Assembly (NCBI GenBank): GCA_937120535.1 | Contig: CAKZJX010000120.1 | Location: forward strand, 1-64,000 | Source of the DNA: an uncultured Anaerolineae bacterium | GTDB lineage: Bacteria > Chloroflexota > Anaerolineae > Anaerolineales > Villigracilaceae | DNA length: 64,000 bases | Direction: 5' to 3' | Shown: piece by piece, positions 1-64,000 of the stretch | Layout: each line of letters starts with the position of its first letter | Numbering within the stretch: position 1 is the first letter of the stretch | Notes under the pieces: model-generated | What the model saw: the letters and a program-made list of their open reading frames with translations, nothing else | Told to the model about the DNA's origin: nothing | Database searches by the model: none | Made by a program: the position numbers and the translations under genes

Positions 1-81
1 ATGCCCGCTGGAGGATCGCAAGCAGTTGATCGTCGCAGTCCTTACATCTCGGTGGGTCCTCTTCGCACAATTAAGCAGTAG
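1..81 (+). other. possible C-terminal end of an upstream gene
   Basis: One frame is open from the window edge to a TAG at 79-81, about 26 codons, ending nine bases before the galK start. It could be the tail of a gene in the same operon as galK. The peptide is too short to recognise and another frame is also open here, so the call is weak. Confidence 0.25.
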
Positions 82-90
82 GAACGAGCT

Positions 91-1230
91 ATGTTGTCCT
101 ATCATACGGTGTCTGCAGAGTTTGAGCGGCTGTTTCGATCAAAGCCGGCAGTGGTGGTGCGCGCACCAGGGCGAGTCAATTTGATCGGGGAGCACACCGA
201 TTACAACGACGGCTTCGTCTTGCCGATGGCACTGGAGCATGCGATCTGGATTGCGTTGCGACCCCGCACCGATCGGCGGGTGATGGTCTATGCGCAGGAT
301 ATGAACGATCGGGCGGAGTTTAGCTTGGATGGATTGGAGCGCGGCCATGGCTGGGTGGAGTATCTCAAAGGAGTGGCGCACGTGTTTCAACAGGCCGGTT
401 ACAGGCTCCGAGGTTGGGAGGGGGTGATGATGGGCGATGTGCCGCGCGGGGCCGGCTTGTCTTCCTCGGCGGCGGTGGAGATGGCAACTGCTCGGGCTTT
501 TTCAGAAGTGAGCGGCTTTGTGTGGGAGCCGCTGCGCATGGCTCGCCTGGGACAGCAGGCAGAAAATGAGTGGGTGGGAGTGAAGTGTGGAATTATGGAT
601 CAGGCGGTGAGCGCCGCTGCCCAGGCCGATCACGCGCTCTTTTTGGATTGTCGCACGCTAGAGTATGAGCCTATACCCATGCCCGCTGATGTATCGGTGT
701 TGGTGATGGATACCTCCACACGACGGGGGTTGGTGGAATCGGCTTATAACGAGCGGCGACAACAGTGTGAGCAGGCGGCGCACTTCTTCGGGGTGAAGGC
801 GCTGCGTGATGTGCGTTGGCAGGAGTTTCTGGAACGGGGGCGCGAGTTGCCTCGGGTGGTGTGGAAGCGGGCGCGACATGTGATCACCGAGAACGAACGC
901 GTTTTGCGGGCGGTAGCAGCTATGCGCGCCAACGATCCGGTCACGTTAGGGAAGCTGTTCAACGAGAGTCACGCCAGTTTGCGGAACGATTTTGAGGTGA
1001 CAAATGATGCCTTGAACTGGATCGTGGAGATCGCCCAAGCCCAACCAGCATGTTATGGGGCGCGAATGACCGGCGCCGGCTTCGGGGGATGTGCCGTGGC
1101 CGTGGTGCGTCAGGAGGCTGCGCAAGCGTTTATGCAGGCCGTGAAAGAGGCCTATCGAGCGCGTTCAGGCTTGGAGGCGTCGCTGTTCCTCAGCCGGGCC
1201 GGCCAGGGGGCAGAGGTAGTGCAGGAGTGA
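91..1230 (+). CDS. galK: galactokinase
   Basis: This is an ATP-dependent galactokinase (GHMP kinase superfamily) that makes galactose-1-phosphate in the Leloir pathway, in the cytoplasm. The galactokinase signature GRVNLIGEHTDYNDG is at about residues 27-41. The GHMP phosphate-binding loop (PRGAGLSSSAAVE) follows near residue 118, the catalytic Asp region reads CGIMDQAV, and the C-terminal GHMP motif reads MTGAGFGGCAV. At 379 residues it is the usual family length. The ATG at 91 follows a weak AGGA. No galT or galE is visible, so partners probably lie to the left of the window. It converges with the ABC operon, with 34 nt between stops. Confidence 0.96.
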   Translation: MLSYHTVSAEFERLFRSKPAVVVRAPGRVNLIGEHTDYNDGFVLPMALEHAIWIALRPRTDRRVMVYAQDMNDRAEFSLDGLERGHGWVEYLKGVAHVFQQAGYRLRGWEGVMMGDVPRGAGLSSSAAVEMATARAFSEVSGFVWEPLRMARLGQQAENEWVGVKCGIMDQAVSAAAQADHALFLDCRTLEYEPIPMPADVSVLVMDTSTRRGLVESAYNERRQQCEQAAHFFGVKALRDVRWQEFLERGRELPRVVWKRARHVITENERVLRAVAAMRANDPVTLGKLFNESHASLRNDFEVTNDALNWIVEIAQAQPACYGARMTGAGFGGCAVAVVRQEAAQAFMQAVKEAYRARSGLEASLFLSRAGQGAEVVQE

Positions 1231-1264
1231 CGATCTCGGTTGGAGGGAGCGGAAGAGGCGTTTT

Positions 1265-1957
1265 TCAGGGGCTTTCGCCCGGTTGGTCCTCGATGATCGT
1301 TCCGTCGCGTAGGGCGATGATGCGGCGGGCGTGTTTGATGACTCGTGGGTCGTGGGTGGCGAAGATAAAGGTGGTGCCGGTCTCGCGATTCAGTTTCTTC
1401 ATGATCTCCATCACTTGTTCGCCGTTTTGAGTGTCCAGGTTGGCCGTGGGCTCGTCCGCCAAGATGATCTTTGGATAGGGCGCCAGAGCGCGCGCCACAG
1501 CCACGCGTTGCTGCTCGCCGCCGCTGAGCTGATCGGGCCGATGGTGGGCTCGGTTGACCATGCCTACTGCCTCAAGCAGTTCCATCACGCGCTTACGACG
1601 TTCGGCAGCGCTCTTGCCGTTGAGCAGCAGCGGCATCTCTACATTTTCGTAGGCGGTCAACGTGGGGATAAGCGCAAAGAATTGGAAGACAAAGCCGATG
1701 GTGCTTCGACGGAGATCGGCGCGTTGATTATGGTTGAGGTGAGTGGTTTCATGGCCGGCAACAATCACTTTGCCTGAGGTAGGGCGATCCAAGCAACCGA
1801 TTAATTGCAATAAGGTGGTCTTCCCCGAACCGGATGGGCCTACCAAGGCAGTGAATTCACCCTCGTGAATAACGGTGGTGATGCCGTTTAGGGCGCGGGT
1901 TTCTACGTTGCCCACCTTGTAGATGCGTGTGACCTCGATCAGCCGTGCAACTTCCAT
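1265..1957 (-). CDS. ABC transporter ATP-binding protein (MacB/LolD type)
   Basis: ATPase subunit of a MacB/LolCDE-type exporter or lipoprotein-handling system. Walker [10 protein letters not shown] is at residues 40-48, the signature LSGGEQQR near 143, Walker B IILADEPT near 164 and the switch His in FATHD near 199. At 230 residues it is a stand-alone nucleotide-binding subunit. GGAGA lies 7 nt before the ATG. It is the last gene of the operon tetR, permease, permease, ATPase, 84 nt after the second permease. The substrate cannot be told from sequence. Control by the adjacent TetR regulator suggests a drug, lipid or envelope-stress compound. Confidence 0.93.
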
Positions 1958-2041
1958 AGTTGTTCTCCTTGAAGGTGTCGTCGAAGGGGTGAATCTTGCG
2001 CCCAGCAGATTGTGCTTGGGGCATGACCAACCGATCTTGGA

Positions 2042-3259
2042 TTATTTGCCGCGCAGTGCCTCCACTGGTTCCATACGCGCTGCCATGCGTGCCGGATAGA
2101 GCGCTGCCAGCAAGGTGATGACAAAGGCGGTGAGGATGAGGTTGATGGCTGCTTCTAGGGTCAGGACGGTGTAGATGCGATCTTGCATGAGCATCTGGGC
2201 GCTCATGCCAAGGTCGCCAAAATAGAAACCTACTTCACCGAAATAGGCCGAGAGGGCCCAACCCAATGCTCCGCCGAATGCCACTCCACCTAGAGCCAGC
2301 AACGCCGCTTCGGTGAGGAAGAGGGCAATGATCTGGCGGCGTTTCATGCCAATGGCAGCCAAAATGCCGATCTCGCGTGTTCGCTCAAAGACAGACATCA
2401 ACAGGGTGTTGACGATGACGGTGGCCGTGACTCCGAGTACGATCAAGTTGATCACGGCTAGGTAGGCATTCGAGAAGTCGTTGACCAATACGAGCAGTTC
2501 GTTCATTTGGCGCCATGTTTTTACTTGATAGGCCGGGGTTCGGATCGCCGCAGCCACTGCCTCGGCCTGTTCTCGATCGTTGAGCAAGATGAAGATCAGG
2601 CTAGCCCGATCGCCGGCCCCCGAAAACACCTGAGCTTTGGCAAGCGATAGAAAGACCACGCCTTTATCGTATGCTGTGGTGCCGGTGGAGAAGATGCCGC
2701 GCACGGTGAAAACTTGCTCGTCCACGCTGCCGTTGGCGGTGTTTACCAAGAGACTGAGCCGGTCGCCCGGCTTCAGGCCCAGGCTGTTGGCCAAGGGGTA
2801 TCCGATCAGAATGCCGTCGCGATCTTCAGCGGTGAGAAATTGCCCCTCGACCAATCCATCTCGATAGGGATCGTTGGCCTTCGATTCGGGCGCAATGCCG
2901 ATAATTTGGACCCCCACCGCCTCATCTCCTGCCGAGACGATGCCGTTAGCGATTAAGCGTGGGGCGGCCACAGCCACCGCGTCCAGGGTTTGGATTTGCG
3001 CGGCTACCTGTTCGGGCTTTTCAATCAGATATTCCCAGGCCACGCTGAGTTTATCGGGGTCGTAATCGGCATCTTGCAACTGTAGATGGCCGGTGTTGAG
3101 CCGAATGGTGGTCTCCATGGCGCTGCGCATTTCCCCTTCGAAAAAGGCGGCAATGAACAGCAACAGGGCGGTGCCCAAGGCCAAGGCGAGGCCTGAAAGG
3201 ATCGAGCGGCGGCGGTGGCGTCCGAGGTTGCGATAAGCCAGTTTAACGTAATGGATCAT
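2042..3259 (-). CDS. ABC transporter permease (FtsX/MacB family)
   Basis: Inner-membrane permease with the MacB/FtsX layout: one N-terminal transmembrane segment (about residues 20-40), a large MacB-PCD-like extracytoplasmic domain, then three C-terminal transmembrane segments. The FtsX family hallmark ERTREIGILAAIGM sits just after the second segment. I prefer the ATG at 3259, with GGAGA seven bases upstream, over the TTG two codons earlier. It pairs with the permease at 3298-4527 as a likely heterodimer using the ATPase at 1265. The two permeases share the same architecture and probably arose by duplication. Confidence 0.92.
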   Translation of the reverse strand: MIHYVKLAYRNLGRHRRRSILSGLALALGTALLLFIAAFFEGEMRSAMETTIRLNTGHLQLQDADYDPDKLSVAWEYLIEKPEQVAAQIQTLDAVAVAAPRLIANGIVSAGDEAVGVQIIGIAPESKANDPYRDGLVEGQFLTAEDRDGILIGYPLANSLGLKPGDRLSLLVNTANGSVDEQVFTVRGIFSTGTTAYDKGVVFLSLAKAQVFSGAGDRASLIFILLNDREQAEAVAAAIRTPAYQVKTWRQMNELLVLVNDFSNAYLAVINLIVLGVTATVIVNTLLMSVFERTREIGILAAIGMKRRQIIALFLTEAALLALGGVAFGGALGWALSAYFGEVGFYFGDLGMSAQMLMQDRIYTVLTLEAAINLILTAFVITLLAALYPARMAARMEPVEALRGK

Positions 3260-3297
3260 AGCCAATCTCCGTATGGGGAGGCCTCTCCCTTGCTGGG

Positions 3298-4527
3298 TTA
3301 CACGTAGTGCAGTGCCTGGGCCGGCTCGCGACGCGAGGCCTCGATGGCTGGGTAGAGCGCTGCTAGGGCTGAGATGATGGCGACGGTTAGGGCGTGTTGC
3401 ATGATTTTGTGGGGGACCAGTTGCGTATAGATGCGTCCGCTGATCAACGCCGTGTATTCGGTGAGGGTGGTAAAGGCGCTATAATCCATCCCGTAGTAGG
3501 CAAAGAAAGCGTTGAGCAGGGTGCCCAGAATAGCGCCCAGTGAAGCGCCTATCAGCCCGATCAGAACGCCCTCGAACAAAAAGATCAACGAGATTTCAAA
3601 TGGCCTCAGGCCCAAGGCGCCTAAGATGCCGATCTCACGGGTCCGTTCAAACACCGCCATCATCAGGGAGTTGAAAATTCCGATGGAAGCAATGCCTAGC
3701 ATGAAGACACCTATCATAACCATCACGCTGGTTTTTAACTCCATCGTCTCTTTCAGTTCGGGGAAACTATCCTCCCAGCTGCTGAGTTCATACTCAGGCA
3801 AATCTTGACTCAAGGCTCGGATCACGGTCGGTTCTTGCCCAATGCGTCGAAGCGAGATGATCACCTCGGTTGCCTGGCCTTCAAGCCTGAACAGGCGCTG
3901 TGCTGCAGCTAGGGAGAGATAGATCATGGTCTTCTCCACCGAGGGCACCCCTACATCGTAGATTCCGATCACAGTCATGGTGCGCTGGCGGGTTTGAGTA
4001 TTGCGGGCGTTGCTCACCACAGTCAAGCGGTCGCCCACATCCACATTCATGGCTATGGCTAGGCCTTTTCCGATCACAATGGCATCGCCATCCTCGGGTT
4101 GCAAGTAGCGGCCTTGGATGATGGTCTTGGCCACTGGCGTGATCAGAGCTTCTTTTTCTGGCTCTATGCCGATGATTGAGACGGCAAAGGCCCCTTCACG
4201 ATTGGTGACCATGCCACCGGTGACGATGCGTTGTGAGGCGACGATGACATCGGGGTGCGACTCGGCCGCTTTTATCACCCGATTGGGATTGTGGATCGGA
4301 AGCAGGGGCTTGCGGGCCGCCTTTGCGTTGTATCCCAGTGCATGGGCTTGGATGTTGCCTCCTAAGAGTTGGATGGCATTGTTGTAGATGGCTTGCTCAA
4401 ACCCTCCCAGCAAACCATCGTAGAAGACCAGAAGGGTCATGATGATCCCCATGGCGATGGCGATCAGCAGCGTGCGACGGCGTTGTCGCCAGACGTTGCG
4501 CCAAGCGAGGCGGAGATATACGATCAT
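3298..4527 (-). CDS. ABC transporter permease (FtsX/MacB family)
   Basis: Second FtsX/MacB-type permease, about 409 residues: N-terminal transmembrane helix, periplasmic-type domain, three C-terminal helices, and the hallmark ERTREIGILGALGL. The frame is open ten codons further upstream to 4557, but the ATG at 4527 has a clean AGGAG seven bases before it and begins with the typical MIVYLRLAWRN, so it is the start used here. It lies 39 nt after tetR in the same direction. The gap to the next permease is also 38 nt, which fits one transcript. Confidence 0.92.
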   Translation of the reverse strand: MIVYLRLAWRNVWRQRRRTLLIAIAMGIIMTLLVFYDGLLGGFEQAIYNNAIQLLGGNIQAHALGYNAKAARKPLLPIHNPNRVIKAAESHPDVIVASQRIVTGGMVTNREGAFAVSIIGIEPEKEALITPVAKTIIQGRYLQPEDGDAIVIGKGLAIAMNVDVGDRLTVVSNARNTQTRQRTMTVIGIYDVGVPSVEKTMIYLSLAAAQRLFRLEGQATEVIISLRRIGQEPTVIRALSQDLPEYELSSWEDSFPELKETMELKTSVMVMIGVFMLGIASIGIFNSLMMAVFERTREIGILGALGLRPFEISLIFLFEGVLIGLIGASLGAILGTLLNAFFAYYGMDYSAFTTLTEYTALISGRIYTQLVPHKIMQHALTVAIISALAALYPAIEASRREPAQALHYV

Positions 4528-4566
4528 AGGCGCTCCTAGGGTGGTGTTCCTACGCATGGTGGCCGA

Positions 4567-5229
4567 TCATTCATTGCGAAGAGTTTGCGACTCGGTTTTG
4601 CGTAAGCCGTATTCCATGACGTATAACATCTTGTCAATCCGTTCCTGGGTTTGAGGCGAGCGTATCCATTGTAGGATGTCGGCTTGTTTTGTTCCCTCCT
4701 GAATAAGATAGGTACTGATGGCGTTGCTCCAGGTTTCCATGATCATAATGGCTAGGTCGGCGTCAATCTGGGGGTCAAGTTCGCCATGTTCGATCGCTTG
4801 GTTGACCAGCGTCTGTAGGGCGCGCCGTGTGCGCTCGCGAACATCGGCGAACAATTTGCTGTAATATAATCCTTCTATCAACAGGACTCGACTAATGGCC
4901 TGAATCAGGCGCGGATAGCGCGATTGAAATTCTAGGCCGGCCTTGATCATCCATCGAAAATATGCAAAGGGATCGAGGTTCTTTTGGGGCGGATGTTGCT
5001 CTTGAAAGAAGGCCATTTTCTCTTGCTCCAGCATCAGGAGCAGATGGCGGAAAATGTCTTCTTTGTTCTCAAAGTACTGGTAGAAGCTGCCTTTGGCAAT
5101 GTCGCTGCGGGCGACAATGCGGTTGATGGAGGCATTTTCGAAGCCATACTCAGCGAACTCATCAATGGCTGCCTGTAAGATGAGCCGGCGCTTCTGTTCG
5201 GGAAGGTTGAAGAGGGTTGGCTTTGGCAT
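4567..5229 (-). CDS. TetR/AcrR-family transcriptional regulator
   Basis: A 220-residue repressor with an N-terminal TetR helix-turn-helix (about residues 10-56; core ending KGSFYQYFENKEDIF) and a variable, mostly helical ligand-binding C-terminal domain. It is the first gene of the ABC exporter operon. Its own promoter overlaps two tandem palindromes at 5236-5267, directly before the start codon, so autorepression and co-repression of the exporter genes is the simplest reading. The ligand is unknown but is probably the exporter's substrate. Confidence 0.93.
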   Translation of the reverse strand: MPKPTLFNLPEQKRRLILQAAIDEFAEYGFENASINRIVARSDIAKGSFYQYFENKEDIFRHLLLMLEQEKMAFFQEQHPPQKNLDPFAYFRWMIKAGLEFQSRYPRLIQAISRVLLIEGLYYSKLFADVRERTRRALQTLVNQAIEHGELDPQIDADLAIMIMETWSNAISTYLIQEGTKQADILQWIRSPQTQERIDKMLYVMEYGLRKTESQTLRNE

Positions 5230-5235
5230 AGAGTG

Positions 5236-5267
5236 ATGACCTGGTGGTCATGTGACCTGGTGGTCAT
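5236..5267 (-). promoter_or_regulatory. tandem TetR operator
   Basis: Two 16-bp palindromes stand end to end: ATGACCTGGTGGTCAT (5236-5251) and GTGACCTGGTGGTCAT (5252-5267). Each has the arms TGACC and GGTCA around a 4-bp centre, and the first is perfect over six bases per arm. The pair covers the predicted transcription start and the space up to the tetR start codon. It is a probable binding site for the adjacent regulator. Confidence 0.85.
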
Positions 5268-5295
5268 ATTGTATCGCAGAGAGGTGGTTTGTCAA
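5268..5295 (-). promoter_or_regulatory. promoter of tetR-ABC operon
   Basis: On the minus strand TTGACA (5290-5295) and TACAAT (5268-5273) are separated by 16 bp. This is a near-consensus housekeeping promoter. Its start point would fall inside the second operator palindrome. Confidence 0.82.
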
Positions 5296-5303
5296 GTGAT
5301 TTA

Positions 5304-5461
5304 GGACTTGTTCAATAAGCACCCTTGACGCGAAGGAGAGGTCGGTAGAGCAGGCATGGGAGGGGATCAACGATGGAATCAGCCGCCGATTCAAGGGTCA
5401 AACGGCTTATGGCTCTTCTAGAGACAGTTCGTACCGTCCAAAGAGACTTATTGAAAAGGCC
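5304..5461. repeat. degenerate MITE-like or IS remnant
   Basis: Imperfect inverted ends flank about 158 bp. The left end reads GACTTGTTCAATAAG. The right end, on the other strand, reads GGCCTTTTCAATAAG, and similarity continues a few bases inward. No intact gene lies inside. It fills most of the gap between tetR and the rho promoter and looks like an old mobile-element remnant. Confidence 0.45.
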
Positions 5462-5469
5462 AGTTCTGC

Positions 5470-5498
5470 TTGCAACTCTTTCACGTGCATGATATAAT
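5470..5498 (+). promoter_or_regulatory. rho promoter
   Basis: TTGCAA (5470-5475) and TATAAT (5493-5498) are separated by 17 bp, giving a start near 5505. It lies just outside the right end of the degenerate repeat. Confidence 0.82.
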
Positions 5499-5504
5499 TA
5501 AACC

Positions 5505-5661
5505 GTTCCCCAGACAATTGTCAACCAAGTTTGCGTTATCCTCACTTCACTCGAGTGATCCCCTTTTCCTTGTATCGTTACCTGCCTCATGACGTATACT
5601 CCGGCCTGGCTGGGGGGCGCGGGCCGCTTTGATCATTCCCAAACTCTAGGAACAACCGAAC
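5505..5661 (+). promoter_or_regulatory. long rho leader, pyrimidine-rich
   Basis: About 157 nt separate the predicted start of transcription from the rho start codon. The middle part (about 5525-5600) is rich in C and T and poor in G, as expected for Rho loading sites. It also holds a perfect 12-bp palindrome TCACTCGAGTGA (5547-5558) followed by a C/T tract. Autogenous attenuation of rho by Rho is known in other bacteria. That it occurs here is inference. Confidence 0.5.
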
Positions 5662-6954
5662 ATGGAAGGTATCTCAATGGACATACTCACCCTTGAAAAT
5701 GAACCCCTTTACAAACTTCGGGGAATCGCAAAAGACCTGAACATCCCAAATGCCAACCGTCTCAAAAAAGAAGCGCTGATCGTTCGCATCCGTCAGGCTG
5801 AAGCCGAGCGGGAAGGCCTGGAGCTTCGCGGCGGTATTCTCGAGATCATGAACGAAGGCATCGGTTTCCTCCGCTCTGAGAACTATCGCATCAGCGACAA
5901 CGATGTCTATGTCTCACAGGCCCAACTGCGACGGTACGATCTGCGCAGCGGTGATCTGGTGATCGGCTTGGTACGACCCCCGCGCGAATCGGAGCGTCAC
6001 TACGGCTTGCTCAGGGTCGAATCGGTGAATGGCATGGATCCAGAAGAGGCGCGTCGTCGCCCGCTCTTTGAGAACCTCACGCCGATCTTCCCCGACAAGC
6101 GATTCGATCTTGAAACCAACCGCGAGGACCTCGCCCCGCGCCTGATCAACCTGATCGCTCCCATCGGACGCGGACAACGCGGGCTCATCGTGTCTCCTCC
6201 AAAAGCGGGCAAGACCACCATCCTCAAGCAAATAGCCAATGCCATCTCCACCAAATACCCCGATGTTCATCTGATGGTGGCCTTGATCGGCGAGCGCCCA
6301 GAAGAGGTCACTGATATGGATCGTTCGGTGGACGCCGAAGTGATTGCTTCCACCTTCGATGAACCGGTCACCTCCCACGTGCGCACTGCCGAGATTGCCC
6401 TCGACCGGGCCAAACGCCTGGTGGAGATCGGCCGTCACGTGGTGATCCTGATGGACTCCATCACTCGTCTGGCACGCGCCTATAACCTGGTTGTTACCCC
6501 TTCCGGTCGCACTCTCTCGGGCGGTATGGACCCCTCAGCCCTCTATCCTCCGAAGAAATTCTTCGGTGCCGCTCGTAACCTTGAGGAAGGCGGTTCTCTC
6601 ACCATCATCGCTACCTGCTTGGTGGATACCGGTTCGCGCTTGGACGATGTGGTCTACGAAGAGTTCAAAGGCACTGGAAACATGGAATTGCACCTCTCCC
6701 GCCGCCTGCAAGAGCGCCGCATCTTCCCTGCCGTGGACATTGAACGTTCATCCACTCGCCGAGAAGACTTGTTGCTCGGGCCAGACATCTTGCAGCGCGT
6801 CTGGTTGATGCGACGGATGTACCTGCAGATGATCAACATTCCTCCACAAGGTGCAGGCATGGATCCGGCTATTGCTACCGAAGCCCTGCTCACCCGCTTG
6901 GCCAAGTCGCGCAACAACCAAGAATTCCTCGAAACGTTAACAGAGAGTGACTGA
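5662..6954 (+). CDS. rho: transcription termination factor Rho
   Basis: Hexameric RNA-dependent ATPase and helicase that ends transcription at Rho-dependent sites. It has an N-terminal helical domain (LYKLRGIAKDLNI), a cold-shock-like RNA-binding domain (EIMNEGIGFLR...NDVYVSQAQLRRY), Walker A SPPKAGKTT and Walker B VVILMDSITRLARAYN. The R-loop FKGTGNMELHLSR follows. At 430 residues it is a standard Rho without a long insertion. The ATG at 5662 has AGGA ten bases upstream. An ATG at 5677 has GGAAGG at better spacing and may be the true start, which would remove five residues. It is first in a co-directional run with the peptidase and birA. Confidence 0.97.
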   Translation: MEGISMDILTLENEPLYKLRGIAKDLNIPNANRLKKEALIVRIRQAEAEREGLELRGGILEIMNEGIGFLRSENYRISDNDVYVSQAQLRRYDLRSGDLVIGLVRPPRESERHYGLLRVESVNGMDPEEARRRPLFENLTPIFPDKRFDLETNREDLAPRLINLIAPIGRGQRGLIVSPPKAGKTTILKQIANAISTKYPDVHLMVALIGERPEEVTDMDRSVDAEVIASTFDEPVTSHVRTAEIALDRAKRLVEIGRHVVILMDSITRLARAYNLVVTPSGRTLSGGMDPSALYPPKKFFGAARNLEEGGSLTIIATCLVDTGSRLDDVVYEEFKGTGNMELHLSRRLQERRIFPAVDIERSSTRREDLLLGPDILQRVWLMRRMYLQMINIPPQGAGMDPAIATEALLTRLAKSRNNQEFLETLTESD

Positions 6955-6970
6955 CGCAACGCGTTGTTTG

Positions 6971-6985
6971 TGATACACTCAGCTT
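6971..6985 (+). promoter_or_regulatory. extended -10 abutting a start codon
   Basis: TGATACACT (TG, one base, TACACT at 6974-6979) ends six bases before the ATG at 6986, and there is no Shine-Dalgarno. It predicts a leaderless transcript for the LysM-M23 gene. Confidence 0.5.
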
Positions 6986-8041
6986 ATGATGTCATTGATC
7001 GCATTTTGGCGAGCTCATCGCTTTAGCATTTTGGCCTGGCTGATCACCATCCTGATCGTCGCTGCTCTTGTGGTGAGCGCGTTGTGGTGGCGGAATGTTC
7101 GCGCTTGGGAACCGTCAACCATCCCACAACCGACCGCCATCCCAAACCAGGGAGCCCCTCAAGTGGTTTTGCCGTTACCTCCGGTCGCCTCTGATCAGGA
7201 GGCTATTTCCCGCAACCTGCAACTGAACACCAACATCCCGGCCGATTTGCTGCGCTACGAGCCAATCTACTATGTCGTCCAGCGCGGCGATGCCATCAGC
7301 CGGATTGCCGCCAAGTTCAAGATCTCCACCGAGACCATTCTATACAACAACAAGGACGTCTTGAACGACGATCCGCATGGCTTGAAGCCAGGGATGAGGC
7401 TGTTGATCCCGCCGGTCGACGGCATTTATCACGTTTGGCAGGAGGGGGATACGCTGGAGAAAGTAGCGGCTCAATATAAGGCCAAGGCAGAAGGCATCCT
7501 CAATTTTCCTGGTAATGATGTAGACCTGACCAACCCTGGCTTCCGACCGGGCACGTTGGTCATGATCCCGGGCGGTTCACGAGAGTTGATTGACTGGAGC
7601 TCGCTGGCTTGGAGCCAATCGCGTGGGGCCGGCACTGGTAAAAATGTCTGCGGCGGCGGTCGTCCTGGTTCCGGTTCGTTCATCTGGCCGGTGTTAGGAC
7701 AACCTCATACTATATCCGGCAACACCTTTAGTCCGGGTCACCTGGGCGTGGATATGACCGCTCAAGAGGGCGACATCATCATGGCCGCCGATCACGGGGT
7801 GGTCACCTTTGCCGGTTGGAGCCAGTATGGTTACGGCAACATGGTGCAGATCGATCACGGCAACGGTTATGTTACGCTCTATGCCCACTTGACCACGTAT
7901 TTTGTTCGCATGTGCCAGGTAGTCAGTCGAGGTGACCAAATCGGCACCGCCGGCAATACCGGCAACTCGTTTGGCGCTCACCTACACTTTGAGATCCGCT
8001 ATGGCGGCGCCAGCGTAAATCCGCTTGACTACGTCCAGTAG
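6986..8041 (+). CDS. LysM and M23 (LytM) domain cell-wall peptidase
   Basis: Membrane-anchored cell-wall metalloendopeptidase or division-type LytM factor of 351 residues. It has an N-terminal transmembrane anchor (about 13-35) and a Pro-rich linker. Two LysM peptidoglycan-binding repeats follow (about 95-142 and 146-195), then an M23 domain (about 245-350). The Zn ligands and catalytic residues look intact: H252 and D256 in GHLGVD, H301, and H332/H334 in AHLHFE, so it is probably active. The ATG at 6986 is followed at once by another ATG. It sits 31 nt after rho and overlaps birA by 17 nt. Confidence 0.92.
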   Translation: MMSLIAFWRAHRFSILAWLITILIVAALVVSALWWRNVRAWEPSTIPQPTAIPNQGAPQVVLPLPPVASDQEAISRNLQLNTNIPADLLRYEPIYYVVQRGDAISRIAAKFKISTETILYNNKDVLNDDPHGLKPGMRLLIPPVDGIYHVWQEGDTLEKVAAQYKAKAEGILNFPGNDVDLTNPGFRPGTLVMIPGGSRELIDWSSLAWSQSRGAGTGKNVCGGGRPGSGSFIWPVLGQPHTISGNTFSPGHLGVDMTAQEGDIIMAADHGVVTFAGWSQYGYGNMVQIDHGNGYVTLYAHLTTYFVRMCQVVSRGDQIGTAGNTGNSFGAHLHFEIRYGGASVNPLDYVQ

Positions 8042-8876
8042 CCAGTCTTTGGCCCAAACACCCCTCATGCAGAAACTGCCTCTGAACATCCTGGCGTCCT
8101 TGCCGCTGGGCGAATTGCGTTACTTTGACACCATCGGTTCCACCAACGACGAAGCGCTGGCTTGGGCCATCCAGGGCGCGCCTGACTGCTCCCTCGTGGT
8201 AGCCGATGAGCAAACCCAGGGTCGCGGCCGCGCTGGCCGCCGCTGGATCACCCCCAGGGGCACTGCCCTGGCGTTCAGCCTGATCTTGCGTCCCACGCCG
8301 GCCGAAACCAACTCGCCCGCGCTCGTCACCGGCCTGGCTGCAATATCGGTGGTAGAAGCGTTGAAGAAGGCCTATTGCCTTGAGGCGCTGATCAAGTGGC
8401 CAAACGATGTGCTGATCGGAAGGAAAAAAATTGCTGGTATTCTGGTCGAGTCGGTCTGGGCCGGCGATTGCCTGGATGCGATGGTGGTAGGCATTGGCGT
8501 CAACGTATTGCAAGAGTCGCAGCCGGCCCAGAAAGAACTTCTCTTCCCAGCCACCTCGCTCGAAGCGGAATTGTCGGCGGCCGATGAGAAAAGGCATCAC
8601 GATTGCAACCTTGCGGTCGATCGCTGGCGCCTGTTGCGAGAGATCGTTGCCACTTTCCTCGAATGGCGTCCCCGCTTGGGAAGCGAGGATTTGCGAAACG
8701 CCTGGGAGAGATACCTGGCCTTTCGTGGCGAACCGGTTCGGGTCTGGACCGGAAGCGAGCAGCCGCTGATCGGGCATATCATCGGCCTGGCCGGGGATGG
8801 ACGTTTACGCTTGCTGGTAGGCGAACGCATCGAGGTCATCCCATTCGGTGAGATACACCTGCGCCCTTCTCTGTGA
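8025..8876 (+). CDS. birA: biotin--[acetyl-CoA-carboxylase] ligase
   Basis: Attaches biotin to carboxylase carrier domains through biotinyl-5'-AMP. The motif GRGRAGRRW near residue 67, KWPNDVLIG and KIAGILVES mark the catalytic core, and the C-terminal SH3-like domain is present. At 283 residues it has no N-terminal DNA-binding domain, so it is a monofunctional (group I) enzyme and not a biotin repressor. The start at 8025 overlaps the peptidase end by 17 nt. A later ATG at 8067 would also keep the whole catalytic core. No biotin genes are nearby. Confidence 0.93.
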   Translation: MTTSSSQSLAQTPLMQKLPLNILASLPLGELRYFDTIGSTNDEALAWAIQGAPDCSLVVADEQTQGRGRAGRRWITPRGTALAFSLILRPTPAETNSPALVTGLAAISVVEALKKAYCLEALIKWPNDVLIGRKKIAGILVESVWAGDCLDAMVVGIGVNVLQESQPAQKELLFPATSLEAELSAADEKRHHDCNLAVDRWRLLREIVATFLEWRPRLGSEDLRNAWERYLAFRGEPVRVWTGSEQPLIGHIIGLAGDGRLRLLVGERIEVIPFGEIHLRPSL

Positions 8877-8889
8877 TACAATACAAACC
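8874..8889 (+). promoter_or_regulatory. extended -10 abutting a start codon
   Basis: TG at 8874-8875, then TACAAT at 8877-8882, ends seven bases before the ATG at 8890. The TG is part of the birA stop codon. No ribosome-binding site is visible, so a leaderless transcript is likely. Confidence 0.55.
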
Positions 8890-9126
8890 ATGTTCGACGG
8901 TTTGCGTAGAGACATTGAAGAATTCGATTTCGATCAACCTTCCCAAGGCGAATTGTTCGTTGAAGAACCAAAGCCGGCCCCGGTCCGACACAAAACCCCA
9001 GCCTCTTCAAACAAATTCCTGGGCCTTTCTCCTGTTCAGCGCTTTTTGCTCTCGCTCATGCTGATGATCGCCATCTGCTTGGTCGGGGCAGCCTGTCTGC
9101 TGGTCACCGGACGGTTCGCCTTTTGA
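8890..9126 (+). CDS. small single-pass membrane protein, unknown
   Basis: A 78-residue protein beginning MFDGLRRDIEEFDFDQ. It has an acidic, hydrophilic N-terminal half and one C-terminal transmembrane helix (about residues 51-74). The frame stays open upstream to 8848 inside birA. The ATG at 8890, directly after a -10 element, is the better start. No family is recognised. The acidic cytoplasmic part could be a docking segment, but that is only a guess. Confidence 0.65.
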   Translation: MFDGLRRDIEEFDFDQPSQGELFVEEPKPAPVRHKTPASSNKFLGLSPVQRFLLSLMLMIAICLVGAACLLVTGRFAF

Positions 9127-9142
9127 TCGCGCCGGGGTCAAC

Positions 9143-9191
9143 AAAAAAGCCGCCTTAAGACGGTCTATCGGCAACAGGAAGCGACGGCGGC
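9143..9191 (-). terminator. rho-independent terminator of lexA
   Basis: On the minus strand GCCGCC (9186-9191) pairs with GGCGGC (9149-9154) and is followed directly by six T residues (9143-9148). The loop is long but can fold further. It starts six bases after the lexA stop codon. Confidence 0.7.
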
Positions 9192-9196
9192 CTTAC

Positions 9197-9898
9197 CTAC
9201 AGAGCAAACGATTCGATTTTGCGAATCACCATCACCACCTTCCCCTTGATCTCTAGTGGAATGTCCTTGCTGATGTAGATCGGCTCCATGGTCGGGTTGG
9301 CTGGTTGCAGGCGATAGCGATCCTTTTCCTTAAAGAAATACTTTAGGGTGGCTTCGTTCGTCTGAGGCAACCAGATGGCGACCATTTCGCCATTGCGCGC
9401 CTCCACGACCGGTTTCAAAACCACAATATCCCCATCGTTGATCATGGCATCGATCATAGAGTCACCCTTGACTTCCAGAGCGTATAGGTCGCTCCCGTTC
9501 TCCTTGGCAGGAAGCAAGCTGCGTGCGATTTCCACTGCTTCGTATTCCGTCTCGGTGTCAAAGCGAATACCGGGTTGCAGATCGGGCAAGGGCAAGCCGG
9601 CCGCGATCGGCCCCAGGATTGGCACACGGATCACGTTATCGTTGGTTATCGTCACGACATTTTTGACCTTCTCGGTCAAGCGTAACCCACGTGAAACGCG
9701 TCCATCTCGCACCAAATATCCCCGCTGTTCCAACTGATCGAGGTCGTAATTGACCACCGAGGTAGAGGTGATGCCCACTTCAGCGCAAATTTCGCGGATC
9801 GAGGGAGGGCGACCGTATTCTTCCTGGTAGCGGACCAGAAATTCGAGAATGCGCTTATGTTTGAGGCTAAGCCCCTCGCTGCGCTTGCGTACCATCAT
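9197..9898 (-). CDS. lexA: LexA repressor
   Basis: SOS repressor and self-cleaving S24 protease of 233 residues. The N-terminal winged helix reads LSLKHKRILEFLVRYQEEYG then IREICAEVGITSTS. The cleavage site is in PIAAGLP, the catalytic Ser in GDSM and the catalytic Lys in EATLKYFF. The frame is open much further upstream to 10207. The real start is the ATG at 9898 (or the next codon, 9895) behind GGAGG, because upstream codons would overlap its own promoter and a repeat. A consensus SOS box in the promoter shows autoregulation. It is monocistronic, with a terminator just downstream. Confidence 0.96.
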   Translation of the reverse strand: MMVRKRSEGLSLKHKRILEFLVRYQEEYGRPPSIREICAEVGITSTSVVNYDLDQLEQRGYLVRDGRVSRGLRLTEKVKNVVTITNDNVIRVPILGPIAAGLPLPDLQPGIRFDTETEYEAVEIARSLLPAKENGSDLYALEVKGDSMIDAMINDGDIVVLKPVVEARNGEMVAIWLPQTNEATLKYFFKEKDRYRLQPANPTMEPIYISKDIPLEIKGKVVMVIRKIESFAL

Positions 9899-9935
9899 GG
9901 CGACCTCCGCAAAGATAAATCGACCATTTGTGCTA

Positions 9936-9964
9936 AATATACTCGAACACGCGTTCGGTGTCAA
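9936..9964 (-). promoter_or_regulatory. lexA promoter with SOS box
   Basis: On the minus strand TTGACA (9959-9964) and TATATT (9936-9941) are 17 bp apart. The spacer contains CGAACACGCGTTCG (9944-9957), a full match to the Gram-positive type LexA box CGAAC-RNRY-GTTCG. LexA bound here would block RNA polymerase directly. Confidence 0.92.
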
Positions 9965-9972
9965 GCGCGTCG

Positions 9973-10178
9973 GAGGGTGTTCGAAAACCAGCTTGTGTAG
10001 ATGATGTGCGAAAACCGTCAACGAATTTGGACAACGAAGAAACGAAGACGCATCCCTTTCTGCTTGGGAGAAGTAAGGCAACCATCGCCGCCCACAAGTC
10101 CGTTCATTCGTTCCCCCATTCGTTGGCGGTACGTTCGACCACCCTTGCCGCTCAGGCTGAGTGTTTTCGAACACCCTC
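9973..10178. repeat. 206-bp MITE-like element with 16-bp perfect terminal inverted repeats
   Basis: GAGGGTGTTCGAAAAC (9973-9988) recurs as its exact reverse complement at 10163-10178. The 174 bp between carry no credible gene. A partial internal copy (TGTGCGAAAACC near 10007) repeats the end sequence. Size and perfect ends fit a non-autonomous transposable element. I see no clear target duplication. It lies nine bases upstream of the lexA -35. Confidence 0.6.
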
Positions 10179-10245
10179 AGTGACAGTTGACCCCCTGCTT
10201 TCCTCATGTTAAACTTACCTTTTGCAGCCGCGAAAGGAGATGCTC

Positions 10246-10446
10246 ATGCGCGATCGGCCCGGATGTCTATTGGGTTTGCTTCAACTCTTCCTGTTAGATC
10301 AGTTGTTTGACTGGTTGCAGAGCCGCTTTGGCTTCGGACAAGGGTGTTCATGTTCCGGGCTAGGATGCGGTTTCTTGCTCCTCCTGCTGTTCCTGACTCT
10401 CGCTTGCCAGATCATCGCCCAGACCAATTGGCTTCGTCTGTTCTGA
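10246..10446 (+). CDS. small Cys-containing membrane protein, unknown
   Basis: A 66-residue protein starting MRDRPGCLLGLLQLFLLDQ. AAGGAG lies at good spacing before the ATG at 10246, so this start is preferred over 10222. An N-terminal hydrophobic amphipathic segment, a glycine- and cysteine-rich turn (GCSCSGLGCG) and a C-terminal transmembrane helix are visible. Its stop codon overlaps the next start by one base (TGATG), so the two are translationally coupled. No function can be assigned. Confidence 0.7.
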   Translation: MRDRPGCLLGLLQLFLLDQLFDWLQSRFGFGQGCSCSGLGCGFLLLLLFLTLACQIIAQTNWLRLF

Positions 10447-11060
10447 TGCGACACGCGTGCCGGCTTCTGCTTATCGTCTTCCTCGTGCTCCTGCCTGCCC
10501 AGGTGGCAGCCCAGCAGAGCGCCCCGCTCATCACTGCGCCAACCGAGGGTCAAGTGATACACGGCTTGGTAAACGTCTTTGGCTCTAGCGCCGGCGAAGG
10601 GATGATTCTGGCTGAACTTTCCTTTGCCTATGCTGCCGATCCCACCGTCTGGTTTCCTATTGCGCAGATCGAGCAGGCGGTAGAGCAGGGCTTGCTAGCG
10701 GTCTGGGATACCACGCGCATCGCCGATGGAGAATACCATCTACGCTTGCGTGTCCTATTTCAGGATGGAACCACGCGTGAGGCCGTGGTACATAACCTGC
10801 GCGTTCGAAACACTTCTCCCACAGAAACCCCCTCCCCCGTTCCCACGCCAACCCTCTCGCCAACCCCGACCTTGCCCCTCGCCGACACGCCGGCCCCGCT
10901 GCCGCCTCCCACGGCCACCCGCCGCTTGACCCCTACCCCGCTCCCTCCCAACCCCCTCACCCTCCCTCCTCAAGCAATCGGCCGTGCCATGTTGCACGCA
11001 GCCTGGATCGCCCTGTTGGCTTTCCTGCTCTTCCTTCTTCTCTTCCGATGGCGCCGCTAA
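10446..11060 (+). CDS. secreted/membrane protein with Thr-Pro-rich stalk
   Basis: A 204-residue protein with an N-terminal signal peptide (MRHACRLLLIVFLVLLPAQ, cleavage likely after AQVAAQ). A beta-rich extracytoplasmic domain follows (about 25-125), starting LITAPTEGQVIHGLVNVFG like Ig-type surface domains. Then come a long Thr/Pro linker (about 128-175) and a C-terminal transmembrane helix followed by RWRR. The ATG at 10446 overlaps the upstream stop. The frame is open to 10344, but those codons lie inside the preceding gene. It is probably a surface protein anchored by its C-terminus, of unknown role. Confidence 0.75.
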   Translation: MRHACRLLLIVFLVLLPAQVAAQQSAPLITAPTEGQVIHGLVNVFGSSAGEGMILAELSFAYAADPTVWFPIAQIEQAVEQGLLAVWDTTRIADGEYHLRLRVLFQDGTTREAVVHNLRVRNTSPTETPSPVPTPTLSPTPTLPLADTPAPLPPPTATRRLTPTPLPPNPLTLPPQAIGRAMLHAAWIALLAFLLFLLLFRWRR

Positions 11061-11082
11061 GCGCTTCCACCGTAGGACACCA

Positions 11083-11670
11083 ATGATCGATTCGCCTGTC
11101 ACAGAGGACGTCTATCTAATCGTTGGCCTAGGCAATCCTGGCCGGGAATACAAGAGCAACCGCCACAATGTTGGCTTTATGATCATTGATCGTCTGGCCG
11201 CTCGCCTAAACGCCCAAGGGATGCGCTTGCAATCCAAGGCGATCGTGACGAGCGCAGCCCATCACGAACGAAAGCTCTTCCTAGCCAAACCCCAGACGTT
11301 TATGAACCTCTCCGGCCAAGCGGTTCAGGGATTGGTGCGCTTCTATAAGACACCCCTATCCCAGCTGCTGGTGGCCCATGACGATCTCGATTTGCCGCTG
11401 GGCGTCATCCGCCTTCGCCCAGGCGGAGGAGCCGGCGGACAAAAAGGCATGCTCTCCATCATCGAACACCTGGGAACCCAACACTTCCCTCGCCTGCGGT
11501 TTGGGATCGGCCGGCCTCCGGGCCGGATGGACCCTGCAGATTACGTCTTACAAGACTTCTCATCGGAGGAGTTGCCCCTAGTTTCAGAGACCCTCGATCG
11601 GGCCGTTGAGGCCATCTTGACCTTCGTCCTCGAAGGATTGAACGCGGCCATGAACCGCTTCAACGGCTGA
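11083..11670 (+). CDS. pth: peptidyl-tRNA hydrolase
   Basis: Recycles tRNA from stalled peptidyl-tRNA by cleaving the ester bond. Bacterial Pth motifs are complete: IVGLGNPG near residue 12, the catalytic His in NRHNVGF, KPQTFMNLSGQ, VAHDDLDLPLG and GGGAGGQKGM. The C-terminal GIGRPPGRMDPADYVL completes the set. At 195 residues it is the normal length. The ATG at 11083 follows AGGA. The open frame upstream to 10984 lies inside the previous gene and is not used. It is followed by mfd, as pth is in many bacteria. Confidence 0.96.
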   Translation: MIDSPVTEDVYLIVGLGNPGREYKSNRHNVGFMIIDRLAARLNAQGMRLQSKAIVTSAAHHERKLFLAKPQTFMNLSGQAVQGLVRFYKTPLSQLLVAHDDLDLPLGVIRLRPGGGAGGQKGMLSIIEHLGTQHFPRLRFGIGRPPGRMDPADYVLQDFSSEELPLVSETLDRAVEAILTFVLEGLNAAMNRFNG

Positions 11671-11816
11671 GCCGGCCCCGCAAAGCCAAAAGTTGCCAGA
11701 GATCCCGCTCCACCGACGCCATGAGTCCGCTTCTCCACAATCGACCTAGCCTGCCTGTATGGCCGCCACAGAGTTTGACATGACATAAGCTCGTTCGCCA
11801 ACGATCGCTTAGCGCA

Positions 11817-14800
11817 ATGCAACCCATCCTATCGTATCTTCGTTCCTTGCCGACATATCAAAAGGCGCTTGCCGATGCGCCGGCCCGGCCGCTAGCGCTG
11901 CCTCGCGCAGCACGTCTGCCTGTATTGGCCGCCATGTACACCGATTGGCAACGGCCGATTCTACTGATTGCCGATCGCGCCGACCATGCTCTCGCCCTCT
12001 TTGAAGAGCTGGCCTTTTGGCTACCCGAAGCGCCACGCTATCTCTTTGCCGAACCCGCTCCGCTCTTCTACGAAAAAGCAGCTTGGGGGTTTACCATCCG
12101 CCGCAATCGCTTGCAAACCTTAGTGGCCCTAGCTGCCTACCATCTGCCCTTCCTACAAGCGTCGACCCAGCCCTTGCTCATCGTCTCCTCGGTGCGCGCC
12201 CTGATGACCCGCACCCTGCCGCGCCGTGACTTCCTCAAAGCCTGTCGCAAACTGACCGTCGGCCAAGCGATTGCGCCCGAAACCCTGCTGCGCAGTTGGA
12301 ACCTCATCGGCTATCAGCGCGTGGATACCGTCCTCGACCCAGGGCAGTTTTCCCACCGCGGCGGCCTGCTTGACATCTGGCCGATCACCGAGAGTGCGCC
12401 GGTGCGCCTAGACTTCTTCGGCAACGAAATCGAATCCATTCGCTGCTTCGACCCGGCGACGCAACGCACCCTGACCACCCTCAACGCTATCTTCATCCCG
12501 CCGGCCCGCGAATACCTCCTGCCTGATCCCAGTGCCCTGGCCGACGAATGGAGCGAATTCCACATCCCCATCCTACACCCCTTGCCTGCCAGCCTGCCAG
12601 ATTACCTGCCGCCGAACGCCATGATCCTGGTCGACGATCTCGGCCGCATCGAAGCCATGGCCCAAGAAATAGAAGAACAAGCGTTGCAATTCCGCCAAGA
12701 GAGCATCGAAGAAAGCACCCTGCCGTCCGATTTCCCGATTCCCTACCTCACCTGGTCGGAATTGCTGGATAGCTTTGGCGAGCGACCGATCGTCGAACTA
12801 GGTCGCAGCGAGCACACCCCAGAGCCCGATCCCGCGGTCCTGGAAGAACCGGCCGCCCTGGCTGCCCATTTTCGCCCCCTCGAACGATTTGCCGGCCGCC
12901 TCAAGCCATTTGAAGACTACCTGGCTAGCTTAGTGTTGGCCGGCAAACACGTGTTCATCGCCTCTCGCCAAAAATCCCGGCTCGAAGAACTCTGGAAACA
13001 AACCCTAGAGCACAATCCCCTGCTGGCCGCCTCTCCCAGATCTGCATCCCCCACCTTTATCGAAGCCTCGCTGAGCGAAGGATGGCAGCTGGGCGACCTC
13101 TACCTGATCACCGACTCCGAAATCTTCGGCTGGCAGCGTCCCACCCCGCGCGCTCGCCCGCGGCCGGTTCCCGAGACGCCCGAAGCGATCTACGCCGACC
13201 TCCGGGTGGGTGATCTAGTTGTTCACATTGACCACGGCATTGGGCGCTTTGTTGGGCTAGTGCGCCGGCCGTTAGAAGGCTACGAGCGCGAGTTCCTTGC
13301 GGTGGAATATGAGAACGGCGATACACTCTTCGTACCCATCCATCAGGCCGATCGCCTGACGCGCTACGTCGGTGTGGACAACACCTTGCCGGCCCTCGAT
13401 CGTTTGGGCGGCCACGCCTGGAGCGAGCGCAAAAACCGAGTAAGACAAGCTGTGCGCAAAGTGGCCGAAGAGATGCTGGAACTATACGCTCGTCGCCACA
13501 TTGCCGTCGGCTACGCCTTCTCTCCCGATACCCCCTGGCAGCGCGAGCTCGAAGACTCCTTCCCCTACATCGAAACCGAAGACCAGCAGCGCGCCCTAGC
13601 CGAGATCAAGCGCGACATGGAATTCCCGCGTCCCATGGATCGCCTCCTGTGCGGCGATGTGGGCTATGGCAAAACCGAAGTTGCCGTGCGTGCCGCCTTC
13701 AAAGCCGTGATGGATGGCAAACAAGTAGCCGTCCTAGTGCCCACCACCCTGCTGGCCCAACAGCACTACGAAACCTTCCGCCAACGGCTAGCTGCCTTCC
13801 CAGTGGTTGTTGAGATGCTCTCCCGTTTTCGCACCCCCAAAGAACAAGAAGACATCCTGATCCGTCTAGCGCTCGGGGCGGTTGACATCGTGATCGGCAC
13901 CCACCGCTTACTCTCCTCAGATGTCCAATTCAAAGACCTGGGCCTGGTGATCATTGACGAAGAACAACGCTTTGGAGTGCTGCACAAAGAACACTTCAAA
14001 AAACTGCGTACCGAAGTGGATGTGCTCACCCTCACCGCCACCCCCATCCCGCGCACCCTCTACATGGCTCTGACAGGTGTGCGAGATATCTCCACCCTCA
14101 ACACCTCTCCAGAAGAACGCCAGCCGATCGTCACCCATATCGGTCCCTACTCGCCGCGCCTGGTGCGCCAAGCCATCCTGCGCGAACTGGAGCGCGGCGG
14201 CCAGGTCTTCTTCGTTCACAATCGTGTCCACACCATCCAAGCCATGAAGGCCCACCTAGAACACCTGGTCCCCGAAGCACGAATTGCCGTCGCCCATGGT
14301 CAAATGCCCGAACACGAACTCTCCGAAGTCATGCATCGCTTCACCTCCGGCGAGGTGGACGTACTGCTCTCCACCTCGATCATCGAGTCCGGCCTAGATA
14401 TCCCCAACGCCAATACCCTGATCGTCGATCGGGCCGACACCTTTGGCCTGGCCCAGCTCTACCAATTGCGTGGGCGGGTTGGGCGAGGGGCGGTGCGGGC
14501 CTATGCCTACCTCTTTCGTCACAACAAAATCCCGCCCACTACCGAGGGCCAGGCACGCCTAGACGTGATCGCCGAGAACACTCAACTGGGCGCCGGCTTC
14601 TCCATTGCCATGCGCGATCTCGAAATTCGCGGCGCCGGCGAACTACTGGGAACGCGTCAACACGGATTCATCCAAGACGTAGGATTCCACCTCTACACGC
14701 GTCTCCTAGCCGATGCGATACGCCGTCTCCGAGCCGAACGCCACCTGACGGTTCCGACTCCAACCCAGGCGGACACTCGCCCCTGGCCATTCGACCTCCC

Positions 14801-15236
14801 CCTCGCCCTGCCGGTCAACGTGGACCTACCGTTGGCGATCGGCATCCCGCCCGAATACATCCCCGACCCCGACTTGCGTCTACGCCTCTACCGCCGCATT
14901 GCCGACCTGCGCGATGAAAGCGAGATCGACGCCCTAGCTATCGAATTCCGCGACCGCTTCGGTCCTCCGCCCGAGATGGCGACCAACCTGTTCTACCAGA
15001 TGCGAGTGAAGCTGCGAGCTGAGAGGGCCGGCCTGGTTGCCGTGAGCTGGGAAGGGGGACGAGTAGCGCTCCGTTTCCCAGCTCCGCCGGAAGGAGTGGA
15101 GCCAAAACGCTTCTCCGATCTTGCTCCAGACGTGAAAGGGGGCAAGAACGTCTACTGGGTTGATTGCACCAAGAACGAACTCTGGATGCCGCGCCTCTTA
15201 GAGATTCTCGATCTACTTCGCAAACCAACCCAATAG
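11817..15236 (+). CDS. mfd: transcription-repair coupling factor
   Basis: ATP-dependent translocase that removes stalled RNA polymerase and recruits UvrA; 1139 residues, normal length. Domains in order: UvrB-like N-terminal region (residues 1 to about 300), and the CarD-like polymerase-interaction domain (about 463-530; [19 protein letters not shown]). A RecG-like helicase core follows, with Walker [10 protein letters not shown] near 613, [20 protein letters not shown] and QLRGRVGRG. The C-terminal TRCF domain is last. All motifs look intact. A 146-nt gap separates it from pth. I see no clear promoter or strong ribosome-binding site in front. Confidence 0.97.
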
Positions 15237-15334
15237 CCGCCCATCAGCGCTCGGATTGAGACCGTTGCCCTATCTTTTCAAATCGAGACCGATTTCGAAC
15301 TACTCTGGACGCCGAGTGCTGCCAGGAGGATGGT

Positions 15335-16483
15335 ATGTCACCGCTTCGCTTTGTGTTGCTCACCCTAATCCGTCTCACCCTCAACACGGCCCATCGCATG
15401 ATCTACCCTTTCCTCAACGTTTTCGCCCGTGGGGTGGGAGTAGAGTGGACATCGTTGGCCGCCCTGGTGGCCAATCGCGCCCTGTTTGCTGCCAGCGCCT
15501 CGTTTGTCTTTCCCTTCATTGAGACCCGTGGCCGACGGTTTGGCATGCTGGTGGGGATGGGTTTTTTTGTGATCGGTATGGGGATCGTTGCGCTTTTCCC
15601 GAGCTTGCTGATGCTGGGCGTGGCTCTCGTGTTTGCCGTGCTGGCCAAGGGGTTTTTCGATCCTTCCCTGATCGCTTACCTGGCCGATCATAGTTCCTAC
15701 CAACGGCGAGGATTGTTCACCGCCCTCTCAGAGATGGCGTGGTCCTCCTCGTTTATCCTCGGCGTCCCTGCCATGGCGTTCCTGATCGACCGCTTTGGCT
15801 GGAGGTCTCCGTTCGCGGTATTGGGCAGCTTAGGGCTGGTGGGCTTGGGGTTGGTGGCCTTCTTGGTACGATCCAGTCACGTCATCGAACCGCATCGTGA
15901 TGGGGGATGGGGCAACCTGCGCCATGTGTTGACCGATCGCACCGTCTTGGCGGCGCTCTCGATCGGGCTATTGGCCAGCTTGGCCAACGAACTGATCAGC
16001 GTGATGTTTGGGGTCTGGCTGGAAGATGCCTTTGGGGTTCGGCTAGCAACCTTGGCGGCAGCTGCGCTGGTGATCGGCCTGTCGGAGCTGGGAGGAGAGG
16101 GATTGGTGGCAGCGTTTTCCGATCGGCTTGGGAAGGTGCGGGCTGCCGGCCTGGGGCTGTTGTTGAATTGCCTGGCCGCCCTGCTCTTGCCTTGGGTGGG
16201 AGGTACCGTTGTCGGTGCGTTGATCGGTTTGTTTCTCTTTTACATTTCTTTCGAGTTCACGATCGTTAGCCAGATTCCCCTGATGAGCGAGGTGATGCCC
16301 CGGGCGCGCGCAACTGCGCTGGCGTTCAACGCAGCCGGCCAATCGTTGGGGCGCGCAGCGGGGGCGGTGATCGCTCCCTTGCTGTATCCGCTGTTCGGGT
16401 TCGGAGCGGTGACTGTGGTAGCGATTTTGTTCAACGGCTTGGCGCTGCTAGCGGTGAGATACGTTTTGGACTATCACGCCTGA
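15335..16483 (+). CDS. MFS transporter
   Basis: Major facilitator superfamily permease of 382 residues with about twelve hydrophobic helices and a central loop near residue 190. It has the general shape of small-molecule or drug efflux members. The substrate cannot be predicted. The motif-A-like loop between helices 2 and 3 reads ETRGRRFGM. GGAGG lies seven bases before the ATG. It follows mfd by 98 nt and converges with the minus-strand signalling cluster, with 19 nt between stops. Confidence 0.9.
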   Translation: MSPLRFVLLTLIRLTLNTAHRMIYPFLNVFARGVGVEWTSLAALVANRALFAASASFVFPFIETRGRRFGMLVGMGFFVIGMGIVALFPSLLMLGVALVFAVLAKGFFDPSLIAYLADHSSYQRRGLFTALSEMAWSSSFILGVPAMAFLIDRFGWRSPFAVLGSLGLVGLGLVAFLVRSSHVIEPHRDGGWGNLRHVLTDRTVLAALSIGLLASLANELISVMFGVWLEDAFGVRLATLAAAALVIGLSELGGEGLVAAFSDRLGKVRAAGLGLLLNCLAALLLPWVGGTVVGALIGLFLFYISFEFTIVSQIPLMSEVMPRARATALAFNAAGQSLGRAAGAVIAPLLYPLFGFGAVTVVAILFNGLALLAVRYVLDYHA

Positions 16484-16502
16484 TTCCCCCTCCAGGCCTG
16501 TT

Positions 16503-17288
16503 TTAGCGAACGCGACGTTTCCACTCTTCTTTAAGTTGCAGTTCCTGGGGACTGACACCAGAATCAAGTGCTAGAAGGTCAACCAACAGGCGATTGAATT
16601 TTGCCGTCTCATCCAGCATGGGGAAATGGCCAGAACCGTCGAGAATGATCACGTGCATCATGTGCGATAAGGCGGCCAGACGCTCCATTGACGGCGGTGG
16701 AACGGCAGGGTCGTTCTGCCCATATACGAACAGGCAAGGGATGTAGGTTTGCCGTACAGCGCCGAACAGGTTGTTGGCTTGTAAATCGTCAATCGACGTG
16801 GAAATGGCTCGAGGGTCGGCCTTCCCAGCGTCTGACAGGGCCAAGGTGGCTTCGGGAGTACGGCCCAACCAAGTCACTAGTTCAAGAGGCGAAGCGCTTC
16901 GTAAGCGGGTGTTCAACGCTTCATGGTCGAGAGGACAGTTTACGGCCATGATGCGGTCCACGCTTTCTGGCCAGCGACGAGCCAGGCTGAGCATCACCAG
17001 AGCACCCAAGCCGTGGCCGACGGCGGCGATTTTGCCGATCCCCATTTTGTCCATGAAGGCACGCACCATGAAAGCCTGCTGATCCAGGCTGTAGGCTTGA
17101 GGGTTATGGGCGGTTTCACCGAATCCCCAGAGATCGATGGCGTAGGCGCGATAGGAAGTGGACACTACCTGCATGCTGGGGATCCAATATTTCCAGGAAC
17201 CTATCCAGCCGTGCAGGAAGAAGACCGGGCGTCCCTTGCCCAGCACTTCATAGTGCACAATTGCGCCATCGAGGAAGACTACGCTCAT
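16503..17288 (-). CDS. alpha/beta-hydrolase fold protein lacking the nucleophilic serine
   Basis: A 261-residue alpha/beta-hydrolase with oxyanion motif HGW at 26-28, acid region YGQNDP and catalytic His in GSGHFPML. The nucleophile elbow reads GHGLG (91-95) instead of GHSLG. The codon is GGC, so Gly93 replaces the catalytic Ser and the protein is probably inactive as a hydrolase. It resembles the intact hydrolase at 29086-29925 (shared VHYEV.G.GRPV..LHGW.GSW), so the two are likely paralogues. It is the last gene of the long signalling run, eight bases after a receiver-only regulator. A ligand-binding or scaffold role, comparable to RsbQ-like or KAI2-like regulators, is inference. Confidence 0.9.
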   Translation of the reverse strand: MSVVFLDGAIVHYEVLGKGRPVFFLHGWIGSWKYWIPSMQVVSTSYRAYAIDLWGFGETAHNPQAYSLDQQAFMVRAFMDKMGIGKIAAVGHGLGALVMLSLARRWPESVDRIMAVNCPLDHEALNTRLRSASPLELVTWLGRTPEATLALSDAGKADPRAISTSIDDLQANNLFGAVRQTYIPCLFVYGQNDPAVPPPSMERLAALSHMMHVIILDGSGHFPMLDETAKFNRLLVDLLALDSGVSPQELQLKEEWKRRVR

Positions 17289-17296
17289 AGTCCAGT

Positions 17297-17671
17297 CTAT
17301 TTGCCGAAACGCGCTAGAATTTCGCGCACGCGTTCGGTCAGTTGATCCGGCGCAAATGGTTTAAGCAGGTATTCCTCTGCGCCGGCCTCTAAACCAGCTT
17401 TGATCTCACTCTCCTGTCCTTTTGCCGAAAGGAAGACAACCGGAACATCCTTGAACTTGGGATTCGACTTGATGGCCCGGCAGGCATCATAGCCGGTCAT
17501 GCGCGGCATGCGCACGTCCAGCAGGATCAGGTCTGGATTTTGGAGCGCGGTCATCTGAACCGCCTCTTCACCATTTGTAGCAACGGCCACCTCGTAACCA
17601 GCAAATCGCAGGGTAAATGCAACCAGCTCACGGATATCGGGTTCGTCTTCAGCGATGAGAATCTTTGCCAT
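17297..17671 (-). CDS. receiver-domain-only response regulator
   Basis: A 124-residue CheY-like receiver without an output domain. The acidic pocket is at E8-D9-E10, the phosphoacceptor is D52 in ILLDVRMP, and the conserved Lys is K104 in LLKPF. The frame is open upstream, but the start is the ATG at 17671, which overlaps the 3' end of the giant kinase by 23 nt. It is the obvious phosphorylation partner of that kinase. Lacking an output domain, it must act by protein contact. Confidence 0.94.
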   Translation of the reverse strand: MAKILIAEDEPDIRELVAFTLRFAGYEVAVATNGEEAVQMTALQNPDLILLDVRMPRMTGYDACRAIKSNPKFKDVPVVFLSAKGQESEIKAGLEAGAEEYLLKPFAPDQLTERVREILARFGK

Positions 17672-20600
17672 TCTTGCCTCGTTTAGTAGGTTCTTGGTAG
17701 ATTGGCAAGGTAAAGGAGAAGGTGCTGCCCTCGCCGGGGATACCCTTGCTCTCCATCCAAATACGGCCATTATGCATTTCAACCAATTGTTTCACGATCG
17801 GCAATCCTAAACCGGTGCCTGGCGTAGCCAACACGAACGGATGCTCGCCGCGGTAGAACCGTTCAAAGATGCGGTTTTGTTCCTCGATCGGAACACCCAC
17901 GCCGCTATCGCTCACATCCACCTGCACTTCATTATCTTGGTTAACGTGGATGCGCACTCGGATCTGACCTTCGGCCGGTGTGTAGTTATAGGCGTTGTCA
18001 ACCAGATTGCTGAGGATCTGGCGTACGCGTTCGGCATCGCCAAAGATGCGCGGCAATTCATGCGGCGCATTCAAAGAGATGGCCATCGGTTTGTTGTCTT
18101 CTTGGGAGCGACGCAAGATGTCGGCCAGTACGTCTTCAGCGATCTTGCGCACGTCAAGCGGTTGAGGCGAAAGGGCGACACGGCCGGCCTCGATGCGTGA
18201 GATGTCCAGTAAGTCGTTCACCAAAATGTTGAGACGTTCGGTGTTGTTCTTGATGATCTGAAGGAAATGAGTTTGGTTTTCGTTAAGCGGGCCGGCTGCG
18301 CCCATCAGCAGGATGTCGGCATAGCCGCGAATCGAGGTCATCGGGGTGCGTAACTCATGACTGACCGTAGCCACGAATTCTGACTTCAGCCGATCCACTT
18401 CGACCTCGTGGGTGATATCGCGGAAGATGGACACCGTACCCAGGAAATCGTTTTGCAACATGACCGGCGCCAGGTGGACTTGCACGATGCGCTTGTCTTC
18501 CAGTTCGATCTGTTCGGCGTAGGTATCCCCAGGTCGATAAGAAGCGGGATTCTCTGACCAGCGGCGAATGGTTTGCATCCAGGTCGCCGCAGCTCGACCA
18601 AACAGACCGATAAAGTCTTCCAGCGACTTGTCCAGCACCTGCTCGGCCGAGAGATGGAGGATGCGCTCGGCCGACTTGTTCAGGAAGGTGACATTGTTGT
18701 CGGCATCAGTAACCAATACACCGTCTGCCACGGCCTCGAGAATAGCTTGGGAACGACTGGCTTCTTCTTGTTCTTTGCGCAACATGGTGCCCAAGCGTTC
18801 GGCCTGGTCGCGAATCAGTTCATAGAGATGGGCGTTGTTAATCGCCACAGCCACTTGCGCGGCGATGGCTTGCATTAGATTGAGCACTTCGGGGCTAAAG
18901 AAGCCCACTTTACGATGGAAGGCCATCAGCACACCGATCACATCTTCGCCCACCATGAGCGGCGCCACCACACAGGAGCGGTGCTCACGCGACCCGCCGA
19001 TGGGACGAACCCAGCGGGGATCCTGGTGGAGGTCTTCTACCAACACTGCCTGACGATGTTGCACTACCCAGCCGGCCAGGCCTTCGCCCACGCGCAAGGT
19101 AACCGCCCGACTTTCCTCAAAAGCCCGATATGTTAGGTAACCATAGCCAGCGCGATAATGGAGCATATTGTCGTCGGCATGGAGGAGCATGATTGTGCCT
19201 TGTTCAGCGCCGATGGCGTCGTTGAGCAGGGCCAGAGTGCGGTTCAAGGCCCGATCCAGGTCCAGGCTGGAGGAGACTTCGGTTAGGATGCGTAGCAGGG
19301 TTTCGGTGTTTTGTTGCTCGCGTTGCAGTTGGGCTGTGCGTTCGATGACGCGCTGTTCTAATTCTGCAGCCAGGCGTTGGGTTTCAGCAAACAGGCGGGC
19401 ATTTTGGAGGGCAACGATGGCCTGGTTGGCCAAGGTGCTCAGGATCTGCAGGTCCTCCTGAGTGTAAACGTTAGGTTGGTAGCTGAGGATGGCCAACAGG
19501 CCGGCGATCTCACCACCGATGGCCATCGGCACTGCCAGCACAGATGATGGGATGCCGCGTTCGCTAAAGGCAACATTGAGTTCCTTGGCTTGGTCTTTCG
19601 ACGAGATCAGCATAGGCGTTCCCTGGCCGATCACCTGTTCACGCATCTTGCTTGTCATGGTCAGGCGCTCGTTAGGCAGGCGCCGGGCACCATCTACCCG
19701 ATACACGCCCTCCAGATCGCCCTGTTCCTTATCGCGCAAGGCCAGCAAGAAACCATCCACCGGCATCAAGCGCTGAATTGCTTTATGGATGAAGACATAG
19801 ATCTCCTCGGGGTCCAGGCTAGCGTTGATCTCGCTACTCACCTGGTTAAGGATCGCCAAGCGCTCAGCGGTTTGCACAGTGGACTGGTATAGCCGAGCAT
19901 TTTCTAGGGCGATCGAGGCTTGATTGCCGATGGTGCGCGCCAGCTCCACCTCGGTAACTCCGAAGCGGGCGGGTTGGTTGCTGTGCAGCAGGATGAACGC
20001 CCACGCTTGGGAGATGCCAAGCGGTAGGATCATCAGGCTACGGGTGTCAAGGCCAAGCCAATCGAGCAGGGGATGCAGGTCATGATCCGATTGAACGTCG
20101 TCGCTGGCGTATACGCCCTGGGACTCATGTAGGCGGTCGAGCAGCGGCACGCGAGGAATGGGCTTGATGAAGGGGCGTCGAGCGCGAGGTAGGCTGAGTT
20201 TCCACAGGATCTGGCCGCGTTCCACGGTGAGCACCGAAACGCGCGTGGCGGCAAAGCCGTCCATCAGTTCCTGAGCACAGAGCTCGAGAATGCGGTCGGT
20301 GTCGAGCAGGCCGCTCAGGGCAGAGGAGAAGCGGTTGAGCAGGGCCAAGCGTTGAGAGCGTTCATCTAGTTCGGCGGCACGGCGCAGGCTCTCCTCAAAC
20401 AGGTTGGCGTTTTCTAGAGCTATGGCGGCTTGACCGGCAAAGGTAGTGGCGATCTGGATGTGTTCGTCGGTATAGAAGTTGGGCTGCTCTTTCTCTAGGG
20501 CAACCAGGCCGATGACCTCGCCCTTGGTGATCAGGGGGATGCCCATCCAGGATAGGCGCATTGGTTCAACCACGGGAAAGCGTGGGTCCTGGCGGGTATT

Positions 20601-23600
20601 TCGAATGGTGATCGGACGGCCGGCCCGGATCATTTGCTGGAAGAGATTGCTGTCAGCAATCTGAACGCGGACGCCGATCAGCTCTTGGGAATTGGGGAAG
20701 CCACGCGCAGCATATACGATAAGTTCATCTTCTTCACGCAGCCAGAGCGTGGCGGTGTTGTAGGGGAGGATGGACAGAAGTTGATCGAGCAGCGTGTCGA
20801 TCAGCTCACGACGTTGCAAGCGGGCAGTGATGGTGGTGGCAACGTCGGTCAACGCTTGAAGCTGGCTGGCGCGCTCTTGCATAGCCTGCACTAGGCGGAC
20901 GTTTTCCAACGAGAGGGCAGCCTGCTGGGCCAGGGACACAAGCAGAGCTTCGTCTTCTGCTTTGAAGGCTCCTACAGTGTTGAAGTTGTCGAGCACCAAG
21001 ACGCCCAGGCTTTGCTCGCCAGCCACGATCGGGATGGCCAGGCTAGATACCGGCACGCGACCACCCGTGACTTGACGGTAGTGCAAGAGCGCTTCGGTAT
21101 CCAGAGGATAATCGCGGGCCAAGTTGACTTCGTCCACGCGGTGCGGCCGGCCCAAGGCAAAGGCCACGCCTGGCAAGGCCTCGCCGGCTGCAAAGGTCAG
21201 CTTGAGCATTTCTTGATTGTCGGCGTAGCCGGCCACTGCGCGTGGAATCAGGCGCAGGGCTTGGCGGTCCCACAGGAGAACGAAGCCGGCGTGAGCTGCG
21301 GTGATCACCCGACGGGCGCTATCTAGCAAGGCGTGCACGATGTTGCCAAGATCGAGCCCGCTCAACTGGCGGCTGAAGTCGAGCAACAGGTTCACTTCTT
21401 GCAGGCGACGACGGGTCTCGGCCAGCAGGGAGATGTTTTGGAGAACGATGCCGGTTTGACGGGCGAGCTGATCGTAGATCTGGCGGTCCTCCTCGGTGAG
21501 GCCGGCCAGCGGTTCTGGCGAGGTGGCCAACACGCCGGCCACAACCCGATCGCCGATCTGAATCGGTAGGCCGATCACACTGCGGGCGCGCAGACTAACC
21601 AACAGAGCGGCGTCGCGCCATTCTTCGTTCTCATCCAGGTTGGGAATGACAATTGCCTGGCCGGTCTGCATCGCGGTTCGCAATGGGTTGCGTTGACCGA
21701 AGAGAGCTTCTGGATTTGTGCCTTTGGGAACGCTTCCCAGGATCTGAGTGAGACGAGGGCCATCGGGCGCTTCCTCGGCCAACAAGGCTACGGCCATGCC
21801 TAGACGGGTGATCATCTCACGGCCCAACGCCAACATCACGGAGGGAGCGTCTATCTGGGCGCTGACGGTTTCAGCGATCGCCAAGCCGGCGCGCAAGCGA
21901 TGGACGCGTCGATCGAGATCGTGAATGGCAATCGTTTGATCCAGGTCTTTGTGCAGCAGGGTGGGTAAGTCGCTTTGAGTAACGGCCAACAGGCGCTGTT
22001 GGCGCTGGAGGCCGGCGGTCAGCGATTCGATGCGGTTGAGCAATTCTTGTCGTTGGCGATGCTGCAGGATCACCAGTTCGGCCTGCGCTGCGAAGATTTC
22101 CAAGATTTCTAACGTGAGACGATCAGGGCGCAGATTGTTGCGCGGCCTGTCCACGCTGAGTAGACCCAGCGGTGCGCCTTGTGGGTCTTCCAGCAAGAAG
22201 AGCAGGAGGTCTTCCGGTTTCCAGGCGTTGCCCGACTCGGCCTCCTCTTGCTCTGCCGATAAGACCACGGTGTGCACATCGGCCGGGATGACCGGCAAGT
22301 GTTCAGAAGGGATGAAATAGGCTCGCCCAATCTTGAATTCAGGGCAGAGCAAAGTTTTCAGGCTTTTGAGCGGTTGCTTGCGAGAGAGCAGCTCTTGCAG
22401 GGTTTCGGCCGGCATGCCCATACCAGCAACCCGTTGGAGCAAATCGGTGTCCGGTTCATAAATGCTGATCAGAACGATTTGGAAGGGAGTGGCTCGCTGG
22501 ATCGCCGAAGCAATGGCCAATAAAGCCTGCTCCACAGGGTGCTGATAAGTACTAGGCGAAGCCACCTCGGCGAGCAGCGATAGCGAGGCAGCGCGCTGGC
22601 GGGCCTGTTCGGCCAGTTCGGCCTGTTGTCGAAAGCGATAGGCATTATGCAGGGCGATCGCAGCCTGGAGAGCGAGGAGATGGACGCTCTCTAACGCAAT
22701 GTCGTCGAAAACGTCTGGCTGTTGGGCATGCAATTCGATCACCCCCAGCGCCTGCCCGTGATGCAAGATCGGCACGATCAGCGCTGAACGCACGCCAGGG
22801 TGGGATGCGTCTCCCTCTTCTCCTAGGTCAGCGATGCGCTTCGGGATGCCCTCGGCCAATGCGTGTTGCGCCAGGGGGGAGAGGATGTCTGGGACTGGGC
22901 AGCCCAGGTGCGAGGTCAGGCGGGGTTCGTCGGGCGAGTCGGGGTCGAATATCAGAAGGGCGCCGCAATCGGCTCGGGTAAGCGATAGGCTCTGTTCGTA
23001 GAGGATCTCCAGTAAGCGCGCAGGCGGCAGCAACGCGTTCAGTTCACGACCGACATGGGCCACGGAGAATAAGCGGTCGAGGCGGCGGCGCAGGGTGTCG
23101 TCCGTCTGATTGCGCAGGGCGGCGCCTTCCACAGCAGCGGCCAGCAAACCGGCGGCGGTGGACAAGGTCTGCAAATCGCTTGGGCTAAAGAAGCCCGGCG
23201 TGCGACTGCCGAACATTATCTCTCCCACGCTCTTGTCGCGTGCCAGCAGCGGGACCAAGAGGGCCGACTCCACACCCAGGCTCTGGATGATGGACTGGTA
23301 GACCGGCGACACGCGTTCGTCGCTGCTGAGTTGGTCAAAGTGAAACGCCCGTTGTGAACCTGAAACGGTGGCGCGTTTTAGAGTGCGCAGATCGGTATCC
23401 AGAACCGCCAGCTTAGGAGCAATCTCTTGCGGAACACCCCATACCGACCCAAGATGAGCGCGCAGCTGGTAGGTGTGAGGGTCAATCAGATAAATGGCGG
23501 CAAAATCTGCACGCAGCAATTGTGCTAGTTCGTGCACCGAATATTGCAGCACTTCGTCGAGGGTGGCCGAGGAAGCCACCAAGCTGGCGATACGACGCAG

Positions 23601-25100
23601 GGCCTCCGAGCGTTGGTGACGTTGGCGGGCCTGCTGGATCAGTAGAGCATTGTCGATCAGGATGGCCACCTGAGCACTGATGATTTCTAACAGCCGTTTT
23701 TCATCCGGCAAGAAGGGGGCCGGCCCCAGACGATGGTTAGATGCCTGTAAATAGCCGATGAAGCGTCCGCCGGTAATCAAAGGCTGAAAGATCGTCTCGC
23801 GCAGGCTAGCCATCTGAGCGATCCCTTGTAGCCCTAGGTCTTGGATGATCGGATCGCTCGCAGCATTGTCAAGAAAGAGAGGGCTAGGGTTGCGAAGATA
23901 TTTCTCGGCCGGGCTATCGGGTGGGATAGAAGTTCGGTAGACAGGGATCACGCTAGATGGCAAGCCCTGAAAGGGGGATTTCGCCTCGAGGCGTCGCTCA
24001 GCTTCGTCGTAGAGCAGAAAACCAAGGATCTCGATGTTAGGTAAAAGTTTGGAGGTGATGCCAGTCAACCGCTCAAATAGTTCCTGGGGCTCCTGAATGG
24101 CCGTGGCTGCCTGGGCGATGCGCGCCAGACCGTCCAGCTCCTCAGCACGAGTCCGCTCAGCTTCAAAGCGTTGGGCGTTGCGCAAGGCGACGGCGGCGTG
24201 ATCGGCAATCCACTTCACGAGCTCAGCATCTTGCTCGCGCAGACCGCCGGACTGGACTTGAGCGATCTCAAGAGAGCCGATGTATTCGTCCTGGACAATC
24301 AAGGGGACGCCTAGGTAGGCCTTGAATGTCGGAAATAGTGTCTGTGGCTCAAAGAAGGATTGATCGGCCAGCAAGATTGGCTTTCGTTCGGATTTGAGAA
24401 GAGGTGCAAAGGCACTGAACTGACTGTGGCTCGTGCGCACTGCCCGTGCTGTTCCGCCGCTTTCCTCGTAACGATAGATCGTCGAAGAGGGGGAGCTTGG
24501 GTCTTCTAGCAGAATCTCCATCAAATCGGCAGCGATCAAGCGTCGCACGCTCTGGAAGACCGTCCGCAGAGTGGCCTCTAGGCTGAGTTGCGCGTGAATG
24601 GCTCGGCTGAGTTCGGCCATCAGACTGAGGAGGGCGCTGGAGCCGGCCGGAGCTTCCCCTTGCTCTGCCGACCAGAGTTCGAGAGTGCGAAGGGTGACCA
24701 GCATCACCGGGGCCGGCCCAGGCAAGCGGTAAGAAACCGCATCAGCCAGGCGCCCGTTGATCGAAAATCGTTTCTGGCCTTCTTGGGCGCAAAGTTGCAG
24801 AAACTCCTCGGAAGGGCGCACACGTCGTGAGAGGCGTTCCAGATCGGCTAGTTCCCCCTCTGCCAAGCCAAACCACTCGCGTGCGATCGGATTGATGTAT
24901 TCTATACGACCGCCAGCTCCTACAAACAGGATGGCATCATGAGAGGAGACACCGGGATAAGATTCGAAAAGCGACGCCGGCAAAGCCGACTCGAGCCACT
25001 GTTTCGGGCGCGGCAACAGACGCAGGATCATCCCGATCAGGAGCAGAGCGATTAAACCGCTCACAAGCAGATATAGCCCGAGTCCGGCCTGGCTAAACAT
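17649..25100 (-). CDS. giant multi-GAF sensor histidine kinase
   Basis: A 2483-residue membrane-anchored hybrid of sensor domains and one kinase. In order: a transmembrane helix (about 7-27), a PAS-like domain (about 50-140), and about eleven consecutive GAF-type units (about 150-2090), most ending in the repeated signature QAxIALxNAxL. A second PAS follows (about 2115-2215), then HisKA with H2248 in VSHELRTPMTS and HATPase_c (NLVDNAYNY; GTGLGLPIV) up to about 2465. No receiver is fused. AGGAG precedes the ATG. It is 20 nt downstream of the GGDEF-like regulator. The GAF ligands are unknown, and Cys/His chromophore-type residues are not obvious. The number of GAF units was judged by eye. Confidence 0.95.
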   Translation of the reverse strand: MFSQAGLGLYLLVSGLIALLLIGMILRLLPRPKQWLESALPASLFESYPGVSSHDAILFVGAGGRIEYINPIAREWFGLAEGELADLERLSRRVRPSEEFLQLCAQEGQKRFSINGRLADAVSYRLPGPAPVMLVTLRTLELWSAEQGEAPAGSSALLSLMAELSRAIHAQLSLEATLRTVFQSVRRLIAADLMEILLEDPSSPSSTIYRYEESGGTARAVRTSHSQFSAFAPLLKSERKPILLADQSFFEPQTLFPTFKAYLGVPLIVQDEYIGSLEIAQVQSGGLREQDAELVKWIADHAAVALRNAQRFEAERTRAEELDGLARIAQAATAIQEPQELFERLTGITSKLLPNIEILGFLLYDEAERRLEAKSPFQGLPSSVIPVYRTSIPPDSPAEKYLRNPSPLFLDNAASDPIIQDLGLQGIAQMASLRETIFQPLITGGRFIGYLQASNHRLGPAPFLPDEKRLLEIISAQVAILIDNALLIQQARQRHQRSEALRRIASLVASSATLDEVLQYSVHELAQLLRADFAAIYLIDPHTYQLRAHLGSVWGVPQEIAPKLAVLDTDLRTLKRATVSGSQRAFHFDQLSSDERVSPVYQSIIQSLGVESALLVPLLARDKSVGEIMFGSRTPGFFSPSDLQTLSTAAGLLAAAVEGAALRNQTDDTLRRRLDRLFSVAHVGRELNALLPPARLLEILYEQSLSLTRADCGALLIFDPDSPDEPRLTSHLGCPVPDILSPLAQHALAEGIPKRIADLGEEGDASHPGVRSALIVPILHHGQALGVIELHAQQPDVFDDIALESVHLLALQAAIALHNAYRFRQQAELAEQARQRAASLSLLAEVASPSTYQHPVEQALLAIASAIQRATPFQIVLISIYEPDTDLLQRVAGMGMPAETLQELLSRKQPLKSLKTLLCPEFKIGRAYFIPSEHLPVIPADVHTVVLSAEQEEAESGNAWKPEDLLLFLLEDPQGAPLGLLSVDRPRNNLRPDRLTLEILEIFAAQAELVILQHRQRQELLNRIESLTAGLQRQQRLLAVTQSDLPTLLHKDLDQTIAIHDLDRRVHRLRAGLAIAETVSAQIDAPSVMLALGREMITRLGMAVALLAEEAPDGPRLTQILGSVPKGTNPEALFGQRNPLRTAMQTGQAIVIPNLDENEEWRDAALLVSLRARSVIGLPIQIGDRVVAGVLATSPEPLAGLTEEDRQIYDQLARQTGIVLQNISLLAETRRRLQEVNLLLDFSRQLSGLDLGNIVHALLDSARRVITAAHAGFVLLWDRQALRLIPRAVAGYADNQEMLKLTFAAGEALPGVAFALGRPHRVDEVNLARDYPLDTEALLHYRQVTGGRVPVSSLAIPIVAGEQSLGVLVLDNFNTVGAFKAEDEALLVSLAQQAALSLENVRLVQAMQERASQLQALTDVATTITARLQRRELIDTLLDQLLSILPYNTATLWLREEDELIVYAARGFPNSQELIGVRVQIADSNLFQQMIRAGRPITIRNTRQDPRFPVVEPMRLSWMGIPLITKGEVIGLVALEKEQPNFYTDEHIQIATTFAGQAAIALENANLFEESLRRAAELDERSQRLALLNRFSSALSGLLDTDRILELCAQELMDGFAATRVSVLTVERGQILWKLSLPRARRPFIKPIPRVPLLDRLHESQGVYASDDVQSDHDLHPLLDWLGLDTRSLMILPLGISQAWAFILLHSNQPARFGVTEVELARTIGNQASIALENARLYQSTVQTAERLAILNQVSSEINASLDPEEIYVFIHKAIQRLMPVDGFLLALRDKEQGDLEGVYRVDGARRLPNERLTMTSKMREQVIGQGTPMLISSKDQAKELNVAFSERGIPSSVLAVPMAIGGEIAGLLAILSYQPNVYTQEDLQILSTLANQAIVALQNARLFAETQRLAAELEQRVIERTAQLQREQQNTETLLRILTEVSSSLDLDRALNRTLALLNDAIGAEQGTIMLLHADDNMLHYRAGYGYLTYRAFEESRAVTLRVGEGLAGWVVQHRQAVLVEDLHQDPRWVRPIGGSREHRSCVVAPLMVGEDVIGVLMAFHRKVGFFSPEVLNLMQAIAAQVAVAINNAHLYELIRDQAERLGTMLRKEQEEASRSQAILEAVADGVLVTDADNNVTFLNKSAERILHLSAEQVLDKSLEDFIGLFGRAAATWMQTIRRWSENPASYRPGDTYAEQIELEDKRIVQVHLAPVMLQNDFLGTVSIFRDITHEVEVDRLKSEFVATVSHELRTPMTSIRGYADILLMGAAGPLNENQTHFLQIIKNNTERLNILVNDLLDISRIEAGRVALSPQPLDVRKIAEDVLADILRRSQEDNKPMAISLNAPHELPRIFGDAERVRQILSNLVDNAYNYTPAEGQIRVRIHVNQDNEVQVDVSDSGVGVPIEEQNRIFERFYRGEHPFVLATPGTGLGLPIVKQLVEMHNGRIWMESKGIPGEGSTFSFTLPIYQEPTKRGKNGKDSHR

Positions 25101-25120
25101 AGCCCTATCCTAACTCCTAC

Positions 25121-26014
25121 TTATTTGGCAGCATCCATACGACGCGCCTCGGCCGCCAGCTCAGTGATCTCACGAATATCGGCAAAGGTCTGATGGCGTG
25201 GCGATACTATGCCGATCGCCAGGATCATAAATGGCACTTGGATGCTTCCCCCATCTGGCGTCGGCATTCGCATATACCCTTGTTGCCGATCCAGGAAATT
25301 GTAATGGGTCTGGATTTCTTCACTAAAGCGGGCTTTAATCCGATCGCGAAGGGTCTCGGCTGCTTCGTATTTGGTGATAATAATGAAGTTGTCACCACCC
25401 GGATGACCGATGAAATCGCTCGGCGTGCCCAATTCATCTACCACTTCGGTCAACAACATAGCAGTAAAGCGCAAGACATCATCGCCGGCCACAAAGCCAT
25501 AGACATCCCGGAAGGCTTCAAAATGATTGATGCGAATATCCAGCAAGGCCCAGTCTTGCTCGCGGATGATGCGTCGCAGTTGTTCTTCGATCAGCCGGCC
25601 GGCGGGCAATCCGGAACGAGGATCGGTTAAGCTTTCACGTTCCGAGCGCCGGATGGCACCTTGCACCCGTAACTTGAGTTCCTCGATGTCGAAAGGTTTC
25701 GTAATATAGTCATCAGCGCCCAGTTCCAGCCCTTGCAACTTATCGCTGCGTTCGTCTTTCTGGGTGAGGAAGATCACGGGAATATGGCTGGTGCGGGTAT
25801 TGGTGCGCAGAATGCGGCAAACCTCATAGCCATCGATATCGGGCAGCATGATATCCAGAACAATGAGGTGAGGCAATGCCGAACGGGTTTTCTCCAGAGC
25901 AAGTTCACCGCGCGGCGCAATGTCGACCTCATAGTCTAACCCATTGAAATAAATTTTCAGCATGTTGGCGATATCAGCATCGTCTTCGACGATCAGGAGT
26001 CGAGGTTTTCCCAT
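25121..26014 (-). CDS. response regulator with degenerate GGDEF domain
   Basis: 297 residues. The N-terminal receiver has D11/D12, phosphoacceptor D54 in IVLDIMLP and K106. The C-terminal GGDEF-type domain starts with DPRSGLPAGRLIEEQL and contains DIRINHFEAFRDVYGFVAGDDVL. The signature, however, is GGDNF (206-210), not GGDEF or GGEEF, and the preceding Arg is Pro. The catalytic Glu is therefore Asn, so cyclase activity is doubtful. A GTP- or c-di-GMP-binding role is possible. GGAGG precedes the ATG. It lies between the acyl-ACP reductase homologue (15 nt) and the giant kinase (20 nt). Confidence 0.92.
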   Translation of the reverse strand: MGKPRLLIVEDDADIANMLKIYFNGLDYEVDIAPRGELALEKTRSALPHLIVLDIMLPDIDGYEVCRILRTNTRTSHIPVIFLTQKDERSDKLQGLELGADDYITKPFDIEELKLRVQGAIRRSERESLTDPRSGLPAGRLIEEQLRRIIREQDWALLDIRINHFEAFRDVYGFVAGDDVLRFTAMLLTEVVDELGTPSDFIGHPGGDNFIIITKYEAAETLRDRIKARFSEEIQTHYNFLDRQQGYMRMPTPDGGSIQVPFMILAIGIVSPRHQTFADIREITELAAEARRMDAAK

Positions 26015-26029
26015 ACAAGCCTCCAGGAG

Positions 26030-27118
26030 CTAATGGCGCCTCTGCGTGGCTTTCCGGCGCACGGCTTCGATTTGGTCCAAAGTGATTTCTTTCTCAAAAG
26101 AACGCAGTCCACTCAAGCGGAATCCATGACGATGCGCAATGTGGGCGATCTCTTCCACACGTTCGCGCGAGATCGTTCGTCCGATAGTGTAGTCTTCAAA
26201 ACGGCCCTCCAAAGCCAACGCCATGGTTTCGGCCATACAAGCATACGCCTTGCCGGGCGGGAGACCGAAGTCAAAATGGAAATTCACTGGGCCGGGCACG
26301 TCCACGACGCCGCCATCGATCACTAATATATCATCTCTTGCTGCGGCTACCATTGCAGAAACATCGCGAGGACGCGCCACATCGCACACCACACTGCCCG
26401 GACGTAAGTGTTCAGGGTGAATGACGCTGTGGACGGCGCTGGTCACGGTCAGGATCAACTGCGCATCGGACAGAGAACGCATCTCGGTGCTGATCGTCAC
26501 CTCGCCTCGCGCCTGACCCCGAAGCCGGTCGCGCAGCTCCTCGAGCGCTTCCTGCCGACGACCGGTCAGCGTCAGGTGAGCCACCTCCCCGGCCAGCAGC
26601 TCGGCGCACACCTGGCCAATTGACCCTGTAGCCCCTACTACCGCTGCGCTGGCCTCCTGGAGAGGAATCTCCATCACCTCGGCGGCTTTCCGCAGAGCAT
26701 CCACGGCCACGGCAATGGTATACGCATTGCCGGTGGTCACCGGCACCTCCAGGTGTTCGGCGATGGTGACTCCAGCATCCCCAACGATCGAGGTATACGC
26801 CCCCAAACCCAAGATGCGTGCTCCTAGGCGTTCGGCCATGCGGCCGGTCTCGATGATCTTACGGTATACCCGCTCTTGAGGAAGGGTGAGCAGCTGGTGC
26901 GGCGTGAGTGGGCAAGCCAACAACCAGCCCCGAATTTCTTTGCCAGTCGCCTGCGAGACGATCCCTTCCACTTCAGATAGATAAACCGGCGGGAAAAACT
27001 GAGCGAAAAATTCAATTTGCCGCTCGCTCAGGATGCGCCCGAGGAAGGGGAACTTTCGCTGCACATCGCGCTTGACGTTGATCGGATGAACGATAAATGC
27101 AAACGAATCCATCACCAC
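26030..27118 (-). CDS. long-chain acyl-ACP/acyl-CoA reductase homologue (cyanobacterial AAR type)
   Basis: A 362-residue Rossmann-fold reductase resembling cyanobacterial fatty acyl-ACP reductase, which makes fatty aldehydes with NADPH. Visible family features are ALGGFTSI-like GLGAYTSIV, TTGNAYTIA, the nucleotide-binding motif VGATGSIG (161-168), VIDGGVV and YACMAETMALALEG. The Cys in the last motif, C294, matches the Cys that forms the acyl-enzyme in cyanobacterial AAR. No aldehyde decarbonylase is nearby. It overlaps the beta-helix gene by 7 nt. The start could also be the ATG two codons later. A shikimate/glutamyl-tRNA reductase-like oxidoreductase of other specificity is the main alternative. 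Confidence 0.82.
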   Translation of the reverse strand: MVMDSFAFIVHPINVKRDVQRKFPFLGRILSERQIEFFAQFFPPVYLSEVEGIVSQATGKEIRGWLLACPLTPHQLLTLPQERVYRKIIETGRMAERLGARILGLGAYTSIVGDAGVTIAEHLEVPVTTGNAYTIAVAVDALRKAAEVMEIPLQEASAAVVGATGSIGQVCAELLAGEVAHLTLTGRRQEALEELRDRLRGQARGEVTISTEMRSLSDAQLILTVTSAVHSVIHPEHLRPGSVVCDVARPRDVSAMVAAARDDILVIDGGVVDVPGPVNFHFDFGLPPGKAYACMAETMALALEGRFEDYTIGRTISRERVEEIAHIAHRHGFRLSGLRSFEKEITLDQIEAVRRKATQRRH

Positions 27119-28401
27119 GATTCTACTACAGCACTCTGAGCTTCCTCATCGCTGCGAGGATAGAGACGCCGATGCAAATGGGCGTTTGGCAGACGATGAT
27201 GATCGCTGTCCTCATAGCGGATATCGCGGTCGATGACACGGCGCTCGCCTGAAGCGAATAACACCACGTCCGACTCGATGGTGCGGGCTGGGAAGATGAT
27301 CATTCCCGAGCCGATACGGCAATTGTGCCCTACGCATCCTCCCAAGACCGGGCGGTTAGACGGGCTGAGCTGGTCGTTTCCATCTCGAGCCCGGATGGGC
27401 ACCGGAATCAGGTTGTAGTCGGTAAAGGTGGAGCCGGCACCGATGAATGTGTTTCGCCCCACCACACACATTTGTAGACAGGTGTTCTGGGCAATCATCG
27501 AGTGTTCCATCACCGTCGTCATAAACAGGGCGGCTCGAAAGGGTAGAAACGCTCCATCGCCTACCACGGAGAGCATCAGTTGAACGTCCTGCGAGATGTT
27601 GACGTTGTTGCCGATGATGCAATTCTCGATCACTGCCCCAGCGTTGATGGTGACATTATCGCCAATCGTGGTCGGACCATGGATGATGGCGCTTGGATCG
27701 ATCACGCAGTTTTTGCCGATCTTGACGAGCTCGGAGCACTCTAAAACCTGTCGTCCTTCGTAGAGCGCTTTAAACAAGATTCCCAGCTTGAAGCCCAAGT
27801 CGCGTTCTAGGCGCGTCTCAAAGCGCAGGCCGCGTGCAAACAATCCAAACACAATATCAGCAATGAAGACGTGAACCCACGAGTCGATGGCGATCAGAGC
27901 GCGGCGCGGAACCTGAAAGACCAAATCGCCGCTTTGATCGGCCATGTAGGTGGGCACATGATAGTACCCTACCTCTTTGGAGTCGAGATCGATCACTAAG
28001 GGGTCCACGTCGGCTGTCGGTCCGTTTGGGTAGTACCACAGATCGGCCAAGTAGAGGTTGCCGGCCGGGGTGTACGACGTGGAGAGCGGCAGAGCATGTT
28101 CCCGAAACGCCGGGTCCTCTGCCGAAAGAGCAGCCCGACAGGGCCGGTTGCGTTTTTGCGCGGCGGTCAGAAAGGCACGAATGTATTCGTGATCGAAGAA
28201 CAGATTGTCGCGATGAACGATCATCGGCTCCCGCAGCACAGGCAGGGGTTCGCGAGGCGTTAGTTCGATTTCGCGACTTACGTAGGGCGCCAAAACGTTC
28301 CGTTGCCACAACCAGAGCGGAAAGTTTTGAATCCGCAAGTCGCGAGCCAGCTCATTGAAAGGAGGAATATGATGCAGCGCAGGCAAGATCACTCGAAGCA
28401 T
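27112..28401 (-). CDS. left-handed beta-helix (hexapeptide repeat) protein
   Basis: 429 residues. The N-terminal 200 residues are not recognised (rich in aromatic residues, with NLYLADLWYYPNGPTADVDP). The middle and C-terminal part has hexapeptide repeats (about 225-385; for example IGKNCVIDPSAIIHGPTTIG) typical of acyltransferases and nucleotidyltransferase tails. A hydrophobic stretch interrupts the helix near residues 285-300. No nucleotidyltransferase signature is visible. Its coupling to the acyl-ACP reductase by a 7-nt overlap suggests a joint lipid or acyl-transfer job, but the substrate is unknown. AAAGG lies nine bases before the ATG. Confidence 0.82.
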   Translation of the reverse strand: MLRVILPALHHIPPFNELARDLRIQNFPLWLWQRNVLAPYVSREIELTPREPLPVLREPMIVHRDNLFFDHEYIRAFLTAAQKRNRPCRAALSAEDPAFREHALPLSTSYTPAGNLYLADLWYYPNGPTADVDPLVIDLDSKEVGYYHVPTYMADQSGDLVFQVPRRALIAIDSWVHVFIADIVFGLFARGLRFETRLERDLGFKLGILFKALYEGRQVLECSELVKIGKNCVIDPSAIIHGPTTIGDNVTINAGAVIENCIIGNNVNISQDVQLMLSVVGDGAFLPFRAALFMTTVMEHSMIAQNTCLQMCVVGRNTFIGAGSTFTDYNLIPVPIRARDGNDQLSPSNRPVLGGCVGHNCRIGSGMIIFPARTIESDVVLFASGERRVIDRDIRYEDSDHHRLPNAHLHRRLYPRSDEEAQSAVVESW

Positions 28402-28465
28402 GCCAAAACCTTTGTTGGCCCGAAAGAGTTCGCTCTGGGCACCCCATGGGCAAGCAAAGCGGGGG

Positions 28466-29089
28466 CTACCCTAGCGGGGTTAGATTGATCTCAATCATAC
28501 AGGCTGGATGACCCTGAGCGATACAGGCAGTTTCTTGCACATCAAATATCTTACCATTACTCAGCCAATACAGGGACTCTTGTAACAAGCCCACGGCCAA
28601 ATGACAAACCGGCCCCTCTGCCTGACGTTGCCAACACAGCGGACAGCGCTCGATGATCCACAGCAATTTTCCTTCCCTTTCTTCTAGGCGCACGCGCTGG
28701 TCGGTGTGGCTATTGAACAGTTCTGCTAGTGCTTCTCCTCCCTGGCGCAGTTTCGTCTTCAAGGGCAACAGGCGGAATGTGTTCTCAAAGACCCCCAGCT
28801 GCGCGCCATAGTGACGAATGCCATATTTGAAGGCCACACGGCCGGCGCGCAGAGCCACTCCGCGTCCGCTATGAGAGCCATAGATTTGTTCTAGAGCGTC
28901 CAACAGACGGCTCAGGGTGGAGAAGGGGAAAGCCAGTTGAGAGTCGTAGGGGGGGTAGTTGGCGATCAGGTCGGCGCAGCCGGCCCGGCTTAGCAGGGTG
29001 CGCACGTCGTTTTCTCCGATCACTTCCTCCAGAGATTCCAGGAGAATACGTCCCATGGAATTCGGATAGAAGAAGGAAGGAGGGGTCAT
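28466..29089 (-). CDS. V4R-domain protein
   Basis: A 207-residue protein with a C-terminal V4R (4-vinyl reductase) domain, a fold that binds small hydrophobic ligands. The conserved cysteines are CPLC, VCHLAVG and ACIAQGHPAC near the end. The N-terminal part resembles other V4R/heme-NO-like sensors. The frame is open far upstream, but the ATG at 29089 overlaps the stop of the hydrolase gene as ATGA (29086-29089) and is the natural coupled start. In this cluster it is a candidate receptor for a hydrophobic product of the neighbouring enzymes. That role is inference. Confidence 0.85.
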   Translation of the reverse strand: MTPPSFFYPNSMGRILLESLEEVIGENDVRTLLSRAGCADLIANYPPYDSQLAFPFSTLSRLLDALEQIYGSHSGRGVALRAGRVAFKYGIRHYGAQLGVFENTFRLLPLKTKLRQGGEALAELFNSHTDQRVRLEEREGKLLWIIERCPLCWQRQAEGPVCHLAVGLLQESLYWLSNGKIFDVQETACIAQGHPACMIEINLTPLG

Positions 29090-29925
29090 AAGGTGATGTT
29101 CTCCGGTCGAGCCGCTTGTTGCTGGAGAGGCGTGGTGCGGTGTTCGTCCAGGAAGGCCTGTAGGTGACGGCTGAAGTTGAGCGGCTCCTCCAACATCGGG
29201 AAGTGGCCGGCGTTCTCGAATCGGACGATGCGAGCATGTGGGATGCCGTTCAACAACACTTGCCATTGGCGTGGATCAACTACTTTATCCTTATCTCCAT
29301 AGATACCCATGGTGGGCGCCTTGATCTTGTGGAGTGACGAACGCAGGTCCGTGCGGCGCAAGGAGGCAATGCTCAGCAAGAACGACTCCAGCGTGGTGCG
29401 CGAAATATCGCGATCGATCATGTCGGGAAAGCGAGGGTCAGAGCAGATCACACGTGAGTAATGGTAGCGCATCCAGGCTCGGAAGACGCCCATCATATTG
29501 AAAAGGATTAGAGCATTCAGACGATATCCTGCTAACTTCAACAGATGGGCCAAGGATGAACCCACAATCGGCGATCCCACCACGATCACCTTGCTGATGC
29601 GCTCAGGATATTGGATCGCCGCCATCAAGCTCACGGTCCCCCCCATGCTATGGCCAACCAATGGCGCCCGCACGATCCCCAATTGCTCCATGAACTGTCC
29701 AACCATGCTGACGAAGTCGTGGACGGTGTAGGTATCGCGCTTTTTGCCCGATTCACCGAAGCCCCAGAAATCCAGGGCGTAGGTGCGATAGAATTTTCCC
29801 AAGTACGACATCGTATCCTGCCATAGCCCCCACGAACCTAACCAGCCATGGAGCAGAATCACAGGGCGTCCACGGCCGTATACTTCGTAATGAACAATGC
29901 CTTGATCGGTCGTAATGGAAGACAC
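29086..29925 (-). CDS. alpha/beta hydrolase
   Basis: 279 residues with a complete triad: nucleophile elbow GHSMGG near residue 100, acid in YGDKDKVVDP, His in NAGHFPMLEE, and oxyanion HGW near 26. It is similar throughout to the serine-less protein at 16503-17288, including DFWGFGE and HFPML. Substrates of this broad family include esters, lactones and haloalkanes, so specificity is open. It is translationally coupled to the V4R gene and 119 nt downstream of the GTPase gene. Confidence 0.92.
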   Translation of the reverse strand: MSSITTDQGIVHYEVYGRGRPVILLHGWLGSWGLWQDTMSYLGKFYRTYALDFWGFGESGKKRDTYTVHDFVSMVGQFMEQLGIVRAPLVGHSMGGTVSLMAAIQYPERISKVIVVGSPIVGSSLAHLLKLAGYRLNALILFNMMGVFRAWMRYHYSRVICSDPRFPDMIDRDISRTTLESFLLSIASLRRTDLRSSLHKIKAPTMGIYGDKDKVVDPRQWQVLLNGIPHARIVRFENAGHFPMLEEPLNFSRHLQAFLDEHRTTPLQQQAARPENITL

Positions 29926-30044
29926 GGCTACTGCTTCTCGACGGGAGATCGGCTACGATAGAGACGAAGGCTGTTCCGCCAACAGGAAGGGAACGGTCTT
30001 CGTATAGAAGGTCACTGAGGCTATCGAAAGATACCTCCAAGCAT

Positions 30045-30584
30045 TCATTCATCCGATTCGATTTCTGCCAAGATGCTGTAGAGGAGAGCCAACAGGACTT
30101 CTTTTACCGACTCACGATCGGTGGCCACACAGGGCAGGATTTTGGTTTTAGCGTCCAAGCGCAGCGCATGGCGCATATCCTCCACATCCCAAGCCCCTTC
30201 TTTATCTTGTTTATTAGCGGCAACGACATAGGGGGTAGGGGCATAAGCGCGAAAGGTTTCTAGAATGCTGCGGGCTTCACGGAAGGTTTCGGGACGAGTG
30301 CTGTCTACCATGACAATGAAGCCGAGCATGCCCTCTGAAAGGATCTCCCACATGAAGTCAAAGCGCTTTTGGCCGGGGGTGCCAAACAGGTAAAGCACCA
30401 GGTCTTCATCCACAGTGATCCGACCGAAGTCCATCGCCACCGTCGTCATATCCTTGATGGAACGCTCTTCGCGCGTGCTCAGTTTACGCTCCGTGGAGAC
30501 GACGTCGATCTCGCTCACCGATCGAATGAACTGGGTCTTGCCGGCATTGAAGGGGCCTGTGACCACCATCTTAACTGTTTGCAT
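30045..30584 (-). CDS. small Ras-like GTPase (MglA/Rab-like)
   Basis: A 179-residue single-domain GTPase. G1 is GPFNAGKT (10-17), switch/G3 is FGTPGQKRF and G4 is ANKQD. It belongs to the bacterial small GTPases often found beside roadblock or DUF4388 proteins, which act as switches in polarity, motility and signalling. No roadblock gene is present here. The partner is probably the DUF4388 protein directly upstream (28 nt). G3 reads TPGQ, which keeps the Gln usually needed for GTP hydrolysis. Confidence 0.92.
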   Translation of the reverse strand: MQTVKMVVTGPFNAGKTQFIRSVSEIDVVSTERKLSTREERSIKDMTTVAMDFGRITVDEDLVLYLFGTPGQKRFDFMWEILSEGMLGFIVMVDSTRPETFREARSILETFRAYAPTPYVVAANKQDKEGAWDVEDMRHALRLDAKTKILPCVATDRESVKEVLLALLYSILAEIESDE

Positions 30585-30612
30585 AAGTCCCGATTCCTTA
30601 TCTAGTGTAGAT

Positions 30613-31419
30613 TTACAATGAGCGAATACGCCCGATAAGCCGATTGACTAGAGATTTTTGTTCTTCCCGATCTTCGCTGGGGAAGGTGCGCACCGGCGTA
30701 GGCGGTTTAATACCTTCTGGGCGGACAATTTCCACCAGCCCAGCTTGCAACAAGCCGTATACGATACGGCGAATTTCTAGATCGCTCATTTTGTTGGCGG
30801 CTGCGATCTGACGGATGGTGTTCTTGGGGTTGATATACGAGACGACTCGCCACTCTTCGACGCTCAGGTTGATGTTCTTCAGAGGACGATCGGTGAACTT
30901 CAAGGCCATATCCAGGCTGGGAATCTCGTCCTGTAACTGTTCCCATTCGCGCAACTGTCGCGCTCCTTCAATGATAATGTTCTCTAGTTCAATTCGCACC
31001 GTGATGCGGTCGTCGGGGGGTAAGAGGTTTGGTTCAAATCGGAAAAAGCCCTCGACCCAGGTGAACAAACGACGGACCACATCGGTGTAGTAAGCCTGTA
31101 AGCTAGTGAGGATTTCGTCTTGTTGGATATAGCCAGCGTTGATGAGCATCAAGCCGAGTTCCTTGTCACTTACATGGCCAGCTCGTTCGATCAGAGCGCG
31201 ATATTGGTTGACGGTCAGGCGGCTGGCACGGTGCAAGATGGAAGCCAATCGATTGTCCTCGTTTCCAATTCGGGCGTAGGATAATCTGCCGTCCCGAAAC
31301 GATACATGAGCCTGTTCGTTTGGCCCATCCACCACCAGCGTGCCGGTCTTTTTGGCCAAGTTGATCAGGTTGAGCAATTGGATGACTGTGAAGTCTCGAA
31401 GGTTACCGCGTAGCGCCAT
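30613..31419 (-). CDS. DUF4388 (PATAN-type) regulatory protein
   Basis: 268 residues with an N-terminal DUF4388 domain (about 1-105; begins LRGNLRDFTVIQLLNLINLAKKTGTLVV). A winged-helix-like C-terminal part (about 175-235; IRQIAAANKMSDLEIRRIVYGLLQAGLVEIV) and a basic tail follow. DUF4388 proteins accompany small GTPases and two-component systems and probably mediate protein contacts. GAGG lies five bases before the ATG. As first gene after the promoter at 31455-31483, it opens the long signalling run. Confidence 0.88.
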   Translation of the reverse strand: MALRGNLRDFTVIQLLNLINLAKKTGTLVVDGPNEQAHVSFRDGRLSYARIGNEDNRLASILHRASRLTVNQYRALIERAGHVSDKELGLMLINAGYIQQDEILTSLQAYYTDVVRRLFTWVEGFFRFEPNLLPPDDRITVRIELENIIIEGARQLREWEQLQDEIPSLDMALKFTDRPLKNINLSVEEWRVVSYINPKNTIRQIAAANKMSDLEIRRIVYGLLQAGLVEIVRPEGIKPPTPVRTFPSEDREEQKSLVNRLIGRIRSL

Positions 31420-31454
31420 TGGGCCTCGATAAATCCCCGAGCGGGGATGCGAAA

Positions 31455-31483
31455 ATTATACATGCAAGCATAGGATGCGTCAA
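31455..31483 (-). promoter_or_regulatory. promoter of the DUF4388-GTPase-kinase run
   Basis: On the minus strand TTGACG (31478-31483) and TATAAT (31455-31460) are 17 bp apart, followed by a GC hairpin (CCCCGCTCGGGG) in the short leader. It is a strong housekeeping-type promoter and the only obvious one before the run that extends to 16503. Confidence 0.85.
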
Positions 31484-31496
31484 TTAACTGTGTTGT

Positions 31497-32672
31497 TTAT
31501 TGAGAAAGAGAGGGATTTGCCAAAGCGAGAAGGGTCTTCTCGTAGGCTACAATCACGTGTTCTAGATCAAAAGCTTGTGCCAGTTCAAGGCTCCGCCGGC
31601 GGGCGGCAAGCAGCGCATCGGCATCCGACAACAACCACCGTAAACCGGCAGCCATGCCTTTGGTATCGTCGGCGTCGTGCAGAGAGCCGTTGCCGTCCAC
31701 CAATTCCACAAAGCCGCCAGCGCGCCCGACCACCAATGCCAAGCCACAGGCTAGGGCTTGCACGCCGACCACAGGTAGCCCTTCGGAGCGAGATGGCATA
31801 AACAGAACATCGCTCTGGCGGAATTCTTCGAGTACGCGTTCAGGTGTCGCCCAACCCAGAAGACGAACCCGATCCTTCAGTTCAAGGCGTTCGATTTCGG
31901 CCCAGACGCGCTCCCTCAGGGCACCGTCGCCGAGCATCACACATTCCCAGGGCAAATCGCGCAGGGTGGCCAAGGTGCGCAGCACCTGGAGCGGATTTTT
32001 CTGCTCGACAAGCCGGCCCGCGAAGACAATCCGCCGAGGGTGATGGAGCACGATCTCCGCAGGCGCCAACGCAGCGAGAGGGACGCCGTTGGGGATAACT
32101 TGAATGGGCACCGGATAGGATTGCTGGGCTAGGTCGCGCGTGAAGCGACTGACAGCGATCACCTGGGCTGCGTTGTGCCAAATAGGCAGGGTGAATGGCT
32201 TGATCCAGCGAAACCAGCCGGCCGTCTTCTCTGGAACGCCACCGGGCACATCGCCGAGATGGGCCGTGAGAAGGTAGGGGATGCCCGTCAAACGCCAGAG
32301 CAACCAGGCCGCTGCACCGGCCGGAACGGCGAAATGCGCATGTAACACATCGGGCTTCTGTTCCCGAATCAATCTATAGCCGGCCCAGAGGGCTCCTAGC
32401 ACAAATAGGCTCATCTCTAGCAAGCTGGCTCGATAGGGTTGCTGTCGCAATGTAGGAATGCGAAGGACCTCCACTCCCTGATCCTGTTCTCGGTACGCCA
32501 AGCCTCGGAAGTGGACAGTGAGCACCGTGACGTGGTGCCCGCGTCGGGCTAAACCTCGACAGATATCGCGTGCGGCAGCACCTCCCCCTCCCCCAACGGG
32601 CGGATATTCGTGGATCAAAACCAAGATGCGCAGGGATGCTCGAGACACGATTTCCTCGCTGACGAGCGGCAA
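31497..32672 (-). CDS. glycosyltransferase family 4 protein
   Basis: A 391-residue GT-B retaining glycosyltransferase. The N-terminal acceptor domain starts LRILVLIHEYPPVGGGGG. The C-terminal GT4 domain has VIPNGV, IVFAGRLVEQKNP and the donor-site region MPSRSEGLPVVGVQALACG. It probably adds a sugar (perhaps from a GDP-sugar, given gmd nearby) to a surface glycan or glycolipid. It ends 77 nt before the DUF4388 start and follows the GT2 gene by 3 nt. Confidence 0.92.
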   Translation of the reverse strand: MPLVSEEIVSRASLRILVLIHEYPPVGGGGGAAARDICRGLARRGHHVTVLTVHFRGLAYREQDQGVEVLRIPTLRQQPYRASLLEMSLFVLGALWAGYRLIREQKPDVLHAHFAVPAGAAAWLLWRLTGIPYLLTAHLGDVPGGVPEKTAGWFRWIKPFTLPIWHNAAQVIAVSRFTRDLAQQSYPVPIQVIPNGVPLAALAPAEIVLHHPRRIVFAGRLVEQKNPLQVLRTLATLRDLPWECVMLGDGALRERVWAEIERLELKDRVRLLGWATPERVLEEFRQSDVLFMPSRSEGLPVVGVQALACGLALVVGRAGGFVELVDGNGSLHDADDTKGMAAGLRWLLSDADALLAARRRSLELAQAFDLEHVIVAYEKTLLALANPSLSQ

Positions 32673-32675
32673 AAA

Positions 32676-34617
<1,942 letters not shown>

Positions 34618-34642
34618 TCAGTCGTTGAATTATACCGAAAAG

Positions 34643-36259
34643 TTAGTCAGCTCTTGACCCTGAATGCTTGTTTGGTGTATGCCTGCGAGAGCGTCTCTTC
34701 CACCACCAATCTCCCACAAAAACCCCCACTGCTAGCAGAACGATCAGCAGGATCATCAGGCCGAACGGCAGTTGGGGACCCAGGCGATAGTAACGGCTGA
34801 TATACCATTGAGTGAAGAAAATCAAGAAGATCGCCTCCGCGGCCAACCAACGTCCCAACCAGCGATCGCGATGGAGCCAGGCAAAGGCCGCTACCCATGC
34901 TTGTACCCCGATCAGGATCACCCGATAACGGGGATTGTCCCATACATCCGCTCCGCCACGCAAAGCGCAGAGCAAGATCCAGATCCAGGTGATGACCAAC
35001 AGCCATATCCAGAGACGACGAGAAGCATCTCGTTCTACACGAAGGATCGCAAATGGTGCGTAGAACAGAAGGGGAACCAGAGCATACCAGCCGAGCGCAC
35101 GAACGATGTGCAAGGCACGTAGCAAGGGCACCGTCGGTTCGATAAATGCGGAAGGGAGCACCGGCTGTGTAGTGCCGTAGAGGATGACGAAGAGGGGATG
35201 TAGCTCTTCCGGCATTTCTTGAAAGAGTTTCTGGACCCAACCCGAGCCGCGCACCAGTTGATAGGTGTCCCAGCGGATCGCCTGGCGCGACCAGGTCAAT
35301 ATCGTCCCGAATGGAGAGGAGCCAAAGGGTTGGTCGCGTTCCAACCCCCAAGCTAGCAGGTAAACTCCTGCCAGAAAGATGACTATGGCAGCGGCCAGCA
35401 TGACCCATGAGAGTTGGCGATGTTCTTGGGTCACCCACATCCAGCCAGCGATCAGGATCAAGGTCAACAAGGCAATGGCCGGCGAGACGATCAGCATTCC
35501 AAGCAAGCCGAGGAGTAACCACAGCCAGCCTTCCCGTTCGGTTGTCTTTGCTGGGCCGGTTGGAGTCGGGCGCTCGTGGGCGAGAACCCAGCCGGCCATG
35601 GTTATGGTCACAAACGCCATCAGAAAGGGCTCGCGCATCTGCGCGCTGCCCAGCAGCAAGGATTCGGGGTACAGCGCATAGATCCAAGTGGCAAGCCGAG
35701 CCAGGCGCTGATCCCATTTGTGAGTTGATGCTTTCCAAAGAAAGGCTGCACCCAGGGTTGCCACCCAGGCCCCAAACAACACCGGCAGAAGGGGACGATG
35801 CGCATCCGGCGAGAGATAGCGGTAAAGCAGTGTCAGCAGCGCCAACAGGCCACCATACTGATCGGAGTAGAAATTCTTGTTGAAAGCATTCCAGAGGGGC
35901 GCTTCGGATTGGGCGAGCTCCCAGGCTTGCAGGTCGCGGCGATGGGAATCGAAGAAGATATAGCCGGCCTGGTGTTGTGGGTTGGGGTGACCACCGATCG
36001 GCAATCCCATGTACAGAGCAACGCCAAAGGCCAAGCGGAGAAAAAACGCAAGATAGAGCAAGGCAAGCAGGGATGAAACGGCAGAAGGTTGACGGGAGAG
36101 ATCTGCCGCCCAGAAGGCAACAGCGCGCAGCGAGTACAAAACACCCAAGAACAGAAGGGAAAACAAGAGCCAGCCGGCCCAGCGATCGCCGGGTTGAATG
36201 GCTGCGAGGCCAAGGCCGAGCAGCAGGCCGGCCGATATGGCAGAGGTGTGAAATCGCAT
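34643..36259 (-). CDS. polytopic membrane protein, GT-C-like
   Basis: 538 residues with about eleven to thirteen hydrophobic helices and short loops. It resembles GT-C glycosyltransferases or O-antigen polymerase-type proteins in layout, and its position 52 nt upstream of gmd supports a role in glycan assembly. An early acidic catalytic motif is not certain, so the class is a guess. The ATG at 36259 directly follows an extended -10 element and has no ribosome-binding site. The frame is open to 36301. Confidence 0.7.
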   Translation of the reverse strand: MRFHTSAISAGLLLGLGLAAIQPGDRWAGWLLFSLLFLGVLYSLRAVAFWAADLSRQPSAVSSLLALLYLAFFLRLAFGVALYMGLPIGGHPNPQHQAGYIFFDSHRRDLQAWELAQSEAPLWNAFNKNFYSDQYGGLLALLTLLYRYLSPDAHRPLLPVLFGAWVATLGAAFLWKASTHKWDQRLARLATWIYALYPESLLLGSAQMREPFLMAFVTITMAGWVLAHERPTPTGPAKTTEREGWLWLLLGLLGMLIVSPAIALLTLILIAGWMWVTQEHRQLSWVMLAAAIVIFLAGVYLLAWGLERDQPFGSSPFGTILTWSRQAIRWDTYQLVRGSGWVQKLFQEMPEELHPLFVILYGTTQPVLPSAFIEPTVPLLRALHIVRALGWYALVPLLFYAPFAILRVERDASRRLWIWLLVITWIWILLCALRGGADVWDNPRYRVILIGVQAWVAAFAWLHRDRWLGRWLAAEAIFLIFFTQWYISRYYRLGPQLPFGLMILLIVLLAVGVFVGDWWWKRRSRRHTPNKHSGSRAD

Positions 36260-36274
36260 GTGGTGTTTATAACA
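36260..36274 (-). promoter_or_regulatory. extended -10 abutting a start codon
   Basis: On the minus strand TG, one base, TATAAA (36266-36271) ends six bases before the ATG at 36259. No Shine-Dalgarno lies between, so a leaderless transcript is predicted for the glycan operon. Confidence 0.5.
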
Positions 36275-36360
36275 CAGATGGAACGGCTTCGACAATATCA
36301 AGCCAGCTCAGATGCTGGGGAGGGTACAGTGTCTGGGGAGGTCTACCCCGCCTGGAGGTC

Positions 36361-37242
36361 TTAAAGGAAGCGTTCTTGGTTGAGCAGGGTTTGTATCTCG
36401 GCGGGGAGAGGGGAGTGCTCGAGCGAATCGTACAGGTCCCAGGTCTCGACGTGAAGCGCTGTCTGCCCTGGTTCCAAAGTCTGCAGCGGGCCCAGGCTTT
36501 CCAATTCAATGAATTGGTCGTTGCAATAGCTTTCGGTGTTGCATCCGCCATCGGGAAAGGGCAAGCCTGGGTGAGGGTTAAACGTTTTGACGAACAGCAC
36601 TCCTTCGAGGAGGTAGGCCTGCCAGCCGAAGGGGTTGAAATAACCGAACTTGAACGGAGGCGAGGCGGGCATGGCGCGCACCAACGCAACGCGGTCGTAC
36701 AGGATCAGGCGGGGATCGTTGAGGCGACTATAGGGCCAGAAGGCGAAGTGTCTGTTGGGGAGCAGTCCTTCTGGGTCGGCGTTATCGGTCGGCAGGGGAA
36801 AGATGGCCACGCCGCCCAGGCGAAACATGGTCAACGCCCAGGGGGCGAGTTGGATCGGCCACGGGCCATCGTTGCGCAGTTCGTGTTGCAAGATCACTTG
36901 TGGGCGTTCGGGGTTGAGGCGGATCTCCAAGCTCTTGGCGATCTGGGTCCAGGGCTCAGCCGGCCGATCGAGTCGTATCCCATTCGCCGTTAAGTTCACC
37001 TGGAGGTCGCGATCCGGAATATACGTTCGCGGCATGGCTTCCGGCGCATGCCAGAGGCGATGGCCGCCGTAGAAGTGGAAATCGCCATAGGGGGTTGGGA
37101 TGGCAGGGCCGGCTAGTTCAGCCAACAGGTTGGCATGGCCTTTGAGATGGAAGCGGACGATGCGCAAGGCATTGGTCAGGACATCCAGGCGTACCCAATC
37201 ATTTTCCAAGGAAAAGGTAGGGCGACCATGAAGTCCGGTCAT
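36361..37242 (-). CDS. DUF4380-like (galactose mutarotase-like fold) protein
   Basis: 293 residues, all-beta, with GGHRLWHAPEAMPRTYIPD near residue 60 and repeated strand patterns of the aldose-epimerase superfamily. The HAPE motif is typical of DUF4380. It probably binds a sugar or polysaccharide. Epimerase activity cannot be claimed. The ATG at 37242 has GGAGG nine bases upstream and is preferred to 37344. It lies 101 nt upstream of the polytopic membrane protein in the same direction. Confidence 0.75.
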   Translation of the reverse strand: MTGLHGRPTFSLENDWVRLDVLTNALRIVRFHLKGHANLLAELAGPAIPTPYGDFHFYGGHRLWHAPEAMPRTYIPDRDLQVNLTANGIRLDRPAEPWTQIAKSLEIRLNPERPQVILQHELRNDGPWPIQLAPWALTMFRLGGVAIFPLPTDNADPEGLLPNRHFAFWPYSRLNDPRLILYDRVALVRAMPASPPFKFGYFNPFGWQAYLLEGVLFVKTFNPHPGLPFPDGGCNTESYCNDQFIELESLGPLQTLEPGQTALHVETWDLYDSLEHSPLPAEIQTLLNQERFL

Positions 37243-37349
37243 AAGAGGCCTCCGAGAAGGAAGTGGCAAACTGCGTCTGTCAGGGGATATGATACTCAAA
37301 TGTAGGGAGATTGGGGGATGAAAGTGGGTCAGGGAATAGCTCAAAAATA

Positions 37350-37800
37350 GGCTAATAAGAATAGGATAGCATGTCTACTAATGTCGCCGAACGGAACGAC
37401 AAAATCGGGCCGGAAAAACCGGCAGCGGCCGTCATCGGTATCGCTGCAGGCTTTTCAAGTACACTCTGGAGCCGAAAGCCCGGGCCTATCCAGAAGAAGT
37501 TCGGCGGAAAGCGATCGAGCTGGATGTGCATGGGATGAGTTTGCGTTGAATGGCACGGCATTTGGGTGTACATCATCGTACCGTTTCCTTGTGGGTCAAA
37601 GCCTACGCCGAGCAGCTACCCGACCCGCCTGTCCCAAGCAAGGTCGAGGAAGCAGAAAGACGAAAGATTCACCTTGATCGGGACCAAAAGGAGACTAATC
37701 TTCATCATCATCCTCGTCGACCGGGTGACACGCTGCTTTTTGGGCTTTCGGGTAGTCTGGCAAAGCAAAAACAGCCAGGGAGACCCAGAGAGATCTCCCT
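37350..37800 (+). pseudogene. broken IS1-like element (left copy)
   Basis: Remnant of an IS1-type transposase (InsA/InsB-like). An InsA-type helix-turn-helix reads ARHLGVHHRTVSLWVKAYAEQLPDPP. After a frame change, an InsB-like stretch reads FTLIGTKRR and RVTRCFLGFRVVW. A TGA at 37547-37549 interrupts the reading frame just before the helix-turn-helix. The left edge GGCTAA (37350) matches, inverted, the right edge of the other copy at 39349. The element is inactive. Confidence 0.75.
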
Positions 37801-37838
37801 GACCCTATCTGCCATTCAAAAACAAAACCGATCGTCCA

Positions 37839-38912
37839 TCAGCCGGCCCGGCGACTGAACTCATCGAGCGCTTCCAATAGATGCTCGATGTCTTCCATCT
37901 GGATCTCACCCATATGAGCGATGCGGAGCGTGACGTTCTTTAGGGCTCCATAGCCGTTAGCAATGCGCATGCCCCGCTCCAGCAGGAACTTGTTGACTGC
38001 CGAGACCTCCCAACCGCGTTCGTTCCGAACAGTGGTCACTGTCTGAGAACGAAATCCTTCTGGCGCAAATAGGGCAAAACCACGGCCTTCTGCCCATTCC
38101 TGCACTCGACGGGCCATTGCTGAATGGCGTGCAAAGCGATTTTCTAGCCCCTCGGCGAAAATGCGGTCAAGCTGCTTATCGAGGGCATAGATCAGCGACA
38201 TGGCCGGTGTGGCCGGAGTGGAGTCCTTCAAACGGTGACGATCCATGCGAACCAAGTCAAAGTACCAACCGCGGTTTTCCACCCTCTCGGCCTTCTTCAT
38301 CGCCCGATCGGAAACCGCTCCGAGTCCCAAGCCGGGTGGCAACGCCAAACACTTCTGTGAAGCTGTCAAAACCATATCAAGACCCCAAGCATCCATCTCG
38401 ATCTTGGCGCCGCCCAACGAGGAAACCGCGTCTACCAGGATCAACGTCTCTGGGGCTACTGCCCGAACCGCTTCGGCGATCTCCCGCACTGGGTTCTGTA
38501 GACCTGTGGACGTTTCGTTATGCACCACCGTCACAGCCTCAAACTGACCTCGGCGGACGGTCTCCGCTACCCGTTGTGGGTCCACCGGCTGGTCCCACTC
38601 AAAAGCCAGTTTTTCAGCCTGTTTGCCGTTTGAGAAAGCGACCTCGTACCATCGCTCGGCAAACGCACCGTTAACACAGCACAGCACTCGCCTTTCGACA
38701 AAATTTCGCACAGCCGCTTCTTGTAAGCCGGTCCCAGAGGAGGCCGTCAGGAAGACGCGATACTGCGTATAAAACAGCGCTTTTGATCGTTCTGAGACGC
38801 GCTGGAACAAGGTCTCAAACTCCTTACTTCGATGAGGCAACATCGGCGCTGCCTGGGCCTGCAAAACTTCGTCGGCTACATCCACGGGGCCAGGAACAAA
38901 CATTCGAGACAT
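37839..38912 (-). CDS. class V aminotransferase (alanine-glyoxylate/serine-pyruvate type)
   Basis: PLP-dependent aminotransferase of 357 residues. The PLP-binding Lys is in TASQKCLALPPGLG, the Asp that holds the pyridine nitrogen is in LVDAVSSLGG, and FVPGPVDV is at the N-terminus. The family includes alanine-glyoxylate, serine-glyoxylate and phosphoserine-like aminotransferases. Which applies here is open. The ATG at 38912 has GGAGG upstream and is preferred to 38933. It stands alone between two inverted broken IS1-like copies, so it may have arrived with them. Confidence 0.9.
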   Translation of the reverse strand: MSRMFVPGPVDVADEVLQAQAAPMLPHRSKEFETLFQRVSERSKALFYTQYRVFLTASSGTGLQEAAVRNFVERRVLCCVNGAFAERWYEVAFSNGKQAEKLAFEWDQPVDPQRVAETVRRGQFEAVTVVHNETSTGLQNPVREIAEAVRAVAPETLILVDAVSSLGGAKIEMDAWGLDMVLTASQKCLALPPGLGLGAVSDRAMKKAERVENRGWYFDLVRMDRHRLKDSTPATPAMSLIYALDKQLDRIFAEGLENRFARHSAMARRVQEWAEGRGFALFAPEGFRSQTVTTVRNERGWEVSAVNKFLLERGMRIANGYGALKNVTLRIAHMGEIQMEDIEHLLEALDEFSRRAG

Positions 38913-39108
38913 AAAGAGCCTCCCAGAGGGCAAAGTCGAATTCGATCGGTCAGATTATATCTGAGAGCGCCAGAAAGCGCCTTAAAAAGTGATGGGGTGG
39001 ATAAATTGTGGGTTAGATAAACTGAAACACATGAGCAGGTATCGGTCTTGCCTTGGGAGACTGCCTACCTCCCGCCGTGATACCCCAGGCGCTCATACAT
39101 TTCAAAGG

Positions 39109-39349
39109 CGTGCGATGATGCACGCCCAAATGCCGAGCAATCCGGCGCAAACTCATGCCATCTACATACAGCTCGACCGCTTTCCGCCGAACTTCTTCAT
39201 GGATAGGGCCAGGCTTTCGGCTCCGGGATGTACTTGATGTTAAGAAACAGGCAGCGATACCAATGACGGCCGCTGCCGGTTTTCCCGGCCCGGTTTTGTC
39301 GTTCCGTTCGGCGACATCGTGGACATTCTATCATGTCTCTATTTTAGCC
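39109..39349 (-). pseudogene. broken IS1-like element (right copy)
   Basis: Inverted copy of the 5' part of the element at 37350. Read on the minus strand it encodes an InsA-like zinc-finger start (ECPRCRRTERQNRAGKTGS) followed by RRIARHLGVHHRT. An extra base in the stretch CCATGAAGAAG shifts the frame relative to the left copy. Similarity to the left copy stops near 39109, and sequence from there to 38934 shows no gene. Confidence 0.72.
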
Positions 39350-39609
39350 CAGTCTTGAGCCGCTTTCGAAATAGCAATCATGCAAGGGTGTCTATCAATG
39401 ATGCTATAATCATTTCACCCTGTACCTTACGCCGCTATCAATCTGGGCGTTCTTTCGATGGAGAGAGACTTGATGGGATCTACCGCAGCATGGCTGCAGG
39501 CCGCCGGCCTGGGATGACCCCGTGGTGAGGGGCCGGCCAGGCAGGGTGAGGATTTGGCGTCACACAGATCAGCAAGGTATTTTTATTCTGCTTGGCGGAG
39601 GCTTTGACG
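39350..39609 (+). promoter_or_regulatory. promoter and GC-rich structured leader before the AAA ATPase
   Basis: TATAAT at 39405-39410 has only a weak -35 (TGCAAG, 18 bp away). The predicted leader is about 190 nt. It contains GC-rich complementary blocks near 39502-39540, with GCCGGCC facing GGCCGGC around a CCCC/GGGG pair. No known riboswitch is recognised. Confidence 0.4.
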
Positions 39610-40938
39610 ATGTTCCGTACCACAGAGACTGCTCAATCGACCGGCGCGACGTTCCTTCCTCCTGTGTTGAACACCTTGGAGGACACCGGACTTTCGCCAC
39701 TTTGGTTGCAAGATCTCACCCTCAAGACCCTGTACTTTCAGGGGTACATGACCGGCTTTAAGATCGCCGAGGCGTTGGCCTTGCCGTTCGCAGGAGTGAC
39801 CGATGCGATCTTACAATCGCTTAAAACGGAGAAGTTGATCGAGGTCAAATCTTCACAAGGCGGCTTGGGCGAGGGGGGATATACCTATGCGATCACCGGC
39901 GCCGGGATTGCACGAGCGCGCGAGGCCCTGGAGCGCAGCCAATATGCCGGTCCAGCGCCGGTGCCGTTTGAGGTGTATAACGATGCCATCCGTCGCCAGA
40001 AGAGCGGACGCATTACCGTCACTGCGCGCACCATGCGCCAGTTGCTCTCCCAATTGGTGATTTCCGAGTCCACCTTTCAACGCCTCGGGCCGGCCTTGAA
40101 TTCAGGGACCTCTATCTTCCTATATGGCCCACCTGGCAACGGCAAGACCAGCATCGCTCGCGCCTTCGGCAACCTGGCGTTGGCGCAGACCATGTACATC
40201 CCCTATGCCCTGTACATTGATGGCCAGGTGATCAAACTGTACGATGCTGTCAGCCACAAGTTAGCTTCCGAGTCGGAGTCGAGACACACCGGAACTACGG
40301 GCAGTTTGCGCCCAACCACCCGCCGTGATCCGCGTTGGGTGCACATCCGCCGGCCCTTTATCATGGTGGGCGGCGAGTTGACCTTGGAATCTCTGGATTT
40401 GATCTTCGACGACACCCATAAATTCTACGAAGCGCCAGTGCAGCTGAAAGCCAACGGGGGGATCTTGCTGATCGACGACTTTGGCCGCCAACAAGTGCGC
40501 CCGCGCGACTTGCTCAATCGCTGGATCGTGCCCCTGGAGAATCGCGTGGACTACTTGACCTTGCACACCGGACGCAAGATCGAGGTGCCTTTCGACGTGT
40601 TGGTCGTCTTCTCCACCAACCTGCCTCCCAAGGACTTGGTGGATGAGGCCTTTCTGCGCCGCCTGCGCCACAAGATCGAGATCGGCGATCCGACCTTCGA
40701 CGAATACCGCGAGATCTTCCGACGCGTGGCGGCCGACAAGAAGATCCCCTACAGCGATCAGGGATTGGCGTATCTATTGCAAGAGTGGTACATCAAGCGC
40801 AATCGCAAGTTGCGCGCTTCGCACCCGCGGGACATTTGTGACCAGATCCTCGACATTGCTGCTTATCTCTCCGTTGAACCTAGCATGAGCCGTGAGATGA
40901 TCGATCGCGCAGCTCGATCCTACTTCGTGGATTTGTGA
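39610..40938 (+). CDS. AAA+ ATPase with N-terminal winged-helix-like domain
   Basis: 442 residues. An N-terminal region (about 15-105) reads like a winged helix (LTLKTLYFQGYMTGFKIAEALALP). An AAA core follows with Walker A LYGPPGNGKTSIA, Walker B GGILLIDDFGRQ and sensor-1 VVFSTNL. A C-terminal helical lid ends the protein. An insertion rich in Ser, Thr and Arg sits between Walker A and B. The ATG at 39610 has GGAGG upstream and is preferred to 39592. No partner such as a pilus or secretion gene is adjacent, so the function is unassigned. Confidence 0.85.
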   Translation: MFRTTETAQSTGATFLPPVLNTLEDTGLSPLWLQDLTLKTLYFQGYMTGFKIAEALALPFAGVTDAILQSLKTEKLIEVKSSQGGLGEGGYTYAITGAGIARAREALERSQYAGPAPVPFEVYNDAIRRQKSGRITVTARTMRQLLSQLVISESTFQRLGPALNSGTSIFLYGPPGNGKTSIARAFGNLALAQTMYIPYALYIDGQVIKLYDAVSHKLASESESRHTGTTGSLRPTTRRDPRWVHIRRPFIMVGGELTLESLDLIFDDTHKFYEAPVQLKANGGILLIDDFGRQQVRPRDLLNRWIVPLENRVDYLTLHTGRKIEVPFDVLVVFSTNLPPKDLVDEAFLRRLRHKIEIGDPTFDEYREIFRRVAADKKIPYSDQGLAYLLQEWYIKRNRKLRASHPRDICDQILDIAAYLSVEPSMSREMIDRAARSYFVDL

Positions 40939-40940
40939 TC

Positions 40941-41702
40941 ATGACCCTGCCTTTGATCTTCGCTCATCGTGGTGCAAAACGCTACGCACCAGAAAACACT
41001 CTAGCAGCCTTTAAATTGGCCCTTGAACAGGGTGCAGATGGGGTGGAACTAGATGCCAAGCTGAGCGCCGATGGCGTGGTGGTGGCGATCCACGATCCAA
41101 CTGTGGACCGCACGACCGATGGGACCGGCCGTGTGTCTCAATTGCCGTTGGCCGCCCTGCGTGAACTGGACGCCGGCAGTTTCTTTTCCGAACAGTTCCG
41201 AGGCGAGAAGATCCCCACTTTGGAGGAAGTCTTTGAAACGCTGGGTAAGCAGGCTTTGATCAACGTTGAGCTAACCAACTACACTACGCCGCGCGATGGG
41301 CTGGTAGAAGCGGTGTGTAACTTGGTGCGCCGCCATGGAGTGCAGAAGAACGTGCTCTTTTCGTCGTTTTTGCCTTGGAATTTGAGCAAGGCCGCCCGCC
41401 TGTTGCCAGAGGTGCCGCGAGGGCTACTCACCTTGGCGGGTTGGAAAGGGGTGTGGGGACGCTCGTTCGGCTTTATGTTCGGAGACTATCAGGCGCTTCA
41501 CCCATATTACACCGATGTCACGCCCCAGCAAGTTCAGCGCGTGCACCGTTTGAAGCGCAAGATTAATGTTTGGAGTGTGGAACAGGAGGAGGATATACGC
41601 CGCTTGATCGCCTGGGGAGTGGATGGGATCATCACGCCCGATCCGCTTTTGGCAGTTCGCATCGCTCGAGGAGGCGAGGATGATGCCCGTCGAGTGGGTT
41701 GA
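40941..41702 (+). CDS. glycerophosphodiester phosphodiesterase
   Basis: Hydrolyses glycerophosphodiesters to glycerol-3-phosphate and an alcohol. It has a TIM-barrel with HRGAKRYAPENTLAAF near the N-terminus, VELDAKLSADGVVVAIHDP with the metal-binding acids and the catalytic His, and WGVDGIITPDP near the end. The length of about 253 residues fits a cytoplasmic UgpQ-type enzyme with no signal peptide. The ATG at 40941 is two bases after the ATPase stop. A GTG at 40935 would overlap that stop. Confidence 0.93.
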   Translation: MTLPLIFAHRGAKRYAPENTLAAFKLALEQGADGVELDAKLSADGVVVAIHDPTVDRTTDGTGRVSQLPLAALRELDAGSFFSEQFRGEKIPTLEEVFETLGKQALINVELTNYTTPRDGLVEAVCNLVRRHGVQKNVLFSSFLPWNLSKAARLLPEVPRGLLTLAGWKGVWGRSFGFMFGDYQALHPYYTDVTPQQVQRVHRLKRKINVWSVEQEEDIRRLIAWGVDGIITPDPLLAVRIARGGEDDARRVG

Positions 41703-42627
41703 TCAGGCTGCTGCGCGAATCGCGGCGCACATCATTCGCACGCCATTCATCTACGATGCGGCGCACAATTTGTATCTCAAGTGGGAAAACCGGCAGCGTA
41801 CTGGCTCGTTTAAGGTGCGCGGGGCTTTGAATAGGGTCCTCGCTCTGGGGGACGAGGAGCGCCGCAAGGGGATCGTCACCGCGTCGGCCGGCAATCACGG
41901 GCAAGGGGTAGCGCTGGCCGGCCAGTTGATCGGGGTTCCGGTGACGTGTTTTGTGTCGGAACAGGCCATGGCCATCAAAGTGGACGCTATCCGCTCTCTC
42001 GGGGCAACGATCGTGACGGTGGCCGGCGGCTATCCCGAGGCCGAGGCCGCCGGCCGGCGTTTTGCTGCTGAGCACGATCGCTTGTGGGTGTCGCCCTACA
42101 ACGATCCGTGGGTGATCGCCGGCCAGGGGACGATTGGCCTGGAGATCGCTCAGGCCTTGGGAGTGACGGAGGTGGAAGCCTGCCTGGCGCCGGTGAGCGG
42201 CGGGGGCCTGATCGCCGGCATCGGCCTGGTGTTGCGCCATCTCTTGCCGCAGGTGCGCTTGATCGGAGTACAAGCCGAGGTTGCACCGTTTATGCATGCC
42301 CTGTTCTATCACGGCTCGCAGGAAGGCATCCCCGATCGCCCCTCTCTGGCCGATGGTTTGACCGGCGCAGTAGAAGCCGATTCGATCACCATCCCTTTGG
42401 TGAAACAGTTGGTGGATGAGATTGAGCTCGTCTCGGAAGAGGAGATCGCCCGTGCCGTGGCGTTTGCCTATCGGGTGTATGGGGAGATCGTTGAACCGTC
42501 GGGGGCGGTGACGTTGGCCGCCGCCCTGCGCTGGGGACGCCGCGATCGCCCGAGCGTGGTGGTGATCTCGGGGGGGAATATCCAGCCCGAGGTCCAAGCT
42601 CGAATCGTGTTGCGGGAAGAGGGGTAG
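41680..42627 (+). CDS. threonine dehydratase / serine racemase-like PLP enzyme
   Basis: 315-residue fold-type II PLP enzyme. The PLP Lys is in TGSFKVRGA, the substrate loop in TASAGNHGQGVA, and the phosphate-binding loop in SGGGLIAGIG. The lack of a C-terminal ACT domain fits a catabolic threonine dehydratase or serine racemase, not the feedback-regulated biosynthetic IlvA. ATG codons at 41680 and 41683 both follow GGAGG. The first is used. It overlaps the end of the phosphodiesterase gene by 23 nt. Confidence 0.9.
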   Translation: MMPVEWVDQAAARIAAHIIRTPFIYDAAHNLYLKWENRQRTGSFKVRGALNRVLALGDEERRKGIVTASAGNHGQGVALAGQLIGVPVTCFVSEQAMAIKVDAIRSLGATIVTVAGGYPEAEAAGRRFAAEHDRLWVSPYNDPWVIAGQGTIGLEIAQALGVTEVEACLAPVSGGGLIAGIGLVLRHLLPQVRLIGVQAEVAPFMHALFYHGSQEGIPDRPSLADGLTGAVEADSITIPLVKQLVDEIELVSEEEIARAVAFAYRVYGEIVEPSGAVTLAAALRWGRRDRPSVVVISGGNIQPEVQARIVLREEG

Positions 42628-42635
42628 GCCGAGGG

Positions 42636-45404
42636 ATGGGATCGCACTTTGGGGTTGGAAGGGCCCGGGGTTGGGTGGTTTGGTCCTTGATGTTCTGTAT
42701 GATGATAGTGGCTTCTCGTCCGGTGCAGGCTCGGCCTGCGATGCAGGGAGAGGCGCAAGAGGTGTTGGAGAGGATGACGCCTGAGGAACGGGTGGGTCAG
42801 TTGTTTTTGGTCACGTTCCATGGCACGAATGTGGGGGAGGGTTCGGCAATTTACGATTTGATCGTGAATTATCACGTGGGCGGGGTGATCCTATTGGCAA
42901 GCAATGATAATTTCACGGCCGCCCCGACCACGGTGCGCGACGCATATCAGCTGATCGCCGCGCTGCAGGACATCGAGCGACAGGCTTCTGCGATCCCAAC
43001 GATAAACAATAGCAGTGGAACAGTGCGATTGCCGGTCTATGTGCCGTTGTGGATCGGTATTCTTCAGGAGGGGAACGGCGCACCTACCGATCAGATCCTC
43101 AGCGGGCTGACGCCTTTGCCCTCGCAGATGGCCTTGGGGGCCATCTGGCAGCCGGCCTGGGCGGAGCAGGTGGGCGCTGTTGCCGGCCAGGAGTTGGCGG
43201 CGTTGGGCATCAACCTTCTGCTGGGGCCTTCGCTGGATGTGTCAGATCAATCCCCGCCGGCAGTCGACTTGGGGACGCGCGTCTTCGGCGGAGACCCATT
43301 CTGGGTGGGGAAGATGGGACAGGCCTACGTGCGCGGCCTCCATCGGGGGAGTCGGAATCGTCTGGCGGTGATCGCTAAGCATTTCCCAGGTCACGGCAGC
43401 GCCGACCGGCTGCCCCAGGAGGAAGTGTCTACTGTCCGCAAATCGTTGGAGCAGCTCAAGCAGATCGAGCTGGCGCCGTTTATGGAGGTGACCGGCTATG
43501 CGCCCGATGCCGAGGCGGTTGCCGATGGTCTGTTGGTTTCGCATATTCGCTATCAAGGGTTTCAGGGCAACATTCGAGCGACGACCCGGCCGGTCAGCTT
43601 CGATGCTCAGGCCCTAGGCGAGATCCTCAAGCTGCCTCCCTTCGCTGCATGGCGTGCCAACGGCGGTTTGATGGTGAGCGACGATTTGGGAAGTCGGGCG
43701 GTGCGCAATTTCTATGCCCTGGGCAGCGCACCGCTGAACACGCCGTTGATCGTGCGCGATGCGTTCTTGGCCGGCAACGACTTGCTCTACTTGGGCAACA
43801 TTTACAGTGCGGATCCCACAGATCACGACGCCACCGTCAAGCAGGTGTTGTCGTATTTCGCCCAGCGATACGTGGAAGACCCGGCGTTTGCCGAGCGGGT
43901 GGATGCGGCTGTGGCGCGCATCTTGGCCCAGAAATACAAGCGCTACGGCGCCTTTGATCCGACCGTAGTTACGCCTGACCCTCAGGAGCTGGGGGCGATC
44001 GGGAATCTCGACTCGTTGATGTTCCAGGTGGCCAGTCGGGCGGCTACGTTGGTCAGTCCAGAGATCGCTGAATTGGCGGCCGTATTGCCAGAGCCACCCG
44101 ACCCCGGCGAGAACGTAGTCTTCCTGACCGACGCGCGGCTGATGAAGCAGTGTAGCGCGTGTCCCGAGCAGAGCATGCCGGCCGTGGACGCGTTGCAGCT
44201 AGCCGTGTTGCGGCTCTACGGCCCCACGGCTGGCGGCCTGGCCCTGCCCCAGCGCCTCTCGTCGTTCTCGCTGAGCGACCTGAGCGATCTGCTTGACGGC
44301 CGCAAGGTCAGGGGAACGCTGGAGCAGACGTTGCGGCGCGCCAACTGGGTGGTGATCTCGATCGCCGACAATTCTGCCGGCCAAGTGGTGTTGGTGCGTC
44401 GCTTTTTGACTGAACGCCAGGACCTGCTTCGTTTCAAAAAGGTGATCTTGTTCTCGTTTGGCGCTCCCTATTACTTTGATTCCACCGACATTTCGCGCTT
44501 GACTGCCGTCTTTGCCTTCTACAGCAAAACCCCGCCCTTTATTGACGTAGCGGCGCGTGTCCTGTATCAAGAGCTGGCGCCAGAAGGAGCTTCACCGGTC
44601 TCTATTCCAGGAACTGGCTATGATCTAATCCACATCACCTCCCCTGACCCCGATCAGATCATCCCGCTCCTGCTGGTTGTCCCGGCGGTTCTTTCTCCAA
44701 CCCCTGCCGGAACGATTACCCCTGAGCCGACTGCCATCCCGTCGGTGCGTTTGGGCGACACAGTGAGCGTGCGCGCTGGCGTGATCATTGATCACAATGG
44801 CCATCCTGTCCCCGATGGGACGGTGGTACGTTTTACGATGACGATCGGCAACGAAGGGGGCTCGGTGATCCAGCAACAAGAAGCGACGACGGTCGGCGGT
44901 GTGGCCAGCGCTTCGTTCCGCATTGAGAAAGGCGGCCTGGTGGAGATACGCGCCGCCAGTGAGCCGGCCATGCAGTCAGAGGTGTTGCAATTGGATGTGC
45001 GAGAGGATGTGGCAGCGGTGGTCACGGTGATCGTGCCGGCGCCAACTGAGACGGCCGCTCCGACTACGCCGCTTCCAACCCCTACGCCGCTGTCCAATCC
45101 ATTCATCTCCAACGAGGGCGCGCCGCGCTTGGCCGGTTGGTTTTTGAGCTTGTTTGTGTTGGGGGGAGGAGGCATGTTGGCCTGGTGGCTTGGCAACACG
45201 CTGGGCACGCCGCTTTGGGGTATGCGCTGGGGGTTGTGTGCGTTGGTCGGGGGGCTGTTGGCGTATAACTACCTGGCGTTGGGATTGCCCGGCGCGGCTG
45301 AGGCGCTGCAGGCTGGCAACGGTGGCACCCTGGTAGGAGTGACGTTCCTCGGCGGCTTGTTGGGATCGTTGGTCGCTTGGGGATGGATGAAGTGGAGAAC
45401 GTAA
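42636..45404 (+). CDS. GH3 beta-N-acetylhexosaminidase-like protein with Ig-like and membrane domains
   Basis: 922 residues: an N-terminal signal segment (about 12-33) and a GH3 domain with IAKHFPGHGS near 246-255 and the nucleophile region MVSDDLGSRAV near 346-356, as in NagZ. A poorly conserved second domain, an Ig-like beta domain (about 700-790), a Thr/Pro linker and about three C-terminal transmembrane helices follow. NagZ is usually a compact 340-residue cytoplasmic enzyme. Here the domain is exported and tethered to the membrane, which suggests action on peptidoglycan or chitin-type polymers outside. Active-site residues appear intact. It starts eight bases after the dehydratase gene. 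Confidence 0.88.
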   Translation: MGSHFGVGRARGWVVWSLMFCMMIVASRPVQARPAMQGEAQEVLERMTPEERVGQLFLVTFHGTNVGEGSAIYDLIVNYHVGGVILLASNDNFTAAPTTVRDAYQLIAALQDIERQASAIPTINNSSGTVRLPVYVPLWIGILQEGNGAPTDQILSGLTPLPSQMALGAIWQPAWAEQVGAVAGQELAALGINLLLGPSLDVSDQSPPAVDLGTRVFGGDPFWVGKMGQAYVRGLHRGSRNRLAVIAKHFPGHGSADRLPQEEVSTVRKSLEQLKQIELAPFMEVTGYAPDAEAVADGLLVSHIRYQGFQGNIRATTRPVSFDAQALGEILKLPPFAAWRANGGLMVSDDLGSRAVRNFYALGSAPLNTPLIVRDAFLAGNDLLYLGNIYSADPTDHDATVKQVLSYFAQRYVEDPAFAERVDAAVARILAQKYKRYGAFDPTVVTPDPQELGAIGNLDSLMFQVASRAATLVSPEIAELAAVLPEPPDPGENVVFLTDARLMKQCSACPEQSMPAVDALQLAVLRLYGPTAGGLALPQRLSSFSLSDLSDLLDGRKVRGTLEQTLRRANWVVISIADNSAGQVVLVRRFLTERQDLLRFKKVILFSFGAPYYFDSTDISRLTAVFAFYSKTPPFIDVAARVLYQELAPEGASPVSIPGTGYDLIHITSPDPDQIIPLLLVVPAVLSPTPAGTITPEPTAIPSVRLGDTVSVRAGVIIDHNGHPVPDGTVVRFTMTIGNEGGSVIQQQEATTVGGVASASFRIEKGGLVEIRAASEPAMQSEVLQLDVREDVAAVVTVIVPAPTETAAPTTPLPTPTPLSNPFISNEGAPRLAGWFLSLFVLGGGGMLAWWLGNTLGTPLWGMRWGLCALVGGLLAYNYLALGLPGAAEALQAGNGGTLVGVTFLGGLLGSLVAWGWMKWRT

Positions 45405-45407
45405 CGC

Positions 45408-46415
45408 CTATCGCAGAACGGTGACAAGCAGGCTGATCACTAGCAACCCAATTGCGCTCCAGGCCAGCAAGAGATCGATCCATCGTAGGGAAAAGGGATC
45501 AGAACGACGAGGGACACTGATGGGGCGCACAGGTAAGGTCGAAATCTCACGGCCACTGAACAGATGAGCGCAGAATTCCTGAATGCTCTGCGGGCGCTCA
45601 TCCGGGTGGAGGGCCATGGCATACAGGATAGCACGTTCAGCGCGAGGGCTGATATGGGGATTGATCTGGCGCGGCGGGATCAAGCGCGTTGGGTCGAGGA
45701 AGCGGGCACGGGCTTCGGCCGGCGGCTCGTTGGTCAGCAGGTGATAGAGCGTGGCGCCAAAGGCGTAGATGTCGGAGCGCACGTCGGTATGGGCGCTGTC
45801 GCCGCCATATTGTTCGAGGGGCGTGTAAAGGGCCGTGCCTTGTCCTTGAATCACCGTGATGGTCACTTCGCCGGGGGCCAGCACCTTGACCAAGCCAAAA
45901 TCCACCAGTTTGACCAAACCGCTAGGGGTTAGCTTGATGTTGCTGGGTTTGATGTCGCGATGGATGATCGGCGGATCCTGGCCGTGCAGATAGGCCAAGG
46001 CATCGGCAATTTGATTGGCCCAGCCCAACACCAGCTCTTCGGGCCAGAACATTTTCTTCTGGCGCGCCTCGAGAATGAGAGTGCGTAAGTCCTTGCCGGG
46101 CACGTAGTCCATCACCAGGTAGTCGCGAGTTTCGATCGAAAAAAAGTCCGACACCTTGGGCAGATTGGGATGGTCCAAACGCGCCAACACGGTAGCCTCG
46201 CGCAGGAACTGCTCGCGGGCCTCCTTGAGCAAGGAAGGGGGTAGGCTGAGGTCATACTCGACCTCTTTGAGCGCACACAAGCGACCTTGCAGGCGAAGGT
46301 CATCGGCCAGGTAGATATTGCCCATACCGCCTTGGCCGATTCGTTCGCAAATCTTATAGCGGTTGCGCAACAGCTCCCCAGGCTGGAGGGGTGTAGGCAT
46401 AGGGGTCTTCTCCAA
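45408..46415 (-). CDS. Ser/Thr protein kinase with C-terminal membrane anchor
   Basis: 335-residue Hanks-type kinase with glycine loop GQGGMG (27-32), K50, HRDIKPSN (152-159) and DFG (172-174), all intact. A proline-containing linker leads to one C-terminal transmembrane helix (about 312-334), so the kinase faces the cytoplasm without an extracellular sensor. GGAGAAG lies before the ATG at 46415; another ATG is at 46400. It is divergent from an FHA-winged helix regulator, a likely phospho-dependent partner. Its stop is three bases from that of the GH3 gene. Confidence 0.95.
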   Translation of the reverse strand: MEKTPMPTPLQPGELLRNRYKICERIGQGGMGNIYLADDLRLQGRLCALKEVEYDLSLPPSLLKEAREQFLREATVLARLDHPNLPKVSDFFSIETRDYLVMDYVPGKDLRTLILEARQKKMFWPEELVLGWANQIADALAYLHGQDPPIIHRDIKPSNIKLTPSGLVKLVDFGLVKVLAPGEVTITVIQGQGTALYTPLEQYGGDSAHTDVRSDIYAFGATLYHLLTNEPPAEARARFLDPTRLIPPRQINPHISPRAERAILYAMALHPDERPQSIQEFCAHLFSGREISTLPVRPISVPRRSDPFSLRWIDLLLAWSAIGLLVISLLVTVLR

Positions 46416-46452
46416 GATGATGCAGAAAAATCTGTGTCGGCGTGATTCTGCC

Positions 46453-46480
46453 CAGAAAAGCGCTTTTCTGCTATATTATA
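46453..46480 (-). promoter_or_regulatory. kinase promoter -10 with adjacent 18-bp palindrome
   Basis: CAGAAAAGCGCTTTTCTG (46453-46470) is a perfect 18-bp palindrome. It sits directly downstream of TATAAT on the minus strand (46475-46480), where a start of transcription for the kinase would lie. It is a candidate operator in the divergent kinase/regulator gap. The rest of the 272-nt gap shows no gene. Confidence 0.55.
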
Positions 46481-46687
46481 AATGCCTTCCTGGCCTGAAC
46501 GTTGAGCAGAGCGAGCGGATCGTCAGGATATGAGGAAGGTACGCTGGAGCAAGAGGTTGAGCTTCCTGGCGGATCTGTAAACATTCAGTGGATGGTTCTT
46601 TAGCTCTCGAGAACCCGCACGTGGATTCTCTCACCGGCTGCCGGGTGGAACAAATCGCCCTATCTTGTTTCTAGAAGGAAGAGCGTC

Positions 46688-47335
46688 GTGAAAACCGAAG
46701 ATTTCCCTCTCCTGATCGCACAAGAAGGGTCGCTCAAGGGGCGACGTTGGATGATCAACCGCACGCTGGTCATCGGCCGAGATGCCTCGTGTGACGTGGT
46801 GATTGCCGACCGTCAAGTCTCGCGCTTTCATGCTCGCCTGACTCCGACGGGCGAAGGGGTGATCCTGGAGGACATGGGCAGTAAAAACGGCACCTATCAC
46901 AACGATCATTTGCTCTCTGCGCCGACTATCTTGCAAGATGGGGACGTAATTCAGGTGTCGTTGGCTCAGAAATTTACATTTCTCACTTCCGATTCGACCG
47001 TTCCGCTGGCCGAAGGATCGCTGCAGCCGGGCCGGTTGATCGTGGATTTGCGCTCACGGCGGGTATGGGTTAACCAGCGTTTGGTAACGCCGCCGCTCTC
47101 GGCCCAACAGTTCCGGCTGTTATGGATGCTGTACGAGCGCCAGGGCCAGGTGGTCTCGCGAGCCGATCTGATTTTGGGCGTGTGGGGCGAACAACAGGCG
47201 ATTGCGGTCTCCGAACAGGCGTTAGATGCCTTGATCCGTCGTCTGCGCGATCGGCTGGCTGCCTTTGACCCCACCCATCGCTATATCGAAACTGTGCGCG
47301 GCCACGGGATTCGCTTGGATAATCCGCCGGCGTAG
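46688..47335 (+). CDS. FHA domain-winged helix transcription regulator
   Basis: 215 residues. The N-terminal FHA phosphothreonine-binding domain (about 8-95) has IGRDASCDVVI, SRFHARL and GSKNGTY. The C-terminal OmpR/PhoB-type winged helix (about 115-212) has LSAQQFRLLWMLYERQGQVVS and ALDALIRRLRDRL. There is no receiver, so the input is probably a phosphothreonine on a partner or on itself, and the divergent Ser/Thr kinase is the obvious source. The GTG start at 46688 has GGAAG upstream. It may bind the palindrome at 46453-46470 (inference). Confidence 0.92.
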   Translation: MKTEDFPLLIAQEGSLKGRRWMINRTLVIGRDASCDVVIADRQVSRFHARLTPTGEGVILEDMGSKNGTYHNDHLLSAPTILQDGDVIQVSLAQKFTFLTSDSTVPLAEGSLQPGRLIVDLRSRRVWVNQRLVTPPLSAQQFRLLWMLYERQGQVVSRADLILGVWGEQQAIAVSEQALDALIRRLRDRLAAFDPTHRYIETVRGHGIRLDNPPA

Positions 47336-47345
47336 AGTAGGCGCC

Positions 47346-48302
47346 TTAGAGGAGATCAGATGGGAGGTTGGATTCGGCCAGACGTTCTTCCTGAAAGCGG
47401 CGCGCTTGCTGAAATAGGTCGCGCCACCCGAGCAAGCGTACTCCGCCGAGCAAACTCACGGTGACAATAACCAAGCGCATTAACAGCGCCGCTATGGCGC
47501 CCTGCTCCCAGGAGGCCCCCTGGGCAGTCAACAACACGGTTAGACTGCCCTCAAGCAGTCCTAGACCGTTGATCGAGATCGGCACCAAGGCAGCAAAGTA
47601 GGCAAGCACGGCAATCCCCGAAGCCTGCCAGAACGAAAGGGGGAGGTCGAGCGCCTCGGTCACCATCCAGAACGAGAAGAACGACAAGCCGATGGAGAGC
47701 CACGAGAGCGCTACTGCAGTTAGCACAATTTTTGGCGAGGTAAACCAAGCGCGGCCGGCCCGAACTGCCAGATCGATGCCGGTTCGCCACGCTCTCCACA
47801 CGGATCCTCCGCTGGGCGCAGCGGACGCCATCAGGCCTGTGCCGAAAAACAGGGAGAAGAGGTTGCTCAGGGTGGCAGCGCAAGGCAACCAAAACACCAT
47901 AGAGAATAGGTTAAACAAACGATCGGCAATCACCGAGGCCACGATCACGGCGCGCCGTGGTTGCCCGTAGGCAGCCACTGCCATCTTGATCACATCGCCG
48001 CCGATGATGGTCGGCAAAAAGTTCGAAGCGAACGCCCCGATCAGCACCAACCAGATCAACCGTCCCAAGCCGAAGGAGATGTCCTGAACCCGAAGCAGAT
48101 ACCACCAGCGGACGGCGATCATCCCCTGGGAGAGCAGAAACGCCAACACCGAGAGCATCAGATACTCCCTGTGGACTTGATCCAGCAAGGGCGCGATTGC
48201 CATCCAATCCAAGCGGCTGAGCAACCCTCCGATCAAACCTAAGGGAACCAACCAGCGGAGCACTCCCCACCCAACACGGCGAGACTGGGAACGGTCGCTC
48301 AC
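47346..48302 (-). CDS. LPG synthase-TM / UPF0104-type membrane protein
   Basis: 318 residues with about eight transmembrane helices of the lysylphosphatidylglycerol-synthase membrane-domain family (for example FLPTIIGGDVIKM, and a late GLGLLEGSL-like turn). Stand-alone members occur in glycan and lipid clusters and may be flippases or polyprenyl-linked sugar transferases. The GTG at 48302 overlaps the methyltransferase stop as GTGA and has GGAGG upstream, so it is chosen over codons further upstream. It is the last gene of the run that starts at 57219. Confidence 0.85.
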   Translation of the reverse strand: MSDRSQSRRVGWGVLRWLVPLGLIGGLLSRLDWMAIAPLLDQVHREYLMLSVLAFLLSQGMIAVRWWYLLRVQDISFGLGRLIWLVLIGAFASNFLPTIIGGDVIKMAVAAYGQPRRAVIVASVIADRLFNLFSMVFWLPCAATLSNLFSLFFGTGLMASAAPSGGSVWRAWRTGIDLAVRAGRAWFTSPKIVLTAVALSWLSIGLSFFSFWMVTEALDLPLSFWQASGIAVLAYFAALVPISINGLGLLEGSLTVLLTAQGASWEQGAIAALLMRLVIVTVSLLGGVRLLGWRDLFQQARRFQEERLAESNLPSDLL

Positions 48303-48955
48303 CGCTTGCCTCCTCGGCCGACAAACAAGAACTGATTGACGCCAAGCCAGGCAAACCAGTCGGACAAGGTCGCCGATCGCCGAGCGAAAAGACGCGATAG
48401 GAGCATGGTCCAGGGATGTCCACCCGTCCATAGGGGGTAGAGGCGTTCGATGGACACATCGTGATGTTCTAGCGCGGCGCGCACCACTGGCAGCTCAAAG
48501 CGCTGACGCCAGGCCGGATGAGGGCGTCGTGGCAAGGTGCGATAGAACATGTCTGAAATGGCGCTGACCAGCAGCAAGCCCCCCGGCCGAAGCGCCGACT
48601 CGATCGTCTTGCGCAACAGAGCGCGCCAATCCTGAACGTATTCGAGCACGCCGGAAAGGACCACCGCATCGTAGGGATGTTGGATCAAGAGGGTCAGGGT
48701 CTCCGGTCGGTCGAGATCGCAGAATCGGATGGACGGCCATCGCTCATCGGTTTCTTTGCGGCCGGTGATATCTAGTCCAAGATAGGTGTAGTCAGGGCCG
48801 AGCAGGTAGGCCAAGGTGCCGGCGCCGGCCCCCACATCCAACACCGAGCGCGCCGATCGATCTCGCCGAATCTCGTGGGCGATCAAGCGCAAGCGGGCGT
48901 GAGCCCAGTTGTATTTTGGGGCTTCGCTCTGCCAGTAGGCTTCTTTTTCACTCAT
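48299..48955 (-). CDS. SAM-dependent methyltransferase
   Basis: A 218-residue class I methyltransferase with motif I VLDVGAGAGTLAYLLG, acidic residue in YLGLDITG, and VVLSGVLEYVQDW (motif IV region). It is coupled on both sides, overlapping the pyruvyl transferase-like gene by 8 nt and the membrane protein by 4 nt. It is probably a glycan- or lipid-modifying enzyme. The acceptor is unknown. Confidence 0.87.
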   Translation of the reverse strand: MSEKEAYWQSEAPKYNWAHARLRLIAHEIRRDRSARSVLDVGAGAGTLAYLLGPDYTYLGLDITGRKETDERWPSIRFCDLDRPETLTLLIQHPYDAVVLSGVLEYVQDWRALLRKTIESALRPGGLLLVSAISDMFYRTLPRRPHPAWRQRFELPVVRAALEHHDVSIERLYPLWTGGHPWTMLLSRLFARRSATLSDWFAWLGVNQFLFVGRGGKR

Positions 48956-50129
48956 GTAGGAGTTCCTGGAGTACGGCTAGGTTGTGAGCAATGGCTCGGT
49001 TAACGGCTTCCTGAACCCGGCGATGTTCCACCTCGTGCTGGGCTAGAATCGCCTCCAGTCGCGTCCACATCGCTTCTGGCGAGTGCAAAAATGCCTCCAA
49101 GGAAAAGACCGACTCTGGAAGACCCATATGCCGCAGAATATCCCCTCCTTTCAACGTGTAACTAATGTTGACAGATGGGACGCCAAAGCGCAAGGCCACC
49201 AACGAGGAGTGCAGGCGCATACCGATCATTGCATCCAGGCGAGCCATCAGATCATAGTAAGGGGGCATCTCCAGCGGCCAATGGACGAGCTGCACCTCAT
49301 CGTCCTCGGCAAAGCGGGCTTTGATGCGGGCCAGCCAGGGCAGGTCATCTTCCCAGGGACGAATGCCCGGCTGATAGGCCGAGATCAGAAGCACGCGCGC
49401 CGCTAGGCGCGTGCGCAGCCGGCCCACTACCTCGGCCATGACGTTCAGCAAGGCAGGCATCCGAGCCTCTGAGCGATGCTGGTAAGCGCGACGCGAGAAC
49501 TGATAAGGCACCAAAGAAGAAGCAAAATGAAACCATTGGCGCACATTCACCCCGATGACCGGCCGTCCTCCGGCGAGCAGAGGCGCCAGAGCCTCGTGTG
49601 GCCGACGATCGTCTTCCAGGCCGGGCAGGAAGATCGCATCGTTGGCCACGATGCGCCGCGGGCGGGGATTCAACTTCTCGATCAGGGCCGAGGTTCCCGG
49701 ATCACGGGCGACAAAGACATCCACTTGATCCAGCACCGCCCGGGCCAACCAGCGCCCGGCGCGGGTCGTGATCGGGCCGGCGCCCTGAAACAAGCAAATG
49801 ATCCTCAGGCCCAGAGCGCGATACAGCCGAAAGGCGGTCCACAGATATATTAGCCGAGCCAGGCTGGAGTCATCCTGCATATCCAAGCCAACGGCCCACA
49901 GGACGGTGTCGGAGCGGCGTAATGCCTGCCAGGCAGGTCGGTCCAGCCACAGGTTATGGAGCGGGCGATAGGGCAGGCTGTGAAAGGGGAGGGGAGGCGT
50001 ATCCCCAGCTAGGTTGCGGAACACCGTGACCTCAGTCACGCCCAAGCGGTGTAGAGCACGCAACACTCCCCAGCGGCTGGCGAGATCGCCCAAATTTCCG
50101 TAGATCACGCGCGGCAGAACGGCCTTCAC
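48948..50129 (-). CDS. polysaccharide pyruvyl transferase family protein
   Basis: 393 residues with the family pattern: N-terminal YGNLGDLASRWGVLRAL, middle RDPGTSALIEKL, and C-terminal IGMRLHSSLVALRFGVPSVNISYTLKGGDILRHMG. The family adds ketal pyruvate to cell-wall or exopolysaccharide sugars using phosphoenolpyruvate. It starts 2 nt after the LipM gene stop. Together with the methyltransferase and the membrane protein it suggests decoration of a surface glycan. Confidence 0.88.
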   Translation of the reverse strand: MKAVLPRVIYGNLGDLASRWGVLRALHRLGVTEVTVFRNLAGDTPPLPFHSLPYRPLHNLWLDRPAWQALRRSDTVLWAVGLDMQDDSSLARLIYLWTAFRLYRALGLRIICLFQGAGPITTRAGRWLARAVLDQVDVFVARDPGTSALIEKLNPRPRRIVANDAIFLPGLEDDRRPHEALAPLLAGGRPVIGVNVRQWFHFASSLVPYQFSRRAYQHRSEARMPALLNVMAEVVGRLRTRLAARVLLISAYQPGIRPWEDDLPWLARIKARFAEDDEVQLVHWPLEMPPYYDLMARLDAMIGMRLHSSLVALRFGVPSVNISYTLKGGDILRHMGLPESVFSLEAFLHSPEAMWTRLEAILAQHEVEHRRVQEAVNRAIAHNLAVLQELLHE

Positions 50130-50131
50130 AC

Positions 50132-50953
50132 CTATACCCTTTCCGTCCAGGAGAGATGATCGTATTTGGCGCGAACCAACTCCTCGGCTCGCGCTAGCTC
50201 AAACGGTGACGGTTCCCCTCGCTCGAAACGGATCCCCAACTCCGCCTCAAATGCCTGAACCATAGCGTGGGCTGCCGTTTCCCAGGAGATCGGCCGGCCC
50301 AAAGCGCTCTCAACGGTGGTGGCGCGCTCCAACAGACGGGCCGCGGCTTCTCGACGCGCCCTCTCATCGGGAAAGGTCAACGCCTGGGTGATGCGCGTCA
50401 AATCGCCGGTGAGGGGCAACGAGCCGTGTTGCAACACTCCCTTGCGGCGTCGGGCCTGGGCCGAGCCGATCAGCTTCTTGCCGTGCACCGTGATCTCATA
50501 GGTAGAAGGGGTTTCAAAGCAGATCGGGTTCTGGTGTGTTTGCTCATCGGGGGCCAGCCCTTGTTTGGCCTCGACCGGAATGCCAAGAATACTCACAGCG
50601 CGCAGCAGGGCTTGTGCCAAGCGATGATACGATTCGAGCACGCCGCCGGCCAGGATGGGGTGCTCGGCCGGCCCGATCACTGCATACGTCAGTTCGTCGG
50701 TGTGAAGGAGGGCGCGACCCCCCGTTATGCGGCGCACGACCTCCCAGCCATGTTGGCGCAGACGAGCCAAATCCACGTCGGCCCACGGTTGGGCAATCCC
50801 CAGCGAGAGACAAGGCGGTTCCCAAGCATACAGACGCAGGGTGGGACGCGCCTCGCCGCGACCAATGGCTTCGAGAATGGCCTCGTCTAGAGCCATGTTC
50901 CAGGCGCCGCACGCCGCAGGGGTATACAACACTCTCCAGCGATCGCTTGTCAT
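50132..50953 (-). CDS. octanoyltransferase LipM / lipoate-protein ligase family
   Basis: 273-residue BPL/LplA-fold enzyme. The line NPICFETPSTYEITVHGKKLIGSAQARR, followed by LQHGSLPL, contains the Cys that acts as acyl carrier in LipM. RRITGGRALLHTDELTYAV is the substrate region. LipM moves octanoyl from ACP to the glycine cleavage H protein or to E2 domains. No lipoate synthase is adjacent. It is six bases downstream of the ParB-fold gene. A lipoate ligase is the alternative, but the Cys favours LipM. Confidence 0.85.
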   Translation of the reverse strand: MTSDRWRVLYTPAACGAWNMALDEAILEAIGRGEARPTLRLYAWEPPCLSLGIAQPWADVDLARLRQHGWEVVRRITGGRALLHTDELTYAVIGPAEHPILAGGVLESYHRLAQALLRAVSILGIPVEAKQGLAPDEQTHQNPICFETPSTYEITVHGKKLIGSAQARRRKGVLQHGSLPLTGDLTRITQALTFPDERARREAAARLLERATTVESALGRPISWETAAHAMVQAFEAELGIRFERGEPSPFELARAEELVRAKYDHLSWTERV

Positions 50954-50959
50954 GGGGAA

Positions 50960-51811
50960 TTACGACTCGATGTCTTCTAAATAGTCGCGTACAGCCTGCT
51001 CTGGAGGTTGGAGAGGTTTGCCGTATTGGGAGGTCAAGTAGTGCTGATGATCCAGCACCCACAGGTAGAGATCGCCCTCGGTCTTACCTGGAAATTCCTT
51101 CAAGATTTTGCTCGAACGAATCACCTGGACAATCGGCAGATACACCGTATCATACCAGTGAGCGACCGCCTCCTCTTCCGAGATATTTCGTTGAAAGTCA
51201 ATGCCCATGAAGTAGCGATGCACGGCGATGTGTTCCAACATGCGATCATAGCCATCGGGAATGGTAAGCTCGATATCGGCTTCTGGGCGGATCTGATCCA
51301 GGCGGGTACGTTCCAAGAACTCCACCTTTTTCCCCAACATCTCCAGGTCTTCGGGTTTAATATCGGGCGTGAGCGGGACGCGGGTGGCGCATTCGCGCAC
51401 CTCAGCTTCGATGAACTCCTGCCCTTGTTCACGGGCCACCGAAACGCGATGATGACCATCTACAACGAAGTAGACATCGCCCACCTTGTAGAGCACCACC
51501 GGCGGCAGGCTGATGTCCTCATAAAAGGCGCGGTTGACGCGTTGCCAGCGATCGGCGGTCTCATCTTGCAAGGGTAAGAAGGCCCGATCAAACTGATGGT
51601 AGCGATTCAAACTACCGACAATCTTTTCTAGGGAAACAATCCGAATACCACGATATACCGGACCACCGATGCGCAGTTTCTCACGCACTTCGTTGTACGA
51701 GAGCAGCCGCGTCGGTTTTCCAGAGAACAGCGACCAGATGTGGTTCAGAAAGGCTTTGGTGCGGGCGCGATGATAGTCCGCTTGGACTCGGACACTCAAT
51801 TCATCCGGCAT
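50960..51811 (-). CDS. ParB/sulfiredoxin-fold protein, unknown
   Basis: 283 residues. The centre holds a ParB/Srx-type motif, VDGHHRVSVAREQG, preceded by LPPVVLYKVGDVYFV. The N-terminal part (GGPVYRGIRIVSLEKIVGS) fits this fold. The C-terminal half (about 160-283) is charged, with WYDTVYLPIVQVIR, and is not recognised. No helix-turn-helix of chromosomal ParB is seen, so chromosome segregation is unlikely. The fold can hydrolyse nucleotides, but activity here is unproven. It overlaps the phosphoesterase gene by 11 nt. Confidence 0.75.
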   Translation of the reverse strand: MPDELSVRVQADYHRARTKAFLNHIWSLFSGKPTRLLSYNEVREKLRIGGPVYRGIRIVSLEKIVGSLNRYHQFDRAFLPLQDETADRWQRVNRAFYEDISLPPVVLYKVGDVYFVVDGHHRVSVAREQGQEFIEAEVRECATRVPLTPDIKPEDLEMLGKKVEFLERTRLDQIRPEADIELTIPDGYDRMLEHIAVHRYFMGIDFQRNISEEEAVAHWYDTVYLPIVQVIRSSKILKEFPGKTEGDLYLWVLDHQHYLTSQYGKPLQPPEQAVRDYLEDIES

Positions 51812-52430
51812 GGTTGATCTCGATAACTCGATAGGGAAATACGTTGATGATGGTGGTCGGTCCTAGTTGGGTGACCGATGGGGTCAAGTTGTGGCGATGA
51901 AAATGAACATGGCCGTGCAGATGATAGCGGGGTTGGTAGCGTCGGATCAGCCAGTTGATGGCGCTCAGGCCGCGATGGACGTGACTTTTGTCATCGTGGA
52001 TGCCGCGCGGCGGCGAATGGGTGATCAAGACGTCCAGCGGGCCCAGCCGGGGGCGTTGCAGGGTGATCAAGAGGCCCAGCCGCCAGGCGCGCAACATCAT
52101 CTCCAGCGGCGAGTATTGGTTGACGGCATGAGGACGATAGCGCACACTACCGCCCAGGCCGGCAATCGTCAAGCCGGCCATTCGAATCACCCGTCCATCT
52201 ACGTTCTCACCGCCTTCCACGTAGCTCTCCACATGGCGGGGGTTGTACGCCGGATCGTGATTACCAGGCACATAACCCAGCGGCACATTCAGCATGGTGA
52301 CCAGGTATTCCAGATAAGGATAGGGTAAATCGCCGCAGGAGAGCAGCAATCCGATATCTTTGAAGTGACTATCGGCAGCGAGGAAGTAGAGGCGCTCGAC
52401 AATTTCATCGGTCACGGCCAAAACTTTCAT
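51801..52430 (-). CDS. calcineurin-like metallophosphoesterase
   Basis: 209 residues with metal-binding motifs LLSCGDLPYPY, VPGNHD, ITHSPPRG and LHGHVHFHRH. The usual first Asp-x-His motif is replaced by VTDEIVERLY, so the first metal site keeps Asp but lacks the His; this is seen in some cytoplasmic members. Substrate unknown. It starts 41 nt after the lipoprotein gene stop. A weak -10 (CACAAT) ends six bases before the ATG. Confidence 0.88.
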   Translation of the reverse strand: MKVLAVTDEIVERLYFLAADSHFKDIGLLLSCGDLPYPYLEYLVTMLNVPLGYVPGNHDPAYNPRHVESYVEGGENVDGRVIRMAGLTIAGLGGSVRYRPHAVNQYSPLEMMLRAWRLGLLITLQRPRLGPLDVLITHSPPRGIHDDKSHVHRGLSAINWLIRRYQPRYHLHGHVHFHRHNLTPSVTQLGPTTIINVFPYRVIEINHAG

Positions 52431-52471
52431 ACTTCAATTGTGCCGCAAAACCGACCTTAGCACAAGAGGAG

Positions 52472-53497
52472 TTAGGGGCTCAGCGGCGCAATGCGGCCGG
52501 CCAACAAGTCGGCCAACACCTGCTCGGCCAGGGCTTGCTTGCCGGGAGTGAGCAGGGTGGGGTCAATGTCAGCCAACGCCAGGGGTGGGGAGATAACCTG
52601 GCCGCTGCGCCCGGCTAGGAGGTCAGACCAGGCGAGGCGGATGGCAGCAGCAAAGTCGGGTCGCAGGCTGGCCGTCCAGTAGAGGGGACGCGGATCGGGG
52701 GGAACTTCCCCGATGCTGATGATCCCCTCCACGCCCAGGGTGGTCAACAGGTCGGGCGTGGCCACTTTGGGATGCACATATGCCATAGCCACTTTCTTTC
52801 GTTTGAGGAGCCGCCCATAGGCCGGGTAGAGCTCGATCTTTTCATCGGCGGGGATCTCGACGAGTTGGGGATATTCTAAAGCGTTGCCGTAGATGTCAAA
52901 GTAGTAATAGGCTTTGGGGCATGTGCCACAATAATAGATCATGCCATTGCGAAAGGCCGTGAAGGCCACTTGAGCCTCGGGATCGCCTTGCAGGGCAATC
53001 ATGCCGATGCGATAATCGTAGTCGCTGGTGACCATGGCGGCAATGTAGCCAAAGAGGAAGCCCGCCAGCTCAGGGCGATTGGGCCGGCCGATGACGCTCA
53101 AGTTGGGCGCCGGCGAAACGTCCGGCAGGTTGACGGCCAAGAATTGAGTCTGGGGCGCAGCGGCTGCCAGGGCAGCAACGCCCGGATCGGGTGGCAAGAC
53201 GACCGCGATCTTCAACGCCGGCTCTAAATCGGCCGCATGGAACACATTGCGCACTTGAAAGCGATAGCCGGCAGCTTGCGCCAGTTCATATACTGTGGAT
53301 TGGTAGAGATTGGACTCAGCCGGGTCCATATCGGCCGGCACAATCAAGACCGCCAGCGGTATCTCGGGTGTGGCGGTGGGCAGGGGAGCAGCCGTAGGAG
53401 CGGGGGGGTGGGTAGGGATCGGCGTAGGAGTAGGCCCACACCCACTTAGCCATACTGCCAGGAGAATTAATGAGAGTGCAAACAATACGATACGCAC
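52472..53497 (-). CDS. Bmp/PnrA-like substrate-binding lipoprotein
   Basis: 341 residues with a lipoprotein signal (hydrophobic stretch then LSGC at about 17-20) and a Thr/Pro linker. A periplasmic-binding-type domain follows with AGFLFGYIAAMVTSDYDYRIGMI, resembling Med/BmpA nucleoside-binding lipoproteins. No permease or ATPase is next to it, so it may serve as a surface receptor or share a distant transporter. The start is GTG at 53497 with GGAG upstream. Confidence 0.82.
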   Translation of the reverse strand: MRIVLFALSLILLAVWLSGCGPTPTPIPTHPPAPTAAPLPTATPEIPLAVLIVPADMDPAESNLYQSTVYELAQAAGYRFQVRNVFHAADLEPALKIAVVLPPDPGVAALAAAAPQTQFLAVNLPDVSPAPNLSVIGRPNRPELAGFLFGYIAAMVTSDYDYRIGMIALQGDPEAQVAFTAFRNGMIYYCGTCPKAYYYFDIYGNALEYPQLVEIPADEKIELYPAYGRLLKRKKVAMAYVHPKVATPDLLTTLGVEGIISIGEVPPDPRPLYWTASLRPDFAAAIRLAWSDLLAGRSGQVISPPLALADIDPTLLTPGKQALAEQVLADLLAGRIAPLSP

Positions 53498-53520
53498 AGA
53501 AACGCTCCAAACAAATGAGA

Positions 53521-53946
53521 TCAGGTAGCTTCAGGATGTCGGCTCAGCCATTCTTCTAGAGAACGACGAGTGTAGGAATCCAGTTCCAGCAGGAGCGCCT
53601 GACGCGGTTTGATCCAGGTGTAGGTTTGAGCTTCCTCGTTCAGACGCACCTGTTGACCATCGGTTTTGCAAGCGAAATCAAAGAAAATAAAGTGGCGCCA
53701 TTTCCAGAACGATGGGTCAAAGATGAATTCCTGGAAGTGAATGAATTCCAGATCGTACACCTCCAAGCCGGTTTCTTCTTTGGCTTCGCGCCGGACGGCA
53801 TCTTCCAGCCGCTCACCCAGCTCCACATGGCCGCCAGGAACCACGTAGACCCCCGGCCACTTGTGGCTTTGTAGAAGCAGCAGCTCGCCTTGGGCGTTGA
53901 AGATGAATATGCCTACAGTAGGTTCGGGAAAACGTTGTTCAGACAT
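53521..53946 (-). CDS. NUDIX hydrolase
   Basis: 141 residues with a full Nudix box, from GHVELGE through REAKEETGL, near residues 38-60. It hydrolyses a nucleoside diphosphate linked to another group; the exact substrate is unknown. It has the length of the common ADP-ribose or mutator-type members. It lies 46 nt after the EamA gene and 23 nt before the lipoprotein gene. Confidence 0.93.
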   Translation of the reverse strand: MSEQRFPEPTVGIFIFNAQGELLLLQSHKWPGVYVVPGGHVELGERLEDAVRREAKEETGLEVYDLEFIHFQEFIFDPSFWKWRHFIFFDFACKTDGQQVRLNEEAQTYTWIKPRQALLLELDSYTRRSLEEWLSRHPEAT

Positions 53947-53992
53947 GGTCTTATGGAGTTGTGTTCAGAGTATATTCAGAAGCGGCCATCCG

Positions 53993-54853
53993 TCAACCGA
54001 AAAGAGCGATTAGGGCGATACCGAGAAAGATCACTGCGGCGCCTATCAGACGGATGCCTCCCATCGTCTCGCCGAGGAAACGCCAACCCAAGAAGGCCCC
54101 GATCACCACGCTCACTTCGCGGATGGCTTCCGAATAGTTCAGCGGGGCAAAAGAGTAGGCAAACAGCGCAGTGGTATAGGCCACCACGCCGAGCACGCCA
54201 CCTAAGAGCAAGCGCCCTGGATGGACGTGCCAAGCCTGTAGGATGGTCTTGATCCCAAAACGATAGCTGACGACCGGAGTGGTGAAAAACGGCATGAGGG
54301 CAAACATGGAGAGAGCGTAGGCCAACGACGATTGAGGATAGGCCTTGACAGCCATGCCGTCCACGATCGTATAGAGCGAGATCAACAGGGCAACGCCAAG
54401 CGCCAGCAAGATGCCTCGCAGTTGCGGGCGAGCGGTGAACACTGATCCGAGGTTGGTCCAGCCGATGATGCCCATGCCAAAGATGATCAACCCAATGCCG
54501 AGCAGGCCGCCGATAGTAGGCATCTCCTTCAGAAAGAAAGCGGCCCACAGGACCACCAGCGCCGGAGCCGCACCGCGGGCAATCGGGTAGATCAACGAAA
54601 AATCGTGATCGGTGTAGGCATACATCAAGAGAAAAAAATACATCGCTTCAAGCAAGGCGCTGAGCACAGCGAACCCCCATAGGACAGACGGCGGTAAGCC
54701 AACAAGGAACAGGGCCAACAAGGCCGCAGCTCCGCTCAGCAACACTTGCCAGTTCATCGCCAGGTATTTGATCGGGGATTGTTTCAAGATCAGATTCCAC
54801 CAAGCATGCATCCCAGCCGAGATCATCAGCAAGACGATGGCGAAAGGGGGCAT
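53993..54853 (-). CDS. EamA/DMT-family transporter
   Basis: 286 residues with ten hydrophobic helices arranged as two EamA repeats (first from about 5 to 135, second from about 145 to 285). PIARGAAPALVVLWAAFFLKE ends the first repeat, and a matching VSVVIGAFLGWRFLGETMGG ends the second. Members export amino acids or other small metabolites. The substrate is open. It starts six bases after the epoxide hydrolase-like gene. Confidence 0.9.
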   Translation of the reverse strand: MPPFAIVLLMISAGMHAWWNLILKQSPIKYLAMNWQVLLSGAAALLALFLVGLPPSVLWGFAVLSALLEAMYFFLLMYAYTDHDFSLIYPIARGAAPALVVLWAAFFLKEMPTIGGLLGIGLIIFGMGIIGWTNLGSVFTARPQLRGILLALGVALLISLYTIVDGMAVKAYPQSSLAYALSMFALMPFFTTPVVSYRFGIKTILQAWHVHPGRLLLGGVLGVVAYTTALFAYSFAPLNYSEAIREVSVVIGAFLGWRFLGETMGGIRLIGAAVIFLGIALIALFG

Positions 54854-54859
54854 AGGAGA

Positions 54860-55726
54860 TCAACCGAGAAATTCGATCAGATGACGATTAACTTCATCGG
54901 CGGCATCGTGCTGGACCCAATGCGTGGCCTCTGGAAACACAATCAAATCACCGCGCTCGCATAACTCGATCGACGGACGCGCCATCTCGATATTCAAGGC
55001 GATGTCGTGCTTTCCCCACAGCATTCGCGTCGGCACCCGCACTGGACGCGAGGGTCTCCGATTCGGGCTCCATCTCCCGCGCAGGGCACGATGAAACGCA
55101 GCGCGATACCAATTCAACATGGCGGTCAATGCCCTGGGCTGTGCCCAGGCCCGTTTGTATTCCATCAGATCGGCCTCGTAAAACGTATTGCGCCGTCCGG
55201 ATTGAACAAGTATTTTTGCCAGAGCGCGGAAGTCGTTGCGGCTCAGCAGCCATTCGGGCAGGAAGGGGAGTTGGAAGAGGAAAATGTACCACGATTTTCG
55301 TCGTTGAATGGGATCTCTCAAGAGAAAGTGTATCATGATATCGGGGTGCGGCACATTCAGGATGACCAGTTTCTCCAGACGTTCCGGGGCTTGGATCGCC
55401 ACCGTCCAAGCTACGGTAGCGCCCCAGTCATGGCCGACCAAGCGAGCACGCTCTAGGCCGAAATGGTCGAACACGCCGATAACATCCCTGACCAAAGCTT
55501 CGATGTCATAAGCTGCCACGCCGCGCGGCTTATCAGAAAGGTTATAGCCGCGCTGATCGGGGACGATCACTCGGAAGCCGGCCTGCGCCAGCGCAGGAAT
55601 TTGTTTGCGCCATCCATACCAAAATTCTGGGAAACCGTGGAGCAAAACAACCGACGGGCCATCCGAAGGACCGTCGGTCACGACATGCAGCGTGATATCC
55701 TGAATGCGAAGGCGATGATGTTGCAC
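54860..55726 (-). CDS. alpha/beta hydrolase, epoxide hydrolase-like
   Basis: 288 residues. HGFPEFWYGWRKQIP (HGxP oxyanion motif with Trp) and nucleophile elbow GHDWGATVAW with Asp fit epoxide hydrolases or haloalkane dehalogenases. The acid is probably in LWGKHDIALN and the His in EATHWVQHD. The two Tyr typical of epoxide hydrolases cannot be confirmed by eye. The GTG start at 55726 directly follows an extended -10 element. Confidence 0.88.
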   Translation of the reverse strand: MQHHRLRIQDITLHVVTDGPSDGPSVVLLHGFPEFWYGWRKQIPALAQAGFRVIVPDQRGYNLSDKPRGVAAYDIEALVRDVIGVFDHFGLERARLVGHDWGATVAWTVAIQAPERLEKLVILNVPHPDIMIHFLLRDPIQRRKSWYIFLFQLPFLPEWLLSRNDFRALAKILVQSGRRNTFYEADLMEYKRAWAQPRALTAMLNWYRAAFHRALRGRWSPNRRPSRPVRVPTRMLWGKHDIALNIEMARPSIELCERGDLIVFPEATHWVQHDAADEVNRHLIEFLG

Positions 55727-55742
55727 AGCACCAAGTATAACA
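55727..55742 (-). promoter_or_regulatory. extended -10 abutting a GTG start
   Basis: On the minus strand TG, one base, TATACT (55734-55739) ends seven bases before the GTG at 55726. It predicts a leaderless internal promoter within the 57219-47346 run. Confidence 0.5.
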
Positions 55743-55746
55743 GAGT

Positions 55747-56502
55747 TTAGCGCGCAGGCGGCCAGCGCCGGGCCGATGAGCGTTTCACAATAGGGGGATC
55801 GCCCTGCTCTTCCAGATGGCGGATGTCGCTCAAGTCAATAAGATGGCCAGACTTTTCGGCTTTGGTTTGCAGGTAGAAACGATTGTAGGGATTGGGTTTC
55901 ATTACATGGGGAATGCGGTCGGTCACCAGAATCCCATATTCGGTGAGTTGCTCGATCTTTTTGGGGTTATTGGTGATCAGGCGCACCGAGCGGACTCGTA
56001 GGGAGAGCAGCATGTGAACGGCGACAGCGTAATCCCGTTCATCGTCGCGAAAGCCAAGCGCCAGATTGGCTTGCACCGTGTCGAGGCCGGCATCTTGCAG
56101 AGCATAGGCGCGAATCTTGTTGATCAGACCGATGCCGCGCCCTTCTTGGCGCAGATAGAGCAACAAGCCATAATCCATTCGCCCGATCATCTCAAGCGCT
56201 GCTTCGAGTTGATCGCGGCAATCGCAGCGCAGCGAGCCGAGTACATCTCCCGTCAAGCATTCAGAATGCAGGCGAACTGGCACGTCCTGGGCGCCGACCA
56301 CGTTTCCACGCACGACGGCTACGTGTTCTTTTCCATCGCGGTTATTCTCAAAGGCGACGATGTGAAATTGGCCGAAGCGGGTAGGGAGTTGGGCAATAGC
56401 AGCAATACGCACACAGATTTTTTCACGCCCAATTCCCTCACACTCGTGCTCCGGATCTTCTTGAACGAGTCGTTTTAGGTTGTCATATATAGGGTCAGAC
56501 AT
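55747..56502 (-). CDS. ribA: GTP cyclohydrolase II
   Basis: First enzyme of riboflavin synthesis; opens the GTP ring. The Zn site is made of C in SECLTGD and CDC in LRCDC. LYLRQEGRGIGLINKI and LITNNPKKI complete the family signature. At 251 residues it is a stand-alone RibA without a fused RibB domain. It lies 27 nt downstream of a RibD-type reductase gene, consistent with a small riboflavin unit. GAGAG precedes the ATG. Confidence 0.94.
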   Translation of the reverse strand: MSDPIYDNLKRLVQEDPEHECEGIGREKICVRIAAIAQLPTRFGQFHIVAFENNRDGKEHVAVVRGNVVGAQDVPVRLHSECLTGDVLGSLRCDCRDQLEAALEMIGRMDYGLLLYLRQEGRGIGLINKIRAYALQDAGLDTVQANLALGFRDDERDYAVAVHMLLSLRVRSVRLITNNPKKIEQLTEYGILVTDRIPHVMKPNPYNRFYLQTKAEKSGHLIDLSDIRHLEEQGDPPIVKRSSARRWPPAR

Positions 56503-56529
56503 AGCTCTCTCAACAAGTGATCAAGGTTC

Positions 56530-57219
56530 CTAGGGTGATTTGGAGGGCAGAACATACCTGAGAACCACTCCTCCATCGGGATGAACCTGGCTGTCCACCA
56601 AGCGCAATGGAATGGCCTGTTCACGCGCCAAACCGCTCCCCATGGCCGGGGTAGGCGCCGTTGCACCCCCGAAGATCATGGGTGCAATGTACACGTTCCA
56701 TTCGTCCACCAAGCCCAAGCGGAGCAACTCGAAATTGAGCGTGCCGCCCCCCTCCACCATCAGTCGTCGTACACCGAATTCCCAAAGCGTAGCCAATGCC
56801 TGAGATAGGTCCACGCGTGGCCCAGGGTGAACGAACACGTCTACGCCGCGAGCGCGCAGGCGTTCCAGCTGATCGGCCGGCGTGCTGGTCGTAGTAAAGA
56901 TGAGGATGCGCGCTGGGCCGGCGGTGAGGAACGCCGAATCGGGGCGAATGCGGGCCTGACTAACCACACCTACCTTGATCGGGTTGGGAGGCAAGCCACG
57001 AGCGACGCGCTCCGCTCGCAGCGCTTCGCTCTTGACGGTGAGTTTAGGGTCCTCATCCAGCAAAGTTCGTCCTCCTACCATGATGGCGTCTGATTCAGCC
57101 CGCAACCGATCCACGCGCTCCTTGTCTAGGACGGACGAGATGGTTGCCCCCTTACGTTCCCAGGTATCTATCTTGCCATCGGCCGTTGCCGCAACGTTCA
57201 CGAAGACAAAGGGTCTCAT
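56530..57219 (-). CDS. RibD C-terminal-type pyrimidine reductase
   Basis: 229-residue reductase of the dihydrofolate-reductase-like fold found at the C-terminus of RibD. It begins MRPFVFVNVAATADGKI, with SDAIMVGGRTLLDEDPKLTV and VEGGGTLNFELL. With ribA next to it, it probably reduces the ribosylaminopyrimidine intermediate of riboflavin synthesis. No deaminase domain is fused, unlike most RibD. The ATG at 57219 is chosen from family N-termini; the frame is open to 57273. Confidence 0.9.
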   Translation of the reverse strand: MRPFVFVNVAATADGKIDTWERKGATISSVLDKERVDRLRAESDAIMVGGRTLLDEDPKLTVKSEALRAERVARGLPPNPIKVGVVSQARIRPDSAFLTAGPARILIFTTTSTPADQLERLRARGVDVFVHPGPRVDLSQALATLWEFGVRRLMVEGGGTLNFELLRLGLVDEWNVYIAPMIFGGATAPTPAMGSGLAREQAIPLRLVDSQVHPDGGVVLRYVLPSKSP

Positions 57220-57301
57220 CCCCATAAGCATACTGCGTCCAGGGCAAAACTGGAAGGGGGTGTCTATTGGCACAACTGGCCGTGGGGTGTTTCAAAGCCG
57301 C

Positions 57302-57315
57302 GTTCTCAAGAGAAC
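57302..57315. promoter_or_regulatory. inverted repeat in the rib/nrf gap
   Basis: GTTCTCAAGAGAAC has six-base arms around AA. It lies in the 198-nt divergent gap. It could be an operator for either side, or just a small hairpin. Confidence 0.35.
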
Positions 57316-57344
57316 ATGCAATCACCCTCTTTAGTCGAATTCTT

Positions 57345-57386
57345 TGCGACTTAAGTCACAGATATCTCAGGTTGTTCACTTAAAAT
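57345..57386 (+). promoter_or_regulatory. CRP/FNR-like activator site and -10 of nrfHA
   Basis: TGCGACTTAAGTCACA (57345-57360) has one mismatch to TGTGA-N6-TCACA. A -10 TAAAAT lies at 57381-57386 with no -35. The site centre is then about 41 bases upstream of the predicted start, the class II activator position. Confidence 0.65.
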
Positions 57387-57417
57387 TACGTTAGCGTTGC
57401 AAATACAGGTGATGCCT

Positions 57418-57921
57418 ATGAAAATCCGATCCCTTTCCCTTCCCGTTGCAATTGCCGTTGCTGCGTTTGTGGTTGCCATGGGAATATTTGCCCGGACAAC
57501 CGATACAATGGCCTATCTCGGGGCCCAACCGGAAACCTGCAACAACTGTCACGTCATGCATTCGGTGTACGAAGGATACTATCACGCTGCTCATGCTCGT
57601 TGGGCAACCTGCTCAGATTGTCACCTGCCCCACAACAACCCGATCGCCCATTACCTCGAAAAAGGACGGCAAGGTCTTCACGATGTATACGTTTTTAGCA
57701 CTGGACAAACACCGATCGCGATTCGGGCCAAAGAACGATCCAAAGCCATCATTCAGGAAAATTGCCTGCGTTGTCATGCGCAGACGGTAGACGTCATGCT
57801 GATGGCCGGCCCGCAACCCTTCGAACGTTTCTGTTGGGAGTGCCATCGCAACGTCGCCCATGGCCCTCGTGGCCTCACCTTAGCGCCCTATCAAGATGCA
57901 TCCCTTTATCCATCTCGATGA
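57418..57921 (+). CDS. nrfH: cytochrome c nitrite reductase small subunit NrfH
   Basis: 167-residue membrane-anchored tetraheme cytochrome of the NapC/NirT family. It has one N-terminal transmembrane helix (about 8-26) and four heme motifs: CNNCH, CSDCH, CLRCH and CWECH. It passes electrons from menaquinol to NrfA. The ATG at 57418 follows AGGTGA. The frame is open to 57397. It is followed by nrfA after 12 nt. Confidence 0.95.
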   Translation: MKIRSLSLPVAIAVAAFVVAMGIFARTTDTMAYLGAQPETCNNCHVMHSVYEGYYHAAHARWATCSDCHLPHNNPIAHYLEKGRQGLHDVYVFSTGQTPIAIRAKERSKAIIQENCLRCHAQTVDVMLMAGPQPFERFCWECHRNVAHGPRGLTLAPYQDASLYPSR

Positions 57922-57933
57922 GGAGAATGATCT

Positions 57934-59289
57934 ATGCAACCAAAACACACCACCTTTCTTCTTGTGGGTATCATTATCGTGCTGGCAGCCATCCTGGTTG
58001 GCATGTTGGTATATGTGCGCAACCAACCTGTTCAACCCCGCACCTTCCAGCCTCTGGTTGAGATCCAGCCCATGGAGCCGGATTCATCCGTTTGGGGGAT
58101 CAACTTCCCGAACCAGTGGAATTCCTTTCAGAAAACAGCCGCGAACAATATTGCGACCACTTACGGCGGCTCATCGCAGCTCTCATGGTTGGAGCGCGAC
58201 CCACGTCAACTGATTTTGTTCAAGGGCATGCCCTTCAGCAGAGACTACAACGAAGACCGCGGCCATGCCAACTCGCTGATCGATCTTCGTCACACGAAGC
58301 GCCTCAACCTGAACCCTGAGGATCCCAAACGCAGCCCCGGCACCTGCTACTCGTGCAAGACCGCCGACGCGCCCAGGCTATGGGCCGAGATGGGCACGAC
58401 CGAGTTTTACAAGACGTTCTTTGGCGATTTGGGTCAGCAAGTCAACCATCCCGTCGGCTGTGCTAACTGTCACGAGGCCGGCACCATGCGTCTGATCGTC
58501 ACCAACCCGGCGCTGGAAGAGGCCCTACAAGCCCAGGGCAAAGATTGGACTACCTTCTCCCGTCAGGAAATGCGTTCCATAGTGTGTGCCAACTGCCATG
58601 TGGAATACTACTTTGAAGGTCCGGGCAGATACCTGGTCTTCCCCTGGAGCCGAGGCACAACCGTCGAAGAGATGTGGGAATACTACGAAAATGAGCTGGT
58701 GAACGGCGAGAAGTTTGCCGATTGGGTCTACCCCGACACCCAGACGCGGATGATCAAGGTACAACATCCCGAATACGAACTCTTCACAGCTTCCTCCACC
58801 CATTACAACGCCGGCCTGGCATGCGCCGATTGCCACATGCCCTACGTTCGCGATGGCGCCGCAAAATACTCCAGCCACGATGTCAAAAGCCCGCTGCTCA
58901 TGCCTGAGCTCTCCTGTGGCCAATGTCATAGCGACGTTCAATATGTGGTGCGGCGTGTCAACCTGATCCAAGACCAGGTGTACAACACCAAAATCGCCGC
59001 TGAAGACGCCATCGTAGATGCAATCAACGCCCTGGCAGCCGCCTCGGCCAACCCCAACGCCGACCCGGCCCTACTTGAACAAGCGCGCCTGCTCCATCGC
59101 CGGGCCCACTTCTATTGGGACTTCATCTCTGCTGAAAACTCCATGGGATTCCACAACCCCGAATACGCTCTAAAAATCCTGGCCGAGGCCACCAACTTTG
59201 CCCGTCAAGCGCAGATGCTGGCCGCTCAAGCGGTGAACGACGTCTCGCTGCTAAAGACGGGAACGTTCTATCAACAAGGAAATCCTTAG
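57934..59289 (+). CDS. nrfA: pentaheme cytochrome c nitrite reductase NrfA
   Basis: Reduces nitrite to ammonium with six electrons, outside the membrane. 451 residues: an N-terminal uncleaved-type anchor (about 8-28), the catalytic heme site CYSCK at 138-142 with Lys as ligand, then CANCH (176-180), a second CANCH, CADCH and CGQCH. This is the standard five-heme NrfA. AGGAGA precedes the ATG. It forms a two-gene operon with nrfH and ends before a clear terminator. No heme-lyase gene is adjacent. Confidence 0.97.
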   Translation: MQPKHTTFLLVGIIIVLAAILVGMLVYVRNQPVQPRTFQPLVEIQPMEPDSSVWGINFPNQWNSFQKTAANNIATTYGGSSQLSWLERDPRQLILFKGMPFSRDYNEDRGHANSLIDLRHTKRLNLNPEDPKRSPGTCYSCKTADAPRLWAEMGTTEFYKTFFGDLGQQVNHPVGCANCHEAGTMRLIVTNPALEEALQAQGKDWTTFSRQEMRSIVCANCHVEYYFEGPGRYLVFPWSRGTTVEEMWEYYENELVNGEKFADWVYPDTQTRMIKVQHPEYELFTASSTHYNAGLACADCHMPYVRDGAAKYSSHDVKSPLLMPELSCGQCHSDVQYVVRRVNLIQDQVYNTKIAAEDAIVDAINALAAASANPNADPALLEQARLLHRRAHFYWDFISAENSMGFHNPEYALKILAEATNFARQAQMLAAQAVNDVSLLKTGTFYQQGNP

Positions 59290-59313
59290 CCGATCGCTTG
59301 CCAACAAACAGAT

Positions 59314-59346
59314 GGGCTCTCTTCGAACCAGGAGAGCCCGTTTTCA
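59314..59346 (+). terminator. rho-independent terminator of nrfHA
   Basis: GGGCTCTC (59314-59321) pairs with GAGAGCCC (59332-59339) around a ten-base loop. It is followed by GTTTTCATTT. Confidence 0.88.
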
Positions 59347-59412
59347 TTTATCGAAGGACCATCACTATCTTGCTATCACACCCCTCAAGACACTTTCCTA
59401 CTTTCCCTAAGA

Positions 59413-61065
59413 TTATTCTTCGCTCTCCGGGTCCTCTTCGGGCGGTTGATCGGAGCGGATACGGCGCTTCAGATGCTCTGGCCAACGAGAGAGGCCCTCG
59501 GCCGGCAGCAGCAAGGGGCCTGGCGAGCCCGTATGGGTCAGCAAATCTCGGCTGCGGCAATTCAAGACGGCCTTGGCCGCCTCGAAGCCCGAAGCGGTCG
59601 CGCCGGCCACCCCATGGCTAAGCGTGCTGGCGCCACACAAGAACAACCCCTCGAACTCGGTGCGCGTCGCAAATGCCCAGGGTCCCACCTGAGAGGGACG
59701 TTTATCTATCCCATACAAATTGCCGCGAGTCGCGTTCAAATAATGCTCGTTCGTCAAAGGCGTTCCCAGGCTATAAAACACAATGTGCTTGCTCAGGCCC
59801 GAAATACGTCGCTCCAAGCCACGCACCATACGCCAAGCCAGATCCTCCTTGAGCGCTTCGTATTCGGCCGGCCGGGCTCCGTGTTGCGAAGATGCCCACC
59901 GTTGAAACGCCTCGTAGCTCACAAAGGCAAACGCCTCGCAGGTATGATGTCCACTGTGCATCTTAGACGGATCCTTCAACGTCGTGACCGTCAAAAACAT
60001 CCCGGCAGGCGTCTCCTGGCGCAGCAAGGCGTCGGTCAACCCATCTCGATAGATGGCATCCACATTGGCGTGGTCGTAATACCACATGTTCCCTGAGTCC
60101 AGGCCAGCGGCCCGCAGGTCCATATCCGTCGCAAAGAACAAACTCACACACGAAGTAGAGTAATGGACCGAATCCACCTTACGCCGTAAGCCAGGCGAGA
60201 GATGCTCCCGTCCGATCAGGATACCGAAGGTGACTTCCGGATCAGCATTTGAAACCACCGCCCGAGCGCGGATCTCTTCCCCCGACTCAAGCGCCGCCCC
60301 GATCACCTTCTTGCCTTCGATCAGGATACGCTTCACGCGCGTCCCTAGCCGGATCTGTCCACCATGGCGCTTCAACGCCCGAACAAACGCCCTGGGGATG
60401 ATAAACGCCCCGCCCAGCGGATAGTAGCCGCCCTCCAAATAGTGGTGCATGATCCCCGCCTGCACAAACGCCGACACCTGTGAAGGCGGCAGGCCATGGT
60501 CGCCTGACTGCCCGGCCAGCACCCCGCGCAACACCGGATCGCCCACGAAAGCGTTGATCAGATCGGCGCCGGTCGCTCGCGCCCACTTCCACAGCCGGCC
60601 GGCGCTGCGTACTGTTTGCAGCGGCTGATCCAGTCGACGCAACCACCTCAGCCCTTCCATCATCGTGACCACCTCGTTCACATAGGCCCGAATGCCCTCT
60701 GCTTCATGGGGAAAGTGGCGTTGCAACTCCTCGATCAACCGCTCCTTGCCCTTGGGAAAGTCTACTCGTTTCTCTCCGACCACGATATGGTCGTACCCAT
60801 CGGGATTCAACTCCACAAACGCCAAATCCTGAGAGAGGCCTAGCCCGTCATAGATGCGGCGCAGCGGCCCACCCTCGTGCAGTCCGCCGATGTAGTGTAC
60901 CCCTGGGCTAAAGCGATAGCCGCCCAAGGTGAACGAGTGCGTCCACCCGCCCGGACGATCATGCTGCTCCAGGACCAACACCTTCTGGCCGGCCTGAGCC
61001 AAGGCGACGGCGGCTGTCAACCCGCCAGCCCCAGAGCCGATGACGATGACATCATAATCGGCCAT
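59413..61065 (-). CDS. phytoene desaturase-like FAD oxidoreductase
   Basis: 550 residues. The N-terminal dinucleotide fold DVIVIGSGAGGLTAAVALAQ is followed by VLEQHDRPGGWTHSF. The C-terminus has GLFLCGASTLSHGVAGATASG, typical of CrtI, carotenoid isomerase and retinol saturase relatives. It probably saturates, desaturates or isomerises an isoprenoid, but no other carotenoid gene is nearby. The last residues are an acidic tail (PEEDPESEE), which is unusual. The AGGGA before the ATG at 61065 supports the start. Confidence 0.9.
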   Translation of the reverse strand: MADYDVIVIGSGAGGLTAAVALAQAGQKVLVLEQHDRPGGWTHSFTLGGYRFSPGVHYIGGLHEGGPLRRIYDGLGLSQDLAFVELNPDGYDHIVVGEKRVDFPKGKERLIEELQRHFPHEAEGIRAYVNEVVTMMEGLRWLRRLDQPLQTVRSAGRLWKWARATGADLINAFVGDPVLRGVLAGQSGDHGLPPSQVSAFVQAGIMHHYLEGGYYPLGGAFIIPRAFVRALKRHGGQIRLGTRVKRILIEGKKVIGAALESGEEIRARAVVSNADPEVTFGILIGREHLSPGLRRKVDSVHYSTSCVSLFFATDMDLRAAGLDSGNMWYYDHANVDAIYRDGLTDALLRQETPAGMFLTVTTLKDPSKMHSGHHTCEAFAFVSYEAFQRWASSQHGARPAEYEALKEDLAWRMVRGLERRISGLSKHIVFYSLGTPLTNEHYLNATRGNLYGIDKRPSQVGPWAFATRTEFEGLFLCGASTLSHGVAGATASGFEAAKAVLNCRSRDLLTHTGSPGPLLLPAEGLSRWPEHLKRRIRSDQPPEEDPESEE

Positions 61066-61201
61066 GATTTTCCCTAGGCAAGGTGCTACGTCTGGCGATC
61101 GTCGTGCCCTTTCTCAGAGCGAAGAGGCACATCGGTTGCGGTGGCCACAGGACCGTGGTGGACATCTTGTGGGCCGGCCTAGGCCCCTAGAGCCGCTCCG
61201 C

Positions 61202-61372
61202 CTATCGCAAAAAGAACGAGAGCACAATCAGCACCACAAAGAACGTGCCGGCCAGCATTCCAATGCGCTTCAGATCGCGCTTTACATCGCTATAGTCCGG
61301 CTTAAACTCCACCGTGCTCTGAACAGCAGGAACCGCTGCGCGACGAACACGAGCGCGCTTCGATTTGGGCAT
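61202..61372 (-). CDS. 56-residue basic membrane microprotein
   Basis: Reads MPKSKRARVRRAAVPAVQST then a linker and a C-terminal transmembrane helix (about 36-54) ending in Arg. The N-terminus is strongly basic. GGAGG lies five bases before the ATG. It starts 21 nt after the sortase stop in the same direction, so it is probably co-transcribed. The function is unknown. Confidence 0.8.
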   Translation of the reverse strand: MPKSKRARVRRAAVPAVQSTVEFKPDYSDVKRDLKRIGMLAGTFFVVLIVLSFFLR

Positions 61373-61393
61373 GCAGACCTCCTTAAAAGCATG

Positions 61394-62284
61394 TTAGGGT
61401 TTCAAGCGGGCGAACACGACAATGCGATGGGTGTTCACCATGTAAGGATAACAGGAAATCAACGTTAGAGTCGGATTGGCAGTGGGAGCCATCACTTCTA
61501 CTTGGGTCGGCTCCACGATGGCCGAACCGGTGACCAAGTATACATATTGCCGGTGTCGGGTGTAGAGGATAACCTCATCGCCGGGGACCAAGCGGTCGAG
61601 ATGGCGAAAGATTTGGCCATACACATCGTTGTGAGCCGAGAGCACCACATTGCCCCGTTCGCCGGGGTTGGCCGAGCCGATGTGTTGTCCCACGCCTTTT
61701 TTCAATTGTTCCCATCCATCGCCCTGCACCACCGGCGCGTCCACATCAATGGCCGGGATACGAATGCGGATGGCCTGATCGGGTCCCGGCGTAGGGATGG
61801 GAACCGACGCCAGGGATTGTACCAGAGGCCGCAGGTGTTCGGGGATTTCGGCATCGTTGGGGCGGGTGTTGCCTTGGGCGTCGGGTGGTGTGTGACCCGA
61901 GGGCAAGACCACAGCCGTCACCAAGGGAGTAGGGAGAGGGGGGTCGGGCGCCAGGGCGGCGACGACTTCGCGGTTCAAGTCTTGCACAATCCCCAATCCG
62001 CTGATCAAGACGCCCACCAACCCCAGGACCGCCAGGATTTCCACCATCAGCAGCAGACGATCGGCCCATTGGCGGAGCGGCGATCGCTCGGGACCGGCCG
62101 GCCCCGCCAGGGGGAGGGATGCGCCCGGGTCGGCCGCAACCGGTTCGAGGTCCGGCATGGCCACTACGCGCCCAGTACGGCGGAAGAGTTCAATGCGGTC
62201 ATGGCGCTCCTTGCGTCGTTTTTCGATCAGCAAGCGGCGCAGTTCTTCCACGCTCAGATCGTCGGGAGTCTTCCGGCGGGCCAT
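61394..62284 (-). CDS. sortase (class D/E-like)
   Basis: A 296-residue membrane-anchored transpeptidase. It has a charged N-terminal cytoplasmic part (rich in Arg/Lys, 1-75), a transmembrane helix (76-99), a Pro-rich linker, then a sortase barrel with the catalytic triad H218 (SAHND), C278 (LISCYP) and R287 (HRIVVFAR). No LPxTG-type substrate is recognised in this window, so its client proteins are elsewhere. The ATG at 62284 has TATAAT nine bases upstream and no ribosome-binding site. Confidence 0.92.
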   Translation of the reverse strand: MARRKTPDDLSVEELRRLLIEKRRKERHDRIELFRRTGRVVAMPDLEPVAADPGASLPLAGPAGPERSPLRQWADRLLLMVEILAVLGLVGVLISGLGIVQDLNREVVAALAPDPPLPTPLVTAVVLPSGHTPPDAQGNTRPNDAEIPEHLRPLVQSLASVPIPTPGPDQAIRIRIPAIDVDAPVVQGDGWEQLKKGVGQHIGSANPGERGNVVLSAHNDVYGQIFRHLDRLVPGDEVILYTRHRQYVYLVTGSAIVEPTQVEVMAPTANPTLTLISCYPYMVNTHRIVVFARLKP

Positions 62285-62299
62285 CGCTATTGGATTATA
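62285..62299 (-). promoter_or_regulatory. -10 close to the sortase start codon
   Basis: On the minus strand TATAAT (62294-62299) ends nine bases before the ATG. It predicts a nearly leaderless transcript. The other side of this gap (62310-62728) shows no convincing gene on either strand. Confidence 0.5.
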
Positions 62300-62728
62300 C
62301 CTTCTTTAGGACGCTTCGACGGCGGATCGCAAGATGGGGTTTTGTGTTATTCTTCCGTAGCCTGGAAAGTGGAGTGGACAAGAGGAACGTCTCGGCAGCG
62401 GGCGCGCCAGCCGAATGGCTCCAGCCTCAACACGTCGTCCCTGGGCGGGTGGTTCTCTATTTGCTTGGTGGACGGCACAGGATTCGGGTTTGCCGCACCG
62501 CTCACCCAAGCATGGCGACCAGGCAGCCAAGGATGGACACGCAGGGAGGGGCTTGGATAGATGAGCGGGGAGGGAAAGCCGTGGTGCGGGCGCAAGAGGG
62601 CCTGAATCGGGAGGTGCGTCGCCCAGTACGCCGGCGGGCCCAGGAGGATTACCAAGCTCATCGGGCCACCTGCCGAACGCGCCATGTGGTCCAGTCGTTC
62701 TTTGTAGCTCAGGTCGCTCGAATTCTTG

Positions 62729-62741
62729 TATAATCCCCCGC
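62729..62741 (+). promoter_or_regulatory. -10 abutting the lipoprotein start codon
   Basis: TATAAT (62729-62734) ends seven bases before the ATG at 62742, with no ribosome-binding site between. A leaderless transcript is likely. Confidence 0.55.
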
Positions 62742-63362
62742 ATGTCTCGTGTTCTCGCTTTCCTAATCATGCTGTTATTGGCTACAGGTTGCGCTGCCCG
62801 GCCAACGCTCGACCCAAACCTACGGATTCAAACTGCTGTCGCTTCTACGCTAGCTGCCTTGCCGAGCCCAACGACGATCCATAGCCGAACTCCCCAGCCC
62901 ACAGCAACTCCCTTCTCTCTGAATGGCTTGTTCTGCGAATACCGTTTCTGTATTGGCCATCCACCCGAGATGCCGTTCTATGACGTGGTCGCTAAGCAGA
63001 ACCCGAATTCGCCTTTGGCCAGCACCTACGAGAACGGCATCCTGGCAGCACACACTCCGGCGTTGTTCATTCAACTGATCTGGCAACATGCGCCTGGCGG
63101 AAGCGACCCGACTTTTTTGATCGAACTTCTGCTCGAAGACGGTCTGGACACCCGCCTCGGAAATTACGAGACTCGGCAGATCAACCAATGGAATGTGGTC
63201 TTCAGCCCGATCACCACGACGGCCTCGCCTCTCCTCCCTTTCGGCGGGGTGGCTGGCTGGATGTGTGGCGACCGCGCCTTTGCCTGGAAGACGTATACCC
63301 CTCAAGGCAATCTGGCCGAAGGTCTGTTGCGAGAGGCGGTTGCCCGTTTTCGGTGTGAGTAA
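62742..63362 (+). CDS. predicted lipoprotein, unknown
   Basis: 206 residues with a lipoprotein signal: short hydrophobic stretch and lipobox LLATGC at about 14-19. A Thr/Pro-containing linker follows, then a globular domain (about 60-206) with FRYCIG-like CEYRFCIGHPPEMPFYD at its start. No family is recognised. Two Cys near the domain start and one near residue 180 could form disulfides. The start is fixed by the -10 directly upstream. Confidence 0.78.
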   Translation: MSRVLAFLIMLLLATGCAARPTLDPNLRIQTAVASTLAALPSPTTIHSRTPQPTATPFSLNGLFCEYRFCIGHPPEMPFYDVVAKQNPNSPLASTYENGILAAHTPALFIQLIWQHAPGGSDPTFLIELLLEDGLDTRLGNYETRQINQWNVVFSPITTTASPLLPFGGVAGWMCGDRAFAWKTYTPQGNLAEGLLREAVARFRCE

Positions 63363-63660
63363 CAGAGGCCGGCCCAAATGGCAGCTTGTGGAGCTTCGAC
63401 CTATCGTATGTGAGCGCTCCGAGCCGTGGCAGGCGGCGGCTTTCTGCGGGGAGCCGGCCCGGGGGGTTCGCTCGGCTCGGAGGCGTCCCGCCATGCTCTT
63501 CACGCAGGAAGGGTGGCCTGCGCTGCTGACCCCCTTGGAAATAATCTAGACGATAGCGCAACTGGGGTTGGAAAGCTAGAAAGCTCCCACCACGAGGGCG
63601 ATGCAGCGGGAGGATACAGCCGGCTAGAGGTTCAAGGATGGGACGAGGGGGCGAGGGCCC
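63363..63660. other. non-coding gap with competing hairpins
   Basis: CTCCGAGCCG (63417-63426) can pair with CGGCTCGGAG (63473-63482). GAGCCG at 63451-63456 can pair with the same downstream arm instead. No gene, tRNA or known RNA is recognised. It may be a small structured RNA or a bidirectional terminator region. Confidence 0.3.
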
Positions 63661-64000
63661 TTATTCCACGTCGAGGATGCCTTCGATCTTGTGTAGGTTG
63701 ACGAATTGATGACAGGCTTGGATCAGCTCCGGCGAGGTCAGGCGATCGGGTCCGATCACTTTGACCACCTTGCCCATGCTGCATAGATAGTCCACCAGGG
63801 CTTTGAAGTCGCCATCGCCGCTCACCAGGACGATTTCATCGAGATGAGTCGCCTGACTGAGGATCTCTATTGCCATTTCCAGGTCCATGTTGGCCTTGAT
63901 CGAACCATCCGGCAGTTTGCGTAGGGGCTTGGAGATCACCCGATAGCCGATTAATCCCAGGGCGCTAAGAAAGGAGTACTGGCCTTCATTGTCCGGATCG
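63661..64000 (-). CDS. NYN-domain (LabA/DUF88) protein, 5' end missing
   Basis: The frame runs through the window edge, so only the last 113 residues are seen. VSGDGDFKALVDYL and an earlier DLEMAIEIL are acidic motifs of NYN/PIN-like nuclease domains (LabA family). VVKVIG follows, and the domain ends LIQACHQFVNL. These proteins are predicted RNases or RNA-processing factors. The missing N-terminus should carry the first catalytic Asp. Confidence 0.85.
   Translation of the reverse strand, partial: DPDNEGQYSFLSALGLIGYRVISKPLRKLPDGSIKANMDLEMAIEILSQATHLDEIVLVSGDGDFKALVDYLCSMGKVVKVIGPDRLTSPELIQACHQFVNLHKIEGILDVE

Follow-up and report, generated by a model that had tools for sequence, protein, structure and literature searches.

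Results

Organisation of the ten-gene unit

Ten genes lie head to tail on the minus strand, from position 31419 to 16503 of the window, by which the whole analysed stretch of 64,000 nucleotides is meant. The draft genome of the host amounts to 3.1 Mb in 140 contigs. All of the open reading frames were verified and domains could be named in all ten (Table 1), in agreement with the initial annotation, which had counted ten minus-strand genes here. Its spacings between successive genes (28, 119, −4, 64, −7, 15, 20, −23 and 8 nt) are also correct, given a V4R start at 29089 and a start of the last receiver at 17671. Because the alignments of many relatives to the reductase begin at its residue 3, this gene may start at an ATG two codons further in, and the 7-nt overlap would then shrink to 1 nt.

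Table 1. Features of the ten-gene unit, listed from its head
Feature	Position	Strand	Basis
Sigma-70-type promoter TTGACG-N17-TATAAT, head of unit	31455..31483	-	Sequence match, conserved in 42/44 relatives
G+C hairpin ATCCCC-GCTC-GGGGAT in 5' leader, ahead of ribosome site	31433..31448	-	Leader hairpin scan
DUF4388 (PATAN) protein, 268 aa	30613..31419	-	Pfam PF14332, 94.7 bits
Ras-like small GTPase, MglA type	30045..30584	-	GPFNAGKT, TT, GTPGQ, NKQD
Alpha/beta hydrolase A	29086..29925	-	Ser (GHSMGG), Asp and His all present
V4R protein, TRAPP/PoxR-type fold, conserved Cys cluster	28466..29089	-	PF02830; model pLDDT 95.8; alignment
LbH protein, sugar-nucleotidyltransferase-like domain and left-handed beta-helix	27112..28401	-	Domain search, model
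Acyl-thioester reductase, AAR/PigE kind	26030..27118	-	NADP loop and Cys retained
Response regulator RRg, receiver and degenerate GGDEF (GGDNF)	25121..26014	-	Pfam
Giant histidine kinase, 2483 aa, about 10 GAF stretches, PAS, HisKA, HATPase	17649..25100	-	Pfam
Lone receiver RRc	17297..17671	-	ORF list and Pfam
Alpha/beta hydrolase B, pseudo-hydrolase, GHGLGA (Gly for Ser), conserved C-terminal tail KEEWKRRVR	16503..17288	-	Motif comparison

Promoter and leader

The promoter at the head, which the initial annotation had called strong, agrees with the consensus at 11 of 12 positions. Three matches of this quality occur on the minus strand of the window. Therefore, the weight of the promoter rests on its conservation. 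Of 44 relatives, 42 have a match of at least 10/12 no further than 200 nt from the DUF4388 start, where shuffling predicts 0.95; 41 of the 42 reach 11/12 and one 10/12, and the consensus form is TTGAC[G/T]-N17-TATAAT. No match was found in the 200 nt before the DUF4388 start of L089 and L105. When the inner genes were scanned over 180 nt for this promoter type, besides which others may occur, matches were found for the GTPase in 4/45 (at 10/12), hydrolase A in 0/46, V4R in 0/27, LbH in 3/66, the reductase in 1/80, RRg in 1/63, the kinase junction in 0/64, RRc in 0/42 and hydrolase B in 0/33. An operator flanking the head promoter was considered and set aside because conservation is scant outside both hexamers and a few spacer positions. 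With the hairpin score of the window itself as the threshold, a hairpin at least as strong was present in 12 of 26 leaders of at most 50 nt (window included), against 1.4 expected from shuffling. The sequence of this hairpin varies among the relatives.

Conservation of gene order

At least 80 loci of relatives were retrieved with the reductase as the query, which biases the set toward close relatives. The reductase relatives are labelled Anaerolineae, Chloroflexi or similar, and one is labelled Pleurocapsa. Two genes were called adjacent when the next one was less than 1500 nt off, and were counted only where 2500 nt of sequence remained. In the 80 listed loci, the forward adjacencies are 45/45 for DUF4388 to GTPase, 47/47 for GTPase to hydrolase A, 30/49 for hydrolase A to V4R, 30/31 for V4R to LbH, 67/69 for LbH to reductase, 53/69 for reductase to RRg and 55/56 for RRg to kinase. 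The forward counts for kinase to RRc (4/5) and RRc to hydrolase B (2/3) are small because the loci end there. Read backward, the kinase precedes RRc in 43/43 and RRc precedes hydrolase B in 38/38, while V4R precedes LbH in 28/58 and LbH precedes the reductase in 61/70. The complete order in one piece is found in 20 of the 80 listed loci, and many others stop at a contig edge. The upstream neighbours of the window gave four matches only, at 24 to 35% identity, in 53 loci readable for at least 1300 nt. The downstream neighbours were unmatched in seven readable loci, one of which is not at the end of the unit.

A second sample was built on LbH and consisted of 18 of the 67 LbH genomes of the class, hand-picked for family spread. 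DUF4388, GTPase and hydrolase A lie upstream in 15/18, RRg lies downstream in 15/18 and the kinase comes next in 13/18. The upstream exceptions are one genome with the set split over two contigs (G130), one with LbH alone (G055) and one with the upstream half missing (G107). Mirror-tree correlations range from 0.30 to 0.94, V4R being the lowest, with species kinship left uncorrected. The gene order holds throughout the class and is near-invariant in the 80 listed loci. Together with the head promoter, the near-absence of inner promoters and the unconserved upstream neighbours, this bears out the earlier suggestion that the run is one system. Judged from these comparisons, the ten genes are one conserved signalling unit of Chloroflexota.

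Core and class-specific parts

LbH was found in 67 of 199 genomes of the class, and a close reductase was found in 58 of these 67 and in no others. A close reductase means here an unfused one of at least 49% identity, the 740-aa paralogues and a fragment in G049 being left out. It was not found in the other nine LbH genomes, which are drafts and may be incomplete. Four of the nine were read (G192, G002, G133 and G049) and keep the rest of the order. In G058, also among the nine, the LbH match is only 29%. In other classes, all of the seven loci read (L211 to L217) hold an LbH-RRg-kinase operon, and reading the LbH locus itself gave neither a reductase nor a live hydrolase A in these seven genomes. 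V4R precedes LbH in two of them, both of one family. A dead hydrolase stands past the kinase in 6/6 other-class loci read that far (five genomes and L214), with RRc in between in two. Two other-class kinases were scanned and have 6 to 9 GAF stretches. Outside the class of the window, nothing of the layer of reductase and hydrolase A was seen except a hydrolase A at a single locus (L147).

LbH is present in 52 of 301 genomes of the phylum, and all of these 52 have the GTPase and a roadblock; a roadblock is also present in 57/57 GTPase genomes falling inside this sample, with a further 17 GTPase genomes outside it, neither count being corrected for kinship. In family f2, which belongs to the same order as the host, LbH, GTPase and roadblock are all absent from four listed genomes (G343, G351, G373, G459) and all present in two (G192, G388).

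GTPase, PATAN, V4R and roadblock

The GTPase carries GPFNAGKT, TTVAMDF, GTPGQ and NKQD. These agree with the rules for MglA Groups 2-5, namely GxxxxGK[ST], a Thr ahead of the G2 Thr, GTPGQ and [NT]KxD (PMC4316618), and NKQD fits those for Groups 4-5. The key motif positions are kept in at least 95% of 53 aligned sequences. The first protein exceeds the PF14332 cut-off of 25 bits by far (94.7 bits) and is the sole DUF4388 match in the genome; DUF4388 is taken here to be PATAN.

The V4R protein scored 37.5 bits against a cut-off of 31. Its sequence profile gave no match in the PDB at an E value of 0.01, so a structure model was used instead (pLDDT 95.8). The model aligned with TRAPPC3 of Thorarchaeota (7yh3; Z 14.6, 2.7 Å, 149 residues), mouse Bet3 (Z 13.1, 3.0 Å, 150 residues) and MopR (Z 12.0, 4.5 Å, 155 residues). 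H-NOX chains tie with TRAPPC3 at Z of about 15. A heme sensor of the H-NOX kind was set aside because no invariant or near-invariant His occurs in 28 V4R rows. The homology of V4R and Bet3 has been published already (PMC2253512), and TRAPPC3 and PoxR are described as binding palmitate and phenols, respectively (PMC10933270).

MglA-type GTPases are typically associated with an MglB-type roadblock, orphans being 59 of 449 (PMC4316618). A roadblock gene lies in cis in L147, L170, L188, L197, L200, L203 and L210, but not in the window. The host genome has two roadblock genes, one of which opens a roadblock-V4R-RRg cluster (C23:7620-9534) on a contig other than that of the unit. The same cluster recurs in L187, L189, L193, L199, L201, L202, L204 and L209, and in L095 a single glycosyltransferase-like gene separates it from the main unit, which follows. 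Bare four-gene runs of DUF4388, GTPase, roadblock and V4R were found in L188, L203 and L210/L248, such a run also lies within L147, and L197 has DUF4388, GTPase, roadblock, hydrolase A and V4R in this order. With 150 listed places for each family, V4R and roadblock genes are neighbours in at least 33 cases, V4R being the downstream one in 30 of the 33, against about 0.09 expected for random places in 3.9-Mb genomes. When 30 roadblock loci were read, V4R was adjacent in 15 and a GTPase in 5 (both in 3), and neither was alongside in 13.

Kinase and receivers

The motifs of the kinase and of the receivers read as intact in the sequence. The kinase ends in ...FTLPIYQEPTKRGKNGKDSHR, and the LPxR tail, a motif of conservon kinases (PMC4316618), is absent. 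RRg has a GGDEF-family domain above the Pfam cut-off (44.1 bits), which the initial annotation had missed. RRg was rejected as an active diguanylate cyclase because GG[DE]EF is lost, being GGDNF in the window and variant in relatives.

Hydrolases A and B

Two genes of alpha/beta hydrolase fold are present, the paired hydrolases of the initial annotation. Hydrolase A has its triad in place, and its nucleophile Ser is kept in all 74 ungapped rows of 75 aligned. Hydrolase B cannot be a serine hydrolase: by motif reading a catalytic residue is missing in 49/49 copies. In 48 of them the Ser is replaced by Gly or Ala, and in L166 the Ser is present and the His replaced by Tyr. The Gly at the nucleophile position in the window had gone unnoticed before. 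The other-class hydrolases behind the kinase (five genomes and L214) likewise have Gly for the nucleophile and a KEEW(K/R)RRV tail. In the tree, the five other-class dead hydrolases form one clade that is closer to hydrolase B than to A. Clade support for hydrolases A and B was 0.58 and 1.0 in a tree of 27 pairs and 0.82 and 0.75 in a larger tree.

Reductase and LbH protein

The reductase aligns over its full length with AAR and the reductase domain of PigE and keeps the NADP loop and the Cys, which is presumably catalytic, so it belongs to the acyl-thioester reductase fold family. However, it lies below both NCBIfam cut-offs (112 bits against 449.7 for the acyl-ACP reductase TIGR04058) and has no fused aminotransferase.

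The LbH model (pLDDT 79) matched ST0452 with Z 16.7 over 280 residues; because the rmsd is high (8.5 Å), the model suggests a domain angle that differs from that of ST0452. The listed matches of the LbH sequence profile in the PDB cover the beta-helix part, and the N-terminal domain is a model-based assignment. The structural matches also include eIF2B and GMPPA/GMPPB. Of these, eIF2B and GMPPA are regulatory. The nucleotidyltransferase-like and beta-helix architecture is shared with GlmU, GMPPB and eIF2B gamma/epsilon, but identity is only 12 to 17% in the best rows and the G-rich phosphate loop of nucleotidyltransferases is unrecognisable by sequence reading. LbH is also below the NCBIfam cut-offs for enzymes of the GlmU, LpxA and GMPP types, the best being TIGR03570 with 41 against 160.8 bits.

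Discussion

The sequences show the conserved unit, its conserved head promoter and its domains, and two associations, one of GTPase, PATAN, roadblock and V4R and the other of LbH, RRg, kinase and hydrolase B. On this basis we lean, by a modest measure, towards reading the unit as one transcription unit for small-GTPase signalling of the MglA type, in which V4R with roadblock and the giant GAF kinase would be the inputs. Several observations count against it: V4R is missing in 19 of the 49 listed loci with a readable gene after hydrolase A, neither V4R nor a GTPase stands beside the roadblock in 13 of the 30 loci read, PATAN-GTPase sits apart from LbH-RRg-kinase in four other-class genomes checked, and the roadblock gene of the host's cluster is not on the contig of the unit.

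With the ligands, the phosphotransfer and the partners of the GTPase taken as guesses, we infer every step of the following mechanism from the gene facts. The GTPase would be the switch and, with PATAN as its partner or effector, the output. V4R, whose fold has a ligand pocket in the TRAPP/PoxR group, and a roadblock protein would set the nucleotide state of the GTPase; in the genome of the window, the roadblock is encoded elsewhere, in the cluster with V4R and RRg. The multi-GAF kinase could combine several cues, phosphorylate RRg and RRc and so feed the GTPase switch, and RRg might act together with V4R. Hydrolase B, unable to cut, would serve the kinase as an adaptor or as a receptor for a ligand, and LbH would be a regulatory, nucleotidyltransferase-like partner. 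The reductase and hydrolase A may adjust a pool of acyl or aldehyde compounds sensed by V4R and hydrolase B. The idea that a hydrophobic ligand is sensed, put forward in the initial annotation, stands as a possibility: the V4R fold is that of known hydrophobic-ligand binders, and the hydrolase-fold protein retained in other classes is dead, as would suit a binder.

A bolder form of this proposal is a bacterial TRAPP-like module, in which V4R, of Bet3 fold, and a roadblock form a ligand-gated regulator, perhaps an exchange factor, of a Ras-like GTPase, with an acyl ligand supplied by the reductase and hydrolase A. The palmitate held by TRAPPC3 (PMC10933270) is the model for such a ligand. We regard this form as tentative and rather doubtful. 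The TRAPP complex of eukaryotic vesicle traffic, with Bet3/TRAPPC3 and longin subunits, is an exchange factor for Rab. The modelled V4R has the TRAPPC3 fold, and roadblock and small-GTPase genes also adjoin V4R in relatives, but here the proteins are a roadblock and a bacterial GTPase of the MglA type, and the exchange factor role is a prediction.

A different view would place the chemistry at the centre, with the reductase and the hydrolases making or destroying a long-chain aldehyde or acyl signal, V4R and GAF domains sensing it and the relay reporting it. The intact NADP loop and Cys of the reductase, the triad of hydrolase A, the fold that V4R shares with palmitate- and phenol-binding proteins and the presence of LbH in each of the 58 genomes of the class that have a close reductase all agree with it. 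Nevertheless, a close reductase was not found in 9/67 LbH genomes of the class while the order is kept in the four read, the seven other-class LbH loci have neither the reductase nor a live hydrolase A, hydrolase B is dead, and V4R follows hydrolase A in only 30/49. The earlier suggestion of a signal made or removed by the enzymes is therefore unsupported as the core of the unit, and this view is unlikely. It is likewise improbable that the signalling genes merely regulate, by feedback, a metabolic operon in which LbH, the reductase and hydrolase A build an envelope lipid or glycolipid. LbH does have the architecture of nucleotidyltransferase/acyltransferases, and the genes upstream of the unit in the window include some judged by eye to be of glycan type. 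However, those glycan genes are unconserved neighbours, the G-rich loop was not seen in LbH, and in other classes LbH accompanies the receiver, the kinase and the dead hydrolase rather than enzymes.

Control of polarity or type IV pili, as with MglA and PATAN regulators elsewhere, is highly unlikely, though another surface machine could take their place. Cyanobacterial PATAN regulators are described as acting on pili (PMC7690835). On the other hand, a PilT-family match was found in just 14/199 class genomes, in 5/67 LbH genomes against 9/132 others, and not in the genome of the window. With its motor so rare in the class, type IV pilus retraction is an unlikely output.

Compared with known systems, the preferred reading of MglA-type signalling is closest to MglA/MglB of Groups 2-5 (Wuichet and Sogaard-Andersen, PMC4316618), with which GTPGQ, TT, [NT]KxD and a roadblock in the same genome are shared. 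In that paper, PATAN genes are said to lie 'occasionally' near members of Groups 1 and 5, V4R, TRAPP and Bet3 are not mentioned in the main text, and LbH, a dead hydrolase and a giant GAF kinase are absent from the section on neighbours. For PATAN genes near MglA genes, Makarova 2006 is also cited there. The actinobacterial conservon (CvnA-D) also has a histidine kinase, a small GTPase and a roadblock, the last being in trans here, but the unit differs in that its giant multi-GAF kinase has no LPxR tail and is joined by PATAN, V4R and two receivers; no CvnC-type gene was noticed in passing. Hydrolase B may be comparable to GID1, D14/KAI2 and RsbQ, alpha/beta hydrolase-fold proteins linked to signalling genes, of which GID1 has lost a catalytic residue as well. 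In hydrolase B it is the nucleophile that is lost, and the putative partner is the giant GAF kinase. The PATAN-MglA neighbourhood and the V4R-Bet3 homology are known already, and what appears to be new is the unit with V4R, LbH, the dead hydrolase and the giant kinase.

Prokaryotic small GTPases mostly lack known partners, and the genes co-located here name likely ones. The four-gene form of PATAN, GTPase, roadblock and V4R is a set that can be tested in vitro. Should V4R and roadblock prove to regulate the GTPase, bacteria would have a counterpart of the TRAPP-Rab arrangement, and if the TRAPP-like module is true, they would hold the core of a eukaryotic Rab regulator in working form. Hydrolase B, dead in all copies read from several classes and always found after this giant kinase, lends itself to a clean test of whether a hydrolase has become a receptor. 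In the literature searched on V4R, DUF4388, MglA/roadblock and acyl-ACP reductase, no account of the ten-gene unit was found. A part of the locus in Anaerolinea thermolimosa, with consecutive genes for DUF4388, GTPase, hydrolase and a glmU-like protein, is listed in the appendix of a paper on a nitrite reductase (PMC8756737).

Surroundings of the unit

The ten-gene unit is directly preceded by glycosyltransferase-like and GDP-mannose-dehydratase-like genes. This neighbourhood was not conserved in those loci of relatives that were readable upstream. The 5' leader carries a hairpin, possibly an attenuator or an mRNA stabiliser. The leaders of some relatives have a hairpin of similar strength and different sequence at the same place.

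Features outside the ten genes
Feature	Position	Strand	Remark
Two glycosyltransferase-like genes and one GDP-mannose-dehydratase-like gene	window 31497-34614	(-), as unit	named by eye
Leader hairpin, preceding first ribosome site	window 31433-31448	(-)	
Satellite cluster roadblock-V4R-RRg (receiver with degenerate GGDEF)	L157 7620-9534 (contig C23, window's own genome)		genes overlapping or closely spaced

Related genes at other loci

The reductase on a contig titled Pleurocapsa minor (L101) is 64% identical to that of the window, and the contig is probably a mis-sorted Chloroflexota contig. Anaerolineae also have another reductase family of about 740 aa (L159-L163), in which an N-terminal part of about 310 aa is followed by the reductase domain and, as judged by eye, a C-terminal membrane helix.

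A PATAN-GTPase-roadblock(-V4R) run was observed at L248, L249, and L250 (genomes G005, G173, and G100, of one family), and the genes after it resemble, by eye, a thiamine-type ABC transporter. Outside the main unit, V4R genes appeared as tandem pairs in G130 C39, G148 C33, G164 C2, and G089 C10 among the matches listed, arranged as if for heterodimers.
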